In this document: piece by piece, positions 1-64,000 of the stretch
How the letters are laid out: every line of letters begins with the position of its first letter
Numbering within the stretch: position 1 is the stretch's first letter
Assembly (NCBI GenBank): GCA_028714815.1
Contig: JAQTLR010000001.1
Location: 124,001 to 188,000 of the forward strand
Source of the DNA: Candidatus Altimarinota bacterium
Lineage (GTDB): Bacteria > Patescibacteriota > Gracilibacteria > BD1-5 > UBA2023
Reading direction: 5' to 3'
Length of the DNA stretch: 64,000 nt
Notes under the pieces: model-generated
Database searches by the model: none
Seen by the model: only the letters and a program-made list of their open reading frames with translations
What the model was told of the DNA's origin: nothing
Made by a program: the position numbers and the translations under genes

Positions 1-600
1 ACTGGAAAAACTTCTTCTTCGACGAACAACGTCATTGTGAATAATAGCACAAATGCTACTGATTCTGATGGAGACTGAGTTCCGGACAATGCAGAAAAAT
101 TACTTTGAACCGATCCGAACAATCCCGATACCGATGGTGATGGGCAAAATGATAAAATAGATACAAATCCGACTTTGGCTGAAAATTTCGTTCCTTCTGT
201 GTGAATAGATGGACTGAAAATAAAGGAGATCCTCGTAGAAAATAACGTTGATCCTATTTCTAAAAAAATTGCATCCGATCATCTGGAAGTATCTTTGAAT
301 AATACCAGTTCGAAAGAAATTAAAAACCTTACTGCTTATTATAAGCTATCTGATTTAAGCGGAAGTACAGTGCAATCCTTTATTGTTCCGCTGAAAAATT
401 TTGTCTTAAAAGCAAATTCCACTGAAAATATACATATAGACATCAAAGACTGACTAAATCATTTCAGAGCGGATCCGAACAGTTTGTACTATCTTTCAAA
501 AAATCCTCTGAAAGTGGATGTTACTGTCAATGCGGTATGATACAAGGCTGCAACACTCAGTATCAATAAAGATGCTGGATGAGCAGAACTTGCGGACTAA
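1..600 (+). CDS. Exported protein with thrombospondin type 3 calcium repeats (3' part only)
   Basis: The frame is open from the first base to TAA at 598, so the start lies outside the window; 199 residues are visible. After a Ser/Asn-rich stretch, residues about 21-57 contain DSDGDGVPDNAEKLLGTDP and DTDGDGQNDKIDTNP, the Asp-rich loops of thrombospondin type 3 repeats that bind calcium, usually in extracellular proteins. Several loop glycines are TGA. The remaining ~140 residues look like a beta-rich domain (alternating hydrophobic and polar residues) that could be immunoglobulin-like. An ABC exporter starts 26 bases downstream, so the two may be co-transcribed; whether the exporter acts on this protein is not known. 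Calling it surface-exposed is inference, because the signal peptide is outside the window. Confidence 0.75.
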
Positions 601-626
601 TCTTTATTCACAAAAATATATTTCCT

Positions 627-1355
627 ATGAAAAAAATTATAGAGGTAAAATGATTATCAAAAGTATATGAAGATGGCTTCAAATCGCTTGATAATATCAA
701 TTTTGATGTAATGGAAGGTGATATCTACGGTTTTTTGTGACATAATTGAGCGGGGAAAACAACAACTATAAACATACTTACCACTCTCTTAGAGCCGACA
801 AGTTGAGATGCTTTCATTAACGGAAACGGGATCATAAAAGATTCGTTTGAGATTAAAAAAATAATCGGTTATTTGCCGGAAAACGTACAGATGTATTCGA
901 ATTTTACCGTATATGAAAATCTGGAATATTTTGCAAAACTTTCTTGAATCGAAAAACCAAAAAAGAGAATCGATGAAGTTTTGAAATTTTTAGAAGTTGA
1001 TTATGCGGATAAGAAGGTTTGAGGATTATCAAAATGAATGAAACAACGGATCGGAATAGCCCAAGCGATCCTCCATGAACCGAAAGTACTTTTTCTGGAT
1101 GAACCAAATACCTGACTCGATCCCGTATGAATGAAACAGCTCAGAGATATAATTATCAAGTTGAACACAGAGAAGGGCATCACTATTTTTATGAATACGC
1201 ATTTATTGTCAGAAGTCTGAAAACTCTGTAATAGAGTTTGAATCCTGAATCAAGGAAAGATTATCTTTTCGTGAACGATAGAAGAATTAAAACAAAAGTA
1301 TCCAGATGATAATTCACTGGAAAATATTTACTTAAAGATAGAAAAAAATGGCTAA
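627..1355 (+). CDS. ABC transporter ATP-binding protein (ABC-2 exporter type)
   Basis: This 242-aa cytoplasmic subunit would hydrolyse ATP to drive the two permeases that follow. Walker A GHNGAGKTT is at residues 38-46 (two of its glycines are TGA), the signature LSKGMKQR at 134-141, Walker B VLFLDEP at 154-160 and the H-loop histidine in NTH near 192. The order and the spacing fit the CcmA/DrrA group of ABC-2 ATPases. About a dozen TGA codons occur, nearly all at positions where family members have glycine. The stop codon is followed after one base by the next start codon, so the genes are probably translationally coupled. The substrate is unknown; multidrug, polysaccharide or gliding-type exporters share this architecture. 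Confidence 0.93.
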
Positions 1356-1356
1356 T

Positions 1357-2280
1357 ATGAAAAATATAGTTGCCCGCAAGGAGATTCTATATCTTTTGAG
1401 AGAAAAGACATTTGTGTACGCCGTCTTTATATTTATAAGCATGGCCCTATTATCAACCATAATATGATGGTCTACCCAGCATACGGTTATTACGGTATAC
1501 GATTACGCGTCTCATTTGATACAATCCCTCTGACAAGTACCGCCAGTATTGACTCTTAAATCGGAAAGCTCTCTTCTGATAGTTAAGAATATGATTATAT
1601 ATAACACCCTTATCGCCACACTTGTGGTATTGATAATGGGATATTATATTTGAATGAACGACAGGATTGCCAACGTGACGAAACTCATATTTACAAGACC
1701 TATTAAAAAAGGTGAATTATTTTTATGAAAAACGATAGCACTGTTGTACAGTTTGTTTGTGTTGATATTGGCGTCGCTTATAATTACCAATATTTCCCTC
1801 ATGATTTTTGGGGCATTTTCAATCGTGAATTTATTGAATGTGTTATGATTTTATGCCCTCTCATTTTTTTATATAGCGTGATTCTGATTCGTGGGGTTAT
1901 GATTCAGTTATATATCGAGAGACACTTGAAATGCTCTTTTATACGCTCTTATTATTTGGATAATCGTAACTTTTGTTTTACCGGAATTAAGTTCAGCACT
2001 CAATCCAACCAATTCGCTTAATCCGGTGCTTCCTAATACAAATATTCTACAATCAAGCACTTTACAAACCATTCATAACCTGAGCTTTCCGTTTTCCGTT
2101 TCGGAGCATTATAAAAACATTTCTTCTGAATTGATTTGAATCAGCGATCCGACTGCCCCAAACTACTATAAGAATGATTTCTATGATATTTCAGTACTGA
2201 TAGTTTGGATGCTGGCATCTTTTGTTTTTTCGGTTTTTTGAATAAAAAAATTAAATACAAATAATTGAGATATTTATTAA
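1357..2280 (+). CDS. ABC-2 type transporter permease, first of two
   Basis: A 307-aa membrane protein with an N-terminal MKNIVARKEILYLLREKTF segment, the amphipathic entry typical of ABC-2 permeases, then about six hydrophobic helices (near residues 20-40, 90-115, 135-160, 165-185, 195-215 and 285-300). The stretch between about 220 and 275 is polar and probably lies outside the membrane, as in NatB or Gld-type permeases. Eleven or more TGA codons interrupt it under the standard code. It sits between the ATPase and a second permease, so the transporter is probably a heterodimer of permeases with an ATPase dimer. The substrate cannot be read from the sequence. Confidence 0.85.
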
Positions 2281-2290
2281 AAAATAAAAA

Positions 2291-3253
2291 ATGAATACCA
2301 TTATCATAATTGCGATGAAAGAGTTCAAGGAGGTTTTTAGAACGAAAACCTTCTTATTCGTACTATTTTTATTTTTAATACTGATAAGTATATCAATAAC
2401 GATATCTTCTCTTGTTTTTAATGATCAAGTAACCCAATTCAGGCAATCTTTGGAAGTATTAAAAAGTCTATGAAGAGCATCCAATATCGTTCAGCCAGAT
2501 TTTTATCCTCTTAATTTACTCAGGGGAGTTGTAGATTACATAGAGATTGTCGGAGCCATCCTATGAATTTTTCTTGGATATATTAGCGCTTATAGAGAAA
2601 AGATATCGAAATCTCTTTCCCTGATACTATCAAGACCGGTAAAAAAAGCTCATGTCATCTATGGGAAGTTATTATGAAATTTTTCATTTATTTTTCTATT
2701 GATGATTTTTGTAAGCATTTTGATCATTGTTCTACTGTATGCAATAGCCTGAGCAAGCCTCTGATGAATAGAGTTTATGAAAATATGAGTATTCATATTC
2801 ACATCTTCTTTTTATATCCTGATTTTCTTTATGCTGTCATTTTTGCTTTGTTTGTCTCAAAGAAACACTGTGAATGCACTTATAATATCTTTCTTGATAT
2901 GGCTTATTTTTGCCCTTATTATCCCTCAAATTTGAGATACTATGGACACGGATAACCAAATATCATGATGATTTTTCAAGTCTATGAACTTGTCAAGAAC
3001 TGATGAATTTAAGGTTATGGATCATTTTAAGACCTATGAGAATATAAGAACCTGAGTGGAACAGTTATCTATTACGAAGCATTATGAAAGATTGGAATTC
3101 GCATTATTTTGAATCAAAAAGGATTACGCGGACAAAAATCTCGGTTTCATTTTACAGGACAAAAGTATAGATATATTCGTACTTATATTATTTTTTGGAG
3201 TGCTTGTTCAGATAAATACCTACTATCTCAGAAAAAATTTGAATTATAATTAG
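2291..3253 (+). CDS. ABC-2 type transporter permease, second of two
   Basis: A 320-aa membrane protein starting 10 bases after the previous stop. It opens with MNTIIIIAMKEFKEVFRTKTF, the same amphipathic pattern as its neighbour, followed by a hydrophobic helix, a polar loop (about residues 45-85) and four or five more helices; the last helix is near the C terminus. The motif AYREKISKSLSLILSRPVKK after the second helix resembles the cytoplasmic coupling helix of ABC-2 permeases that contacts the ATPase. It is weakly similar to the preceding permease. Together the three genes form a complete exporter operon. It stops with TAG at 3251. Confidence 0.83.
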
Positions 3254-3287
3254 ACTATATATTTTTTATCCCTTATTTTTTTCATCC

Positions 3288-4586
3288 ATGCAAACACCAT
3301 CTATAAAAACGAACGGCATGCTATCAAAAATGCTCAACAAGGTTCCGGAGATTACTGTCTTCTTCTGGATCATCAAAGTTCTTTGTACTACGGTCGGCGA
3401 AACCGCGTCCGATTTCTTGAACGTGAACCTTAATTTCGGTCTCATTGGAACTTCCATCGCCATGGGGATTTTACTGTTGGTGACGTTGTTTTTTCAGCTC
3501 CGAGCGAAGAAATACATCCCGGTGATATATTGGATCAATGTCGTTTTGATCAGCGTCTTCGGGACACTGGTGACGGATATCGGAACGGATAGCCTCGGTA
3601 TTCCCCTCGAAGTAAGCACACTCGTATTCAGTGGTCTCCTGGCTCTAACATTTGCGCTTTGGTATATCAAAGAGAGGACGCTCTCCATTCATTCCATCTT
3701 TACAAGACAACGAGAATTGTTCTATTGGCTCGCGATCCTCTTCACCTTCGCACTCGGGACCGCGACGGGAGACCTCATGGCAGAAAGCTTGGGTCTTGGG
3801 TATTTCCAGACCGGGGTCATCGTTGTTACTATCATAGCTATCTTCTCGGTCGCTTGGAAAGTGGGGCTTAATTCCATACTATCCTTCTGGCTCATCTACA
3901 TCATGACACGTCCTCTGGGCGCTTCGCTCGGAGACTACCTGTCGCAATCCGTGAAATACGGCGGACTCGGACTCGGTGCAACGAGTACGAGCGCAATATT
4001 CGTTACGGCGATCATAGCAACCGTCCTCTTTCTTTCTGTTACTAAAAAAGACATGATTGAGAAAGCATCGATTATGAAAGAAGAAGCCGAAATGCACGAA
4101 CCTGGTGCAGTCTGGCAAACGGTAACAGTTCTCTGTTTGATTGTAATAATATCAGGATCGGGATATTATTGGCGCCATGCCGCACTTCAAGGCGAGGCGC
4201 AAGGTATTTCTTCGCTTCCAACCCAGGTAACCAATCAGACGGAGTCATCGGGTTCGGTTTTATCTACCCCCACGTCAAGTGCAAAATCATCTGGTCAAAC
4301 ACAAAAATCATCGCCACTTGGAGATGTATCGGTATTCCGAACGATTATCCAAGATACACTTAATCTCGTGAATTCCTGAGACTTATCCGGAGCAAAAACC
4401 CGTATCGGAGATCTGGAATACGAATGGGATAACGCCGATGCTCGACTGAAACCGATGAATCCGACGGAATGGAAGAAAGTCGACGGTGCTATCGACAAGG
4501 TATTGCGACAACTACGCGCTGTAAATCAGGATGCTGCGGGTTGTAAATCCGCACTTGAAGCATTACTTTCAGCATTGAATGGATAG
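3288..4586 (+). CDS. COG4705-type membrane protein with C-terminal helical domain
   Basis: A 432-aa protein of the uncharacterised membrane-anchored family COG4705. The first ~260 residues hold about eight transmembrane helices built from repeats of a GET/GT-x-x-(S/G)D motif: TVGETASD, GTLVTDIGTDSLG, GTATGDLMAESLG and RPLGASLGDYL. A further helix near residues 280-300 leads into a Ser/Thr-rich linker and a C-terminal domain of about 85 residues (NSGDLSGAKTRIGDLEYEWD and what follows), reached only by reading TGA at 4377 as Gly. A similar tail occurs in some COG4705 homologues. Function is unknown; transport or metal handling has been suggested only from topology. The next gene is a shorter paralogue. 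Confidence 0.8.
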
Positions 4587-4623
4587 TATACCTATTTCTT
4601 AAATATATCTTTTACCTATTGTT

Positions 4624-5418
4624 ATGAGCACTCTACAAACAAAAATCGTGAATAAACTTCCGGAAATTACTCTCGCTTTCTGGATTATGAAGATCTGTGC
4701 GACCACCCTTGGAGAAACCGCTGGCGACCTCCTAGCTCAGACGCTCAACGTCGGGTATGCAGTGAGTTCAATGATCCTTATAAGTATCTTTCTCATAACC
4801 CTCATTACCCAACTCTTCGCGAAAAAGCACCATCCGTTCCTCTACTGGATGGTGATCCTCTCTACCAGTACAGCGGGAACGACGATGTCCGATTACATGG
4901 ACCGCACGCTCGGACTCGGATACGCGACCGGGTCAGCCATCCTTGTAACTATCCTCGTAGCGATTTTCACGTACTGGAAATGGAGCGGACTTCCGTTTGA
5001 AATGGCGAAAATCAAGACCTTCCGTGGAGAAACGCTCTACTGGATTGCCATCCTTTTCTCCAATACGCTCGGAACAGCACTCGGAGATTTCATCGCGGAC
5101 AGTTCTGGACTTGGATTTGAGGGCGGAGCGCTCCTGATCGGTAGTCTCATTGCGCTCGTAGTTGCCGCGAAATACTTTACCAAAATACCCCCGGTTGTTC
5201 TTTTCTGGATCGCGTTCGTACTGACTCGCCCGTTCGGCGCTACCATGGGAGATCTTCTTACAAAATCTCCTGTAAAGTGAGGTCTCGGATTCGGAACTGC
5301 CGGATCATCGCTCGTGCTTCTTGCTATACTCGTAGCATTCGTGACATATGCAGTCTACAAGCATAAAGAGGAGAGCAATGAGTTGGAGCCGGTTTTAGGA
5401 CATGAAGCGATTGAGTAA
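4624..5418 (+). CDS. COG4705-type membrane protein, short paralogue
   Basis: A 264-aa membrane protein closely related to the preceding gene: both begin with KLPEITLAFWIMKI-like segments followed by TTLGETAGDLL. Four internal repeats carry the motifs GETAGD, GTTMSDYMDRTLGLG, GTALGDFIADSSGLG and RPFGATMGDLL. About eight transmembrane helices are expected. One TGA (5278) precedes GLGFGTAGSS, where the paralogue also has glycine-rich sequence. It lacks the C-terminal extension of its neighbour. The two genes are 37 bases apart and likely arose by tandem duplication. Conserved Asp residues inside membrane segments suggest ion or metal transport, but this is inference. Confidence 0.8.
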
Positions 5419-5537
5419 GACCAATGGGAAAGACCTCTTGGAAATGTTCTTTTTTTAGTGAGAACGGATTTATTCATCGTATTTCCGCACCAGAGATAGA
5501 AATAGCTCTCGAAAGTATCATGTAAAGCAAAAGGATT

Positions 5538-6221
5538 ATGGAACAGAAACACATACCAAATATTGGGATCTTCCTGCGTTTGAAAGAACGATTCGAAAAA
5601 ATTCACCGTCCTCACTTCAAGAACCATCACTATTGGCTCGATGTATTATTTGGGATGATGCTCTTGTCATGTGCCCTCGTTTTGAATTTCTATGCCGGAC
5701 AATATGCTACTTCTTCGGAAAGCAACTCTGTGACGGACATCATCCTGAGTCATACCCAAGCACACGACGTGGATGGGATTTTTACATATGGAGCAATCTT
5801 ATTCGTGTGTTACATCGCTTTTCTTTGTCTTTGGTATCCATGAAAAGCTCCTTTTACGTTAAAGAGTATTTCGCTTTTCGTGTTGGTGCGCTCGGTATCT
5901 ATGAGTCTGACGCATATAGGACCATTCCCAACTCACGCCACCGTTTCGCTATCCGATTTCCTTCAAAACTTCATATTCACAGGAGATCTTTTCTTCTCGT
6001 GACATACATGACTTCCATTCTTGGTGGCACTCATATTCTGGGAATACAAGCTTGTCCGAATGTTTTGCATCACTATCTCTGTCATGTTCGGTGTAGTTGT
6101 GTTACTTGGTCATCTGCACTATTCTATCGACGTATTCTCCGCGTTTTTCATAACGTATTCGGTGTATAGGATGTCAGAGATTTTCTTTGGAAAGGATCAT
6201 ATTCAATACGGACAGAAATAA
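5538..6221 (+). CDS. PAP2-like (PAP2_C) membrane phosphatase or phosphotransferase
   Basis: A 227-aa membrane protein with about six hydrophobic helices. Residues ~150-165 read FTGDLFFSGHTGLPF and residues ~190-200 read GHLHYSIDVFSAF, which are the C2 (SGH) and C3 (H-x-x-x-D) motifs of the PAP2/sphingomyelin-synthase-like superfamily; the histidines and aspartate form the catalytic triad. Two glycines of the SGHTG motif region are TGA, so the standard code hides the active site. The family transfers or removes phosphate head groups of lipids. It follows the COG4705 pair after a 119-base gap (5419-5537) in which nothing else is apparent. Substrate unknown; a second, canonical PAP2 gene is at 30145. 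Confidence 0.78.
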
Positions 6222-6360
6222 TAGAAGAACCTCAGGAATGACGGGCTTTTGTCGGGGACGGAAAAGAAGGAATTTTGAGATGATCTGAAATTATGAATAG
6301 ATGCTCGAATTTCGTGTGAATTTTGTACCAAATTTTATGCTCAAATCTCAACGGACGTTT

Positions 6361-6388
6361 TTGCAAAAACTAGGCTTTTCGGTATACT
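6361..6388 (+). promoter_or_regulatory. Promoter for the 82-aa membrane protein gene
   Basis: TTGCAA (6361-6366), 16-base spacer, TATACT (6383-6388). It closely resembles the promoter 412 bases downstream, including a TTTTCG stretch just before the -10 box. The gene-free stretch 6222-6360 holds nothing else I can recognise. Confidence 0.65.
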
Positions 6389-6401
6389 GTGTATATAAGT
6401 A

Positions 6402-6440
6402 ATCCTCATTGTAAAGCCATAAATAAGGTTTTACGAGGAT
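6402..6440 (+). promoter_or_regulatory. 5'-UTR hairpin
   Basis: ATCCTC...GTAAAGCC pairs with GGTTTTAC...GAGGAT around an 8-base A/T loop. It begins about 14 bases after the -10 box and so lies at the very 5' end of the predicted transcript. No U-tract follows, so it is more likely a stabilising or regulatory stem than a terminator. Confidence 0.5.
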
Positions 6441-6467
6441 GAAAATTTATCCATAATTTTCAAGCAT

Positions 6468-6716
6468 ATGTTCAAAAAAATAGAGACAGTTTCCAACATT
6501 GTTTTCGTTCTTGTGCTCGCTTTCGTCACCCCAGGATTCTTGGCCCATGGATATACGATTATTGAATCAAGCTCAGATTATTGGCTCGGAGGTCATCCAT
6601 TGGTGATTCAACAGCAGGTTTCGGAGCTACAAAAGGCGAATGAATATATTGCGAGCGAACATGTTACGTGAGCTCAAAACGAGGAGGTTTTCAGAGCAAT
6701 CTTCGAGGAGAACTAA
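6468..6716 (+). CDS. Small exported or membrane-anchored protein
   Basis: An 82-aa protein with a hydrophobic N-terminal segment (residues about 10-27, NIVFVLVLAFVTPGFLAHG) and a polar tail ending FRAIFEEN. One TGA at 6669 is read as Gly. The segment may be a signal peptide or a single membrane anchor. It is monocistronic: a promoter and leader hairpin lie upstream and a strong terminator begins 18 bases after the stop. I do not recognise the family. Confidence 0.65.
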
Positions 6717-6734
6717 GCTATATGAGAATTAAAT

Positions 6735-6771
6735 AAATCCGCTATGAGCACCGAGCCATAGCGGATTTTCT
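6735..6771 (+). terminator. Intrinsic terminator
   Basis: AAATCCGCTATG (6735-6746) pairs with CATAGCGGATTT (6757-6768), loop of 10, followed by a T-rich run. It closes the 82-aa gene and insulates it from the next promoter, which starts two bases later. Confidence 0.85.
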
Positions 6772-6772
6772 T

Positions 6773-6800
6773 TTGCAAAAATGAGAGTTTTTCGTATAGT
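6773..6800 (+). promoter_or_regulatory. Promoter of the structured RNA / exported-protein operon
   Basis: TTGCAA (6773-6778), 16-base spacer, TATAGT (6795-6800). Transcription would start near 6807, exactly where the long folded RNA begins. Confidence 0.65.
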
Positions 6801-6806
6801 GCAAGA

Positions 6807-7044
6807 GCTTAAAACTCACATTTCTATCGTAACCGATTTTTTTTCGACAATTTTGTCGTAAATTTTCTGTATACGTGTGCTACAAAATAGGTGGGACGGT
6901 CCGATAATGCCCGTTTCCACTTCATTGTAGCAATACAGCGATTCGGTGATGGCTTTGTGAGTTTTAAGCGACCACTGCATGATTCGGATCGTCCTTCGTG
7001 TTAATTCCAAAAGGCGATTTCTGAATTTCAGATGTCGCTTTTTT
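6807..7044 (+). ncRNA. Candidate structured non-coding or leader RNA, family unknown
   Basis: About 238 nt between a promoter and an intrinsic terminator with no convincing reading frame. A perfect 12-bp outer stem joins CTTAAAACTCAC (6808-6819) to GTGAGTTTTAAG (6957-6968). Inside are a small hairpin CGACA/TGTCG (6845-6858), a two-part stem CTGTAT + TGCTACA (6867-6884) with TGTAGCA + ATACAG (6926-6938), and an apical stem GTGGGACGG (6891-6899) with CCGTTTCCAC. GGACGGTCCGA (6894-6904) can alternatively form 11 bp with TCGGATCGTCC (6984-6994), just before the terminator, so a switch between two folds is possible. A rod with an interrupted centre recalls 6S RNA in outline, but no conserved 6S sequence is recognised. 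It may be a free small RNA or an attenuating leader of the gene at 7066. Confidence 0.6.
7009..7044 (+). terminator. Intrinsic terminator or attenuator
   Basis: AAAAGGCGA (7009-7017) pairs with TCGCTTTTT (7035-7043 region) with one G-U pair, with an inner CTGA/TCAG stem, and the 3' arm runs into six Ts. It stands 22 bases upstream of the start of the exported-protein gene. Confidence 0.7.
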
Positions 7045-7065
7045 ACTGTTTAATTTCCATATTCT

Positions 7066-8169
7066 ATGAAACCAAAAGTATTACTATTTTTTACTTTAAT
7101 CGCTTCGATAACTTCATTGTCATCCGTCAGTGCAGCCGAACAACAGCGTCTTATTTGCGAGAAGAGTGGGACTGTATACGAACTTACACAAAGCGACCTA
7201 TCTATGGTATCTCGCGCCGTTACGAATGTGCAGAAAAAATGAAACAAATATCTCCCAACAATCGTATCACAATTACAGCGATATCGGAATCTCAAATTGG
7301 CAAACGATACTCGAATGTCCGAGATTTTTTCAAACATTATTTATCGTCTAAACGGCGATTTTGGAAATCTCACCCGGGATAATTCCGCTTCTGTAAATAT
7401 GGACGAGTTAAAGCGTAATGGGGTTGATTGGCTCGCGAATCTCACTTCTGACAATCTCCGTGCTATCGCGAATGATAAAGTAGCATCGAAGACGGCACTT
7501 GACGCAATCCCTGATCTATCAAAACAGCTTATGTCCAGATATGAAAGTACAGGCAAAGAAACCGATAAGATTTTCGTGAGAGTGAGTGATTTTGCTCTTC
7601 TTATGAAACTCGAATTTCTGAGAACCGCATTGAAGGGGAATGAAAAAGATCTTTATGACAGCAATGATATTGAGCGCACGCTCATAAGTCTCTCGGAAAT
7701 GGAGCGGAATATTACTGTTGGTCGGCTTAAATACCAGAAGTACGACCTGGTTCTTTCCAATTCTGGCGAAGGTAATCTCATAGTGTTTACCGATGGGCCT
7801 TGTGCTTCCATCGGGATGATTTATCAGAATGCTTCCGATGAATGAAGTTCAGATGATTACAAGGCAATTATAAAATCCGGGATAGAAGATGCGATCAAAT
7901 GAAAGCTCCCCACTTCGCAGCTCCCACAATCACTTCGATCTTCATTGGATAGGCTAGTAAATGATGAAACCAAAGGGACTGAACTTCTTTCTGATCATCC
8001 GGAGTTAAAAAAAGACGAAATCGCCACGATCCGAGAATGGCTTCATTCTGCATATCTGAGCGCTCTTTTGAGCGAAGTGTACGATCATCTTGATAGTTCA
8101 AGCGGAAAAGAGAAGGAGTTTCTCAGCCTCGTCCAAGATTATTTCCGTGGATATCTCTACGGTGGGTAA
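7066..8169 (+). CDS. Exported protein of unknown function
   Basis: A 367-aa protein with a clear signal peptide (MKPKVLLFFTLIASITSLSS, cleavage likely after SVSA near residue 24). The mature part is mostly helical; residues about 28-120 resemble an extended helical bundle, and two cysteines (near residues 31 and 246) could pair after export. Three TGA codons are read as glycine. First of five consecutive genes for exported, membrane or lipid-anchored proteins. The segment DIERTLISLSEMERNITVGRLKYQKYDLVL resembles a segment of the next protein, so the two may be distant paralogues. The RNA element upstream may control it. No known family recognised. Confidence 0.75.
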
Positions 8170-8234
8170 GACAAGATTGGCATATTTCTGGTCATATCAC
8201 CTTTCGCAAACATTATTTTCTAACACCTTGCCAC

Positions 8235-9527
8235 ATGTACAAGAAAACCATATCTTCGATGCTATTACTTCTGCTTATTTCTACAAACGTAGCAAACGCA
8301 TATGTTCTTAACGATCGGGAAAACACGATTGTCGACCGAGCATATACCCGCATTGAGAGCCTCATAGCGAAGAAATGAGAATCTGTGCGCAGATCTGTCA
8401 TCGTGCAGCTCAACAAACTCAGGAATGAGAAATTCGCGAACAACGAGTGAATGAATGCCATCATCCGAACGACCGCAGAAAGAATTGAAGCCAATACGAA
8501 GACTCCGGCTCCGACCGTGACAGAAAAAACTTCCGCATCCGAAACATGATCGCCTATCCCATCATCGAATTTGGTACAATCCCTTCTATCTGATGGAACT
8601 AAGGCGCTATCAAAACTGAATATTGAAGATATGAAGGATGTATTGGCAGACAATGAATACTATCGTGCTGTGCCAAGCATCTATGCAAAGCTTGAAGCAG
8701 ATTTCTCTTCTGTCTGTTCACAATCTTCTGAAACAGTTGAAACAATAACCTGTCCTCTCGCGGACGCGAAGACCTGGATGAAATTCGTCTACCTCCATAC
8801 ACTTACCATTGAAAAATACTCAATTGAACCAATGGAGCAGAGATTTGCAACCTCAGCACTTCCGGATATCGAATACGTATTAAATGGGCTTGAAAAGGAG
8901 GATATCGATTCCCGTTCGATTCGCTATGGAGCATACGATCAGAATCTGATTTTCAATATCTGGAATGTCACTCCCATCTGGGATATGAGCAATGGAAGTG
9001 CCAATCATGCAAAGATCACCTTTCAACTTGATCCAGACAAAGGCAAGCATTTGGAACTTTTCGTAAAAAGGAAACTTGGAATAATCACAAAGGCCCCATA
9101 TGAATTTACAATCCCATGACATGGTCCCTATTCTCAATACTCCCCAGGTCCAAGCACTGGAATCCAGCCAAGTACCGGAAATTATTACCCAGTGCCCGAA
9201 CATGCGCATAGGACCCCGAGAAAAGATACAATATGGACTTGCGATGAAGGATATTACCGCAAGCCAAAAACTATGAAAGCATCAGGAATGTGTCTTCCAG
9301 ATGACACTCCGATTACCGATGATTCGAAGGAGTTATACAAACCAATACCAACGTCGATTGATCCGAAATACATGATGAAGTCTATGGGCGATGGGTCCAC
9401 TGACTTTCCGATAGGAGGTTACGGTAGTGTTCCGCAATCCGGCCCAATGCAGTACAAAAAGCTTGATTGTATCAATCTGTTTGGATGCAAGAAGGGTGAG
9501 AAAATTGATGGAACAATCGAAAATTAA
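8235..9527 (+). CDS. Exported protein with Pro/Gly/Tyr-rich C-terminal region
   Basis: A 430-aa protein with a signal peptide (MYKKTISSMLLLLLISTNVANA, cleavage near residue 22). A helical N-terminal half (residues ~25-290) carries a Pro/Thr/Ser linker near 90-105 and a segment (DIEYVLNGLEKEDIDSRSIR) similar in layout to the upstream exported protein. The last ~135 residues are rich in Pro, Gly, Ser and Tyr (for example GPYSQYSPGPSTG) with four cysteines in the final 110 residues, suggesting a disordered or wall-associated tail with disulfides. Four TGA codons are read as Gly. The gap from the upstream gene is 65 bases. Function unknown. Confidence 0.75.
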
Positions 9528-9568
9528 ATAAAAAAATACCTTAATTTTAACTTCTTACCTTTCTTTTT

Positions 9569-10537
9569 ATGGCAAAAAATGAATCCAGGAGCAATACGGA
9601 TACTCCCAATACAATAATCATCGAGACAAAATCATCCACTGGGCAGATAGCCGGCATCTTATCCATAGTCTCAGGAATTGTGGGGCTATTTGTCCTCTGA
9701 ATCGTATTTTTTCCACTCTCCCTTATTCTCGCGATTGTGGCTCTGTTTAAGCGAAACTATCTCCTCGGAGGAGTTGGAGTGTTTCTTTCTATCATCGTAG
9801 CAATTACTAGTCCTTCGATATGGATGATTTTGTGAGCTGCAAAAATCTACAATACCGAGACAAAGAAGCAGGAGCAGATTCAACGAGTCGCTCAGAAAAT
9901 CGTTGCAACAAAAAAGCAGGAAACGATAGCAACTCCACCAAGTGCCGAAGTGAACTTTTCCAGAGTCGCTTCAAAGCTCGGAACGAGTGCCCTTGGAACT
10001 CCGGAGAGAAGTTATTCGGATACGCTCAAACTTGCAACCAATATGATGCAGAACTGAGGGGATTACCTCAATCAAGCAACTCCGATGGACCTCAGTATCA
10101 TCGCGTATGATCCATGGATTTGATCCGGCATCCAAGGAATCCATGAACAATTTGCTCGTGCAATCAAGGAAAACCGTACGGAAATCCAAAAATTCCCGAT
10201 TGGGGGAAGTGGTCCAAATATCGAGGCCATAATCGGAAAATACCAATACAATTGAACGGGTGTGGTTTTGAGCTTGAAGAATGTATATCTCGAAGTAGCA
10301 TCATCTGCGATTAAAAAGTTTGTTGCAACATCTCAGATGTTAAATGAATCGGAGGAAGAGGTTATTAAACAATCCCTCAAAGAACTCAAAGAAGCGATAG
10401 TGGCATTACAAGTCGGAACCACTCCTTCTGGTCCAATTCCTGTCATTAACTATGGAAAAGATGGTAAGATAGCTAAAAATTCATCGATCAGTATATCTAA
10501 ATTTCCGAATGGAACATATGGAATCGTGATCAAGTAG
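9569..10537 (+). CDS. Membrane protein with two helices and a large extracytoplasmic domain
   Basis: A 322-aa protein. Residues ~27-50 (IAGILSIVSGIVGLFVLGIVF) and ~60-90 form two adjacent hydrophobic segments, followed by a charged coiled stretch (NTETKKQEQIQRVAQKIVATK) and a ~210-residue soluble domain with YDPWIGSGIQGIHEQFA and other glycines. Five TGA codons are read as Gly. It starts 41 bases after the preceding gene and is followed by a lipoprotein gene, suggesting one envelope-related operon. The two-helix anchor plus soluble domain is not diagnostic; I do not recognise the family. Confidence 0.72.
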
Positions 10538-10564
10538 CCTTTTATCATTTAATGTGTAATCACT

Positions 10565-11311
10565 ATGTCAAAAAATCAAAAGATATCATTTCGAGGTACA
10601 TCCATATTTATCATAATACTCATCGCCTTCATTATCGGAAATTTGTTGACCTGATGTTCGAAAGAAGCAGTTCAAAGTGATAATGCTCCACCCACAGCCA
10701 AAACCACGACCATTTCAACTTCCACCGGCAGTACTATCACTAGTACATCATCCATAAATACGCAGAGTGGAAAGAATGAAATAGAAAAATTCAAAGGTTC
10801 TACAAAGGAATCGACCACATCAGTGCGATCGAAAATCGAACAATCCACAGCTAAATCAGGAACGGCAAAAGATGCTTTCTCGGCACTTTGAAAGTCCTTG
10901 TCGGTTGAAGATAATAAGGATGAACTCATAAAAATCCTCGAAGCCGAGGCGAGCGCTCCCGGGAAGACTTCGGATTGGGACTCTGGCTATGATGAGACAT
11001 TCGCTCCGGATCCGCTCGATGCTATCTATACATTCTTTCGATTGGGCAACGGAAAACCGCTCCAAGAAGGACTATTGACGATATTGAGAGACGGAATCCG
11101 TATGGATAAATGCTTACAGAACGGAAATACATGAAGAACTTTCCTCTGTCGATGGGATGATACTGAAATCATTACCGTACAGAAGTTCCTCCAAAGTCCA
11201 ATATTCATTCGCCCTGGATATGCTCCAAAACAATACAAGAACTCCAATAGTGGCGTGACCGTTCTTATAGAATTTTCGAGTGGCGCGACAATCATAACTA
11301 TGCCCCGGTAA
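10565..11311 (+). CDS. Lipoprotein of unknown function
   Basis: A 248-aa protein with a type II signal peptide: after FIIILIAFIIGN comes LLTGC, in which the glycine before the lipidated cysteine (residue 36) is encoded by TGA. A Ser/Thr-rich linker (residues ~40-100) separates the lipid anchor from a C-terminal domain (about 130-248). Three TGA codons in all. The lipobox is direct evidence both for export with lipidation and for UGA being glycine. It follows the two-helix membrane protein by 27 bases and likely belongs to the same operon. Confidence 0.78.
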
Positions 11312-11398
11312 ATATTTATCAATGTATCCGCCTCTCTGCTGCTTTTAGAAAATTTGATTGAATAAGGAACTCTTAAATACTAACGAATTTCATCAACT

Positions 11399-11833
11399 AT
11401 GAAAAAGATTGTAATCTTAGCAACGCTATCAGTACTCCTATCGAGTACGGCGTTTGCGGTTGGCAACAACAGTTCGGACGTTTCCGATCACGGTCAAATG
11501 ACTCTGTCGGGGGCGACTATTGCTTTTACCTCAAACACAAGAGCAGATGTATTGATCAACGAGCTTAATTATGAATACGAGAGGATCGAAGCGAATAATT
11601 CTTTCGAGGATGTCGATGGAATTACCGATCCAGCCGTAGAAACAATACTCTCCACGATGAATCTTCAAGATATAGAGTGAATGTCCTGAACCGAACTTGA
11701 TATACATCTCGTTTCAAGATTCAAGATTATCGACACGCTCGACCGTTATATACACACACTTCCGGAATGAGATCGAAAGATATTCTTCCAAAATGCCGAA
11801 GAGTATTCAAAATCTTTGATGGCATTTGATTAG
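11399..11833 (+). CDS. Small exported protein
   Basis: A 144-aa protein with a textbook signal peptide (MKKIVILATLSVLLSSTAFA, cleavage after residue 20). The mature 124 residues contain no cysteines, are acidic and mainly helical, and end KSLMAFD. Three TGA codons lie in the second half. Last gene of the exported-protein series: a terminator follows 62 bases downstream. No family recognised. Confidence 0.72.
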
Positions 11834-11895
11834 TTGAGGGCTATAAAATCCAGCAAACCGTAGTTAATCAGAAATAAAATATTTTTCAAAAGTCC

Positions 11896-11925
11896 GCTCC
11901 GATATTAACCGGAACGGATTTTTTG
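11896..11925 (+). terminator. Intrinsic terminator
   Basis: AGTCCGCTCCG pairs with CGGAACGGATT across an 8-base loop and is followed by TTTTTTG. It closes the exported-protein series. Confidence 0.8.
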
Positions 11926-11936
11926 TTGCCAGAAAA

Positions 11937-11963
11937 TTGAATTTTTCAGAAAAACCATATACT
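11937..11963 (+). promoter_or_regulatory. Probable promoter for the 566-aa protein gene
   Basis: TTGAAT (11937-11942), 15-base spacer, TATACT (11958-11963), 53 bases before the start codon at 12017. Confidence 0.45.
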
Positions 11964-12016
11964 CTGTACGTTTTTTTGCCCACCTGGCATTATTTATTTC
12001 TCTTAACAACAAATTT

Positions 12017-13717
12017 ATGGTTACAAAAGAAGATGTTGTGGATCCGAGTATATTTGAAGAGGCATATTACGAAGATCCTGAACTACAAATCAAGAGAGGA
12101 GTGGAAGAGTTCTATGGAGATCTCCCTATTTTGAGATCATCCTCAAACGACTTTTATTGTATTGATCCAGATACAGCATATTTTTACTACAATAAACTTC
12201 AAAATTTCAGTAGTAGTCTTGAAGAAACTGAACATTCAGTATGTATAAGGCATGTAACTAGTGGGGATGAGATGGATTGGGAATTCTGGAAGAAAAATGT
12301 TTTTCCATTTCTTAAACACTTAGAAGAAATTGGTATCATTGCATGACCACTAAAAGCATACAGAAAGACTCGTATGTTAGACTCGGATACATATGATGAG
12401 ATGTATACGTCCAGTCTTGCTGCCCATGGATTGGAAGTTAGTGATATAGAAGCTCCTTCAATCGAGACAATCGAAAATGTTTGTGAGATGTCCGCTATCA
12501 ACGAAGACCGGCTTAGGGTTTTTAAGGATGCACTTCTTGCATTTTTGTTTTCATTTGATGATGGTAGTGTGATAGGTGGTGAATTTATTGCAGAAAATAT
12601 TTCTTCTGAGGATGTTCAACCTGAATTTGATGAAGATATCGATTCATATAAGGAGACTTATAGAACAGAATATTATGATTTAAGCGGAAAAAATATTCGA
12701 GCTGGAAGGTATAAATCTCTCCCAAAATCAACAAACAGTAAAAGAAGTTCCAAACTTATGTCAGGTTTAGTTTTTGAAAAGATTTTGTGACTCCTGGATA
12801 CGCATTGATTTATTCAGTATTTTAATGAACACTCAGACGAGCTAGTATCTCTTATAGACCATCTTGAAATGAAGAAAGATGGTTATACGCTTTATCGAGT
12901 AGAATATCTTTTACTGCTTGTATGGTATGCGAATATTTCTGGACTTTGGTGAAAGATCCAAACCTTTTTCAAAGCACATTTCCCAGAAAAAAGATGATTT
13001 AACGAGTCGCTGGATATTTTGTTGAAATCAGAAGGGATGACACTGGAAGAATTATCTTCAAGTACGAAATTATCTCGTGTTTCACATAACTCATCTCCAT
13101 CCGAAGAATTGCACTTCGGAGATATTACTTTTGACTTTGCACATCAGTCGGTAAAGATTGGATCATGTTCGGAAATTTCCGAAGAGACAACTAGGGAAGG
13201 AGAATCATTGATAGTTGAAATTATCAAGTATACATCACAAAAACAAGGGACACAAAAAAAGAAAAAACATGATTCCCAGGAACAAGATGATTATTATAAG
13301 GGGGAGCAAATAGTAACAGAAGCAAAATTTGTCCCGAGAAAAGAAAAGATCCCTGTTAATATTCAAAAATTTAATCGAGCAATTAAGACGCTTTATGCGG
13401 TCATTCAATATGGTGAAGATATTGATGGATACCAGACAGCTAAAAAATATCTAAAAGAGTGAAGTAAGTTCAGTGGTGAGTCAAAAGAACTTGCTCTCAA
13501 ACTTGAATGAATCAGATTAACCAACAGGAGTACAACAAGTATTGACGTATCTAGGTCCATTGCCAATGGCATTCTCAGAACTATGAACTCTATGTTAACT
13601 TTTAATCCAGATCAACATTCAATCGATATAAAAGAGAGGAGAAAAGATAATGGAACAGCGGTAGTGCTTTCCTTGAAAAATACGAATAAGAAGCGAAAAA
13701 CAGACCGAAAGAAATAG
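12017..13717 (+). CDS. Large cytoplasmic protein of unknown function
   Basis: A 566-aa acidic protein with no signal peptide or obvious membrane segment, read through six TGA codons. Residues ~1-260 are rich in Asp/Glu; residues ~260-335 are helical and hydrophobic (YTLYRVEYLLLLVWYANISG); residues ~400-450 are low-complexity Lys/Gln/Asp (QKKKKHDSQEQDDYYKG); the end is strongly basic (KNTNKKRKTDRKK), suggesting nucleic-acid contact. It is monocistronic, with a promoter upstream and a strong terminator 13 bases after the stop. It lies at the left side of the region carrying primase-helicase and recombinase genes, so it may belong to the integrated element. Function not recognised. Confidence 0.7.
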
Positions 13718-13730
13718 CATTCTTTCGGAA

Positions 13731-13768
13731 AAATACCTTTCGGAAACATTTCCGAAAGGTATTTTTTT
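13731..13768 (+). terminator. Intrinsic terminator
   Basis: AAATACCTTTCGGA (13731-13744) pairs perfectly with TCCGAAAGGTATTT over a short loop, followed by seven Ts. Confidence 0.9.
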
Positions 13769-13913
13769 GCACTATTAAGCCAAAACTAAAAAAAGTTCTG
13801 TAAAAAAATAGCGAAAAATATATTGAAAGTGTTCCCCCAAGATGCATCACATCACAAGGGTCTAGAATGAGGCTGATCACTTCATAGCAAAAGAATCCGA
13901 AGAACCATTATCC

Positions 13914-14003
13914 ATGAAACTTATTCCACAGCTTTTAATATCGATCGATTGAATCGAGGCTGTAAAAGAGGATAACCAAAAAGATAATAACTCGCTCGGA
14001 TAG
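13914..14003 (+). CDS. Possible 29-aa peptide
   Basis: ATG at 13914 opens 29 codons (one TGA) ending in TAG; the peptide begins MKLIPQLLISIDGIEAVK. It is too short for composition to help and no ribosome binding site is evident. The rest of 13769-14042 shows nothing recognisable. Listed as a weak candidate only. Confidence 0.2.
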
Positions 14004-14042
14004 CTACATGACAACACTTCTTATCTCTTTCTTATTAAAAAT

Positions 14043-14444
14043 ATGCACACACTTTCGCAGGCGGAACTTCAAAAGAAGTTTCTTACAGAAGAATCCTCGG
14101 TTTTATTTCAAGCAATTGGAGCTCAACAAGGACTCGAAGACCCCATAGCAATAGCTCGATTTGAATCAAAAAATAAGGTTTGGTATGCCTTGGAATATAT
14201 GCCAGCAAAACAGACATTTTTCTGATATATGGATGATTTGGTTAATCCAGAGTATTCAGGATTGGATGTGTACTTTACTCTTGGATTTCTTCAAAAGACG
14301 AATGCCAAATTGGATAAAACTTTCGAACCCTGTCCATTGTACGAGTATCTTGTGAAAAATTGGATCAAGACTGCACCTTCCTGTACAGATAAGATATTTT
14401 TAGAAATATGACCAGGCGGAATTGTTGTAAAACCCCTGTTCTAG
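14043..14444 (+). CDS. DUF2958-like protein
   Basis: A 133-aa soluble protein with two TGA codons. The pattern AIARFESKNKVWYALEY ... FFGYMDD ... YFTLGFLQKTNAKLDKTFEPC follows the DUF2958 layout (a V-x-F/Y-F segment, a WYA-E motif, FFGxVDG and a final ERDxxFxP-like strand). DUF2958 proteins are small, of unknown function, and common on plasmids and integrative elements. Here it stands 83 bases before a 45-aa gene and then the primase-helicase, consistent with an element-borne replication or maintenance region. The family call is by pattern and would need a profile search. Confidence 0.55.
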
Positions 14445-14459
14445 ATTCTATTCTAAGCC

Positions 14460-14494
14460 TCCAAGAGAAGGCTTCAAAATAAGTCTTCTCTTGG
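14460..14494. repeat. Inverted repeat (hairpin without U-tract)
   Basis: CCAAGAGAAGG pairs with CTTCTCTTGG over about 13 bases between the DUF2958-like gene and the 45-aa gene. No T-run follows, so it may be an operator-like dyad or an RNA processing stem rather than a terminator. Confidence 0.45.
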
Positions 14495-14527
14495 AATTGG
14501 TAAAATTATCACTCACTTATCAAAACT

Positions 14528-14665
14528 ATGTTAACTCACCCAGAAATTCTCTCATATCAGAGAACCTACCGATCAATCTTCGCAAGAGAAATTTGTGAAG
14601 AAGAGGCAGAACAACAAGGACTGCAATTGATCATGTTTCTTGAAATCATACTTAAAAATTCCTAA
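14528..14665 (+). CDS. Small protein (45 aa)
   Basis: ATG at 14528 to TAA at 14663 encodes a 45-aa helical peptide (ending LIMFLEIILKNS) with Glu-rich centre REICEEEAEQQG. No TGA inside. It starts 12 bases before the primase-helicase gene and is probably co-transcribed; small acidic helical proteins are common in such element operons. No family recognised. Confidence 0.45.
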   Translation: MLTHPEILSYQRTYRSIFAREICEEEAEQQGLQLIMFLEIILKNS

Positions 14666-14677
14666 CTTTTTGTTTTT

Positions 14678-16828
14678 ATGCACACAACTATCTCAGAATA
14701 TATTAGCTCGAAAGGTCTTACTTTTCGACAAAACGGAAAAGAACTCGTAACTCATTGTATTTTCAATGATTGCGATAAGGATAGCACTGGAAATGAAGCC
14801 CATTTGTATATCAGCGCTGAAAATGGATTATTTCATTGTAAAAAATGCGATGCAAAAGGGAATATTGTTACCATCGCAAAACATTTTGGAGATGACTTGT
14901 CAAAACTCGATGTAGAGGGGTACGAGCCACCAAAAAAGATAGCTCGATCGAAAAAGCCTGTCGATTCACAGAAATTTTCCGAAGAACTGATTTTAATCTG
15001 TCACAAAGCGTTACCTGACAATATCCGTCAGTATCTCAAAGGTCGTGGTATCTCCGATAAAATGATCGAGGAAAGAAAGTTGGGGTATGGGAATTTCTAT
15101 TGAAGCAATTGGATCACCATACCAATTCGTGATGAATCTGGATTGCCGTTATTCTTCAAACTTCGTCGAGATCCGACCGATGAAAAATGACCAAAATACA
15201 TTGTCTATCCAAGAAAGATGGAAGCCATGCTCTATGGAATGGATAATCTCAATCCATGAGAAGAATTAACCGTATGCGAAGGAGAATTCGATCAAATGAT
15301 TCTTTCCGATCATGGAATTCCCGCTGTAACATCGACCGCATGAGCTGGAACTTTTAAGCAGGAGTGGTTGGAGAAATTTGAATCACTCAGAAGGATTAAC
15401 ATCATCTTCGATAATGATCCACCTGGAATAACGTGAGCGGCCCATTTACAGGAAAAAATCCATGCCCGTTATCCGGAGAAAGAAGTAATCATCGTTCATA
15501 TTCCCGAATGGAAGGGTAAGGATATTACGGAATACGCAATGGCCTGATGAATAATGGAGGATCTATGGCTCGGATACAGCGAAAAGGCAGAAGGTATAGA
15601 TTTCAGCAGGTTTGCTCCCATGAATGCATCGGATATAGCTCGGGTCCTCTCCCTCTCTATCGAGCATGATGATATAACGAAAACTATCGTGTTTCTCGGC
15701 ATGCTTTCGGCTTTCACAAATGACTCTCAGTTCAATATTCTCCTCAATGCTCCATCTTCGTCAGGAAAATCCTACATACCGTTGGAAGTATCAAAGTTAT
15801 TTCCAGAAGAGAGTGTCTCGAAATTGCAATATGTTTCGCAAAATGCCTTCTTCCATGAAGAGGGGAAATACGATAAGGAGGAAAATTGCAGGCATATATA
15901 CCTTGATCGAAAAATTCTGATTTTTATTGATCAGCCCCGACTGGATCTCTTGGCAAGGCTTCGCCCTATGCTATCGCACGATGAAAGAGTATTGGTCAAT
16001 AAGATTACCGATAAAAATGGCCAATGAGGGAATATGACGAAAACCGCGAAGATTCATTGATTCCCTGTGGCAATATTCTGTACAGCAACTTCCGTATTGG
16101 ATGAACAGGAAGCGACAAGATTCTTGCTCCTCTCCCCGGAAATCTCTCAGAAGAAACTCGTGAGTTCCATAAAGGCTAAAATATCGAAAGATTCAGATAA
16201 GAAACGCGTAGATTGAGTAATCGATGCGAATGTAGAACGAATATTATTGAAAGAGAGGATCGAGATAATAAGGAATGCTCATATCTCGGATATATGCATC
16301 GAAAATACGAAAGAGATAGAACGGATGTTCTTGGAGTGAAAACCTCATTTGCAACCACGTCATCAGCGTGATATCGGGAGATTTATCGGACTTATTAAGG
16401 CATTCGCTCTATTGAATATGCCATTTCGGAAACGGGAAGGAGATGTGATTTACGCAGATGAATCAGATATCACCGAAGCTTATGCGATATGGAAACAGGT
16501 TGATGCCGTGCAGGAAAGAAATATTTCCCCATATCTCCTCGATCTTTATAGATGAGTTGTACTTTCCGCATATGTAGAATCAAACATCAAGCGTGGGAAA
16601 AAGAAACCATCAGAGTTTCTCGGTATATCGAGAAAAGAAGTCTACTCCATGTACTACCGTATTCATGGGAAAACCATTTCCGATGCCAAATGGAGACAGG
16701 ATCTTGAATCAGCACTCATTGAGTCCGGTCTCATTTCCACGGAAAGGGATGGGAAGACCATAATTATAAGCCCAATGAATCATGAAGATGTTGAAATCTT
16801 CCTGCAAAAGTGAGAAATTTCGGTATAA
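14678..16828 (+). CDS. Primase-helicase-like replication protein of a mobile element
   Basis: A 716-aa protein joined from many fragments once TGA is Gly. The N terminus carries a zinc-binding motif (Cys 27, 32, 54, 57) like the CHC2/DnaG zinc ribbon. Residues ~195-290 form a TOPRIM domain: VCEGEFDQM with the catalytic glutamate near 201, and IIFDNDPPG with the DxD at 244-246. The C-terminal half has Walker A APSSSGKS (358-365) and a Walker B-like stretch KILIFIDQP, then a helicase-style core and a winged-helix-like tail. The layout matches phage and plasmid primase-helicases that start and unwind replication. It sits just before two serine recombinases. It uses UGA heavily, so the element has long lived under this code. 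Confidence 0.82.
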
Positions 16829-16829
16829 T
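16802..16829 (+). promoter_or_regulatory. Promoter for the recombinase genes
   Basis: CTGCAA (16802-16807), 16-base spacer ending TTTCGG, TATAAT (16824-16829). It overlaps the last codons and stop of the primase-helicase gene and lies 50 bases before the first recombinase start. Confidence 0.6.
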
Positions 16830-16878
16830 TACCGTTTGAGTTGTTGAAGTTATTTTTAATTCATTTTTTTATCATACT

Positions 16879-17715
16879 ATGTCTACTAATGTTACTACGG
16901 ACAAGAATTTGTCCACAAATGGAAAGTTTTACCTCTACGTTCGAAAATCGAGCGAGAGTGAGGATCGACAAGTCCAATCAATTCAAGACCAGAAGGATTA
17001 TTGGATGCGGCGTTCTGTGCAGGAAGATTTCGAAATTGTGGGAATGTACGAGGATGAGAAAACTGCAAAAATGCCGAATTGTCGTCCAGGATTTAAGAAG
17101 ATGTGCAAGGATGTCGAGACTGCAAAAATAGACTGAATTCTCTGCTTGAAACTCGATCGTCTTTCGAGGAATCCAGTCGATACTGGTTATATCCAATACA
17201 TGTTACAACAATGAAAGATCGAACGTATTATTACGAGCGGTAGAGTGTATTTTCCAGACGATGCATGACTTATATTTAGCGTAGAAACAGGAATGGCAAA
17301 TCAATACATACTCGATCTGACAAAGAACACAAAACGCTGAATGCTGGGTAAAGTTCATAAGTGATGGTTGCCATGAGTTGCTCCGAGATGATATGCAAAT
17401 GACAAGATGAGTAGAACGATTACAACAGATGCTCACGAATTTCGAGTAATAAAACGATTGTGGGAAATGGTGCTGGATTGAGAGTCTCCCGGTAACGCCG
17501 CAAAGCTCATATCACAAGCAATAGGTATTTTAGGCTTGGGCGATACAACGAGAGGCATATCATCTGCAAATGCTTACCAGATAGTCCGAAATCCGTTCTA
17601 TGCGGGAAAAATCCTCTATAAAAATGAGATATTTCCTGGAAAGCACGAACCGATGGTATCTTGGGATGATTTCCAAGAAGTTCAAAAGACACTTAAAAAG
17701 AGGGTGGTAAGATAA
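16879..17715 (+). CDS. Serine recombinase, short form lacking the zinc-ribbon region
   Basis: A 278-aa protein of the serine recombinase (resolvase/invertase) superfamily. Residues ~17-160 are the catalytic domain: YLYVRKSSESEDRQ with the nucleophilic serine near residue 24-25, and ILCLKLDRLSRNP, the conserved D-R-x-S-R active-site segment. Residues ~165-275 form the Recombinase DNA-binding domain (WLPGVAPRGYANDK ... NPFYAGKILY). It ends at TAA (17713) where the downstream paralogue continues with a zinc ribbon and coiled coil, so it is probably truncated; it may still bind and cut DNA or may regulate its partner. Nine or more TGA codons. DNA identity with the next gene is high over the catalytic domain, pointing to tandem duplication. 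Confidence 0.85.
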
Positions 17716-17728
17716 ATTTGGAAGATGT

Positions 17729-17759
17729 GGTGGAATTATTGATACAAAAAGATTCCACC
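17729..17759 (+). repeat. Inverted repeat between the two recombinases
   Basis: TGGTGGAAT and ATTCCACCA flank a ~13-base loop just after the short recombinase gene. There is no strong U-tract. It could be a weak terminator or a recombinase-binding dyad. Confidence 0.4.
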
Positions 17760-17814
17760 ATCATCTCACCAAAAATAGATAAACCATTTATTATTCATTA
17801 AAACCATAATTCAT

Positions 17815-19635
17815 ATGTACGAAAATCGCTATGCGAGCAAAGATATGCTCATGAACAAGAAGTTTTACCTCTACGTTCGAAAATCGAGCGAAAGAGAAGA
17901 TCGACAAATCCAGTCCATTCAAGACCAGATAGATTACTGGACCAAACGAGCAAAGGTGGAATGATTGCAAATCGTTAAAATATACGATGATGAGAAGTCG
18001 GCAAAATCACCAAATCGTCGTCCAGGCTTCAAAAAAATGTGTGAAGACTTGGAAGCCTGAAACATAGGTGGGATTCTCTGCTGGAAACTTGATCGTCTTT
18101 CGAGAAATCCAGTTGATACTGGTTATATCCAATACATGTTACAGCGATGAAAGATCGAACGTATTATCACAAGTGACAGAATGTACTTCCCAGAAGACTC
18201 CTGACTGATTTTCAGTGTGGAAACAGGAATGGCTAATCAGTATATTCTCGATCTTTCAAAAAACTCGAAACGCTGACTTCAAAGTAAGGTGAATAAAGGG
18301 TGGTTTCCAGGGTTGGCACCACAAGGGTATATAAACGATAAAGTAGGGAAGACTATACTTCCAGACCCTGATCGTTTCGATCTGATAAAGAAGATGTGGG
18401 AAATGCTTCTCTCGGGTTGTTATTCGCCACAGAAGATATTGGACATAGCTACCGAAGAGTGGGGATACAGGCAACTTAAAGGACAGAAGAAACTCACGCT
18501 CGGTGGTTTCTACGAAATACTTAGAAATCCTTTTTATACGGGGAAGATGTTATATAAAGGGGATATTGCCCAGGGGAGTCATACTCCCATGATAACATGG
18601 GATCAGTTTCTGAAAGCGCAAAGTATTATTGGGTCTACTCGAAAGAAGAAGAAGGACATATTCGGGATAATACAGACGGAGCGTCCATCGAAGAAAGAGT
18701 TTGCATTTACTGGCGCGATAGTGTGCGGAGAGTGTGGATGTATGGTAACGGCTGAACAGAAGACAAAAACCCTTGCAACCACAGGGAAGCAGGCATCGTA
18801 TATTTACTACCGCTGTACACACAAGAAGGATACGTCACTTCTTAAAAAGTGTGCGCAGAAGGGTTGCCTGCCAGAAAGCGTTCTGAATGAGCAAATAGCA
18901 GAGATCCTTGCAAGTCTCGAAATTCATCCCGATTTTTTTGCATGGGCGAAGGAAGTTCTGCAAAGAAGATATAGTGAGGAGAACCAGGGGAGAGAATTGA
19001 TTTATGAAAATATCAAGGGTGAGATCGATAACTGTAACAAAAAGATGAAGAGACTCGTTGATATGAAGGTGGCTGGGGAATTCGAGAAGACAGAGGACGA
19101 TTACTTTGTTCGCATGAAGACAGCAGAGAGTGAGCTGAGTGCTTTACAGATACGTAGACAGGAGTTGGAGAAAGAGCAGACCGACTGGAATGCTCTCATG
19201 GTAGATACATTCGATTTTGCCAAAAATGCCCTCAAAGCTTTCAAAAATGGGGACATCGAGACCAGAAAGATTATCTTTCGATCTCTTGGCTCGAACTGGA
19301 CTTTGAAAGATAAAAAACTGCAAGCCAATCTGAACGATTGGCTTTTGCCGTTACAAAAGTCTCAAAATTCCAACTCCCTCATTTCCATAAGGTTAGAACC
19401 GACTAAAAAAGGCATCAGGTTGCGGAAACTTGATGCCTCTAATGATAGATTTCAACTATGGTGGCGAGGGGCAGAATTGAACTGCCGACACACGGCTTTT
19501 CAGGCCGCTGCTCTACCACTGAGCTACCCCGCCGGGCGACAGCCATTATATAGAAAACTGCAGGAATGCAAAAGATTTTTTATTTTCCTTTTTACCATCC
19601 TTTCGCCTTCACCCATTTTTCGATCAACCCAATAG
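17815..19635 (+). CDS. Large serine recombinase; frame runs on over the antisense of tRNA-Phe
   Basis: A 606-codon frame encoding a large serine recombinase. Catalytic domain at residues ~15-160 (YLYVRKSSEREDRQ, catalytic Ser near 27; LDRLSRNP near 95), Recombinase domain at ~165-275, a zinc ribbon (CGECGCM ... CTHKK ... KKCAQKGC, ~305-360) and a long coiled coil (~390-480) as in phage and integrative-element integrases. From about codon 530 the frame crosses the tRNA-Phe terminator, the whole tRNA gene in antisense, the tRNA promoter, and then the end of dnaE. The biologically meaningful protein therefore probably ended near residue 530-540; the tail is likely created by integration next to the tRNA. 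Seven TGA codons, all early. Confidence 0.85.
19405..19437 (-). terminator. Terminator of tRNA-Phe
   Basis: Read on the minus strand, GGCATCA and TGATGCC form a 7-bp stem followed by TTTTTT (19405-19410), 22 bases after the tRNA 3' end. It lies inside the recombinase frame. Confidence 0.85.
19459..19533 (-). tRNA. tRNA-Phe (GAA)
   Basis: 75 nt on the minus strand with encoded CCA. Acceptor GGCGGGG pairs with CCTCGCC, D-arm AGCTCAGTGGTAGAGC, anticodon stem GCGGC/GCCGT with loop CTGAAAA (anticodon GAA), and T-arm GGCAGTTCAATTCTGCC. A consensus promoter lies 12 bases upstream and a terminator 22 bases downstream. The gene is intact next to the recombinase, so if an element integrated here it restored or spared the tRNA. 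Confidence 0.96.
19545..19571 (-). promoter_or_regulatory. Promoter of tRNA-Phe
   Basis: On the minus strand TTGCAT (19571-19566), 15-base spacer, TATAAT (19550-19545), placing the transcript start a few bases before the tRNA 5' end. Confidence 0.7.
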
Positions 19636-22600
19636 ATCCTACTCCGATTTTCGTGTCCTTTTTCTGCCCTTGGATATCGATGAAAACCTGGATAGAGCCA
19701 TTCTCTATCCCTTCCAGGTAGGTCTTGAGATCCACGAGGTCTTGCCGGCATGCAGAAGAAGGGATCTCGATGATGAATTCTTTTTTCTCCTCTTTTTCAT
19801 GAAGAGACTCCTTAATAGACAGTCCTTCGGAGGAGTCGGAGTGAGACGGATCAGTCATGCTTTCCTCCTCTTCTTCTGTATTCTCTTCTTCCGGGAGATC
19901 AGATTCTATGGATACTTCGTTTTTTGCTTCCGGAACTCCGTCTTCCCCGGTCTCTGGTTTTTTCTCTCCTCCGGTACTCGCTATGCTTTCTGCTACTTCT
20001 TCGGTGAAACCGGAGAGATTCACGAGCGCTTTCGAATCGAAGAGATTCATATCGTTGGCCTGTTGCCGGATGGAAGTGATGGTTGAAGCCCGGATAGTTT
20101 GTGCGGTGACCGCCATCTCGCCGTTTTCTTCATTTCCCCGGAAAATCCCCTCGACCAAAAGGACCTTATCCTCTTCGAGGAGAGGGGAGAGAGCTTCGTA
20201 TTCTTTGGAGAACACGAGAACCGTGAACTTGAAATCGAAACTGTCGCAGGTGGCGATAGCCATCATCTTTCCGGTCTTGGTCTGGACCTGACGGACGGAA
20301 GTGACGAGACCGATCAGTCTCACTCGTTTCATCGCTTCTTTTTTGGTTTTTGCTGGAGTTCCGGTTCTTTTGTCGTTACTAGCTCCCTCATCACTCGTGG
20401 AGAGAGCTGGGGTGAGGTCTTTTTCTGAGCGAGCACTTAGATTTGCTCCTGCATCATCTTCTCATCCTTCATGATGGTCCATTTCCACCACCACCCGTTC
20501 CGACATTTTTTTGCGCCATTCTGCGATATGTTCCATTCCGATCGTCCGTTTGTCGATATAGGGCTTGAGTCCGTCGAGCCCGTGTCCGGAGACTCCGTAC
20601 CCGATGGATTGTTTCTCTCCGCGGATCTTTTCTTCGAAGGTCATAGGTTTCGCTTGCTCGAGAGAAAAACGGAGATGTTCCGTGTTGTGGTGCCCGAGAT
20701 CGAAAAGTCCTATCTGGCTCGTGGCTTGTTTTTTCTCGTTTTCTTTCTGCACGGCGCTCATCTTTCCTATGGAGGCAAGGAGGCTGGCGCGATCCCCCAG
20801 ATTATCCAGCGCCCCGGAGAGGATGAGGGCTTCCAATGCTTTCTTGTTGATGACATCCCCGCTATTACGTTCGATGAATTCATAGATAGTGCTGTAGGGA
20901 GCGCTCTCGCGATTGCGACGGATCGAATCGATCGGTCCATCTCCGAGACCTTTGATGGCCTTGAGTCCGAAACGGATATGTTTCTTGTCGATGAAAGTGA
21001 AATGTTTCATGGATTCGTTTGCATCCGGAGGAAGGATTTCAATCCCCTTGGATTTGCATTCCCCGATCTCCATGGTGATACGTTCCATGTCTTCCTCATC
21101 CGACACCATGAGCGCGGTCATGAATTCGGTCGGATAGTAGGCTTTCAGAAAGGCGGTCTGGTAGGAGATCATCGCATAGCAGGCTGCATGGGATTTATTG
21201 AACCCGTACCCGGCAAACGGCTCGATGATATCCTCGAAGATATATTTCGCGAGTTCTTCCTTATGTCCTTGGGCTTTTGCGGCATCGATGAATTTCCCCT
21301 TCTGTTCCATGAGGAGGTCGATCTTTTTCTTCCCGATCGCACGACGGAGGATATCCGCTTCACCGAGGGAGAATCCCGCAAAGGCCTGAACCAGCTGCAT
21401 GATCTGTTCCTGATAGATGGCGATCCCTTGTGTTGGCTTCAGGATGGTTTCGAGGGAGGGGTGCGGATAGGCAACCTTCTCACGACCGTGTTTCCGGGCG
21501 ATATACGTCGGGATGTACGCCAGCGGCCCCGGACGGTAGAGCGAGAGCATCGCGATGATGTCCTCGAATACATTGGGCTTCAGTTCCCGGAGGTACTTGC
21601 GCATCCCTGAGGATTCCAGTTGGAATACCCCGGTCGTATCCCCGTCTGCGAGGACCTTGAACACCTTTTTATCATCGAATCTGATATCGAGGATATTCAG
21701 ATCCTTTCCGTGATGGCTTTTGATGATCTTCAGACATCGTTCGATGATGGTCAGATTCCGGAGTCCGAGGAAGTCCATCTTCAAAAGCCCCAGATCTTCG
21801 AGCGGATGAGCGGAGAATTGCGTAACGGTCGTGTGCTCGTCTTTTGGCGGATGCTGCAAAGGACAATAATCGGTCATAGGCCTCGGTGCGATGATGACCG
21901 CACAGGCGTGGACTCCGAGTTGCCGGATGGAACCTTCGAGCCGGAGTGCATTGTCGATGACCATGTGATATCGGCTATCCGTATCGTAGGCTTTCTTGAA
22001 TTCTATGGATTCTTCGAGCGCATCTTTGAGCTTGGTTCCCGGCTTCGCCGGTATCGCCGCCGCGAGCTTGTTCATTTCCGAGAAGGGGATCCCGAGGGCT
22101 TTCCCTACGTCTTTGACTGCCGCTCGGGCCGCCATGGTTCCGAATGTACATATCTGGGCTACGTGGTCTGCACCGTATTTTTCCCGAACATAAGCGATAA
22201 CCTGATCACGTCCGGTATCCGAGAAATCCACATCGATATCGGGCATGGAGACGCGGGAAGGATTCAGGAACCGCTCGAAGAGGAGTCCGTAGGGGAGTGG
22301 ATCTATATCGGTAATTCCTGACAGATAGGCAAGTATCGCTCCCGCAGCCGATCCACGACCCGGTCCAACCGGAACACCGCTACTTTTTGCATAGATGATG
22401 AAATCCGATACGATGTTGAAGTACCCGTTGAATCCCATGAGGTCCACTACCACGAGCTCGTATTCTAGGCGGTCGACGATCTCGGAAAAGAGGAAGGTGG
22501 TTTTCGGGGATTTCGGTTCCGTGTCTCTTTCCGCAATCATCTCCTTTTTCCGATCGGTATAATAGTCCCAAGCGAGTTGCTTGAGTTCATCGACGGACAT

Positions 22601-23665
22601 GTCCATGAGTTTCTTATCGGTCCCGGAGATATCTTTTTTATGGATGAACTCATTGATGGTCGCTTCGTCGAGTCCGAAGCCATAGCGGTAATTGAGTCCT
22701 GAGATACAGATGTATCGGAGGTTCCATTCCTCTTCCCCGAGCGCTTTTATCCCTACGGGAAGGTGCTCGATATACTCTTCATACATTCCTTTCTCTTTTT
22801 CTCCGAGCTCGAATGTCGGGATGAGGGTTTTCCCGTACGGGATGTCGATCCGGATCTTATCGTTGATCTCAAGCGTATTCTGTATCGCTTCCGGTACATG
22901 GGTGAAAAGCTCCGCCATCTCTTCTCCGCTCCGGAGAGCGTAGTTCCCATCGATGAGGGTCGGACGATCCGGATCCTCGAGGGAGCGCCCATCCCCGATA
23001 CAGTAGAAGAGATCCCGGGCCTCCGCATCATCCTGGGTGATATAGTAGACATGATTGGTCGCCACCACCTTGTATCCGTACGTACGCGAAAGTTTCACGA
23101 GGTAGTCGTTGATCTTCGGCTGATTCCCCCGGTCGGGGTGCTCCTGGAGTTCCAGGTAGAAATCGTCTTTCCCGAAGATCCCCTCGTAATAGGCGATCCT
23201 TGCCCGGATGTATTCCTCGCTTTTCCCGGTGGTGATGTGCTGCGGAATTTCCCCCATAATCGATCCGGAGAGCCCTATCAAGTGTCCTTTATACTTCTCC
23301 AGAAGTTCGAAGTCGATCCTAGGACGTCCGTTATACATTCAGGAGAGCCAGGATTCCGTCACCATATCGATGAGATTCTTGTATCCTTCGACATTTTTTG
23401 CGAGAAGCACGATCTCGAAGAGCTCATTGTCCTTGTCTCGATTGGTTTTCCCTTTCTTGGAGATAGTTGCTTCCACTCCGATGATCGGGTTCAGTCCCGC
23501 TTCTTTCGCCTTTTTATAGAACTCGAATGCTCCATAGAGGTTCCCTGCATCGGTAATGGCAAGCCCGGGCATACCCAGTGTCTGCGCCTGTTTCACGAAA
23601 GCTCCGGGTTTCCCGAGTCCGGAGAGGAATGAATAGTGGGTATGGGTGTGGAGATGGACGAACAT
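19592..23665 (-). CDS. dnaE: DNA polymerase III alpha subunit
   Basis: A 1357-aa replicative polymerase. The PHP domain opens with FVHLHTHTHYSFLSG (residues 2-16); the palm has GPGRGSAAGA (~435) and PDIDVDFSDTGRD (~475), whose aspartates bind the catalytic metals; then come the fingers, the HhH/tandem region and an OB-fold (RVRLIGLVTSVRQVQTKTGK). The C terminus adds an acidic linker and a last domain ending IEKWVKAKGW. Two TGA codons are essential: near residue 109 (before MYNGRPR) and near residue 1068. ATG at 23665 is preferred over an in-frame start 22 codons upstream because family members begin at the PHP motif. The 3' end overlaps the tail of the recombinase frame on the other strand. 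Intact histidines suggest the PHP proofreading site may be active. Confidence 0.96.
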
Positions 23666-23896
23666 TTCTTTTCTGAAAAATGATAACCGGCGTACTATAT
23701 CCAAAAATAGAAAAAATGGAAACGAAATCATCGCTTTATATCATTTTAAAGATTGAATCGACGTAAATATCAAAAATAATTGTTTTTTTAAAAAAAAGGA
23801 TATCATCTTGGCAGAGTTTCATGAAAAAGGACAGATACTCTTTCGATATAGAAGATTTTTTTTAAATCCCTCTTATTCCTTAAGATGCTTTTGTTT

Positions 23897-25234
23897 ATGG
23901 ATAAAAAAATATACCTTACCGTTATCGTGCTCATCGTTCTATTATGATCCTGAGCTATGTTCATCAAGATGAAAAATATTTGAGGCGGTGCGCAGGTAGC
24001 GAATACGACTGTAGGAGCACCTTTGGAGGAAACCGACATCTATTTGAACGATCCGGAAAACAACAAAGACCCTGATTTTGCAGAAGCTAAGAAATCTCTG
24101 GAAAACGGAGATATCAAAGACTCTGTTGTTTTATGGGAAAAGATAGTCAAAAAGGATGAAGAAGCCGGAAAATTCAAAAAAGACAATAATACGGGCAGTA
24201 TCGCTTCAGCAAAGCCAAAAATAAATTCAAAAATAATACTGGCCCAAACCTATGTTCAGTATGGTAATTATTACTACAAAGAAAAAGAATATGCCGATAA
24301 AGCGATAAAGACTATTTCCGAGATGAGCGAAGATGATTATGGTGCGTATGGAATGTATTTCGTAGGATACGCCTATGAAATAACCAAGCGGTATGATGAT
24401 GCTCTGACATGGTATGGGAAAGGACTGAAAGTTTCCTCCAATACCGATAGGCTCAATGCGATCTTTAAGAACCAGATAGGTCATGTATATGATCTGATGT
24501 GAGATATGAACAAGGCCTATGAATATTATGATGAATCTTATAAGCTTAATAGCAAAAACTTTCAGTCGGCTGTTAATGTATGAAGATTTCTTGTAAGAAC
24601 TAATAGATCGCAGGAGGCTATTCCGTATTTCGAATATGCACTACACACTTCGGATGTAGCTTTAAGATCGGAGATCTATTATACCCTGAGTTCCATTGAG
24701 TTGGAATTTGGATGATTAAAACCGGATATCGACAAGTCTATCTTCTATGCAAAAGAAAGCATCAGGTCTTTTCCGGATTATCCAATGTGATACGTGGCAC
24801 TTGCAAGATGATTATATATGAAAAATGATAAAGAATATGCTCAAGAAATAAAAGATAATCTGTCTAAATCAATGAATCTAAACCCTAATGGGTACTATGC
24901 ATATGAAATTTCCGCTTTATACGAATATGATAATGGAGATTTTCAAAAATCTGTTGACTTACTTCAAAAAGCAGTGCATAATACCGGTACGGATATGATT
25001 TTAATGGATAATGAGAGGGGAAATACACAAAATGAGCTAAGCTATGAAATGCTTTTATTGGCTATGATTGAAGCGGCTAAGAAGGATGGAAAGATAGATA
25101 TGCATCAATTGTGAGAGAAATTTGATGCAATACCTTTCTGAAAAGACTTTATCAAATTTCAGCTAAAAAGGGGTAATCATTGAATATTGAATGTATTTGA
25201 ATGAATAAATAATTATATAAGCTCGTATAATTAG
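23897..25234 (+). CDS. Membrane-anchored TPR-repeat protein
   Basis: A 445-aa protein with an N-terminal hydrophobic segment (residues ~4-24, IYLTVIVLIVLLGSGAMF) that acts as an anchor or signal, then an acidic linker and a series of tetratricopeptide-like helical pairs (for example YVQYGNYYYKEKEYADKA, GYAYEITKRYDDALTWYGKG, ALARGLYMKNDKEYAQE). TPR domains mediate protein contacts. Thirteen TGA codons are present. It begins 231 bases upstream-to-start of dnaE (divergent), and ends 28 bases before the gene for a large exported protein, suggesting co-transcription; the TPR protein may help its secretion or assembly, which is inference. Confidence 0.75.
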
Positions 25235-25262
25235 TGTATTTTATTTTTTAAGTACAAGTATT

Positions 25263-27338
25263 ATGAGGAAAATCATAAAAATGGCTTTAGCTATCGGACT
25301 TATTTTCATCTACTGATGATTAAATGCTTATCAAGTTGTAGATAACACGAATGATGGAGTGCATAATGGAATGGCAAGCGCTTTGGTTTCCATAGGGACA
25401 AATCTTTTGAATGGTACAATTTCTAGCGCACAGGCAGTGGCGCAAGTAAATGCTTACATTAGCCAAGTTTCTTGATGAAGTGCTCAATGAGCATTTACTG
25501 TAGATGCTCAGTGAAATCTGCATATCTGATGCTCGAATAATGGTAATTTGATAGAATTTTTGTGAGCTTTTCCTCCTTCTCCACCACCGCCACCCCCTTC
25601 TTGTAGTTACATAGCAAGCTATACCGATTCATGGTCCGATTGCAGAATTAGTTCCGGTTGGACTGCTTCTGGAAGCATCAGTTGCCAGCAGACCAATACC
25701 CCACAAGCCAATTATGCAACTCTTGGAAGTTACTCTTGTCCGAATAATGCACCTTACCCTACTAATATAACCGAGACAAAAACCGTTAGCATCCATCTGG
25801 ATTCGCCTACATCCACTTGTAACGGAACTCAGTATGCGAATAATAGCGATACCTGTAAAATAAGCCTAAACATAAGTGCGCCTACTAACCAAAACAGATG
25901 AATCACAAACTGGGGAGCAGCATGAAATATTACGGATGTGTCGGATATTTCCGGTGAAAAATCTGATAGGATACACCTCACATGAAATGCCTTGAGTTTC
26001 AGCAGTGTCTCATCTGCTGGCATTCCAAATACGATACCGGCCAGTTTTTCATTGGATATAACCTGAGTGAAATCCGTATCCCCTTTTATAACGAATGTCT
26101 GAAAGATATCATTCAAGCTCTGATGAGTCGGTATGAACGTGGACAATATACCGTATCATTTCAGAAAACCATTCACATGATATATACAGGCATCATCTGA
26201 CGATGGGGCTACATGGGATGGAAAACCTGGACTTTGAACCGAAATGCTATACAAGGTCGGATTGACTCCGAAATCCAGTTTAGCATGGAACGGATTGACG
26301 GGTTATGCTTTGAATGATTTCTCCAATGAAGTAGAACCATTTTGAGATGGGTTGGAAATACAGTCGAAAAGCATTGTTCCAGCGACTCTCGCAAGTACGA
26401 ACGGAACACAATTCAAGGCAAGGATCAATACAAGCAGCAACGCAACTTCGTTGAATCAAAATCCTTGATTGCAGATAAATCTCCCCATTGTGAATTACAA
26501 TCTTTGATGACAGGTAGTAAAATACAGATTGTCTGAGCAGGACTCCTGAAGCGACAGTACTCCTATAAAAATTACAGGGACGAAATTCCTTTGAGTTCGG
26601 GTGATCTGAGGTATCCAATGAGCATGAAAATCGGAATTCACCTGACAGCAAGCGAACATTTCCAATATAGCATCTTCAGAAATGAGGGCGAAGATACGCC
26701 AAAACGCCTATGCCTATAGCAGAAATATGACGAGCGGACAAATAGTCGGCGGAGTGAAATACGTAACAGGAGATATAACTATATCTTGAGAACAGGATTA
26801 TGAAACCCTGATAGTGAAAGACTGAAATGTGATAATAAACGGAAACCTGAATAACTCCAATAAACTGTTCGGTATCGTGGTTATGAAAGACGGCTATGCA
26901 ATCAATGATGGCTATGCTGGTAAATGAAATATATATGTAACCCCGAATGTCACAAAAATCAATGCCATCATCTACGCTGACGGATGATTCATTAGCTCTG
27001 ACATCTCTTGAGCCCCTTATGTTGCGGATAGTTCCAGTAGGACATATGATCTGAAAAACCAATTGTTCATGAACGGGAGTTTGTTTACCAGGAATACCAT
27101 CGGTTGATCAGTGCTTGCCTGATGAAGCTATACGTTACCAGGATGATCTACCTTGGCGAATACCGATTCTAATTTCAATAAGGCGATGATCTATGATCTT
27201 AACTATGTAAGAAGGGGAAGTAATTGATGCGACAAGAATTTAAATGGAAATTGTAGCGATATTTGAGAATATGTAGAACCTTTTATTATCAAATATAATC
27301 CGGCAATACAAACGAATCCTCCCAAGATGTTTCAATAA
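25263..27338 (+). CDS. Large exported, glycine-rich surface protein with about 38 UGA codons
   Basis: A 691-aa protein with signal peptide MRKIIKMALAIGLIFIYGGLNA (residues 1-22). A short helical part is followed by a Ser/Gly region, a PPSPPPPPPPSC linker (~residue 110), a Cys-containing module (~115-230; CRISSGW, SISCQQ, SYSCPN, DTCKIS) and a long beta-rich part with many Thr, Asn and Ser, reminiscent of cell-surface or adhesin proteins. One segment (about 510-640) mixes VVMKDGYAINDGYAG, IIYADGGFISSDISGAPY and a Cys pair, a layout seen in type IV pilus- or S-layer-associated surface proteins. The frame is interrupted by roughly 38 TGA codons, so standard-code annotation shows only small shadows. 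It shares a transcript with the TPR protein and ends at a strong terminator. Confidence 0.8.
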
Positions 27339-27362
27339 TAAGGGACTAGGAATTCATGTTGG

Positions 27363-27400
27363 AAAACCAGGAGGTCTGTTCAGGTCTTCTGGTTTTTTTT
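27363..27400 (+). terminator. Intrinsic terminator
   Basis: AAAACCAGGAG (27363-27373) pairs with CTTCTGGTTTT, allowing G-U, and is followed by eight Ts. Confidence 0.88.
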
Positions 27401-27419
27401 AAAATTTTTCGCAAAAAAA

Positions 27420-27448
27420 TTTTCAAAAAAAACAAAAATCCATATAGT
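27420..27448 (+). promoter_or_regulatory. Possible promoter for the 61-aa protein gene
   Basis: TTTTCA (27420-27425), 17-base spacer, TATAGT (27443-27448), 33 bases before ATG at 27482. Confidence 0.4.
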
Positions 27449-27481
27449 GTGCGCGTTATTTTTTTACTTCCATTTTCCATT

Positions 27482-27667
27482 ATGTACGAAATCGATCCAT
27501 CAAAAACCGAAAAACCTTCCTCTGATATACAAATGGGTTTCTGCTCCCTTTTGGACGATATGACATCTAGAGATATATGCCAGCTCAACAGGCGGGCTGT
27601 TTTGGAGGTTTTGGAATTAGAGGAAATCCGGGACCGGGTGCGAGAAGACCGCTTAACTTCCGAATAA
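27482..27667 (+). CDS. Small conserved-looking soluble protein
   Basis: A 61-aa charged, helical protein (ending LEEIRDRVREDRLTSE) with no TGA. It follows a promoter-like sequence and starts a short operon with a P-loop kinase 12 bases downstream. Codon use matches the neighbouring core genes. No family recognised. Confidence 0.6.
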   Translation: MYEIDPSKTEKPSSDIQMGFCSLLDDMTSRDICQLNRRAVLEVLELEEIRDRVREDRLTSE

Positions 27668-27679
27668 TCTTAAAAAATC

Positions 27680-28222
27680 ATGCAAAAAACGATTCTGGCG
27701 CTTGCTGGGGAAATGGGGTGCGGAAAGGGGACTCTTACAAGATACCTTGTGTCCAGACATAATGCTGAGGTATACCGGTTTTCCAATCCGCTTCGCGATA
27801 TTTTGGATCGGATGCACCGAGAAACGAGTCGTGATCATATGCAGCAGCTCTCGACCGCACTCCGGCAGGTTTTCGGGGACGATATCCTCTCCGAGATCAT
27901 CCTTGCGGATGTCGGACAGAGTGAGTCTCCCTTCATCGTGATCGACGGAGTCAGACGAGAGAGTGATATAAAATACCTCCGGAACCTCCTCGGATTCAAA
28001 CTCATCTATATCGATGCGGATTTGGAGACCCGATACACACGTATCACCTTTCGCGGAGAAAATACTTCCGATACCACCAAAACCATCGAAGAGTTCATCC
28101 GGGAAACCGAAGCGGAAGCGGAGTCGAGGATCCGGGGACTCAAGGAGATTTCAGATATCATTCTTGAAAATAACGGGACGATCGAAGATCTGGAGGAAGA
28201 GTTCGAAAATGCGATGAAATAA
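27680..28222 (+). CDS. P-loop nucleoside/nucleotide kinase-like protein
   Basis: A 180-aa cytoplasmic protein. Walker A GEMGCGKGT (residues 10-18) sits after the first beta strand. Further features fit the NMP-kinase fold: FSNPLRDIL, then FIVIDGVRRESDIKYLR (second strand with DGVRR), FKLIYIDADLETRYTRI and RITFRGENTSD, a lid-like Arg-rich segment. Similar proteins are annotated as AAA family ATPase, dephospho-CoA kinase-like or dNMP kinase; the residues visible do not settle the substrate. No TGA. It is likely co-transcribed with the 61-aa gene and precedes the rpsT promoter. Confidence 0.75.
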   Translation: MQKTILALAGEMGCGKGTLTRYLVSRHNAEVYRFSNPLRDILDRMHRETSRDHMQQLSTALRQVFGDDILSEIILADVGQSESPFIVIDGVRRESDIKYLRNLLGFKLIYIDADLETRYTRITFRGENTSDTTKTIEEFIRETEAEAESRIRGLKEISDIILENNGTIEDLEEEFENAMK

Positions 28223-28236
28223 TCCCTATAATAAAT

Positions 28237-28264
28237 TTGACTCTTCGACTCTTTTCTATACAAT
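28237..28264 (+). promoter_or_regulatory. Promoter of the rpsT-infC-rpmI-rplT cluster
   Basis: TTGACT (28237-28242), 16-base spacer, TACAAT (28259-28264), giving a leader of roughly 95 nt before rpsT. Confidence 0.6.
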
Positions 28265-28364
28265 ACCCGTACTTTTTTAATCCAGTACTGTCTGTATCCT
28301 TCTTTTGTAATTCCTTAGAAAGCAGCATTGGATTCCTTTTATTTTCATATTATCACTCTACTCC

Positions 28365-28634
28365 ATGCCAAATACTTCGTCGGCAAAAAAGGCTCTGAAA
28401 CAAAGCCAGACAAAAGCATCCAGAAATCGACGTTTCAACGCTCTCTACAAGGAAACTCTCAAGGCTTTCGAGAAAGCCGTTGCTGCAAAATCCGCAGACG
28501 GTCTCGAACTTCTTGCGAAACTCTACTCCCGTATCGATACCCTTGTAAAGAAGAACATTCTCCACATCAACAACGGTTCGAGAAAGAAATCTCGTTTCGC
28601 GAAGATGCTCAAAGCTGTATCCACTAAGTCGTAA
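28365..28634 (+). CDS. rpsT: 30S ribosomal protein S20
   Basis: An 89-aa basic protein that binds 16S rRNA early in small-subunit assembly. It shows the S20 pattern: SSAKKALKQSQTKASRNRRF at the N terminus, a long helical hairpin, and NNGSRKKSRFAKMLKAV near the end. Length is normal. No TGA. It heads a cluster with infC (3 bases downstream), rpmI and rplT; S20 is not usually the first gene of this operon, so the arrangement is slightly unusual. Confidence 0.95.
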   Translation: MPNTSSAKKALKQSQTKASRNRRFNALYKETLKAFEKAVAAKSADGLELLAKLYSRIDTLVKKNILHINNGSRKKSRFAKMLKAVSTKS

Positions 28635-28637
28635 TCG

Positions 28638-29144
28638 ATGGCTCCAAAAGCGAAACGCACGAATGAAAATATCAAGGCCGATAAGGTTCAGGTTATTGCC
28701 GAATCCGGAGAACAACTGGGGATCATGTCCCTTTCTGAGGCTATAGCCAAGGCAAGTGCTCTTGAGATGGACATTGTGGAGATAGGGATGCAAGGCGGTA
28801 TCGTTCTTACGAAGATGATGGATTATGGGAAATTCTTGTTCAAACAACAGAAATCCCAGAATAAATCCCATTCCAAAAAGACCGAAGTAAAAACCATCAA
28901 GCTGACCTACAAGATCGGCGATCATGACCTCGAGATACGGAAAAACCAAGCGATCAAGTTCGGAGCTGCCGGACATCCTCTGAAAATCATACTTTCTCTC
29001 CGAGGAAGGGAAAATCATTATGAGGCGCTCGCGATGGACAAGGTCAATGAATTTGTCGCTTCTCTCGCAGAAGTATACAAAGCGGACGGGAAGGTGATGA
29101 AGGCGGGAAACAATTTTTCCATCCTCCTTCATATCAAAAAATAA
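28638..29144 (+). CDS. infC: Translation initiation factor IF-3
   Basis: A 168-aa factor that binds the 30S subunit and checks start-codon pairing. The N domain (residues ~5-75) shows RTNENIKADKVQVI and GIMSLSEAIAKA; the linker is rich in Lys/Ser; the C domain has KTIKLTYKIGDHDLEIRKNQ and VILSLRGRE-type sequence (IILSLRGRENHYEAL), standard IF-3 motifs. The start is ATG, not the rare AUU/AUC used in E. coli for autoregulation. No TGA. Confidence 0.96.
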   Translation: MAPKAKRTNENIKADKVQVIAESGEQLGIMSLSEAIAKASALEMDIVEIGMQGGIVLTKMMDYGKFLFKQQKSQNKSHSKKTEVKTIKLTYKIGDHDLEIRKNQAIKFGAAGHPLKIILSLRGRENHYEALAMDKVNEFVASLAEVYKADGKVMKAGNNFSILLHIKK

Positions 29145-29177
29145 TCCAACATTTTATTTTACATTAATTTCTTTTCT

Positions 29178-29378
29178 ATGAAACAAAAAACTCACTCCGG
29201 AGCAAAAAAACGCGTGAAGGTTACCGGAACCGGGAAGTTCATTTTCGCTCATTCTTGCAAACGGCATCTTCTCTCCGATAAGAGCAAGAAGGCAAAAGGA
29301 CGAAACAAGTACGGTCTGGTCGCTCATTCGACAAATGAACGAGCATCTCAAAGATGTCTCCCATACGGAATCAAGTAA
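29178..29378 (+). CDS. rpmI: 50S ribosomal protein L35
   Basis: A 66-aa basic protein with the L35 signature: [20 protein letters not shown] at the N terminus and [18 protein letters not shown] in the middle. Lies between infC and rplT, the usual order. No TGA. Confidence 0.95.
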
Positions 29379-29407
29379 TAATTATAACTAATAACTAATC
29401 AATATAT

Positions 29408-29752
29408 ATGGTACGCGTAAAACGTGGTCTACAGACTAAGAAACGACACAATAATGTCATTGCTCGTGCGAAAGGATTCCGCATGATGAATGGAAATGTC
29501 TTCTCCCGAGCAAAGAATGCTCTCATGAAGGCAGGAACCAATGCCTACATCGGACGACGTCTCAAGAAACGGGATTTCCGTGGTCTCTGGACAATCCGTA
29601 TCAACAATGCGGTTCGTGAGCTCGGGCTCAACTACTCGACTTTCATCAACCTTCTCTACAAGAAGAACGTGAAGATCGATCGAAAAGCACTCTCCAATCT
29701 CGCTATCAGCCATCCGGCCGTATTCGCGAAGATCGTTGATTTCGTAAAATAA
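29408..29752 (+). CDS. rplT: 50S ribosomal protein L20
   Basis: A 114-aa basic protein needed for 50S assembly. It has the family pattern [44 protein letters not shown] and [19 protein letters not shown]. Length is normal. Ends the operon; a terminator begins 3 bases after the stop. Confidence 0.96.
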
Positions 29753-29755
29753 AAA

Positions 29756-29783
29756 CAAACCCCGCCGGAAGGTGGGGTTTTTC
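29756..29783 (+). terminator. Terminator of the rpsT-rplT cluster
   Basis: AACCCCGCC pairs with GGTGGGGTT (one G-U) over a GGAA loop, followed by TTTTC. The core resembles the repeated terminators at 46.9-48.5 kb but the loop differs. Confidence 0.88.
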
Positions 29784-29799
29784 TTTAACTTCTCCTCAA

Positions 29800-30045
29800 A
29801 TGTTTTCTCGTTTCTTTATCACCCTCGTCCGTCTTTACCAACGATTCCTATCGCCGGACCATTCCATCTGGGCTCGGGCTTTGAATCGTCCGCCGTATTG
29901 CAGGCATATTCCGAGTTGCAGCGAGTATATGGTGGAATCCATCGAGAAAAGGGGAGCGGTGCGAGGTATTTTAAAAGGAATCTGGAGGATTCTCCGGTGT
30001 AATCCGTGGAGCCGAGGAGGGTATGATCCGGTGGATAAAAAATAG
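29800..30045 (+). CDS. yidD: Membrane protein insertion efficiency factor YidD
   Basis: An 81-aa protein of the YidD family, which assists YidC-dependent membrane insertion from the cytoplasmic face. Diagnostic features: [12 protein letters not shown] near residue 11, the cysteine motif [12 protein letters not shown] (~33-44), the helix [23 protein letters not shown] (~56-78). It starts 16 bases past the ribosomal cluster terminator. No TGA. Confidence 0.95.
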
Positions 30046-30144
30046 AGGGTAGACCCACGTGTTCGCTCTGATTTCTCAAAAGATTTATTTTGTTATTTTC
30101 AGTATTTCGCTATACTCTTTCCATTATTCTACAATCTCTTTATC

Positions 30145-30744
30145 ATGCTCTCGTTCCTTGTCTCCCAAGATATCGCCCTCCTCAATTATCTCCGTTCTTT
30201 TATAGACCCGAATTCAGTACTCCAGGTCAGGCTCATCCATATAGGTTCGGATATCGAAGTGGCGCTCGTCATGTTCGTACTTGTGGGACTCTGGCTCTAT
30301 GGAGCGTACCAAAAAAACGATCAATCCAAGATCGATGCGCTCATGATGCTCTATTCTATCGGATTCGCATTCGCAGTCTATGTCGTCCTCAATCTCGGAC
30401 TCCCGTTCCGACCTCGTCCGGAGACGGTTTCTACGATCCGACCGCTTGTGGACCATCTTCCGGATAATTCCTTCCCTTCCGGACATGCGATATTCTTCGG
30501 AGCCTCCGTGCTCGCAGCATTCTATTATACTCGATCGTGGATCGCATGGACACTTCTCATAACTGGTGTTCTCATGGTACTCTCCCGTGTACTTGCTGGG
30601 ATCCACTATCCCGGAGATATCCTCGTCGGGACGATCATCGGACTCGTCGGTTCCTATATCGTATACCGGCTTCGGGATACAAAGTGTGTGAAAGGATATC
30701 TGCTCGTGTATCCGGTGAAGATGGCAAAGCTTTTCAGATTATAA
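30145..30744 (+). CDS. PAP2-family membrane phosphatase
   Basis: A 199-aa membrane protein with about six helices and the three classical PAP2 motifs: PFRPRPE (C1, ~residues 91-97), NSFPSGHA (C2, ~111-118) and SRVLAGIHYPGDILVG (C3, ~151-166). The histidine of C3 is the nucleophile and that of C2 the proton donor. Members dephosphorylate lipid phosphates such as undecaprenyl diphosphate or phosphatidate; the substrate here is unknown. No TGA. An inverted repeat arm follows 6 bases after the stop. Confidence 0.92.
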   Translation: MLSFLVSQDIALLNYLRSFIDPNSVLQVRLIHIGSDIEVALVMFVLVGLWLYGAYQKNDQSKIDALMMLYSIGFAFAVYVVLNLGLPFRPRPETVSTIRPLVDHLPDNSFPSGHAIFFGASVLAAFYYTRSWIAWTLLITGVLMVLSRVLAGIHYPGDILVGTIIGLVGSYIVYRLRDTKCVKGYLLVYPVKMAKLFRL

Positions 30745-30750
30745 GATCCA

Positions 30751-30797
30751 GTCATTGCGAGGACCCTGAACTTGTTTCAGGGGACGTGGCAATCTAC
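30751..30797. repeat. Left arm of REP-like inverted repeat around the GIY-YIG gene
   Basis: GTCATTGCGAGG and GACGTGGCAATCTAC enclose a CCCTGAA/TTCAGGG hairpin. The arm is the reverse complement of the right arm at 31121-31149 over its outer ends. Elements of this kind (CATTGCGAG...GGCAATCT) occur as dispersed palindromic repeats in several bacterial groups. Confidence 0.7.
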
Positions 30798-30815
30798 CAT
30801 TGTTTTTCTTTTTTT

Positions 30816-31112
30816 ATGACCGAAAAGATATTTGCAGTATATATTCTCTCAAATAAAAATAGGAGTGTCCTTTATACAGGAGTAACGAGTAATTTACCAA
30901 AGAGAATTTACGAACATAAACATAAAATCACACCTTGATTTACGAGTCGATTTAACTGTTCTGAGCTCATGTATTATGAGGTATGTGATAATCCAGAAAG
31001 TGCGATAATGAGAGAAAAACAGATTAAAGCAGGTTCTAGAGAAAAGAAAGTAATGCTTATAGATTCTATGAATCCCACTTGGAAGGATTTGTATGAAAGT
31101 ATAGTGGGATAG
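30816..31112 (+). CDS. GIY-YIG family nuclease domain protein
   Basis: A 98-aa protein with the GIY-YIG fold: FAVYILSNKNRSVLYTGVTSNL holds the two variant GIY/YIG tripeptides (VYI and YTG), followed by RIYEHKH (catalytic Arg/His region), TPGFTSRFNC and the conserved glutamate in MREKQIKAG. One TGA gives the glycine of PGFT. Stand-alone proteins of this UPF0213-like type are small and their substrates are mostly unknown; some accompany dispersed repeats. Here the gene sits exactly between the two arms of an inverted repeat, as if the unit could move or spread as a cassette. Confidence 0.9.
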
Positions 31113-31120
31113 AGATAGCA

Positions 31121-31149
31121 GTAGATTGCCACGCTCCGCTCGCAATGAC
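31121..31149. repeat. Right arm of REP-like inverted repeat
   Basis: GTAGATTGCCACG...CTCGCAATGAC, reverse complement of the outer parts of 30751-30797. It begins 8 bases after the GIY-YIG stop codon. Confidence 0.7.
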
Positions 31150-31174
31150 TTATTTTTTAATATATTATCAAAAT

Positions 31175-31768
31175 ATGCACGCACTTCTGGAACAGATTCT
31201 CGCTTTCTTCGGCGGACTTTCCTATACGTCCGTATTTTTCCTCATGGCGCTGGAATCGAGTATCTTTCCGGTCCCGTCCGAAGCGGTGATGATCCCGGCC
31301 GGGTATCTTGCTCGGACGAATGGGCTTGATTTCCCGCTTCTGCTTGCAGCTGGGATACTCGGGAGCATGTTCGGTGCGACGGTAAACTACTATATCCTCG
31401 GGCAATGGATCGGGAAACCGTTTCTGGAAAAGTACGGGAAATACCTCCTTATCAACCATAAAAAATACCTCCAAGCGGAATCGCTTTTTCTGAAGAACGA
31501 CCGTCTCTATACCTTCCTCGGGCGATTCATCCCTGTTGTCCGGCACCTTATCTCCATTCCTGCTGGGATGTTCCGGATGCATTTTCCGATATTCCTTCTC
31601 TTGACCGGACTTGGTGCGGGACTTTGGTGTCTGGCACTCATGCTTTCCGGGTACTTCTTCGGGGAGCAATTCGTGACGATCGTCTCGACGTATACGAAAG
31701 AAGTAAGCATTGTGGTGGTAATCGGAATCGTTGTATGGTTTTGGTCGTTCCTCCGAAAGAAGAAATAA
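31175..31768 (+). CDS. DedA-family membrane protein
   Basis: A 197-aa membrane protein of the DedA (VTT/SNARE-associated) family, now linked to flipping of undecaprenyl phosphate and other lipids. It shows E-S-x-(I/F)-P-(V/F)-P near residue 28 (ALESSIFPVPSEAVMIPAG), a G-x-x-x-G-x-x-x-x-Y segment (GSMFGATVNYYILG) and the hallmark FLGRFIPVVRHLISIPAGMFRM (residues ~111-133). ATG at 31175 is chosen over an in-frame start ten codons upstream that would lie in the repeat arm. No TGA. Confidence 0.92.
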   Translation: MHALLEQILAFFGGLSYTSVFFLMALESSIFPVPSEAVMIPAGYLARTNGLDFPLLLAAGILGSMFGATVNYYILGQWIGKPFLEKYGKYLLINHKKYLQAESLFLKNDRLYTFLGRFIPVVRHLISIPAGMFRMHFPIFLLLTGLGAGLWCLALMLSGYFFGEQFVTIVSTYTKEVSIVVVIGIVVWFWSFLRKKK

Positions 31769-31789
31769 TATATCTATAATTTTTTGCAT

Positions 31790-32134
31790 ATGGCTCTCGA
31801 AATAACTTCCGTGGAGTTCAAGAAGAAACTTCTTTCCGCTCCGGAAAATCTTGAACTCATCGATGTACGGGAAAAATCCGAATTCGATCAGATCCGGATC
31901 AAGGGGTCGAAACTCATCCCGATGGGGGAACTGGAGCGACGCCTCGGAGAGATCGACTGGTCGAAAGAAGTCATCTTCATCTGCCGGACGGGCGGACGGA
32001 GCGGGTATGTGACCGAAGCACTCCGAAGCGCCGGATACCTCGGAAAGAACCTCGCCGGTGGTGTCCATATCCTCTCGATGAATTGTCAGGAGTGCATGGA
32101 GCAGGGGAGGATGGATAGGCGGTATTTCGAGTAG
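31790..32134 (+). CDS. Rhodanese-like sulfurtransferase domain protein
   Basis: A 114-aa single-domain rhodanese. Features: LELIDVREKSEFDQIRIKGS (strand and DVRE motif, ~residues 22-40) and the active loop FICRTGGRSG with the catalytic cysteine near residue 63. Such proteins transfer sulfane sulfur or act as redox or binding modules. ATG at 31790 is taken; a TTG two codons earlier is less likely. It follows dedA by 21 bases and ends before a bidirectional terminator. Confidence 0.9.
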   Translation: MALEITSVEFKKKLLSAPENLELIDVREKSEFDQIRIKGSKLIPMGELERRLGEIDWSKEVIFICRTGGRSGYVTEALRSAGYLGKNLAGGVHILSMNCQECMEQGRMDRRYFE

Positions 32135-32160
32135 AATATACAAGATTCTATTAAAAGACA

Positions 32161-32206
32161 TTCCATATAAAAACCCTCGGAAATTTCCGAGGGTTTTTAT
32201 ATGGAA
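32161..32206. terminator. Bidirectional terminator between rhodanese and rpoC
   Basis: A perfect palindrome of 46 bases: AAAAACCCTCGGAAA and TTTCCGAGGGTTTTT form the core with A and T tracts on both sides, so it can stop transcription from both convergent genes. Confidence 0.92.
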
Positions 32207-32218
32207 TTTTTCTAAAAT

Positions 32219-35200
32219 TTATTCTGCCCCTATATATTCTTCTGGAATATTTTCTCGGTCGTAACTCTTCCGATGTGTATATTCATCTTCCGTCTCCGTT
32301 CCGAAGTATTCTCCGACATCCCGATTGTTTTCGAAATAGGAGAGGGTTGGGATCAGACGTCCGATGATAACGTTTTCTTTCAGACCTTCAAGCTTGTCGA
32401 TCTTTCGGGCAGTAGAAGCATCCACGAGGACACGTACTGTTTCCTGGAACGATGCTGCCGAGAGCCAAGAGTCCGTGAAGAGGGAAATCTTCGTGAGACC
32501 CAGAAGGAGCCGTGTTCCGATCGCCTGTTTCTGAGCAGACTCGGACATGATCGTATTCTCTTTCTTGAACTTGATGATATCGACGATATCTCCCGGGAAG
32601 AAGGAGGAATCTCCAGCATTGGTGATCTTCACCTTCGAGAACATCTGTCGGATGATGAGCTCGATATGTTTCGAATTCACCGTCTGTCCTTGGGAAGAGT
32701 AGATTCCCTTGATCTCTCCGACGATATAGAGCTGCGTCTTGAGCGGTCCGGCAATCTCCATCAAGTGATGGATATTGATGTGCCCCTCGGTGAGTTTGTC
32801 TCCGACTTGTACGATATCCCCCTCCTGTACCAAGAGGTTCCGTCCGGATTCTACGGTATATTCACGAGTCTGTGGTTCTTCGTCTCGGATAGAGATGATT
32901 CCATCCTCGATTTTTGACACTATTCCTCCTTGTTCGGCGTTTACTTTTATCTTCGATTCTTTTGACTTGGCAAGGATCTGCTTCGGGGTGATTGTATCCC
33001 CTTTCTTCACTTGTACTACGAAGCTGTCGTCTGGAAGGTAGTAATCCTTGCTCTGGAGTTCATGAGCCTGGATAGTGACGACCACGTTCTTTCCTTCATG
33101 TTGGATCAGGGCAACCTCCCCGTCGAGTTCGGAAATAGCGGATTCATATTTCGGATTACGCGCTTCGAAGAGTTCTTCGACACGGGTAAGACCCGTCGTG
33201 ATATCTCCTCCAGCGGTCGCGACCCCTCCCGAGTGGAAGGTACGCATGGTAAGCTGTGTTCCTGGTTCTCCGATGGACTGAGCGGCAATGATACCGATCG
33301 GCGTACCGAATTCCGCAAGGGTATTATGTGCGAGATCGAGGCCGTAACATTTTTGGCACACCCCCTCTTCCGTTTCACAGGTGAGGATGGATCGGACGCA
33401 AACGGATTCGACTCCCGCTTCCGTAAGTGTCTTTATGAACGCTTTATCGATAACAGTTCCAGCGGTTGCAAGAACGGTTTTCCCTACCATGACATCCTTT
33501 GCAAGGAACTTCGCATAGATACGTTCCTCGAAGGATTCACCGAAGATAGATTTGGAAGTCGCTTTCACGATCTCCTCGTAATGATGGGTTCCACAGTCAT
33601 CGCTTCGGATGAGGATATTTTGGGCTGCATCGACGAGACGTCGGGTCAAGTACCCGGATTGGGCGGTCTTCAGGGCGGTATCCGCCTTACCTTTACGTCC
33701 TCCGTGTGTCGCGATGAAGTATTCGAGTGTCGAGAATCCTTCCTTCAAATTGGATTTGATCGGAAGTTCGATCGTCTTTCCTGATGGAGAAGCAACGAGT
33801 CCCTTCATACCACAGAGCTGAGTCAGATTTCCCCAGTTACCTCGGGCACCGGAATCGATCATGTTGTAGATCGGGTTTTCTGCCTTGAAGAAAGGTTTCA
33901 TGACTTTTTCGATTTCCCCCTTGACCCGACTCCAAACCTTTACGGATTGTTCATAACGTTCTTTTTCTGTCAGATACCCATTCCAGAAATGTTTTTGGAT
34001 TTCCTTGATCTTCTCCTCTCCATCCTTGATGAAGGTATGTTTCGTATCCGGGATGATCATGTCGTCTTTGGAAATGGTGAGTCCGGAAATGGTTGCGTAT
34101 TTGAACCCGATATTCTTGATCTCATTGGAGAAGAAAGCGGTCTGTTCGCTTCCGAAAATGAGGAAGCTTTTCGCGAGAAGTTTTTTAAGTACCCCCTTCG
34201 CAAGCGTATCATTGACATATCCGAGTTCCTTTGGAATGATTTCGTTGAAAAGGAATCGTCCGTAGGTGGTGGTGATGATCTCTCCGTTCATACGAAGCTT
34301 GATGGGCGTATGGAGCGTGATGGCTTTATTATCGTATGCGTGGGTTGCGTCTTCTCCGGAATTGAAGGCAAGGGTTGCCTCACCCGGTGCTATGCGAGTC
34401 AGATAGTAACATCCGAGAATCATATCTTTTTCCGGCATGACGATCGGTTCACCATTTGATGGATTCAACATGTTCTTCGAGGTGATCATGAGTTCACGAG
34501 CCTCTCGTTGCGCTTCTTCCGTAAGCGGAAGATGCACCGCCATCTGATCTCCGTCGAAATCCGCATTGAAGGCAGTACAACAAAGAGGATGGAGCTGGAT
34601 AGCCTTTCCTTCGATCAGAACCGGCTTGAATGCTTGGATACCGAGTCGGTGGAGAGTCGGAGCACGGTTCAAGAGAACATGTTTTCCTTCGATTACACCA
34701 TCGAGAGCGTCCCAAACCTCTTTTCCTTTTTCTTCGATGATTTTTTCTGCATGTTTCACATTGTATGCCATCTCTTGCTCGATAAGCTTACCGATGACAA
34801 AAGGACGGAACAAGATAAGCGCGAGGGTCTTCGGAAGTCCGCACTCGTTCATCTTGAGTTTCGGTCCGACGACGATTACGGAACGTCCGGAATAATCCAC
34901 ACGTTTTCCGAGAAGGTTTTGACGGAATCGACCTTGTTTCCCTTTCAGGACATCCGCAAGGGATTTGAGTTTCTTCTTGGTCGCGCTGGTATACCCGGGA
35001 CGATTGCTTCGAACATCTCCGGAGATGAGCATATCGACAGCTTCCTGAAGCATACGCTTCTCGTTCTTGAGGATGACTTCCGGAGCTCCGAGCTCTACGA
35101 GCTTGCGGAGACGGTTGTTCCGGTTGATGACCCGTCGATAGAGATCATTCAGATCGCTGGACGCATACCGCCCTCCATCGAGCTGGATCATCGGACGAAG

Positions 35201-36229
35201 GTCCGGTGGGAGTATCTGGAGCGCATCGAGGATGAAATGTTCCGGTTTCTGGTTGGATTTGAAGAGGCTCGAAGCGAGTTTCAATTTCTGGAGGATCTTT
35301 TTCTGCTTGGATTTCGGAGCGCTCTTGAGTTCCTGTTGGTGATCGGAGATGAACTTCTTGATATCGATTCTCTGGAGAAGGGTTTTGATATGCTCCGCAC
35401 CGGTTCCACCCTTGAATACATGAGGGAACTTGTCGTACATGATCCGGTAATCGAATTCTCCGATAACCGTCGATTCCTTCAGGCTCTTGAGGAGATCTTT
35501 CATCCGATTGTATTCTTCATCGAGGTGATCGAGCTGTTTCGTCAATGCCGCTTCTGTTTCGTTGAAAAACTTTCTCGAAATCTCTTTCGCTTCGAGCTGG
35601 AGTTTTGCGGTATTGATATCCTGTTGGATATGTTTCTGGAGTTCGACCTTGGAGGTCTTGTAAGCGACATCGAGTTCTTTGAGGCTCTCTTCTTTCTTAT
35701 CTTCGTATACGTCGGTGATGACATAGGAAGCGAAGTAGACGACCTGTTCGAGTTTCTTTACGGAGATATCCAAAAGAAGACCGATGCGGGAAGGAACGGA
35801 TTTTAGGTACCAGATATGAGCGACGGGAGCGGCAAGCTCGATATGTCCGGTACGTTGGCGACGAACCTGGCTGGTTGTAACCTCAACTCCACATCGTTCA
35901 CATACGATCCCTTTGTATCGGATCCGTTTGTATTTCCCGCAGGCACACTCGAAATTCTTGCGAGGCCCGAAAATCTGTTCGCAGAAAAGTCCGGCACGTT
36001 CTGGACGTTGGGTTCGGTAGTTGATGGTTTCTGAAATGAGCACTTCTCCATAGGAGAGAGATCGGATCTGTTCTTTGGAGGCAAGACCGATGCTGATCCC
36101 GGCGAGATTATCAAGCGTCTTTCCTTGAGTGATATCACGTTTTCCGGCAAATTTTTCGATCTGGGAATAATCGGTGATCTTATCATTCAAAAAGTTCTCG
36201 AAATTTTTATCTTTGAAGTCTGGAAACAT
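32219..36229 (-). CDS. rpoC: DNA-directed RNA polymerase subunit beta'
   Basis: A 1336-aa core RNA polymerase subunit. The N terminus carries the zinc-binding CACGKYKRIRYKGIVCERCG (~residues 63-85); the active site reads FNADFDGDQMAVHLPL (~residue 530-545), whose three aspartates chelate the catalytic magnesium. Later come the bridge-helix and trigger-loop regions (ARGNWGNLTQLCGMKGLV and TQLTMRTFHSGGVA) and the second zinc site (CETEEGVCQKCYGLDL). ATG at 36229 (MFPDFKDKNF) is preferred over an upstream in-frame ATG that would add 23 residues of unlikely sequence. No in-frame TGA in 1336 codons, a contrast with accessory genes. Transcribed after rpoB. Confidence 0.97.
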   Translation of the reverse strand: MFPDFKDKNFENFLNDKITDYSQIEKFAGKRDITQGKTLDNLAGISIGLASKEQIRSLSYGEVLISETINYRTQRPERAGLFCEQIFGPRKNFECACGKYKRIRYKGIVCERCGVEVTTSQVRRQRTGHIELAAPVAHIWYLKSVPSRIGLLLDISVKKLEQVVYFASYVITDVYEDKKEESLKELDVAYKTSKVELQKHIQQDINTAKLQLEAKEISRKFFNETEAALTKQLDHLDEEYNRMKDLLKSLKESTVIGEFDYRIMYDKFPHVFKGGTGAEHIKTLLQRIDIKKFISDHQQELKSAPKSKQKKILQKLKLASSLFKSNQKPEHFILDALQILPPDLRPMIQLDGGRYASSDLNDLYRRVINRNNRLRKLVELGAPEVILKNEKRMLQEAVDMLISGDVRSNRPGYTSATKKKLKSLADVLKGKQGRFRQNLLGKRVDYSGRSVIVVGPKLKMNECGLPKTLALILFRPFVIGKLIEQEMAYNVKHAEKIIEEKGKEVWDALDGVIEGKHVLLNRAPTLHRLGIQAFKPVLIEGKAIQLHPLCCTAFNADFDGDQMAVHLPLTEEAQREARELMITSKNMLNPSNGEPIVMPEKDMILGCYYLTRIAPGEATLAFNSGEDATHAYDNKAITLHTPIKLRMNGEIITTTYGRFLFNEIIPKELGYVNDTLAKGVLKKLLAKSFLIFGSEQTAFFSNEIKNIGFKYATISGLTISKDDMIIPDTKHTFIKDGEEKIKEIQKHFWNGYLTEKERYEQSVKVWSRVKGEIEKVMKPFFKAENPIYNMIDSGARGNWGNLTQLCGMKGLVASPSGKTIELPIKSNLKEGFSTLEYFIATHGGRKGKADTALKTAQSGYLTRRLVDAAQNILIRSDDCGTHHYEEIVKATSKSIFGESFEERIYAKFLAKDVMVGKTVLATAGTVIDKAFIKTLTEAGVESVCVRSILTCETEEGVCQKCYGLDLAHNTLAEFGTPIGIIAAQSIGEPGTQLTMRTFHSGGVATAGGDITTGLTRVEELFEARNPKYESAISELDGEVALIQHEGKNVVVTIQAHELQSKDYYLPDDSFVVQVKKGDTITPKQILAKSKESKIKVNAEQGGIVSKIEDGIISIRDEEPQTREYTVESGRNLLVQEGDIVQVGDKLTEGHINIHHLMEIAGPLKTQLYIVGEIKGIYSSQGQTVNSKHIELIIRQMFSKVKITNAGDSSFFPGDIVDIIKFKKENTIMSESAQKQAIGTRLLLGLTKISLFTDSWLSAASFQETVRVLVDASTARKIDKLEGLKENVIIGRLIPTLSYFENNRDVGEYFGTETEDEYTHRKSYDRENIPEEYIGAE

Positions 36230-36332
36230 ATAATAGAGGTTAGTGATTAGGGGAATAGGGAATAGGGAATAGAAGATGTAGAATGTGGGGAATGACAACC
36301 TTTTTCTGGTAGCCGATCCCCGACACCGATCC

Positions 36333-39300
36333 TTATTCTATCTCTTCCTCGATCTTTACTGGAGCATCTCATTCTACTTTCTCTTCAATCGTCGGGATAT
36401 CCATTTCTATATCATACTGCCCTTCCAATTTCTCGAGTTCACCATAACGTTCGAGCATGATCGCTTCCTGTTCTTCCAGTTCTCCTTTTTCGAGAAGTTC
36501 GATATTGAGATTGAGTGCCTGAAGCTCACGAAGGAGTACATTGAACGACTCTGGGATATTCGGACGACGGATACGTTTTCCTTTGACGATTGCTTCATAG
36601 GATTGCGCACGTCCGTTGATATCATCGGATTTGATGGTGAGCATCTCTTGGAGGATATTGGCAGCGCCGTACCCTTCGAGTGCCCACACTTCCATCTCCC
36701 CGAGACGTTGTCCTCCGTTCTGAGCCTTACCTCCGAGCGGTTGTTGCGTTACCATGGAGTATGGTCCGACACTTCGGGCATGGATCTTATCCTCGACAAG
36801 GTGGTGGAGTTTCAGCATATATTTCACTCCGACCATGGTTTTTTCCTTGAACGGTTCTCCGGTTTTTCCGTCGAAGAGCTGTACTTTTCCATCACGAGGA
36901 AGTCCTGCTTGTTCCATGAGATCTCCGATTTTCTCAACCGATATACCGTTGAGGATAGGGGTTGCGATATTGATTCCGAGTTTCGTCGCCGCGGCTCCGA
37001 GATGGGTTTCGAGAATCTGTCCGATATTCATACGGGAGATAACCCCGAGCGGGTTCAATATGATATCTACCGGCGTTCCATCTTCCATGAACGGCATATC
37101 CTCCGGAGGGACGATCCGGGAAACGATACCCTTATTTCCGTGACGTCCTGCCATCTTGTCTCCGACTTCCATTTTACGGGTCTGGGCAACATATACCTTG
37201 ATCTGTTCGAATACTCCGGTCGGGAGATTGTCTCCGTTTTCACGACGGAGCACGTGGGTTCCGATAACCTTTCCTCCGGATCCTGCTGGGATCACGAGAG
37301 AAGAGTCCTTCACGTCTTTGGATTTGTCTCCGAAAATCGCCCGAAGGAGCCGTTCCTCAGGAGAAAGTTCGATTTCTCCTTTCGGAGTGACTTTTCCGAC
37401 GAGGATATCGCCACCCATAACGTAGGCACCGATCCGGACGATACCGTTTTCATCGAGATCTTTGAGCTTATTGGTCGCGACATTCGGGATATCGTTGGTC
37501 GTCTGTTCAGGCCCGAGTTTGGTTTCACGGACGTCGAGCACGTACTCGTTGATATGGACCGAAGTGAAGTAATCATTCTGCATCACACGGGCATTGATGA
37601 TGATCGCATCCTCGAAGTTGTACCCTTCCCATGGCATATAGGCAACCGTCAGGTTTTTCCCGATGGCGAGTTCTCCGTTTTGGATGGACTGCCCATCAGC
37701 AAGAACCGTTCCTTGGGTGATTTTCTGTCCAGAAGACACTTTCGCTTTCTGGTGGATGAGCATATCATGATTAGATCGCTCAAAGGTCCGGAGTTCGTAG
37801 AGCGCTTTCTTTCCGCTCTTGTAGAGCACGGAAATATGTTTCGCGTCCACTCCGATGACCTCTCCATCTTCCTCGGCTTGTACGACATATCCGGATTTTT
37901 CACCGATAAGCCGTTCCATTCCGGTTCCGACAACAGGGGCTTCTGCCCGTACAAGCGGAACCGCCTGACGCATCATGTTCGTTCCCATCTCGGCACGGGT
38001 CGCATCGTCGTGTTCGAGGAATGGGATAAGCGCGGTGGATTCGCTCATGATCTGTTTCGGGGAAACATCGATATGGGTGACTTCGCGAACGTACTCGGTC
38101 GTCGCTTCCGAATTCTTACGAGCGGAAATACGGGTTTCTGTAAAGTTTCCGTATTCATCGGAGAGGGAATTCGCTTCCGCGATAACGAGTTTCCGTTCCT
38201 GATAGGCATCTACGTATTCATAGTCGGTCGTCAGGAATCCGCGGACTTCGATGGTTTTTCCTGGGAATTGCTCCTTGAGTTTCTTCGCATCCGCTTCGGT
38301 GATATAGGTTTTTTCAGCAATGATCACCTTTCCTTTCGCATCTACGAGCTCATCGAGCGTGATCCGGTTGATAGCGGATTTTCCGTCATTTGCCACCTCG
38401 TGCTGGATTTTCCGGAATGGAGTGGTGATGAATCCATATTTATCGACTCGAGCGTAACTCGAGAAGTGGAGCACGAGACCGATGTTCGGTCCTTCTGGTG
38501 TCGCGATCGGACAGATCCGTCCATATTGGGTCGGGTGTACGTCACGTACCTCGAACGATGCGCGTTCCCGGGTCAGACCTCCGACTCCGAGTGCGGTAAC
38601 ACGGCGTTTGTGGGCCAGCTCGGAAATAGGATTCGATTGGTCCATGAATTGGGAAAGCTGGGATGTTCCGAAGAATTCCTTCATGACAGCCGTCAAGGGA
38701 CGGGAGTTGATGAAAGTTCCCGCGGTTGCATCGGCAAGTTCTACGATCGTCATACGATCTTTGGCGATCTTTTCCATTCGGGCAAGACCGACTTTCACCT
38801 TATCATACACGAGTTCTCCGACAGAACGGACACGACGGTTTTCGAGATGGTCGATATCGTCCCATTCGTATCCGGGAAGTTCTTCATTGAGAGAGAGAAG
38901 GTAGCGAAGTCCCGCAACGAGGTCTTCCTTGGAGAGGAATTTTCCATCAGCATCCTCATATTTTGTTGCGATACCAAGCTTCCGTTCGATCTTGAGTCGA
39001 GCGACTGCTCCGAGATCGAACTTCTTCGTATCGAAGAAGGTGGTTTTGAAGAGCTCTTCTACCCGTTCATCGGTCCCGAGATCTCCTGGACGAAGAAGCT
39101 TGTAGATAGCATAGAGCGCCTCCATGCGGGTTTTGGTCTTGTCTTTCTCGAGAGTAGGGCCGATATGCTTGGAGATGAAATCTTTATTATCCGCAAAAGC
39201 CGCGATGATCTCCGCATCGGACTCGAGTCCGAAAGCACGAAGGATCACAGAGATGGCGATCTTCCGTTTTTTGTCGATCTTTACATTGATCGCTCCCTTT

Positions 39301-39866
39301 TTTTCCATCTCGATCTCGAACCAACTTCCCTTCTGTGGGATCACTTTCATGGCGAAAGTTCCAGGGTTCTTTGCATCTGGGGTGAAGAAAATACCGGTTG
39401 ATCGGATGATCTGGTTGATGATGACCCGTTCGATACCGTTGACGATGAATGTTCCTTGTTCTGTCATCATCGGAACTCCTCCCATATAGACATCCTGTTC
39501 CTTGATCTCCCCGGTTTCTTTATTGAGCATCTCGAGACGAGCCTTCATAGGCGCTTCGTAGTTGAGATTCTTTCTCTTGCAGTCAGCGACACCGAGTTTC
39601 GGTTCCTCGATAGTGAGCCCCTTGTAGTAGATGTCGATTTTCTCTCCGGAGAAATCCTGGATAGGGAAAGTCTCCTCGAACGCCTTATTGAGTTTGACAT
39701 TCAAAAATTCGTGGTAGCTATCGAGTTGGACTTCGATGAGCTCCGGAAGTTCGAGGATGGATCGATCATCCGTAAAAAAATACCGTCCACCTATTTGATA
39801 GAGCGCTCCGAGGCTTTCTGGAGAGACTTCTTTAGTGGAGGTAACGGATCCTTGTTTTTTTGCCAT
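36333..39866 (-). CDS. rpoB: DNA-directed RNA polymerase subunit beta
   Basis: A 1177-aa core subunit with the standard regions: the fork/rifampicin area LSQFMDQSNPISELAHKRRV (~residues 405-425) and HPTQYGRICPIATPEGPNIG, then [20 protein letters not shown]-like sequence, DKMAGRHGNKGIVS near residue 920 and the C-terminal clamp VTQQPLGGKAQNGGQRLGEM. The last ~12 residues (GDAPVKIEEEIE) are reached through its only TGA at 36369, so standard-code annotation gives a slightly short protein. rpoC begins 103 bases downstream; both are read from a leader starting near 40150. Confidence 0.97.
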
Positions 39867-39972
39867 AATATGGATAGTTTTTATAGGGAACTAAAAGAAA
39901 ATGTTTTTATGAAAAGTAGCGGAAGAACACAAGAGGTACTACATTGTATATTAGTCACACAGAGGTTTTTTT

Positions 39973-40094
39973 AGGACTTCTAAAAAAATGATGAAATTCG
40001 TGTGAAAACTGCGTACCGGAATGAGCTGTACAACTGTACAGAGAATGAGGAAACGTAAAGTTTGAGCACGAAGTTCGCATTTTGAAGAAGTCCT
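39973..40094 (-). promoter_or_regulatory. Folded region of the rpoBC leader
   Basis: AGGACTTCT (39973-39981) and AGAAGTCCT (40086-40094) form a 9-bp long-range stem. Inside it, CTGTACA (40026-40032) and TGTACAG (40035-40041) make a nearly perfect dyad. The element lies in the ~285-nt leader between the promoter at 40160 and rpoB. Function unknown; autogenous or attenuation control of RNA polymerase genes is one possibility. Confidence 0.5.
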
Positions 40095-40159
40095 TTTATA
40101 CGCAAAAAATTGCCCCCATCGGCAGAAAAACACAGTCAGGACGGGTGCATACGTGGGGT

Positions 40160-40187
40160 ATTATAGGGGGAATGCGGAAAAAAGCAA
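40160..40187 (-). promoter_or_regulatory. Promoter of rpoBC
   Basis: On the minus strand TTGCTT (40187-40182), 16-base spacer, TATAAT (40165-40160). It stands back-to-back with the promoter of the gene at 40259. Confidence 0.65.
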
Positions 40188-40203
40188 AACTTTTTCTTAT
40201 CTT

Positions 40204-40231
40204 TTGCCTTCCTTTTAAAAACTCCTATACT
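40204..40231 (+). promoter_or_regulatory. Promoter of the 121-aa membrane protein gene
   Basis: TTGCCT (40204-40209), 16-base spacer, TATACT (40226-40231), 27 bases before ATG. The divergent rpoBC -35 box is only 16 bases away. Confidence 0.6.
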
Positions 40232-40258
40232 TTCCCTATTATTTGTAACTTTCCACCT

Positions 40259-40624
40259 ATGTTTTTTTCTGATGAATACCTCTCCGAAACCGAGAAGATC
40301 GACCGTATCTATAAGATGCTCCGTGCCGAACGAAGGGGACGGATATTCAGGCTCATCGTAAAGCTCGCTCTTTTGGGGCTGATCGTTTATGGATATTATT
40401 ATCTGACTCTTCCGGTTCATGCGGATGTCCGCAAGAAGATTACGGATACGGTGCAGCAAAAGGTGATGGAACTCATTCTCCCGATGGTAGGAAGCATGGT
40501 ACAGGATCTGACGCAGAGTATGCAGGTTCCCGGTCAGACTTCCACTTCCGGCAAGGCCAAACTTCCAGCAAACATCACTCCCGAGATGATAAGGGCGGTG
40601 CAGGATGCGATGAAGAAGAAATAA
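40259..40624 (+). CDS. Small membrane protein divergent from rpoBC
   Basis: A 121-aa protein with a charged N-terminal helix (SETEKIDRIYKMLRAERRGR), one transmembrane segment (~residues 34-54, LIVKLALLGLIVYGYYYLTL) and a helical tail containing MELILPMVGSMVQDLTQSM and a Pro/Ser/Thr linker. ATG at 40259 is chosen because the preceding in-frame sequence includes the promoter. No TGA. It shares back-to-back promoters with rpoBC. Family not recognised. Confidence 0.65.
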   Translation: MFFSDEYLSETEKIDRIYKMLRAERRGRIFRLIVKLALLGLIVYGYYYLTLPVHADVRKKITDTVQQKVMELILPMVGSMVQDLTQSMQVPGQTSTSGKAKLPANITPEMIRAVQDAMKKK

Positions 40625-40629
40625 ACAAA

Positions 40630-40661
40630 AATTCCCCCTCCTTCAAAAGGAGAGGGGAATT
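40630..40661. terminator. Hairpin between convergent genes, probable terminator
   Basis: AATTCCCC-CTCC pairs with GGAG-GGGGAATT around TTCAAAA, 6 bases after the TAA of the 121-aa gene. Only short T tracts flank it on either side, so termination strength is uncertain. Confidence 0.55.
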
Positions 40662-40681
40662 GGATAAAATGGGATTTTCTG

Positions 40682-42373
40682 TTATTTCGCTTTCTTGTTC
40701 CACTGTAGTATCGAAGCTGTCCCGTTCTTGACCCCTTCGGCGATTTTCTCCGGTGGAAGTATCTCCGCTACGATCTGACTCCCGAAACCGGTGAATCTTT
40801 TCTGGAGATTGCCGTAATAGGCAGTATAGGATCCTATATTCGTAATCCAGATATACCCGAATATCGCCAGAAGAAGTGTGCTCCAGAGCCGCATTCCGAG
40901 ATTGTACCGGATCCCTGCGGAGAAAGTATAATCATCTAAGAAGTACATTTTGAGATATATCCCAGTAAGGATGACCCCGGGAATATACACAAGTGGCGGA
41001 AGAAGGAAATATCCAAGCCCGACAAAGAGTACGAAAAGCATGACGAGAGAAAAACCTATTTTGAGTTTTTCCATGCTACGATTCGCATTGTTGAAATTGA
41101 TGTACACCTCGAGTTCATTGAGGAATCGGCTGAGGGGGATGTATTCGTTTTCGTACGAATTCGCGAAGAGGAAGAGGAGGATGTAGGAGAACTTGTAGAA
41201 TTCCTTCTTATCGAGGGTCATGGCGCTCGCCACGAGCTTCAGGATCACCGGCAATAGGATAGGGGAGACGATGCTGCCTTCCAATTCAAGGATAAGTTCT
41301 TTGAAATTGAGGATGTGTTTGAAATATTCCTGATTTTTCACCTTGCTCGCTTCCTCATCCTTCTCTATACCTATGGTATTTATGCTAAGCTCCTGCATTC
41401 CCTTCAGTTTCAGCCAATTGCGTTTTGTAAGGAATTGCTCGTTTTCATTCGTTCTATCTTCTTTTATGAATGGAAGGCTTGTATCGAAGAATATATACCG
41501 GATATCCGGGTAGTAGAGGTCGGCGATTTCTTTGAAGGCGAATATACGGAGTTCCTCCTGATCCCGCAAAGAGAGATTGAAACTCTCGAATATATTTTCC
41601 ATTTCTGTACGGAAAGATTCTTTTTCGTAAGAGAATCGGGGAATCAATTCGGAAACCTTGCTTCTTGCACGTACGATGCGCTCCTGACAGAGCGAGTGGA
41701 TGCTCCGTTTCTCGAAGCCGGTAACCATATCGCAGAGGAGATTTTCTTTCTCCCATCTTTTCTTGAGGTTCTTATTTTCCCGGTATATCTCTATGATTAT
41801 CTGTATCAAAGCCTTTACCGCAATGAAATCATTATCATCCATCATGTTTTTGTCGAATCTTTTCAGAAGTTCCGCTTTGTCGATGATATACTCTTGAGAA
41901 ACCCCGTTATCATCCTTTTTGGTATAAGCGACCCTGTCGAATCTGTCGCTGCAGTAGTGTATATCCCGGAGAAACGGATACGCAAGTTCCATCCAGACGT
42001 GGTGGTATTTGGAATCGTGGTAGAGCTCGTTGATGAAACTGTCGTTATCGAAAGAAGAAAAGCTCTGTGAGATGAAGTTCGCAAGAGAATTGATGAAGAA
42101 GGCGAATTTCTCGCGGATCTCATTCGCCTTGAATATGAGATCGAGCGGATTTCTCGAAAGGGTGAGCCGTTTGATATCACGGTATACCTCATCGATACTC
42201 AAAGAATACTCTCCGAAGGAAAGGGTTTTATCTTGATCGATATCTTTCGTATCGTTCGGAGATATCGGTTTCGGCTCGCTGCTAAAAACGTATCCAGCCG
42301 TTGCTGGAGCCTGTTTCTCCTGTGTATCTGGAGAGTTTATCTCTCCCCAGCCTTCGGGGATGGTATCGGACAT
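40682..42373 (-). CDS. Large membrane-anchored protein of unknown function
   Basis: A 563-aa protein. The first ~430 residues are soluble and helical, acidic with many aromatic residues (for example RDIHYCSDRFDRVAYTKKD); two or three hydrophobic segments follow at about 435-460 (FSLVMLFVLFVGLGYFLLPP), 465-485 and 500-520. The end KIAEGVKNGTASILQWNKKAK is basic. No TGA in 563 codons, codon use like the core genes. It is transcribed convergently with the 121-aa gene and divergently from the gene at 42577. No family recognised. Confidence 0.72.
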   Translation of the reverse strand: MSDTIPEGWGEINSPDTQEKQAPATAGYVFSSEPKPISPNDTKDIDQDKTLSFGEYSLSIDEVYRDIKRLTLSRNPLDLIFKANEIREKFAFFINSLANFISQSFSSFDNDSFINELYHDSKYHHVWMELAYPFLRDIHYCSDRFDRVAYTKKDDNGVSQEYIIDKAELLKRFDKNMMDDNDFIAVKALIQIIIEIYRENKNLKKRWEKENLLCDMVTGFEKRSIHSLCQERIVRARSKVSELIPRFSYEKESFRTEMENIFESFNLSLRDQEELRIFAFKEIADLYYPDIRYIFFDTSLPFIKEDRTNENEQFLTKRNWLKLKGMQELSINTIGIEKDEEASKVKNQEYFKHILNFKELILELEGSIVSPILLPVILKLVASAMTLDKKEFYKFSYILLFLFANSYENEYIPLSRFLNELEVYINFNNANRSMEKLKIGFSLVMLFVLFVGLGYFLLPPLVYIPGVILTGIYLKMYFLDDYTFSAGIRYNLGMRLWSTLLLAIFGYIWITNIGSYTAYYGNLQKRFTGFGSQIVAEILPPEKIAEGVKNGTASILQWNKKAK

Positions 42374-42516
42374 ATTTCACATATATTTTTGTTTTTATCG
42401 GATATTTGGATCATTGTAACATATTTTTTCCCATAAAACCAAATAAAAGCATATTGACAGATGGTATTATTTATATCCATATGCAGATATATGAATTTTC
42501 TTTTCATCGAATATAT

Positions 42517-42544
42517 TTGCAAAAATGGTAAAAATGACTATCAT
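42517..42544 (+). promoter_or_regulatory. Promoter of the 42577 gene and grpE
   Basis: TTGCAA (42517-42522), 16-base spacer, TATCAT (42539-42544), 32 bases before the start codon. Confidence 0.55.
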
Positions 42545-42576
42545 TATCCTCTTATATCCATTAACTTTTACGTCCT

Positions 42577-43116
42577 ATGAAAAAATGAAATATGTTCCTC
42601 CTTGGAGCCGGATATCTTGCAGGATTGCTTGTGGCTCTGAAATTCAATAAGAAATCTCCGGAAGATCTAAAAAAGGACTTTGCTCCATCCGACGAACGCT
42701 ATAATGCTATCGGGAAGAATCTCCTCTTGATCCATAAGAATCTTTTCGAGACGACTCAGGAAGCTCTATTTTCCCCCGAAAACAAGAAACTCATAGCGGA
42801 ATACAAGGAACGATTTCTCGTAGAGCTCGATATGTTCCGGAAGGAATCGGAGATAAAGCTTGAAGAGTGGAAAAAGAAGGGTTTCGAGAAGAAAGATGAG
42901 ATGGAATCGGAACTCCAGGATCTGTATAATCGTCGGATGGAGCTTCTGGAACAAGCAAAAAAGAAAGGACTGAAACTCCTGGAAGAGACCCGCGAAGACG
43001 GAGCCGATATGCTAGAAGAAGGGAAGAAAGTGACAAATCGGGTATTCGATCAGGCAAAGAAACAACTCGATGCGATGTACGCGGATGTGAAAGCGAAACT
43101 TACTAAAAAGAAATAA
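42577..43116 (+). CDS. Membrane-anchored coiled-coil protein (YtxH-like)
   Basis: A 179-aa protein. It starts MKKGNMFLLGAGYLAGLLVA, a short glycine-containing hydrophobic anchor (residues 4-24; one Gly is TGA), followed by FNKKSPEDLKKDF and a long charged helical region (~45-179) rich in Lys/Glu with heptad spacing. The single N-terminal anchor with a Lys/Glu tail resembles YtxH-type stress proteins. It is followed 28 bases later by grpE, so a role in stress response is plausible but inferred. If TGA at the fourth codon is not counted as sense, the start would be missed. Confidence 0.68.
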
Positions 43117-43144
43117 CTATTATCTAACAGCAATTAATTTTATT

Positions 43145-43705
43145 ATGACTCAAAAAGACACTACTACTCCAGATGAAACCCTCGATCTCGAAGCGGAGCT
43201 TCAGCAGGAGATCGATGACGCGACCGAGGCGGAAGCGGAACTGGAATCCGATATCGAGAGCGGACAGATCTACCAAGCGGAAGAAGAACTCGAAAAGCTT
43301 CGGGGATCCCTTTCTCGTGCACAGGCGGACTATATCAATCTCCTCAAACGTGTAGAACGGGACAAGGCGGACATGACATCGTTCATGACCGCCAATATCA
43401 TCAAAAAAATCCTCCCGACCGTCGATAATCTCGAACGGGCGCTCGCTTCGGTTCCCTCCGATATCGCGGAACAGAAATGGACCGACGGGATCCGTGCGAC
43501 GCTCCAGGGACTCGTAAAACAACTCGAATCCATGGGAGTGCTCTCCTTCGAGTCCATCGGACAGGAAGTCGATCACGAGCGGCATGAAGTCATGAGCCAG
43601 ACTTCCGGAAAAGAGGGGATCATCCTCACCGAGTTCGAGAAAGGATACATGCTTCATGATCGAGTGATCCGGCATGCGAAGGTGATCGTCGGAAATGGAG
43701 AGTAA
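43145..43705 (+). CDS. grpE: Nucleotide exchange factor GrpE
   Basis: A 186-aa co-chaperone that releases ADP from DnaK. It has an acidic N-terminal tail, a long helix (EEELEKLRGSLSRAQADYINLLKRVERDKADM, shown here only as region 45-80), the IIKKILPTVDNLERAL segment, and the beta-domain motifs GVLSFESIGQEVDHERHEVM and GYMLHDRVIRHAKVIVG. No TGA. dnaK and dnaJ are not in the window. It is followed directly by a strong terminator. Confidence 0.95.
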   Translation: MTQKDTTTPDETLDLEAELQQEIDDATEAEAELESDIESGQIYQAEEELEKLRGSLSRAQADYINLLKRVERDKADMTSFMTANIIKKILPTVDNLERALASVPSDIAEQKWTDGIRATLQGLVKQLESMGVLSFESIGQEVDHERHEVMSQTSGKEGIILTEFEKGYMLHDRVIRHAKVIVGNGE

Positions 43706-43717
43706 ATCGAAAGTCAT

Positions 43718-43753
43718 AAAAAATCTCATCCGTTACAACGGATGAGATTTTTT
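43718..43753. terminator. Terminator after grpE (bidirectional)
   Basis: AAAAAATCTCATCCGTT and AACGGATGAGATTTTTT form a perfect stem with A/T tracts on both sides; it serves grpE and the convergent gene at 43758. Confidence 0.9.
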
Positions 43754-43757
43754 GAAT

Positions 43758-44345
43758 TTATGCTTGAGATTCTTTGACTTCTCCGGGCCAGCCAGCAAGC
43801 TTGTCTATATCTCGTCTTGCAGAGTCAACCTCTGCCAGTTTCTGTTGTTCCTGTTTTGCCTGCTGTTGCCGTTTTTCATCATTTTTTCTCGTCTCTTCTG
43901 CTAACTGGAGCTCTTTTGTTTTTTTTCAGAGATTTTTTGCTTCTTGCAATGCTTTACTATAAGCGTCGCTGTTTTGTTTTTGTTCTGCAACCAGAGTACC
44001 AACCCCACTTTTTAATCCATCGAGAAATTCCTGATAGAGAGCGATTTTTTCTTTCATATCGGTTGTTTTTGCTATTTGTTCAGAGAGTTGCTTTTTTCCT
44101 TCTGTCATCTCTGAAGTCTGTCCAGAGAGTCCAGCCTTCCCGATTTCTGCGGTGAATCGGGCATCCATCGCACTATTGATATCATCAGGAGTTATTTCCT
44201 TGTCTTTCTCGAATCTGATATTCAATCCGGCAAGAATTCATTGTTCTGTTGAATTAAGATCATTTTTATCAACAAACTCTGTCATTTTCTGTTCCTTTAT
44301 ATCAGGTTTCTGCTCTTCAGGATCTTTTTTTACTTCCGGACTCAT
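43758..44345 (-). CDS. Coiled-coil cytoplasmic protein
   Basis: A 195-aa protein reconstructed through two TGA codons. It is rich in Lys, Glu, Gln and Ala; residues ~50-100 are a helical region (TAEIGKAGLSGQTSEMTEGKK) and ~125-180 form a long Gln/Lys/Glu coiled coil (ETRKNDEKRQQQAKQEQQKL). No signal peptide. Start at ATG 44345 (MSPEVKKD). The gene is convergent with grpE and shares its terminator. Function unknown. Confidence 0.68.
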
Positions 44346-44437
44346 ATGATAGTTATTACGATATAATAGACCCATCCTATCACATCCGATCGGAAAACGC
44401 AAAAATTTGTATACATGCACTTGGTTTTCTTCCATTT

Positions 44438-45691
44438 TTATTTCTTCAGGGATTCCCGGATGATTGCTGTGAGAAGCGAAGTGTCGAAATCGGAGAATAT
44501 CTCGCGGTTCCCGTCTATGTTGAAGGAGGGGAGCCAGAAGGATTCCTTGTACATGTGGGCGATGATTTGCTTATGTGGAGGGATTTCCACGACCGAACTC
44601 TGCCAGTTATCGGCTCAGGAAATGTTTTGGTACACGTGGCGCCCGATGAAGCACGACCAGACATTCGGTTGGGCGAATGTATTGATGAAACAGCTATTGG
44701 TATGGTATTTGACCATATTGATACCTCCGCCATCGATCCCGGCGACGAATGCGCATTTCGCGACACGTTCGGTGAACCCTTGGAGCGAATAGGTATTTTT
44801 TTCGATCACCACATTGGCAGGGAACTTTTCTTGGATGAATATATCGTAGAGAAGATTGGTATGGTCGTCGAGCACGATAATCGTCTCATCCGGGAAGGCT
44901 TCTGCTGTTTCGAGAATGATGCGTCGCCATGTGGCAACCGGGAGATTACGGAACTCTTTCACCCCGATGAAGAGGCATATCCCGGATTTCGGGATATGGG
45001 TATCATAGTGATAGAATTCTGCGAGGTGGTCGTATATGAAGTCCCGAAATCCGTTTCTGAGCCCAAAGGCTTTCTCGATGATTTCTATGTAGCTCTCGAT
45101 CAGATTCACATTGCTGTAGTGCACGTACGAGTGTTCGAGGGCGATATCGAGGATATGCGAGCCCCAAAAGACGTTGGGTCCGATCACCAGAGGGTTGACG
45201 AGCTCTTTGTACCGGAGGATGGTGGTGAAATCTCCGCCGCCCATGTCGAAGAAAAGAGCATGTTCGTTTCGGGTATTTCCATGGGACCATCGGAAGACGA
45301 GTGTCTGGTAGAGAAAGTTCAGATGTTTGGAGATCATCCGGGAGAGTTTCGACTCGTAAAAATCGGGCTTCTCTTCGCTTATTATCCGCACGTTGTTTTC
45401 TATGTCCTCCAGGCTGCTCAGTATGGAGCGATTGTACTGCGATGCGAGGATGACGATCTCCGCACTGCATCCGTTTGCCCGGAGCCATTCTATGAGGAGC
45501 TTGATGAACGGCTTCGAGATGATGGCATCTCCGATACGGTCGGATCTGTTGAGGTAGATGGTTTCGAGGTTCTTGTAATCTACTACCCGTGGTTTTTTCA
45601 TCCGGATGATGCACTTCCCGAGCCAGATGCCGAAACGGCTCGCGAGTTTCAGAAGGAAGAGGTGGGAATAGAGGCGGAAGGATTGGAACAT
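44438..45691 (-). CDS. Glycosyltransferase family 9-like protein
   Basis: A 417-aa protein resembling ADP-heptose:LPS heptosyltransferases (GT9, GT-B fold). N-terminal nucleotide fold: IYLNRSDRIGDAIISKPFIKLL (~40-62) matches the R-x-x-x-(I/L)-GD-x-(I/V/L) signature; C-terminal part has FIGVKEFRNLPVATWRRII and FVAGIDGGGINMVKYHTN, the donor-binding motif where GT9 enzymes have G-x-DTG-x-x-H. One TGA (44615) adds the last ~57 residues. ATG at 45691 is preferred over an upstream TTG that would overlap the previous gene. It follows a GT4 gene by 16 bases. Role is probably cell-surface glycan synthesis; the acceptor is unknown. Confidence 0.82.
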
Positions 45692-45707
45692 AGGAATAGT
45701 GTTGTTT

Positions 45708-46829
45708 TTATAAAAATTTTTTTCGTACAATCTTTTGAAAATTTTCTAATGAGAATTCCCGAGCGCGTTCGATGCAGGCATCTTTCATGGAAAAAGCAGT
45801 ATCAGAATTGAGTTTCTGGATGGCTTGAATAAGTGCTTCTTTCGTGGCCTCAGGAGGAATAAGGATCCCGGTTTTCCCGTCTATGACCGTTTCCCGGATC
45901 CCGCCTTCATCGACTCCGATGACTGGGACTCCGCATGACATGGATTCGAGCGCCACCATCCCGAAGTCCTCGTTCTTCGCGATGAATATGGTGGCGATGG
46001 CTCCGGCGACGTAGCGGGGAAGCTCGTTATTATCTGCGAGCGTCAGGAAGATGATATTGGAATACCCTTTTGAGAGAGCCATGATCTCCTCTTTTTGCGG
46101 GTCGTTTTCACCGTAGATGACGAGGAGTTTCCGATCGGGCATTTCCCGGAATGCCTCGACCGTGCGGGATACCCGTTTGAGGCTTGAGAGTTTGGAGAAA
46201 CTGATGTAGTAATCTTTGCAAAATTTTTCAAGAGATTCCTGAATTGGAAGCGGTACAAATACGCTCATATCCACCGGAGGATGGATTATCTGGCTCTCCC
46301 GACCGAGATATTGTCGCATGGCTGTCTGGAGATTGCCACTGTTCACATAGATTTCATCCACCAGAGAAAGTTCTTTCCGGTACATCCGTTCGAAAACAGC
46401 ACGGATGAGGATGTAGACGGGTCGGAGGAAAAAGGGGACTTTTTGGTAATAGAATTCCCGTTGGTCGAAGAGATAGCGGGGGATGGAATGGGCATAGTAG
46501 ATTTTCCTCGCATCCTTCCGGACGTTCCGGATGGCGGAGAGGGAGTCGTTGCTGAAGATGACCGTATCGTACTCGCGGAGGAACTTCGTATGGAAGAGTA
46601 CCCGGTATTTGAGGTAGATCTGACGGAACCCTCCTGAATATTTGTCTTCACCGAACGGGATGCATTTCCCAGAGAATCCCATGGATTCCGGTCTGAGTCC
46701 GTCCTCGCTGAAAAAAAGCGCCGCCAGGTCGGCCCCGAGCGCTCGGGCGAGCATGATATTGAACCGCTCGGCTCCGCCGCGGTACAGGAACATATCATGG
46801 ATGAGACAGATTTTGTTTTTTGGAGACAT
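45708..46829 (-). CDS. Glycosyltransferase family 4 (GT-B)
   Basis: A 373-aa protein. Features: CLIHDMFLYRGGAERFNIMLA near the N terminus (glycine-rich acceptor loop), a central segment FSKLSSLKRVSRTVEAFREM (R/K-rich linker), and the GT4 donor site NEDFGMVALESMSCGVPVIG (~295-315) with the E-x7-E motif, followed by GGIRETVIDGKTGIL. Members move sugars from NDP-sugars to glycans or lipids in the cytoplasm. No TGA. Promoter not evident; it is the first gene of a two-gene glycosyltransferase operon. Confidence 0.92.
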   Translation of the reverse strand: MSPKNKICLIHDMFLYRGGAERFNIMLARALGADLAALFFSEDGLRPESMGFSGKCIPFGEDKYSGGFRQIYLKYRVLFHTKFLREYDTVIFSNDSLSAIRNVRKDARKIYYAHSIPRYLFDQREFYYQKVPFFLRPVYILIRAVFERMYRKELSLVDEIYVNSGNLQTAMRQYLGRESQIIHPPVDMSVFVPLPIQESLEKFCKDYYISFSKLSSLKRVSRTVEAFREMPDRKLLVIYGENDPQKEEIMALSKGYSNIIFLTLADNNELPRYVAGAIATIFIAKNEDFGMVALESMSCGVPVIGVDEGGIRETVIDGKTGILIPPEATKEALIQAIQKLNSDTAFSMKDACIERAREFSLENFQKIVRKKFL

Positions 46830-46882
46830 AGGAATTAAGGCTGGTATTTTACGACAGTATATGTAAATAAGAGAAAACTCAA

Positions 46883-46916
46883 ATCAAAAAAACAACCCCG
46901 CCATCGGCGGGGTTGT
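46883..46916 (-). terminator. Terminator of TA cassette 1 (repeat copy 1)
   Basis: On the minus strand ACAACCCCGCCGATGGCGGGGTTGT followed by seven Ts. The same sequence recurs at 47483, 48041 and 48427. Confidence 0.92.
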
Positions 46917-46917
46917 A

Positions 46918-47271
46918 TTACTTTGTTCTTCGAAGAATTTCTATATGAGTAATGATGCGAGTTTTGGATTCCTGTATCTCCTTATAGGAGAGAAAAAGCC
47001 GACGACTTCCGAGTGAAGTGGTTACTTGATAAATATTTTCAGTAGAATTATATGAATATCCGAGAATTTTTTCTCTAGAAAGACTATTCTTGATGGTGTT
47101 ATAAAGAGAAGTCCTTAAGAGATCAGCTCATTTTATGTACTGGTCTTTAATGATAATTTCTGCATCTCATAGACCTGTATCATCGTATAGATTCAAAAAA
47201 GCACTACGATATCAGAGGATGAATCATTCGATATGATTTTGTGCAATAGGACTTATCTGGATTTTATACAT
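46918..47271 (-). CDS. Toxin-like partner of TA cassette 1
   Basis: A 117-aa protein read through three TGA codons, starting inside the last codons of the small upstream gene (translational coupling). It begins MYKIQISPIAQNHIEGF, a pattern seen at the N terminus of RelE/ParE-type toxins (K-hydrophobic-x-xS-x-x-A), with later LSREKILGYSYNSTE and a beta-rich basic end RRLFLSYKEIQESKTRIITH. The family is not certain: it is longer than ParE (~90 aa). Context (overlapping small upstream gene, own terminator, next to a clear ParE pair) supports a toxin-antitoxin module. The 3' terminator is one of four repeat copies. Confidence 0.55.
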
Positions 47272-47401
47272 ATCTTTTTGGGGATTTCTTCTGTTTACTT
47301 CGTAAAAGTGCGGGTATTTCTTGTGCAGTTTTCTCTATAAAAACAGGGAGCATATCGCGAAAATATGTATCCAGATCGACTGGATTTTGAAGACGGGTCA
47401 T
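47264..47401 (-). CDS. Small antitoxin-like protein of cassette 1
   Basis: A 45-aa protein (MTRLQNPVDLDTYFRDMLPV... ending KKSPKRYV) with a basic tail and no TGA. The toxin-like gene's start overlaps its last 8 bases. It is shorter than a normal ribbon-helix-helix antitoxin, so it may be a trimmed or atypical partner; the call rests on gene order. Confidence 0.45.
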   Translation of the reverse strand: MTRLQNPVDLDTYFRDMLPVFIEKTAQEIPALLRSKQKKSPKRYV

Positions 47402-47474
47402 AGAACTTTATAGATTACAGGATATATTGAAAGTATATGTAATTTTTTTAAAAATCAAAATAAAACTCAAATCA

Positions 47475-47503
47475 AAAAATACAACCCCGCCGATGGCGGG
47501 GTT
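47475..47503 (-). terminator. Terminator of TA cassette 2 (repeat copy 2)
   Basis: On the minus strand AACCCCGCCATCGGCGGGGTT followed by GTATTTTTTGATTTGAG, almost the same tail as copy 1. Confidence 0.9.
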
Positions 47504-47507
47504 ATAT

Positions 47508-47783
47508 TTACTCCCAAGTATTTTGATATTTATACACAGAGAGAATTATTACCTCAGTTTTATCTACCTCATAAACTATCTTATACTTATATTTCGTTTC
47601 AACCACTTCTCTCAGGGATCAATCAATAGTCTTTCAAACATAAGGGAATTCAGAGAGTAGAACGATAGTTTTTTGTATGGATTGTATGGTTTTTACTGCA
47701 TAAATCGGACTATCCTGTGCTATGAAATCACTTATAGATTTCAAGTCTTTCTTAACCTTATTGGAATAGCTTATATTAAGCAT
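47508..47783 (-). CDS. ParE/RelE-family toxin
   Basis: A 91-aa protein with the ParE/RelE fold pattern: KKDLKSISDFIAQDSPIYA (helical hairpin with DxxAxxDSP motif), IQKTIVLLSEFPYVGKTIDG, REVVETKYKYKIVYEV (the conserved central strand R-E-(I/V)) and VIILSVYKYQNTWE. The glycines of YVGK and DGS are TGA. Toxins of this family block gyrase or cleave mRNA; the residues here do not decide which. The start ATGCTTAA overlaps the antitoxin stop by 8 bases; an in-frame ATG nine codons earlier lies within the antitoxin gene. Confidence 0.85.
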
Positions 47784-47949
47784 GTATCGAATACTGAGCA
47801 AATAATTCATTTTTTATAAAACTCTCCATTTCAGACTGAGAAAGAGTTTCTCATTTCTTTGCCTGCTCTAATCAAAGTTCGATTCATTGAATCTGCTCGA
47901 AAGAGTATCCCTTTTCTTTGAGGATTTTTACAGTCTCGGTTGATAGCAT
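47776..47949 (-). CDS. Antitoxin of the ParE-like pair
   Basis: A 57-aa helical protein (MLSTETVKILKEKGYSFEQI ... KKGETLSQSEMESFIKNELF) with three TGA codons. The G-L-E-Q-A-x-x-G-E-x-L-S segment is typical of antitoxins paired with ParE/RelE-like toxins. Stop overlaps the toxin start codon. No DNA-binding ribbon is evident at the N terminus, so the binding mode is unknown. Confidence 0.72.
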
Positions 47950-48015
47950 AATCTGAATAGTCAGGAATAATATATTATTGATTATAAACCTTTTATCAAA
48001 AACTCAAAAAGTTTT

Positions 48016-48183
48016 TTAAAACCAAAACTCCAACCAAAAAACAACCCCGCCATCAGCGGGGTTGTTTTTGTTATGTTCTATAGAATAATATGTATTTTTG
48101 ATACATATGCTATTTTTGGCGATGAACTCGAATAAACCATTAATCATTTCTTCACTTTTAGAAGAAAACATAACTTTCCACAT
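48016..48183 (-). pseudogene. Truncated RelE/ParE-type toxin of cassette 3
   Basis: ATG at 48183 opens MWKVMFSSKSEEMINGLFEF, the N-terminal strand and helix of a RelE/ParE toxin, but after about 38 residues the frame runs straight into the terminator hairpin and ends at TAA 48016, so the catalytic second half is missing. It starts 27 bases after the antitoxin-like gene stop. It looks like a decayed toxin of an otherwise intact cassette. Confidence 0.5.
48035..48065 (-). terminator. Terminator of TA cassette 3 (repeat copy 3)
   Basis: On the minus strand ACAACCCCGCTGATGGCGGGGTTGT followed by TTTTTTGG and a GAGTTTTGG tail. Confidence 0.9.
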
Positions 48184-48209
48184 ATATCTTAGTGATCGCT
48201 AATAGATAG

Positions 48210-48353
48210 TTATACCGCAACAGCATTATTCTTACTTTTCTGCTTTCTTAGGTTTATGATAAGATCATCGGCGGTCTTATTTATATAAGAGTTGATACGG
48301 ATATCTAACTCCTCAGAAGTATAGAAGACTTCTCATTTGTATACGGTAGACAT
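48210..48353 (-). CDS. Small antitoxin-like protein of cassette 3
   Basis: A 47-aa protein with one TGA. It opens MSTVYKGEVFYTSEELDIRI, then a helical, basic end (IINLRKQKSKNNAVAV). Ribbon-helix-helix-like alternation (EVFYTSEELDIRINSY) is possible. A truncated toxin-like frame follows 26 bases downstream. Call based on size, order and the shared terminator. Confidence 0.5.
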
Positions 48354-48419
48354 ATTTGAGATAAGTTAAATTACAATATAAATCCTCTTCATTATATCCA
48401 AAACTTAAAAAATACAACC

Positions 48420-48451
48420 AAAAAAAACAACCCCGCCATCAGCGGGGTTGT
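48420..48451 (-). terminator. Terminator of the pilin gene (repeat copy 4)
   Basis: On the minus strand ACAACCCCGCTGATGGCGGGGTTGT followed by eight Ts; identical in its hairpin to copy 3. It lies 43 bases after the pilin stop codon. Confidence 0.92.
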
Positions 48452-48494
48452 TCGGATATCTCCGAGAAGAATCGATTCTTTGGAAAAGAAGAGA

Positions 48495-49325
48495 TTAATA
48501 AGGAAGGTAAGTAGTACCAAGATTAACAACTGGATTAGCAGCAGCTGTTTTATCAGCAATAAGACCATTACTTTCAGCTACTTTTAGTTTTAATACTCCA
48601 GCAGCATAAGCTCCAGTAGTTACTGCACCAGTACATCGGACAGTTAGTGTCTTGAGATCACTAGACACAGCTATTACTGTAGCTGTTGTAGCACATATAC
48701 CCGTTTCAAGAATTATATCATTTGTCTTAAACTTTCCTACATCCGCATCACCAATTGCTATGTTTACATCGGTTGCACTTCCGGATACGGCAGTTCCTGC
48801 TGCAGCAGCAGCACTCACATCAGGAGCAGCAATGGTTCGTGCTTTAAATGTCCCGCTTACGAGCGCGTTTTTAGTTGTACCCCCTGAAGTATCGGTTTCG
48901 AGGGTCGCAGCAAGCTGTAGGGCACCACCGGCGAGAGTAGTAACTCCCATCTTATAGGAATTTGTTCCATCTGGATCTTTAAACTCGTTTGCGTTCATTC
49001 CAAGAGCCGTGAAATTTGGTGTTCCAGCTGAGTAGGCGGTTCCAGGGGTAGAATTACCAGCAATAGAAACAGATGTTACTTGTTGAGCGGTAACAGCAGT
49101 CACGAGGGAAGTAAGACTTGCACCTCCTGCTTGAGTGATAGTGATCTTGCTCATAATAGAGGAAAGATCTGTTTTACGCTTCGAATCACGAGCGCTTGCT
49201 GACATACCACCGAGATTCAAGAATGCGATAGTACCGAGAATCACGAGGATCGTAATAACCACGATGAGCTCCACTAATGTAAACCCTTTAACGTTCGAAG
49301 ACGCTTGTATTTTCTGTGTATTCAT
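48495..49325 (-). CDS. Type IV pilin-like protein
   Basis: A 276-aa prepilin. After the short leader MNTQKIQASSNVKG comes the prepilin peptidase site and conserved helix FTLVELIVVITILVILGTIA, with the Glu at mature position 5. The C-terminal domain (~residues 60-276) is rich in Ala, Thr, Val and Gly (ATLETDTSGGTTKN) and carries two cysteines. Absconditabacteria and Gracilibacteria are known to keep type IV pilus genes, used for attachment or uptake. ATG at 49325 is used rather than an in-frame one 15 codons upstream. No TGA, in contrast to neighbours. It shares its terminator sequence with the adjacent TA cassettes. Monocistronic with its own promoter. Confidence 0.9.
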   Translation of the reverse strand: MNTQKIQASSNVKGFTLVELIVVITILVILGTIAFLNLGGMSASARDSKRKTDLSSIMSKITITQAGGASLTSLVTAVTAQQVTSVSIAGNSTPGTAYSAGTPNFTALGMNANEFKDPDGTNSYKMGVTTLAGGALQLAATLETDTSGGTTKNALVSGTFKARTIAAPDVSAAAAAGTAVSGSATDVNIAIGDADVGKFKTNDIILETGICATTATVIAVSSDLKTLTVRCTGAVTTGAYAAGVLKLKVAESNGLIADKTAAANPVVNLGTTYLPY

Positions 49326-49415
49326 AAAAGAAAAAAGAAAAAGAATAAAAATAAAAAGTGTAAACCTCATTGTGATGTATGAAAGCTCCTTATGAGGTGT
49401 CCTGAAGCTAAAAGC

Positions 49416-49444
49416 ATTAGAACATAAATTTTACAAAAAGTCAA
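49416..49444 (-). promoter_or_regulatory. Promoter of the pilin gene
   Basis: On the minus strand TTGACT (49444-49439), 17-base spacer, TCTAAT (49421-49416), about 90 bases before ATG. Confidence 0.55.
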
Positions 49445-49540
49445 ATTTTTGAATGGCTTTCCATAAAAAACTTCCACAGGGTGGAGTATATAGGTATTTT
49501 ATAAAAATCAAAAGATTTTACATTGTTTTAACATTGATTG

Positions 49541-49722
49541 GGGTTTACAGGTTGGGAATGAGGGATTCTTTTTTCTTCGTTTCACTCCGAAAAACGCCTT
49601 GTGACGAAGTATGCCATTCAAGGCATACTTTTCCCGACTCGTTTCACTCATCGGTGTCACTGCGGTTTCGAATCCCTCTCAAGTCTGTAAAATACAAAAG
49701 CCCCTTTTTCAAAGGGCTTTTT
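49541..49722 (+). repeat. Structured intergenic element ending in a terminator hairpin
   Basis: Outer arms TTTACAG...AGGGATTC and GAATCCCT...CTGTAAA are imperfect inverted repeats (49541-49569 and 49670-49690). Inside, GTATGCC/GGCATAC makes a hairpin and CGTTTCACTC occurs twice. AAAAGCCC/GGGCTTTT (49696-49722) with a T tract follows. No coding frame is convincing. It fills most of the 676-base gap between the pilin gene and the Mrr-HRDC gene. Could be a REP or MITE-like repeat or a small RNA. The rest of the gap holds nothing recognised. Confidence 0.5.
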
Positions 49723-50001
49723 GGATTTTACTGGTTGAACACTATGGTCCTACAGTAGAAATGAATGAGGCCCAGAGTGACTTAGTGATATTCACGAAAC
49801 TAGCACTATGGTCAACTCGAAACTTCAGGAAAATGAGACAAATGAGACAGTATAAAAAGGAATGGATATCAAATGGATCTGTCTCATAAAATAGGGAGCC
49901 TCTCTATGATTTATGGCGTATTTATCTCTTTTAAAAGCAGTACTTGACAATTGTAATTTAGTATGCAATACTTCCATAAATTTAATATCTATGAATATCG
50001 C

Positions 50002-50937
50002 ATGGCTCTATTTAGTTACTTAGTAGATTACTGAATGAGTGATTCGTCTGAGGTCGGATTTAATTTCGGACCAAAGACGCCAACCCTTGACTATGATTTT
50101 AGCGAGAAAGAGCTTGGGCAAATCTTTGCACGCCGAAGGGAATTGATAAAACATTTTTCGAGCATAGATACCATAAACAAGCTCTTATGGCTCTGATTCG
50201 GAATTAATGATAAAATCTTCGAGTACTTATGTGCTTATTTCGCCGAGCGTGAACTCTGATATAGTACAGATATTCGCTGAGGCTTTACTGATCAATGAAT
50301 AGATGTATCAGGATGCCGTGGTACAAAGACTCATCCAGAATTTATAGCGATTCAATGCAAACAATGGAACGTTTGGAGAATAAGCGAAAGAGGAATGAAT
50401 GAGATATATGAAAAAATGGCACACGCTAAAAATGAACATAATGCCAAGCTTCTTCTCGCTACAAGCAGTTATGTGGATTACGGGGCATGGAAGCTTATGG
50501 AAGACAATATGGATATCTGGGACTATAGAACCATTCTTGAATACTATGATAAATATTTTTTCGATCCCGATACTTGATGGGAAGAATTTCAATACTTTAT
50601 AGATAGAAAGAAAGTTGCACAACTTGTGTCCAAGCAACAAAAAGAACAGGAAGAAATAGATATAAGAAGAAATAAGGAAAGTTCTCTAATACAGCGACAA
50701 TCGAATGCACTGAGAGCTGAAGTAAATTTTGAGATACTACGAGGCGTGAGAAAGAAGGAGGCTACAAAATACTGAATCTATCCTAATTATGTTTTTTCAG
50801 ATGCTGTTCTTCTTGAAATGGTAAAACGTCGACCACAAACCAGACTTGAATTTTTACGAATACCTTGAATAGGAGAGGAGAAGTATAGAAAACATTGTAA
50901 TGGTTTTGCTGAAGCTATAAGGAGCTTTAAGGATTAA
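50002..50937 (+). CDS. Mrr-type restriction endonuclease domain fused to HRDC
   Basis: A 311-aa protein read through seven TGA codons. Residues ~60-165 match the Mrr catalytic fold: FEYLCAYFAERELGY, then GGFTDQGIDVSGCRG with the metal-binding Asp (101) and FIAIQCKQW with Q-x-K (118-120), and LLLATSSYVDYGAWKL. Residues ~239-308 are an HRDC domain (KKEATKYGIYPNYVFSDAVL ... FLRIPGIGEEKYRKHC), usually found on RecQ and RNase D and binding nucleic acid. A charged linker joins the two. The combination suggests a nuclease targeted to unusual DNA structure or modified DNA. Followed after 77 bases by a GHKL ATPase on the same strand: probably a two-gene system. First gene of the defence region. Confidence 0.82.
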
Positions 50938-51014
50938 TTATGAGTATAAAAAATGATAATTAATAAACAGTCGGATAGGTAACGTTATAAATTCACTTCT
51001 CTAACCTTTTCTAT

Positions 51015-52586
51015 ATGGGAACGATCTGAACCAAATTCATAGATATAACACCAAATAAAAGTATCTACAGAAAATTATGACGATCGAGCCATAGTTTTAA
51101 TGAGTCAATTGCAGAATTAATAGACAACTCAATTGATGCAATAACCCTAGAACAAAAGGCAGGAAAAGAAAAATTACAAATTAAAATTTCTCTTTACGAA
51201 AAAACGAAAGTGATTCATATTGAGGATAACTGAAAATGAATGAATGAAAAAGAAGCATCGAATGCTTTAATTTTAGCTCAATCAAATAAGGTTAAAGAAG
51301 AATTATGAGAATATTGATTTTGACTCAAAACTGCCGCTCTTTCTCTAGGATCTACCTTCACTGTATCAACATGACAAGCTCACACATGAATATGATTTAA
51401 TTTCAAGTATGACGAAAAGGAATGGGAGGATAATCCAGAAATATCCTGGACTAATTTTCCTATAAATCATATAGAAAAACAATCAGAAGATCACGGAACG
51501 AAGATAATAATAGAAAAATTAAAGATTAAACTCAATAATACTAAGATTACGACGCTGAAGTATGACTTATGAAAAAGATATAGATGATTCATTCATGGAT
51601 GAATGGTCGATATTTTTGTGAATAATAAAAAATGCGAGCCAGAAAACACAAGGTGGGCAGATGGATATCCAAATGATTTTGAGATAGAAACTAAATTTTG
51701 AAAGATTATATGAAAAATAGGATTGATGATTGAATGAAACCAGAAAGGTCTTTATTGATTTGATTTGTTTAAAAATCAAAGAATGATAAGGACATTCGAA
51801 AAATTTGCCATACCCACTCATCCAACTTCTGCAAGAATAATGGGAGAAATACATTTAGATTTTGTAGAAGTGACACATGAAAAAAATAGATTTGTAGAGG
51901 ATTCTATAGAATATGAAGAGGCTCTAAAAGCTTGTGAAAACTCTACTGCATTTAAGGATGTTATTAGAGAAGCGAGAAAAAAAGCAAATAAAGAAATTAT
52001 AACAAAGCAAATTCAAGACAAGACTGATGTTTGGATGGAATATATTGCAAAAACTCTAAAAGATATTGAGTCAATACTTGAACCTAACGCAAAAATAAAA
52101 AAAGAGACTAATCTAAATCATAATAGCTCTACCGCAGAGGAAAGTAATATTCTGACCGTAGAAATCGAAAAAAGAGAAACTCGAATAAATAAATCTGATG
52201 TTGAAAAGCCAGAATCTACAGGTGAAAGAGAACGAACACCAAAAAACACACAAGAAGTGAACAAGCATGCGATAAACATTAATGGTAAAACATTTAAATT
52301 TAAACATGAATGGATTGACGATATGTGACTATGAAGAAAAGATTATAAAGTTGATGAGATAGATTGAATAACAATTTACACAAACATGGCTTTTCCTGCA
52401 TTTATGGCAACCATGGATCAGCCGTTTTATGCTGCAATGAATATCTCAGAAGCAATAGCAGAAATTTATTCGAGAGAATGATGATACAATATTGATAAAA
52501 TTAACGAAATTAAAGATTTAGTTCTCAAAAAGGCATCAGAGTTTAAAAATCAATTAAAAGAAGACAATCAGAGTCAGGTAAATTAA
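51015..52586 (+). CDS. GHKL (MORC/Hsp90-like) ATPase
   Basis: A 523-aa protein with the Bergerat ATP-binding fold: ESIAELIDNSIDA (N box, Glu34/Asn38), IHIEDNGKGMNEKEA (G1 box at 70-76) and LGEYGFGLKTAALSLG (G2 box ~97-112), all with key glycines encoded by TGA. An S5-like middle domain follows (~180-300), then a charged linker with many Glu/Lys (~310-410) and a C-terminal helical part (~430-523). MORC-like and related GHKL ATPases act as ATP-driven DNA clamps and are found in anti-phage systems. Placed directly after the Mrr-HRDC nuclease. About 25 TGA codons in all; a stretch near residues 95-105 would be wholly lost under the standard code. Confidence 0.85.
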
Positions 52587-52604
52587 TTATAGTGTGAATT
52601 AGTC

Positions 52605-53591
52605 TTATTCTCACTCTATTCTGCATTGCAAAACTCACAACTGAATTTGCACGCTTTTTTCATCAAGTCTCCAATTTGTGTTTCCAAGAATTCACTCTAT
52701 TTGTTTTATAAATTCCTTTTCGTCAAGCTTCTTTCCAGATAATGTTAGCTCAATAAAGACATGCTTTTTCTTTATAACAGGAACTCAAAATGAGATATCG
52801 TTATACTTGAATTTTCTTAAGCCTTTAGATATCATTTCTTTTATATCGGGAGTATCGAAACTCTTTTTCTCTGGAGTTTCATTGGCAACTTCTTCTTTTC
52901 ATGTTTCTATACTAAAGCGCTCTTTCATTGTTTCCATATTTTTACACCATTGTCTGAATTCATATAGACCCTCTACGCCAATACAAAATCTTTCCCTGTC
53001 TTTCTCGTAATTTGGATCAGATTCCTTAGAATGACTCTTGTAGTGTTCCCATTTTTCTTCTTTTATATGCGAACAGGAATTGCAAGTCGTTCGAAATATA
53101 TCATATTCTTCTCATCGTTCTAGGCTTGTCTTTACATCCTCACTCTTGCACACTTCACATACATTCTTCTCTATCTTATATTCCTCCCCATTATCCCACA
53201 TCCCTCGCTTATATTTGCATGGATTACAAGTAAAAATGAACAAAATCCTACTCTTTTCTTTTCCATATCAGATATCCAAATCTTTGAGAAATATCTCCAT
53301 TTTATTATTGCAATAAATGCAATAAGGGGTATTTACATTTGTTTTTTCGTAAAAACTATCTAATTCCATATCTTTCTCCATCCATTCAGCAATGCGCTTA
53401 TCTCTCTTTTCTGCGAGATCTCACTTACGAAAGTAGAGCTCTAATTCCTTTATTACATGAAATCCATGTTTAATCTCATTGATGCTTCGGGATCAGTTAT
53501 TCTCCTCAAGTGCTTTTTTCAGAGAAGAAGAGCATATATCCTCGGTCATGCGACACTGGGTTACCACAAGACCATCATACCTATTCTCATA
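52605..53591 (-). CDS. Protein with four zinc-ribbon CxxC pairs
   Basis: A 328-aa protein on the minus strand, facing the GHKL gene (18 bases between stops). The middle third has four CxxC knuckles: Cys 91/94 (CIYC), 122/125 (CNPC), 145/148 (CEVC), 170/173 (CNSC), likely two treble-clef or ribbon zinc sites. N-terminal part (1-85) is helical; C-terminal part (~215-328) is an alpha/beta domain (KHVFIELTLSGKKLDEKEF) ending LQCRIEGE. Such paired ribbons often bind nucleic acid. No family recognised. About eight TGA codons. Likely to belong to the defence region. Confidence 0.68.
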
Positions 53592-53668
53592 ATATCATCG
53601 TTCTTTGAGTTGAGGAGTGTGACTCATGGGCAAAGATTTAGATTTTAAGAAACCCTTCGGTAGGATGC

Positions 53669-54181
53669 TTATTTTATCTCGTCTTCCTTGAGCGGTTTCG
53701 CTGGAATATTTTGAAATATCCAGCCATACAATTGATCTATCTTTCCAGTCGCCTCATCTATTTGTTTATCTACCCCAGCCTCATATTCTGGCGTACTCTC
53801 TGATTTATAAGTTTCACGGACTATCTCTCCAACTAACCATTCTCGTATATCACTCCTAGAAGCCTCAGCTAAATCCTTTGATTGTTCATTTGATGGATTT
53901 TCCTGAAGCCTTTTATGATATTTAAGAAAATCATCCAAATCCATTACGAAGGAATTTGTTACTTTTGGTTCAAATTTAAAAAGTTCCTTAAATTTTATCT
54001 TTAGAGCAGGAATATATTCCTTGTAGTGAGTATCCTCAATAGCCTCGCTTGCAAGCTTATCTCGAGTAGCCCCACTTTCTAATTCCCAGGCAAGATCCTT
54101 TTCAGGGGTCCAAGTCCTTTTTGGCTTCTTCTCCTCATCTTGAGAGTCATTATGAGTATTTGATGAATTCATAGTTTCCAT
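53669..54181 (-). CDS. Soluble helical protein, partner of the 840-aa protein
   Basis: A 170-aa protein (METMNSSNTHNDSQDEEKK ... ending PAKPLKEDEIK) that is acidic and helical, with no TGA. It follows the large gene at 54189 by seven bases; an in-frame ATG at 54202 overlapping the upstream stop is an alternative start that would add seven residues. Gene order suggests it works with the upstream 840-aa protein. No family recognised. Confidence 0.65.
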   Translation of the reverse strand: METMNSSNTHNDSQDEEKKPKRTWTPEKDLAWELESGATRDKLASEAIEDTHYKEYIPALKIKFKELFKFEPKVTNSFVMDLDDFLKYHKRLQENPSNEQSKDLAEASRSDIREWLVGEIVRETYKSESTPEYEAGVDKQIDEATGKIDQLYGWIFQNIPAKPLKEDEIK

Positions 54182-54188
54182 AGGAATA

Positions 54189-56711
54189 TTATTTAAGAAC
54201 ATCTTGTAAACGATCTATAAATCTCTTGTCTAGTATATCATATTCATAGAAATACGCAAAATCTTCACTTGTTTTCATGAGTTTTAAGTTCTGATTTCTT
54301 TCCGACTTCATCGATTCTATCATTTTGTGGGCTTTTTCTTTTTCCTCGGGGGTGATTCCCCCGTCAATGGCTTTATTGTACCATTCACGCATCTTCTCTT
54401 TTTGCTTATCTGTTTTTTCTATGAAATTTTCGAATTCTGGCAGGCTTCAGACAGATTCTCATCTTTGCTTATTTTGCCTTATTCGGTCATTGAATTTTCA
54501 AATCATTCCTTTTATCTCTGCTTTCACCCTATCTTTTCCTTCAAATACTTTCTCGAAATTCTTTGATAACTCTGGACCTGCATATTTTCGGTATTTCAGA
54601 ACCGTATCATCTATTTTTTTCAAGATATCCTCAGGTTTCGTCATTCCAGCTTCTTGGAGATATACGAGGAGATTATTGACTCGAGTCGCATCCTTTGCTT
54701 TCCCGAATTGATCGATGACGTTCTTTCCATTCTCATCAAGGAGATTATAGGTATAGGTTTCGATCGAGTCATAGGGAGAGAGCGTCTTAATTTTCTTTCC
54801 ATCGAGCGTGAAGGTTTCTAGTACTCGTGGAATTTCCCCGAGCTGTATAAGTCCTTTTCCTTTGGCATCAAAGAAAAGTTCTGTATCCATGAGAAGAGAT
54901 CATCCTTTTCCTGGAATCTTCTGGCTGGTTTCCAGATAGAATTGGAGTTTAAGATTTCCAGCTTTCAAAAGTTCTTCCGTATTCTCTGGCGTGACATGGG
55001 GAACTGAACCATCAATGGATTTGAGTGTGAGTCCGCCGAGTTTCCCACTTTTCTCCAATGTTTGGAACTTCGAGTATATATGTTTAAAATCTTCTGATCG
55101 AACAATGACATCAAGATCTCATGGAAGGGTCTTGAATTTACCAACTGTGAGAAAAAGAGTGTTCGAAGACATCAGAGTCCAATCTCGTACATCCTCCAAT
55201 AATCCGCCCAGTTTCGAGAGCCCCTCTCGATAAGCAGGAAGATAGGATTCTTTGGTCACTGAGGATATCTTTTCTCCTGTGACGGGATGTTTGTACTCTT
55301 TTAAGCGAAGTGGTCCTACATCATTGAGTTTCTCGTAGATGTCTTCAGTCGTTCGATTCCCTTTATCGATTTTTCCATGAAGACGTTCAATTACTCGACT
55401 CTCACTATTCACCTGACCTCCTTCTCGAGCGGTCTTGAGGAGCCTCACGGCATCATCTGCCATGATTCTTAGAGTTTCATTTGTTTCTTTCGAGAGCTCA
55501 TTATTTGGCATGGCCTCTGCACTACTTCACTTTCCGCTTTTTTCTTGTTTGAATTTCTCAACGAGTGCTTTGTAGAGATCCTCTCGAAGATTCACTTCAC
55601 CACGCTCTGCAATCATCCAATCACCGAACTTTAGAGCGGATTCGGCATTTGCCATTGGATTTTGTCTGAGCTTCGATTCGAATCCTGCTTTCGCTCCAGG
55701 GATGAATACAAGAATCATGGCAACCGCTTTTGCAACCTCCTCATTTCCTGTTTGTTTTGCTAAGGATTCATACGCCGCAAACTTAGAAAGATCAATGGCT
55801 ATATTTCCAGCTATCTTGAGCACCTTCTTTGCTTTCCCATCGGTTACGCTCGAAATAAATACCTCAGCTCCAGGAAGTGTGGCTTTGGCGTATTTGGAAG
55901 CGTTGATAGTATCGAGTGCTTTTGTTGAGTATCGGACGGCTTTTTCACTTCCAGATATCCCTGTGGCGATTCATCGCCCCACGAGTCCCGAGGTTGCCAT
56001 AATGAAGAGTTGATCCAGAGAAAGAAGTTCTCTCGCAAGCTCACGGCTTCCATCGCTGAATTTCTCGACTTTCGAAGGACAGAATTGTCTTGCTCGTTCT
56101 TCGTATTCTGTTCACTTGAGAGCATCGCAATAGACTTCTGCAAAGAGTTTTCCGTTTCGTCCGAGCTGTGGATTTCCAGCAAGCTCCTGTGCTTTATTGA
56201 AATGAAATTCTTTCTTTGCTTCTTCGATATTTGGTGAAAATTCAGATATCCGAGTCATGAATTTTCCTTCTGGAGTTGTAAGGAAAGATCGCATTTCTCC
56301 TCGTTTCATTATATTTTCCCACGTCTCTCAGGATGCGAGCATATGTGATACGAACTTGACTGTACTGACCCGAGTCTTTAGAGTGTTTTGGTATTCCTGA
56401 AATGCTTGATACTCAAGATGTGTAAAGGTTTCTCCTTGGGTCATTAGGAGTAGGTAATTATCAGCCTTAAGGGTATCGAAGTAACTCATGGATTTTTCGG
56501 CAAGATCCGTTATGAGTGGCTCCATTGCCTTGATTTGTCCGCCAAGACCTTCATTTACATGTCCGAGACTCCCAGAAAAGACCTCCTTAGTGTGGAGGTC
56601 TACAGCAGATTCAGGAGTACGAGGAAGTTCCTTTTTCTCCTGCTTTTCATGAGCATCTTCGATTCGAGCCTGAGCTAAGGCTGCCTCGAAATTTGGAGCC
56701 TTTTCGGACAT
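54189..56711 (-). CDS. 840-aa protein of unknown function
   Basis: One continuous frame of 840 codons once nine TGA are read as Gly; the standard code breaks it into seven pieces. N-terminal third is helical and charged (MSEKAPNFEAALAQARIEDA); a more hydrophobic segment at ~300-345 (KVLKIAGNIAIDLSKFAAYE, AKAVAMILVFIPGAKAGFES) may be a helical hairpin or membrane-associated; the rest is a mix of helices with a few beta segments (TFTLDGKKIKTLSPYDSIET). No catalytic motif recognised. It begins 182 bases from the end of the STAND-type gene remnant. No similarity to known defence proteins that I can see, but its location in the island and its size make it a candidate. Confidence 0.65.
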
Positions 56712-56892
56712 ATATTTTTGTTTTTATATTGTCATGTTTGAATGATAACAGATTCTCAGGAAAAAAGCAAAAAGAGGTAATCTGGAAGATTATCTTTTTG
56801 TATTCTAGTATACATAATGGATACTACGTAAGCCTTAACGTTATATTTTGTAATATAAGTAGACTCCTTCTGTCCATTATTAACTCAAAAAA

Positions 56893-57579
56893 TTACTCTT
56901 TCATATCACCCCAGTCATCATCATATCAGTTTGGAGGAGTGCAGTCTGTTCTAATTGTACGTGGCATTTTTACATTTTTAAAATCTGAAAAGGTAAATGA
57001 ATTTTTGTCTAGATAACAACTGTCATAGGTAGTGGTCTTGATTCGACTTGATGTAAATTTTGTTGATGTGCTAATAATATTTCGAAAAATAACTTCGTCT
57101 AATGTTGAATTATTAAATAATCATCAATTTATACTTAAATCAGTAAACGAAGCTTTTTTTAGCATAACTCATACAAATGATATGTTATCCATAGTACAAC
57201 TTATGAATTCAGTATTTGTAATACTGCAATCAGAAAAAGTTACATTGCTAAGGTTGGCTCAAATTACGTGAAAGTTATTGATATTAGTTTTTATGTGGAC
57301 TCATTGTATATCCAGATGAGATAAGTCTTTAATATCCATTGCCTTAATATAATCTGACAAAAATTGCTTATCAATAATACTTATTAGACAAACTATATTT
57401 TTTTCTAGTGTGCCATACATCTTGGCTAATAAGACTCCTTGTTTTATTTTCGACAAGTCAATCGTGGACGCTTTGTTAAATTTTATATCCGTACCATATA
57501 ATAATCTTACCCAATTAAGAATGTCACTACTTAATAGATTTGAACTTAATATATCGGTGATTTCTTGATTGCTCTTTAT
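56893..57579 (-). pseudogene. C-terminal pentapeptide-repeat part of the interrupted STAND protein
   Basis: Directly after an in-frame TAA (57580-57582) the same frame stays open for 228 codons to TAA at 56893. It contains pentapeptide-type repeats (ANLSNVTFSD, CSITNTEFISC, GVMLKKASFTDLSI, STLDEVIF, SYLDKNSFTFSD-like), a right-handed beta-helix expected as the sensor end of NACHT-type STAND proteins. No own start codon with a likely binding site. So the last part of the gene appears to be untranslated or translated only by readthrough. Confidence 0.7.
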
Positions 57580-59340
57580 TTAGTCAGATTTTGAAAATAC
57601 TTGTTCATATATATATTTTGCCAAATAATAGTCACTAAAACTCCTGTGAATAAATTCAATCGTGGAATTGTTTACATCCTTGTAAGTAACATGAATATTA
57701 AGCAGTCATTCAAGTATTTTTTGATTCGAGTCCCAGAGGCTGGACTGATCAATAGTCCCATAGGTTTTTAGATAATCCTTTATTTGCATAATGGAGACAT
57801 ATAGCAAACGTAATTTCCACATTGATTTTGCAACGTCTCATGATAGGAGATCAAGATTTTTGGCATATTCTTGTTTCTCGAAATTAAGGGAATCCTTTTT
57901 GACTTTTAATACCTGCTTTTCATAATATTTTTCGAGGAAAAAATTATAAAACTCGGCTTTAGATTTTAAATCTATCTTCAATACTTCATTTTTTAACTCA
58001 AGACTAAAAAACATATTTAATATTAGAGGATCCTTCAGTATATGATTTTTCTCATATCAAATATTCAGGGTATCTATCTGTTGAAAAATTTCTTGAATCT
58101 CCTTTTTCTTATTCGCATCAGCGCTTGTCAGTAAATTCATTTTAAAATGATTTATCTGTTCCTGATTAAAGGATAAGAGCTTATATTCTTGGATATTCTC
58201 TCTATCAAATCATAAAGATTGAGGCAATAATGGTCTTGAAGTTATAAGAATTCTTAGCCCATTGTTTAGTTTATTGTTTATTGCTTGAATATTTTCGTTT
58301 AAAAAAGATAGGAATTGTGATGAAAGTCCAATGGAAACATTGCTATGGCTTGTCATTAGAAATAACTCGTCTAGTCAATCTAGTATTAACAACAGTGGCT
58401 TACTGTGAATGAAATCCTCTGATAAAAAGCTTAGATCATTAATCGTTTTCTCACTAAAGTATCGTCAAAATACTCATAATATATCTATGCTTTTATTTTT
58501 TAATATATCAGAGATAGCATCGATTGACAAGCTATCCCTTAGCTTAATAACTACTGTATTTATCTTGGATTGTGGTCTGTTAGATTTATTTAGTAGATAG
58601 TAAGAGAAAGAACTCTTTCATACTCCAGGATCTCAGTGTATTAAGTATATATTTGCCTTATCCTGTCTCCCTGTAGTAATGATTTCTCTATATAAATCAT
58701 CGACTTTTATGCTTGAATCACTTTTATTATAAGTTAGATTATGTGGAACATACAAATCTTTGAGTGGATAATCAAGAAATATATCGTTTTTGTTTATAGA
58801 TAACCAATTCTCATTAATGGTTTTATTGAGATAATTACCATAGTTTGTATCTAGCTCTCTCAGACTCTTGAAATCTTTTAGAAAGAATAATCTCGCAAGC
58901 TTTTCGAAAGTATTCTCTATGGTATATAGAATGTCAGAACCGGAAACCCAAGCAATACTGATTTTACTTTTTGCAGCCAAATCTTCAATTTCTTTCTTCT
59001 GTTTATTGTCCGTCCAATCTTTATTTATATACACGTGTATAACTTTAAGTTTTGTATATTGTCAGGCGATCTTTCGGTTGCATGCAATTTTTATTGAATG
59101 TGAAATATTACCATAATCGATTTCATTTTCAAAGAATTTCGCTTGCAATGAAATAAAATCTCAAGTTTTTTTATTTTTGATAGGGAAGATTTCTATTCAT
59201 GGATTGTTATGTTCGATATGCAATGAGGTATAGTCTAGTTGATATGTATTCATAAAATAGTGTATACACAGTTGCTCAAATGCCTCTCTTTTGTTTTCCT
59301 TATTTTTATAATTGAAATCCTCCCAAGTCACCTTATACAT
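57580..59340 (-). CDS. STAND (NACHT) NTPase with N-terminal nuclease-like domain; C-terminal sensor cut off by TAA
   Basis: A 586-aa product of an interrupted gene. Residues ~18-105 look like a PD-(D/E)xK nuclease: FEQLCIHYF, PGIEIFPI and FISLQAKFF (E...QxK). The NTPase domain has Walker A GDPGVGKSS (236-244, two glycines from TGA), Walker B LLLILDGLDEL (316-326) and a sensor RILITSRP (~370). A helical region follows to EFIHRSFSDYYLAKYIYEQV at ~560-580, the end of a NACHT helical module. The gene then meets TAA, while pentapeptide repeats continue in frame. Proteins of this design (Avs and other nuclease-NACHTs) sense phage components and activate the nuclease. Without the sensor it may be inactive, or constitutively poised, or expressed by readthrough. 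Confidence 0.8.
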
Positions 59341-59411
59341 GAATGCTTTAGTTATATTTATAAATAGAATGAGTATATCAAGAAAACAAGATTTGCAAAT
59401 TCTACATAAAA

Positions 59412-59439
59412 GGGTGTAAAAATATATACTTTTACACCC
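59412..59439 (-). terminator. Terminator-like hairpin
   Basis: GGGTGTAAAA (59412-59421) pairs with TTTTACACCC (59430-59439), loop AATATATAC-like, followed on the minus strand by TTTTATG. It lies between the zinc-ribbon membrane protein gene (ends 59465) and the STAND gene. Confidence 0.65.
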
Positions 59440-59464
59440 ATGAGTATCTTCTTATTTTTTTGAC

Positions 59465-60076
59465 TTACTCATCCAATACCACTGTCTCATCTTTGTCTGA
59501 AAAATGGATGGAAGTTATGTAGATTTCTTGAATCTTTGTAGCATTTGGAAAGAGGGATAACTGCCAATTTCCATAATTTGTTTTTCAGCTTTTGATTACT
59601 TCTTGAGTAACTCAAGCAAAATATTTCTTTCCACTTATTTGTTCGGAAAGCACTTGATTGTAATTGTCTGTTAGTTTCGCTCTAAAGGTATACGCGTCAA
59701 TACTTCTTCCTGTATCGTTTCTGACAGTAATGCTGATGTGAGGGAATCCATAAACATCAGCAACACCCTGTTCTATTATTTTTAATCATGCAAGTTTCTT
59801 TTTAATTTCGTCTTCTTTTACTTTGCTGGCATCTTCTATATTTGTTGTTGATATGTTTCCTCAAGAGCTAGATGTACTAGGTACACCATTGATAGCCTGA
59901 TTCATCCAGGATACTACTGATCAAAAAATAAACAAGACAAGCATTGTCATTAATATCGGATGTCTTGATCCCCAATCCCTTAAGTCATTCTTACAGTTCG
60001 GACAAACTTTTGCCATTTTTGGTATATCTGTAGTACAAAACTTACAACGCTTTGTATCAATAGCTCCTGATTCCAT
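59465..60076 (-). CDS. Zinc-ribbon protein with one transmembrane helix
   Basis: A 203-aa protein with a zinc ribbon at the N terminus (CKFCTTDIPKMAKVCPNCKN, Cys pairs near 11/14 and 25/28), a transmembrane helix (~42-62, ILMTMLVLFIFGSVVSW), a Ser/Thr-rich linker, and an extracytoplasmic or lumenal C domain (ISITVRNDTGRSIDAYTFRA), beta-rich, resembling DUF5067- or FxLYD-like immunoglobulin folds. Five TGA codons. ATG at 60076 is used; an in-frame ATG 14 codons upstream cannot be excluded. Proteins with zinc ribbon plus membrane helix and FxLYD-like domain are common and uncharacterised. Confidence 0.75.
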
Positions 60077-60134
60077 AATAGTGAGAATTAATAAATAAAA
60101 ATATTGGATTTTACTCATTTTTTGGAACCAAAAA

Positions 60135-60274
60135 ATGGGCGATTATCCTATAGTTGTCGCCAAACGAACTACCCTTTTCATTCTTCAATAAAGAGAAAGA
60201 TAGGTGGATAATCGCCCATCGTTGCGCTTTATTGAAGCAATGTAGAAATGAAAATAAAAAGTAATTCGTTTGGC
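60135..60274. repeat. Three crossing inverted repeats (pseudoknot-like)
   Basis: Arms: ATGGGCGATTATCC (60135-60148) with GGATAATCGCCCAT (60206-60219), perfect 14; GCCAAACGAACTAC (60159-60172) with GTAATTCGTTTGGC (60261-60274), 13 of 14; CTTCAATAAAG (60183-60193) with CTTTATTGAAG (60227-60237), perfect 11. The order A B C A' C' B' means A crosses B and C, which would be a pseudoknot if transcribed. Lies in the 445-base gap between the zinc-ribbon gene and hsdR. The remainder, 60275-60458, shows no other feature. Confidence 0.6.
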
Positions 60275-60458
60275 AGTCGTATAATAGCTATATACGGGAA
60301 AAATCAAAATTTAAATTCAAAGATATTGCTTTAAAATGAGGATTCTAGTAGTCAAAAACCATTAACTATCATAATGATAACTTTTGACATGAGAATGAGA
60401 TATTTAGATTAGATGTAAAAGTGTTTTTAGAATCATTTGAATCAGATAATCTCTGTTT

Positions 60459-60486
60459 TTGCTTTTCCTGAAAAAATTCATATAAT
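60459..60486 (+). promoter_or_regulatory. Promoter of hsdR
   Basis: TTGCTT (60459-60464), 16-base spacer, TATAAT (60481-60486), 36 bases before ATG. Confidence 0.65.
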
Positions 60487-60521
60487 CTCGACAATTTATT
60501 TGCAATTACTTTTATTTTCTA

Positions 60522-63287
60522 ATGAGTCAAAATCCTGAACAAGAGGCTAGAAAAAACATAGATAATCTTCTCATACAAGCAGGATGGGTTATCCAAGACA
60601 TGAAAACCCTCAATATTATGTTTTCTCTTGGAGTGGCAGTTCGGGAGTTTCCGCTCGATAAAGGAAATGGTTTTGCGGACTATCTTCTCTATGTGGATGG
60701 TCGGGCTATCGGGGTTGTGGAAGCGAAGAAAGAATGATCCACTCTCGTTGGGGTAGAGACTCAGTCTCTCAAATATGCAACAGGACTTCCAAGCTGGGTC
60801 GATGCGTACCAGAACCCTCTTCCATTTTCCTACGAATCTACGGGGATCGAAACCCGTTTCACGAATTCTCTTGAACCTGATGCTAAAAGCAGACAGGTTT
60901 TTGCTTTTCATAGACCAGAGGCTCTTCTCGAACTTGTGAATAGAGAAAAACAGTCTATGGAGCTTATGCAAATCCTCCCTCCACTCGATGAAAAGTGACT
61001 TCGTAAGGTACAAATAGAAGCCATTAACAACCTCGAAAATTCCCTCAAAGCCGACAAACCACGAGCCCTTATTCAAATGGCAACAGGAACGGGGAAAACT
61101 TTTACATTCTGTAATATCGCATATCGACTCATAAAACATACAGGGGCAAAACGAATTCTCTTCCTTGTAGATCGCGGAAATCTTGCGAGACAGACCATGA
61201 AAGAGTTCCAGAACTTTAGTGTGCCTGGAGATGGACGAAAATTCACCGAGCTCTACAATGTGCAGAATATGGCGAGCAACAAGATAGATGAGGTCGCAAA
61301 GGTCACTATCTGTACGATTCAACGTATGTATAGTATGATTGCTGGAGTCGAGATGGAAGAAGAAATGGAAGAGAAATCCATGATTGATTTCAATATGGCC
61401 GACATGCTCAAATTGCCCGACGATGTTTCATATAATCCCCTCATTCCTATCGAGTCTTTCGACTATATCGTCGTGGACGAGTGCCATAGGAGTATATATA
61501 ATCTCTGGAGACAAACGCTCGAATACTTTGATGCGAAACTCATAGGACTCACAGCGACCCCATCCAAGCAGACCATCGGGTTTTTCAATAATAATCTCGT
61601 AATGGAGTACAACCACGAACGAGCGGTAGCAGATGGAATCAATGTGGACTTCAATGTCTACAAGATCGAGACTGCAATCGGGACACAAGGGTCCAAGGTG
61701 GAATCTGGATACTACATAGACAAGCGAGATAAACTCACGCGACAGGTTCGATATGAGCTCCTCGATAACGACTTTATGTACTCGGCAAAAGACCTCGATA
61801 GATCAGTGGTTTCGCTCGATCAGATACGCACCGTGATTCGAACCTTTCGAGATAAACTCCCGACAGAGATATTTCCAGGGCGAAAGGAAGTTCCGAAGAC
61901 CCTCATATTCGCAAAAGATGATTCTCATGCGGAGGATATCGTGAAGATTATTCGAGAGGAATTTGGGAAGGGAAATGATTTTTGTCAGAAAATCACCTAC
62001 AAGACTACGGGCAGAAAACCAGAAGACCTTATTAGTGCTTTTCGTAATGACTATAATCCACGTATTGCTGTGACGGTTGATATGATTGCAACGGGAACAG
62101 ATATCAAACCACTTGAGATAGTCTTTTTTATGCGTTCCGTCAAATCTCAGCTCCTCTTCGAGCAGATGAAAGGACGCGGAGTGCGAGTTATAGATGATAA
62201 TGATTTTCGTCAGGTAACTCCAGATGCAGAGCGGAAAACCCATTTTGTCATCATCGATGCGGTCGGCGTGACCGAGCAGGACAAGACCGATACCAAACCT
62301 CTCGACAAGCAACCGACCGCCAGCTTCGAGAAGATTATGAAGGTGATCAGTATGGGAAATACCGAGGAAGATATGCTCTCCACTCTCGTTTCCCGGCTTT
62401 CGCGTATTTCAAAATCATTTACTCCCGCACAGAACGAAGAACTTGAAACAATAGGAGGAATTGGAATCCATGAACTCAGCAAAAACATTATTGATGCTAT
62501 CGATGAGGACGTGATCCTCTCAAAAACGCTTGAAAATACTGGAAAGCAGGATATATCTGAACTCACCGAGGATGAGATTCGCAAAACACGCAAGGAGCTT
62601 GCGAAAATAGCATTGAAGCCCCTCTATAATCCTGCCTATAGAGATCGACTCATGGAGATCAAGAAGGACAACGAGCAGATTATCGATTCTGTGAGTATCG
62701 ATACACTCTTATTTTCAGGTCAGAGCGAAGATGCGAAGCTCAAGGCGCGAGGAATCGTGGAATCTTTCAAGCACTTCATAGATGAGAACAAGGATGAACT
62801 GGAACTCATCAAAACGTATTACAATCACTCGTATAAATCCAAGACTACATTTGAGGATGTGAAGAGTTTCGCGAAGAAGATCGACCAAATTCCCGCCCTC
62901 AGAAACCAATCCAATCTCTGGCGAGCCTATCGCACACTTATGCCCGAGAAAGTCATAGAATCCGATAGCTACACCAACGCTGATTATATCTCACTTCTTA
63001 CGTTTACTCTCCAATATATCGATACTCTGGAACCGTACCGATATCGAATAGAGTCGAGATTTGAACAGTGGGTGCAAGAGAAAGAAAAAGCGGGAGTTTT
63101 ATGGAATGTGGAACAACGAGAATGGCTGGAGATTATAAAGGAAGAAATTTCGAGCTCACTCTCTGTCTCGACTGAGGATTTTGAATATGGGAACCTACTG
63201 AAAAAATGATGAATTGGAGGGGCTTATAAGGTTTTTGGGAATGGGTTAAATGGAGTGATTGAGGAGATGAATGGGGTTTTGGTTTAG
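60522..63287 (+). CDS. hsdR: Type I restriction enzyme R (motor and nuclease) subunit
   Basis: A 921-aa protein with four TGA codons. N-terminal nuclease: FADYLLYVDGRAIGVVEAKKE (Asp53, E-x-K at 67-69), typical of HsdR PD-(D/E)xK. Helicase motor: Walker A MATGT GKT (186-193), DECH box (319-322), ATP-binding TATPSK and motif VI QMKGRGVRV. A C-terminal region (~610-800; YRDRLMEIKKDNEQIIDSV, SFKHFIDENKDELELI) matches the EcoEI-type R C-terminal domain. HsdR translocates DNA and cuts it at a distance. hsdM and hsdS are not in the visible part; they may follow downstream. The frame stays open past three successive TGAs near 63208-63213. Confidence 0.93.
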
Positions 63288-63306
63288 TTCTTTAATCATA
63301 AAATAT

Positions 63307-64000
63307 ATGTCTGAGATTGATTATAAGAAGAAGATTGAATCAATGAAAAAAAAATGCTGAGAAGAGTTTCTTAGTAATTTTTTTGAACTAGAACTTGGAT
63401 TTGGAAAAATAGAGGATGTATTGCCAGCATTAAATCTTTCGACTAATAAGGTTGTATGGGATAGATTATTAAAAATAATTAATGTCTGAGAAACATACTC
63501 TAGAATCATTTCAATTGAATGATTTCAAAAATTTATAAAAAATAGTTATAAACTTGATATAATTAATAGTACAAGTATTTTTAGTCTAATCTATGAGATA
63601 AGTAATAAAGATAATAAAATCTTTGAGAAACTGGAAAAAAATTATGAAATAAGTTTTGGTGGAGCTTTTCATTTTTATGAGATAAATATTGATAAATATT
63701 CAAATAATATTATTAATTACCTAGACGCCTTCAAAGATGCATTACGACATATTAATGATGAATTTTCGATATTGTCACAATCTGCCACTTTAATTCTTCC
63801 TTACACTCCAGAGTGAGAATATAATGACTACTATATAGTACATCATGGAAGTAAAAGAAAAAACAAGGAAATCAGATGATATGTTACTGAGTTAACAACT
63901 ATCGAATCAACAAATAGTTTTTACTTCTTTTTTCAAGAAGTATCTGGAAAACATTTTCTTGTATTAAAGCGACCTTTTCATGAAGGAAAAGTAACTTATT
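63307..64000 (+). CDS. Unknown protein after hsdR (5' part only)
   Basis: ATG at 63307 starts a frame that is still open at the window edge (231 codons seen, five TGA). It begins MSEIDYKKKIESMKKKCGEE and later has FYEINIDKYSNNIINYLDAF and a mixed alpha/beta region (TTIESTNSFYFFFQEVSG). It is very AT-rich. No known domain recognised; not an HsdM or HsdS N terminus as far as I can see. It begins 19 bases after hsdR stop, so may be co-transcribed and part of the restriction system or an extra defence gene. Confidence 0.6.

Follow-up and report, generated by a model that had tools for sequence, protein, structure and literature searches.

A predicted transcription-attenuator leader before exported-protein genes and its probable, though divergent, place in a large RNA family of Gracilibacteria that is apparently undescribed

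The window, a 64-kb stretch of DNA from a code-25 bacterium, carries five same-strand open reading frames (ORFs; starting at 7066, 8235, 9569, 10565, and 11399) preceded by W1, a 238-nt element that follows a promoter-like sequence and ends in an intrinsic terminator. Gracilibacteria have a changed genetic code and almost no experimental biology; we know of no class of regulatory RNA reported from them so far. The parts of W1 and the genes behind it are listed here with the basis for each.

6773-6800 (+): promoter-like sequence, TTGCAA (6773-6778), a 16-nt spacer, and TATAGT (6795-6800); sequence
6807-6820 (+): A5, 5' strand of the closing stem; sequence and fold, and the family's A stem covaries
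6845-6858 (+): small hairpin CGACAATTTTGTCG on the 5' side of the large internal loop; fold
6893-6904 (+): B, 5' arm and loop of the apical stem, partner of B'; pairing
6956-6969 (+): A3, 3' strand of the closing stem, then GAC (GCGAC motif); sequence and fold
6982-6997 (+): B', partner of B or of the terminator 5' arm; duplex energy
7009-7044 (+): intrinsic terminator T2, whose 5' arm (C5) overlaps the partner of B'; energy and T-run
7066-8169 (+): first exported-protein gene, 22 nt past the terminator; ORF
8235-11833 (+): further putative operon genes (8235-9527, 9569-10537, 10565-11311, and 11399-11833), exported or membrane proteins by eye; ORFs

Six nucleotides separate TATAGT from the first base of the closing stem, whose 14 bp are all Watson-Crick (GCTTAAAACTCACA, 6807-6820, with TGTGAGTTTTAAGC, 6956-6969); the first-pass annotation, which had called this a perfect 12-bp stem, was right about the pairing and slightly short on the length. 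Positions 6807-6969 (+) form a long hairpin that contains inner stems and, on its 5' side, a large internal loop, with an apical hairpin at the top, and the family's GCGA(C) motif is found at the end of A3 (TTTTAAGCGAC from 6963 on). The 238 nt fold at −84.1 kcal/mol, compared to −50.7 (SD, 4.3) for dinucleotide-shuffled sequences (z = −7.8; 0 of 200 shuffles), and the reverse strand folds less stably (−70.7 versus −84.1 kcal/mol). Sequence and fold thus agree with the earlier description of a folded RNA with promoter, inner stems, and terminator at 6807-7044. The 11-bp alternative pairing described at the same time was also confirmed: GGACGGTCCGA (6894-6904) can pair with TCGGATCGTCC (6984-6994), including one G-U, and one further pair extends the stem to 6893-6904 and 6984-6995. 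These are the only occurrences of the two sites within the 64-kb window when one mismatch is tolerated, and the interleaved A-B-A'-B' layout was not reached at this strength in any of 1,000 dinucleotide shuffles of 6807-7005. The terminator (stem 7009-7043; −16.6 kcal/mol; T6) lies 22 nt before the ATG at 7066 and therefore leaves no space for an additional promoter. No Rfam 15 family matches W1 at gathering score, and permissive E values gave only subthreshold matches.

By eye, each of the five ORFs shows a hydrophobic N-terminal or transmembrane stretch, in keeping with their earlier designation as exported-protein genes, and none has a Pfam match. Farther along, 14678-19635 contains two serine recombinase genes, the last of which enters a tRNA gene (19462-19533, −), and a primase-like gene with a Toprim domain; we read this region as an integrated mobile element, which may include the exported-protein operon. 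A search of the window for a matching att site found none.

BLASTN of W1 against 59 relatives returned short chance matches only and no nucleotide homologue. The adjoining PAP2 gene led to genome G004, in which a homologous exported gene is preceded, at the same position, by an RNA of unlike sequence that has a similar promoter and the same layout. Between G004 and G006, promoter plus RNA are 92% identical (L033 1017-1720 and L044 7290-7640), while the sequence upstream differs and the genes behind diverge from the start codon on; this pattern suggests that promoter and RNA up to the start codon may be exchanged as a regulatory module. A topology scan of 0.4 to 1.1 Mb of DNA yielded further strong cases (G004 C46, G005 C4, and a second copy in the window, W2). 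A covariance model built from W2 alone gave 15 matches in 386 relatives, one of them the reverse strand of W2, and the model rebuilt from 17 members (R2) gave about 80 matches in 41 of the 386 related genomes, representing 25 genera; a set of 380 genomes added a single match, from another class of the phylum. Family size is given here as about 80 R2 matches and about 90 copies overall, with 92 members aligned and 88 parsed; the copy number in W1's own genome is a lower bound. The window and the members' loci have no Rfam match at gathering score, and our searches of the literature on RNA in Gracilibacteria and CPR bacteria found no described counterpart, which bears out the earlier view that the RNA was previously unrecognized; this is apparently a large, undescribed RNA leader family of Gracilibacteria. 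A covariance search among relatives had been proposed as a check, and it revealed compensatory changes in the A and B stems of the family, although W1 itself has no direct homologue.

W2 is a typical family member.

60134-60275 (−): W2, with A TGCCAAACGAATTACTTTTT, B GATGGGCGATTATCC, and B' GGATAATCGCCCATT plus a T-run; topology scan and covariance model
59465-60118 (−): zinc-ribbon-like ORF following W2, in which a membrane stretch is seen by eye (the start may be 60076)

Pfam gave no match for the ORF at 59465-60118 (−). W2 lies between a type I restriction R-like gene (60522-63287, +) on one side and, on the other, this gene for a zinc-ribbon-like membrane protein and a gene for a NACHT-type NTPase (57580-59340, −).

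Covariation supports the family's structure. In a set of 17 distinct sequences, 98.5% of the A stem is paired and both-side changes occur at 11 of 16 pairs; the B:B' stem shows such changes at 8 of 13 pairs, and the covariation score is 0.461, versus 0.154 for shuffled and 0.09 to 0.11 for slid alignments. MAFFT alignments (all types; W1 plus G4b) are not structural and were left out of this analysis. In the A-stem columns of 92 members, G-U occupies 141 cells and A-C only 9, so that selection acts on the transcribed strand, with the proviso that the alignment was fitted to R2, a model that itself leans that way, though hardly so far. Parsed members, chosen for A-B-A'-B' by a permissive scan that left 4 of 92 unparsed, mostly have a −10-like box 3 to 10 nt (usually 5 to 6 nt) before A (83 of 88), GCGA at the end of A3 (82 of 88), and a T4 run at or after B' (70 of 88). 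An asymmetric 5' loop is present in 99% of members and the base of the A stem is near-invariant (TGCCAAA/TTTGGCGAC). Neither the sequence nor the size of the large 5' internal loop is constant. Copies from one genome have almost the same B' (8.9 of 10), but the variable part of A3 scores only 3.4 of 10, as dissimilar as between genomes, and differs even between tandem neighbors. We also tested whether the hairpin folds back into a pseudoknot that coexists with it and whose lower and upper helices match; helix lengths correlate negatively (−0.55) and lend this idea no support.

Family copies sit where leaders would be expected. Counting the last copy per site, 46 genes with a start no more than 145 nt downstream share the strand of the RNA and none is on the opposite strand, whereas upstream neighbors have random orientations (45 of 84); several members have a last terminator whose U-run directly abuts the start codon. 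The proteins encoded downstream include S-layer-domain proteins, prepilins, one with a weak match to a collar domain, and further exported proteins, as well as zinc-ribbon/TM2 proteins, EcoRI-type and other DNA methylases, and an HNH protein; the RNA family thus links surface-protein genes (S-layer, pilins, and other exported proteins) with DNA methylation. EcoRI-type adenine methylase genes lie directly behind the RNA in several families (L186, L188, L210, L224, L229, and L139, assigned by Pfam PF13651, and L218 and L230, assigned by sequence similarity). Two features fit poorly with a pure leader: tandem arrays (five copies in L217, 1-1440, at ∼265-bp spacing; four in L207; five in L202; genome G009), in which each copy has its own promoter (TATACT box) without an intervening gene, and the separate promoter for the gene in some members (G5b, G3b, G4g, and G61 types).

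How such an RNA might work is suggested by its pairing options: it looks made for turning its gene on or off through refolding during transcription. By sequence comparison, each family copy starts a few nucleotides after a −10 box and forms the long A5:A3 hairpin, presenting in its apical part a B strand complementary to the 3' tail, B', which sits just past A3 and the GCGA(C) motif. In most copies, B' runs into the U-run, and B:B' itself would be the first terminator. In W1, B, B', C5, and C3 would form a 1-2-3-4 chain, in which 1:2 plus 3:4 stops transcription and 2:3 permits readthrough, with the A hairpin deciding the availability of segment 1 (B). As long as the A hairpin holds B, B' would be free to pair with C5, allowing readthrough into the exported-protein operon (ON); once B captures B', the terminator would form and transcription would stop (OFF). 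The first-pass annotation missed this second partner of B', the 5' arm of the terminator, without which the attenuator logic of W1 would not work; the B':C5 duplex is predicted at −12.0 kcal/mol, a value equaled by 16 of 2,000 shuffles. The ON/OFF polarity of W1 and its trigger are what we infer from these pairings. Since the A fold beats the B fold by 11 to 13 kcal/mol, reaching the OFF state would take kinetic trapping or a factor. A small metabolite seems a less likely trigger than a protein or RNA that reads either the near-invariant A-stem base or the B/B' sequence conserved within lineages.

Many copies have a partner of B' or A3 further downstream, overlapping a second terminator before the start codon. 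A3 pairs with its own downstream sequence at −10.4 kcal/mol, versus −8.6 (SD, 0.21) with those of other members, and B' does so at −10.3 versus −7.8 (SD, 0.25); neither value was reached in 2,000 permutations, a comparison of 89 members that is not free of relatedness, since they share lineages. Mutually exclusive terminator and antiterminator pairings before the gene are hence predicted in W1 and statistically supported over the 89 members. Individual loci offer examples: L186 has ∼17 nt complementary to A3 in the stretch past T1, and in L200 and L192, where A is CCAGAA, the element before T2 is TTCTGG in place of TTTTGG. The switch would be carried by A5-A3-A''-A''' in one lineage and by B-B'-C5-C3 in others. 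The attenuator-like build with two exclusive pairings, proposed earlier from a single sequence, thus gains support from comparative data, namely, covariation in the A and B stems and the leader position.

Among the closest known systems are leader attenuators with anti-antiterminator, antiterminator, and terminator, such as the Bacillus subtilis rplJL leader (PMC4538822). Such leaders share with the present RNAs an exclusive 1-2-3-4 pairing chain whose last step is an intrinsic terminator ahead of the gene (in W1, B:B', B':C5, and C5:C3). In the family, however, the first segment is kept in the loop of a hairpin that is long, covaries, and has a stem private to the copy; the family also often has two serial terminators, precedes other genes, and has no known ligand or protein. 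The pan and STAXI motifs, tandem structured RNAs from bacteria and metagenomes, resemble the family in their repeated structured units, pan being found upstream of operons and STAXI near DNA-handling genes (PMC2864571); their structures differ from that of the family (a stem with bulged A residues in pan, a repeated pseudoknot in STAXI), and the members' loci have no Rfam match. Like 6S RNA, family copies have their own promoter, a long hairpin with a bubble, and a terminator, but they occur several times per genome, in leader position, and with a 3' tail complementary to the apical loop; 6S RNA was dropped, as the window and the members' loci have no 6S match at gathering score. A retron noncoding RNA was also dropped, since no reverse transcriptase is among the annotated neighboring genes.

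Whether W1 belongs to this family has to be judged from several features. R2 matches neither W1 nor G4b, although it matches the syntenic G4a and G6 (E = 6e-4 to 7e-4), and a covariance model made from W1 alone found only W1 in 386 genomes, with no convincing relative. W1 has the A-B-A'-B' topology, starts a few nucleotides after a −10 box, and has both a same-strand gene (22 nt to the ATG) and a downstream partner of B' (C5); directly after B', where a U-run would be typical, comes TCGTGTTAATT, and the terminator follows 12 nt later. Because R2 does not recognize it and no U-run follows B', we do not file W1 as a confirmed member. That W1 might be an unrelated attenuator-like hairpin merely resembling the family would agree with R2 missing it and the W1 model finding W1 only; we consider this quite unlikely, because promoter spacing, segment order, and the GCGAC motif all match the family, an R2-recognized RNA occupies the orthologous position in G004, R2 RNAs in G005 and G061 lie before members of the 7066 exported-protein family, which follows such RNAs at two loci in G004 as well, and G4b has the GCGAC...CTTCGTG 3' stretch in common with W1. 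Relatedness of W1 to the R2 family, argued from topology, promoter spacing, GCGAC motif, leader position, synteny, and downstream gene family, thus appears highly probable. We read W1 as a transcription-attenuator leader that acts in cis and that probably belongs, as a divergent member, to a new Gracilibacteria RNA family, with a probability of roughly 0.7; the attenuator claim is independent of family relatedness.

For the family as a whole, new cis-acting transcription attenuators are the best reading of the sequence comparisons. Each copy could instead be a free-standing small-RNA gene, acting in trans through the lineage-conserved B/B' and with the surface and methylase genes as linked targets; the gene-free arrays of up to five copies, each with promoter and terminator, the separate gene promoters of the G5b, G3b, G4g, and G61 types, and the preservation within genomes of B' and not of A all speak for it. 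Yet free-standing genes would hardly account for the 46:0 strand bias within 145 nt, for U-runs touching the ATG, for the lack of room for a promoter in W1 and others, or for dedicated downstream partners, and we regard this as an unlikely account. A metabolite riboswitch would share the leader position, an aptamer-like hairpin with an expression platform, and tandem copies, and the first-pass annotation had likened W1 to attenuators and riboswitches alike; the attenuator half of that analogy stands, but nothing points to metabolite binding, given 5' internal loops that vary in sequence and size. With loops so variable, the family offers no conserved unpaired pocket, and its downstream genes have no pathway in common, so that a riboswitch is very unlikely. 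Least probable of all, and to our minds scarcely credible, is a DNA-level element (inverton, attC-like site, or cruciform): strong inverted repeats and the apparent exchange of promoter and RNA between loci might bring one to mind, but the G-U excess over A-C, a promoter outside the repeats at fixed spacing, the terminators, and the single orientation relative to genes all count against it.

Tandem arrays, and conservation within genomes of B/B' but not of A, suggest a trans factor or RNA cross talk between leaders. A genome-wide RNA network, in which most copies have B/B' in common, keep private A stems, and depend on trans action or a dedicated factor, is a more tentative idea, which we think rather improbable. 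If it held, short terminated leaders and arrays would act in trans, or a dedicated factor would read B/B', and surface proteins and DNA methylation might be coordinated or alternated in these presumably host-associated cells. This pattern of a private lock (the A stem) and a shared key (the B strand) is to us the most interesting point; it bears on which signal refolds the leader. R2, with its strong covariation, can be used as a model in searches.

A promoter-like motif that contains A- and T-tracts, TTTTGCAAAAA-N-GAG-TTTTT-N-GTATANT, recurs in the window at 6359-6389 and 6768-6807 and in L033 at 1017-1056; it precedes a small membrane ORF as well as the RNA.
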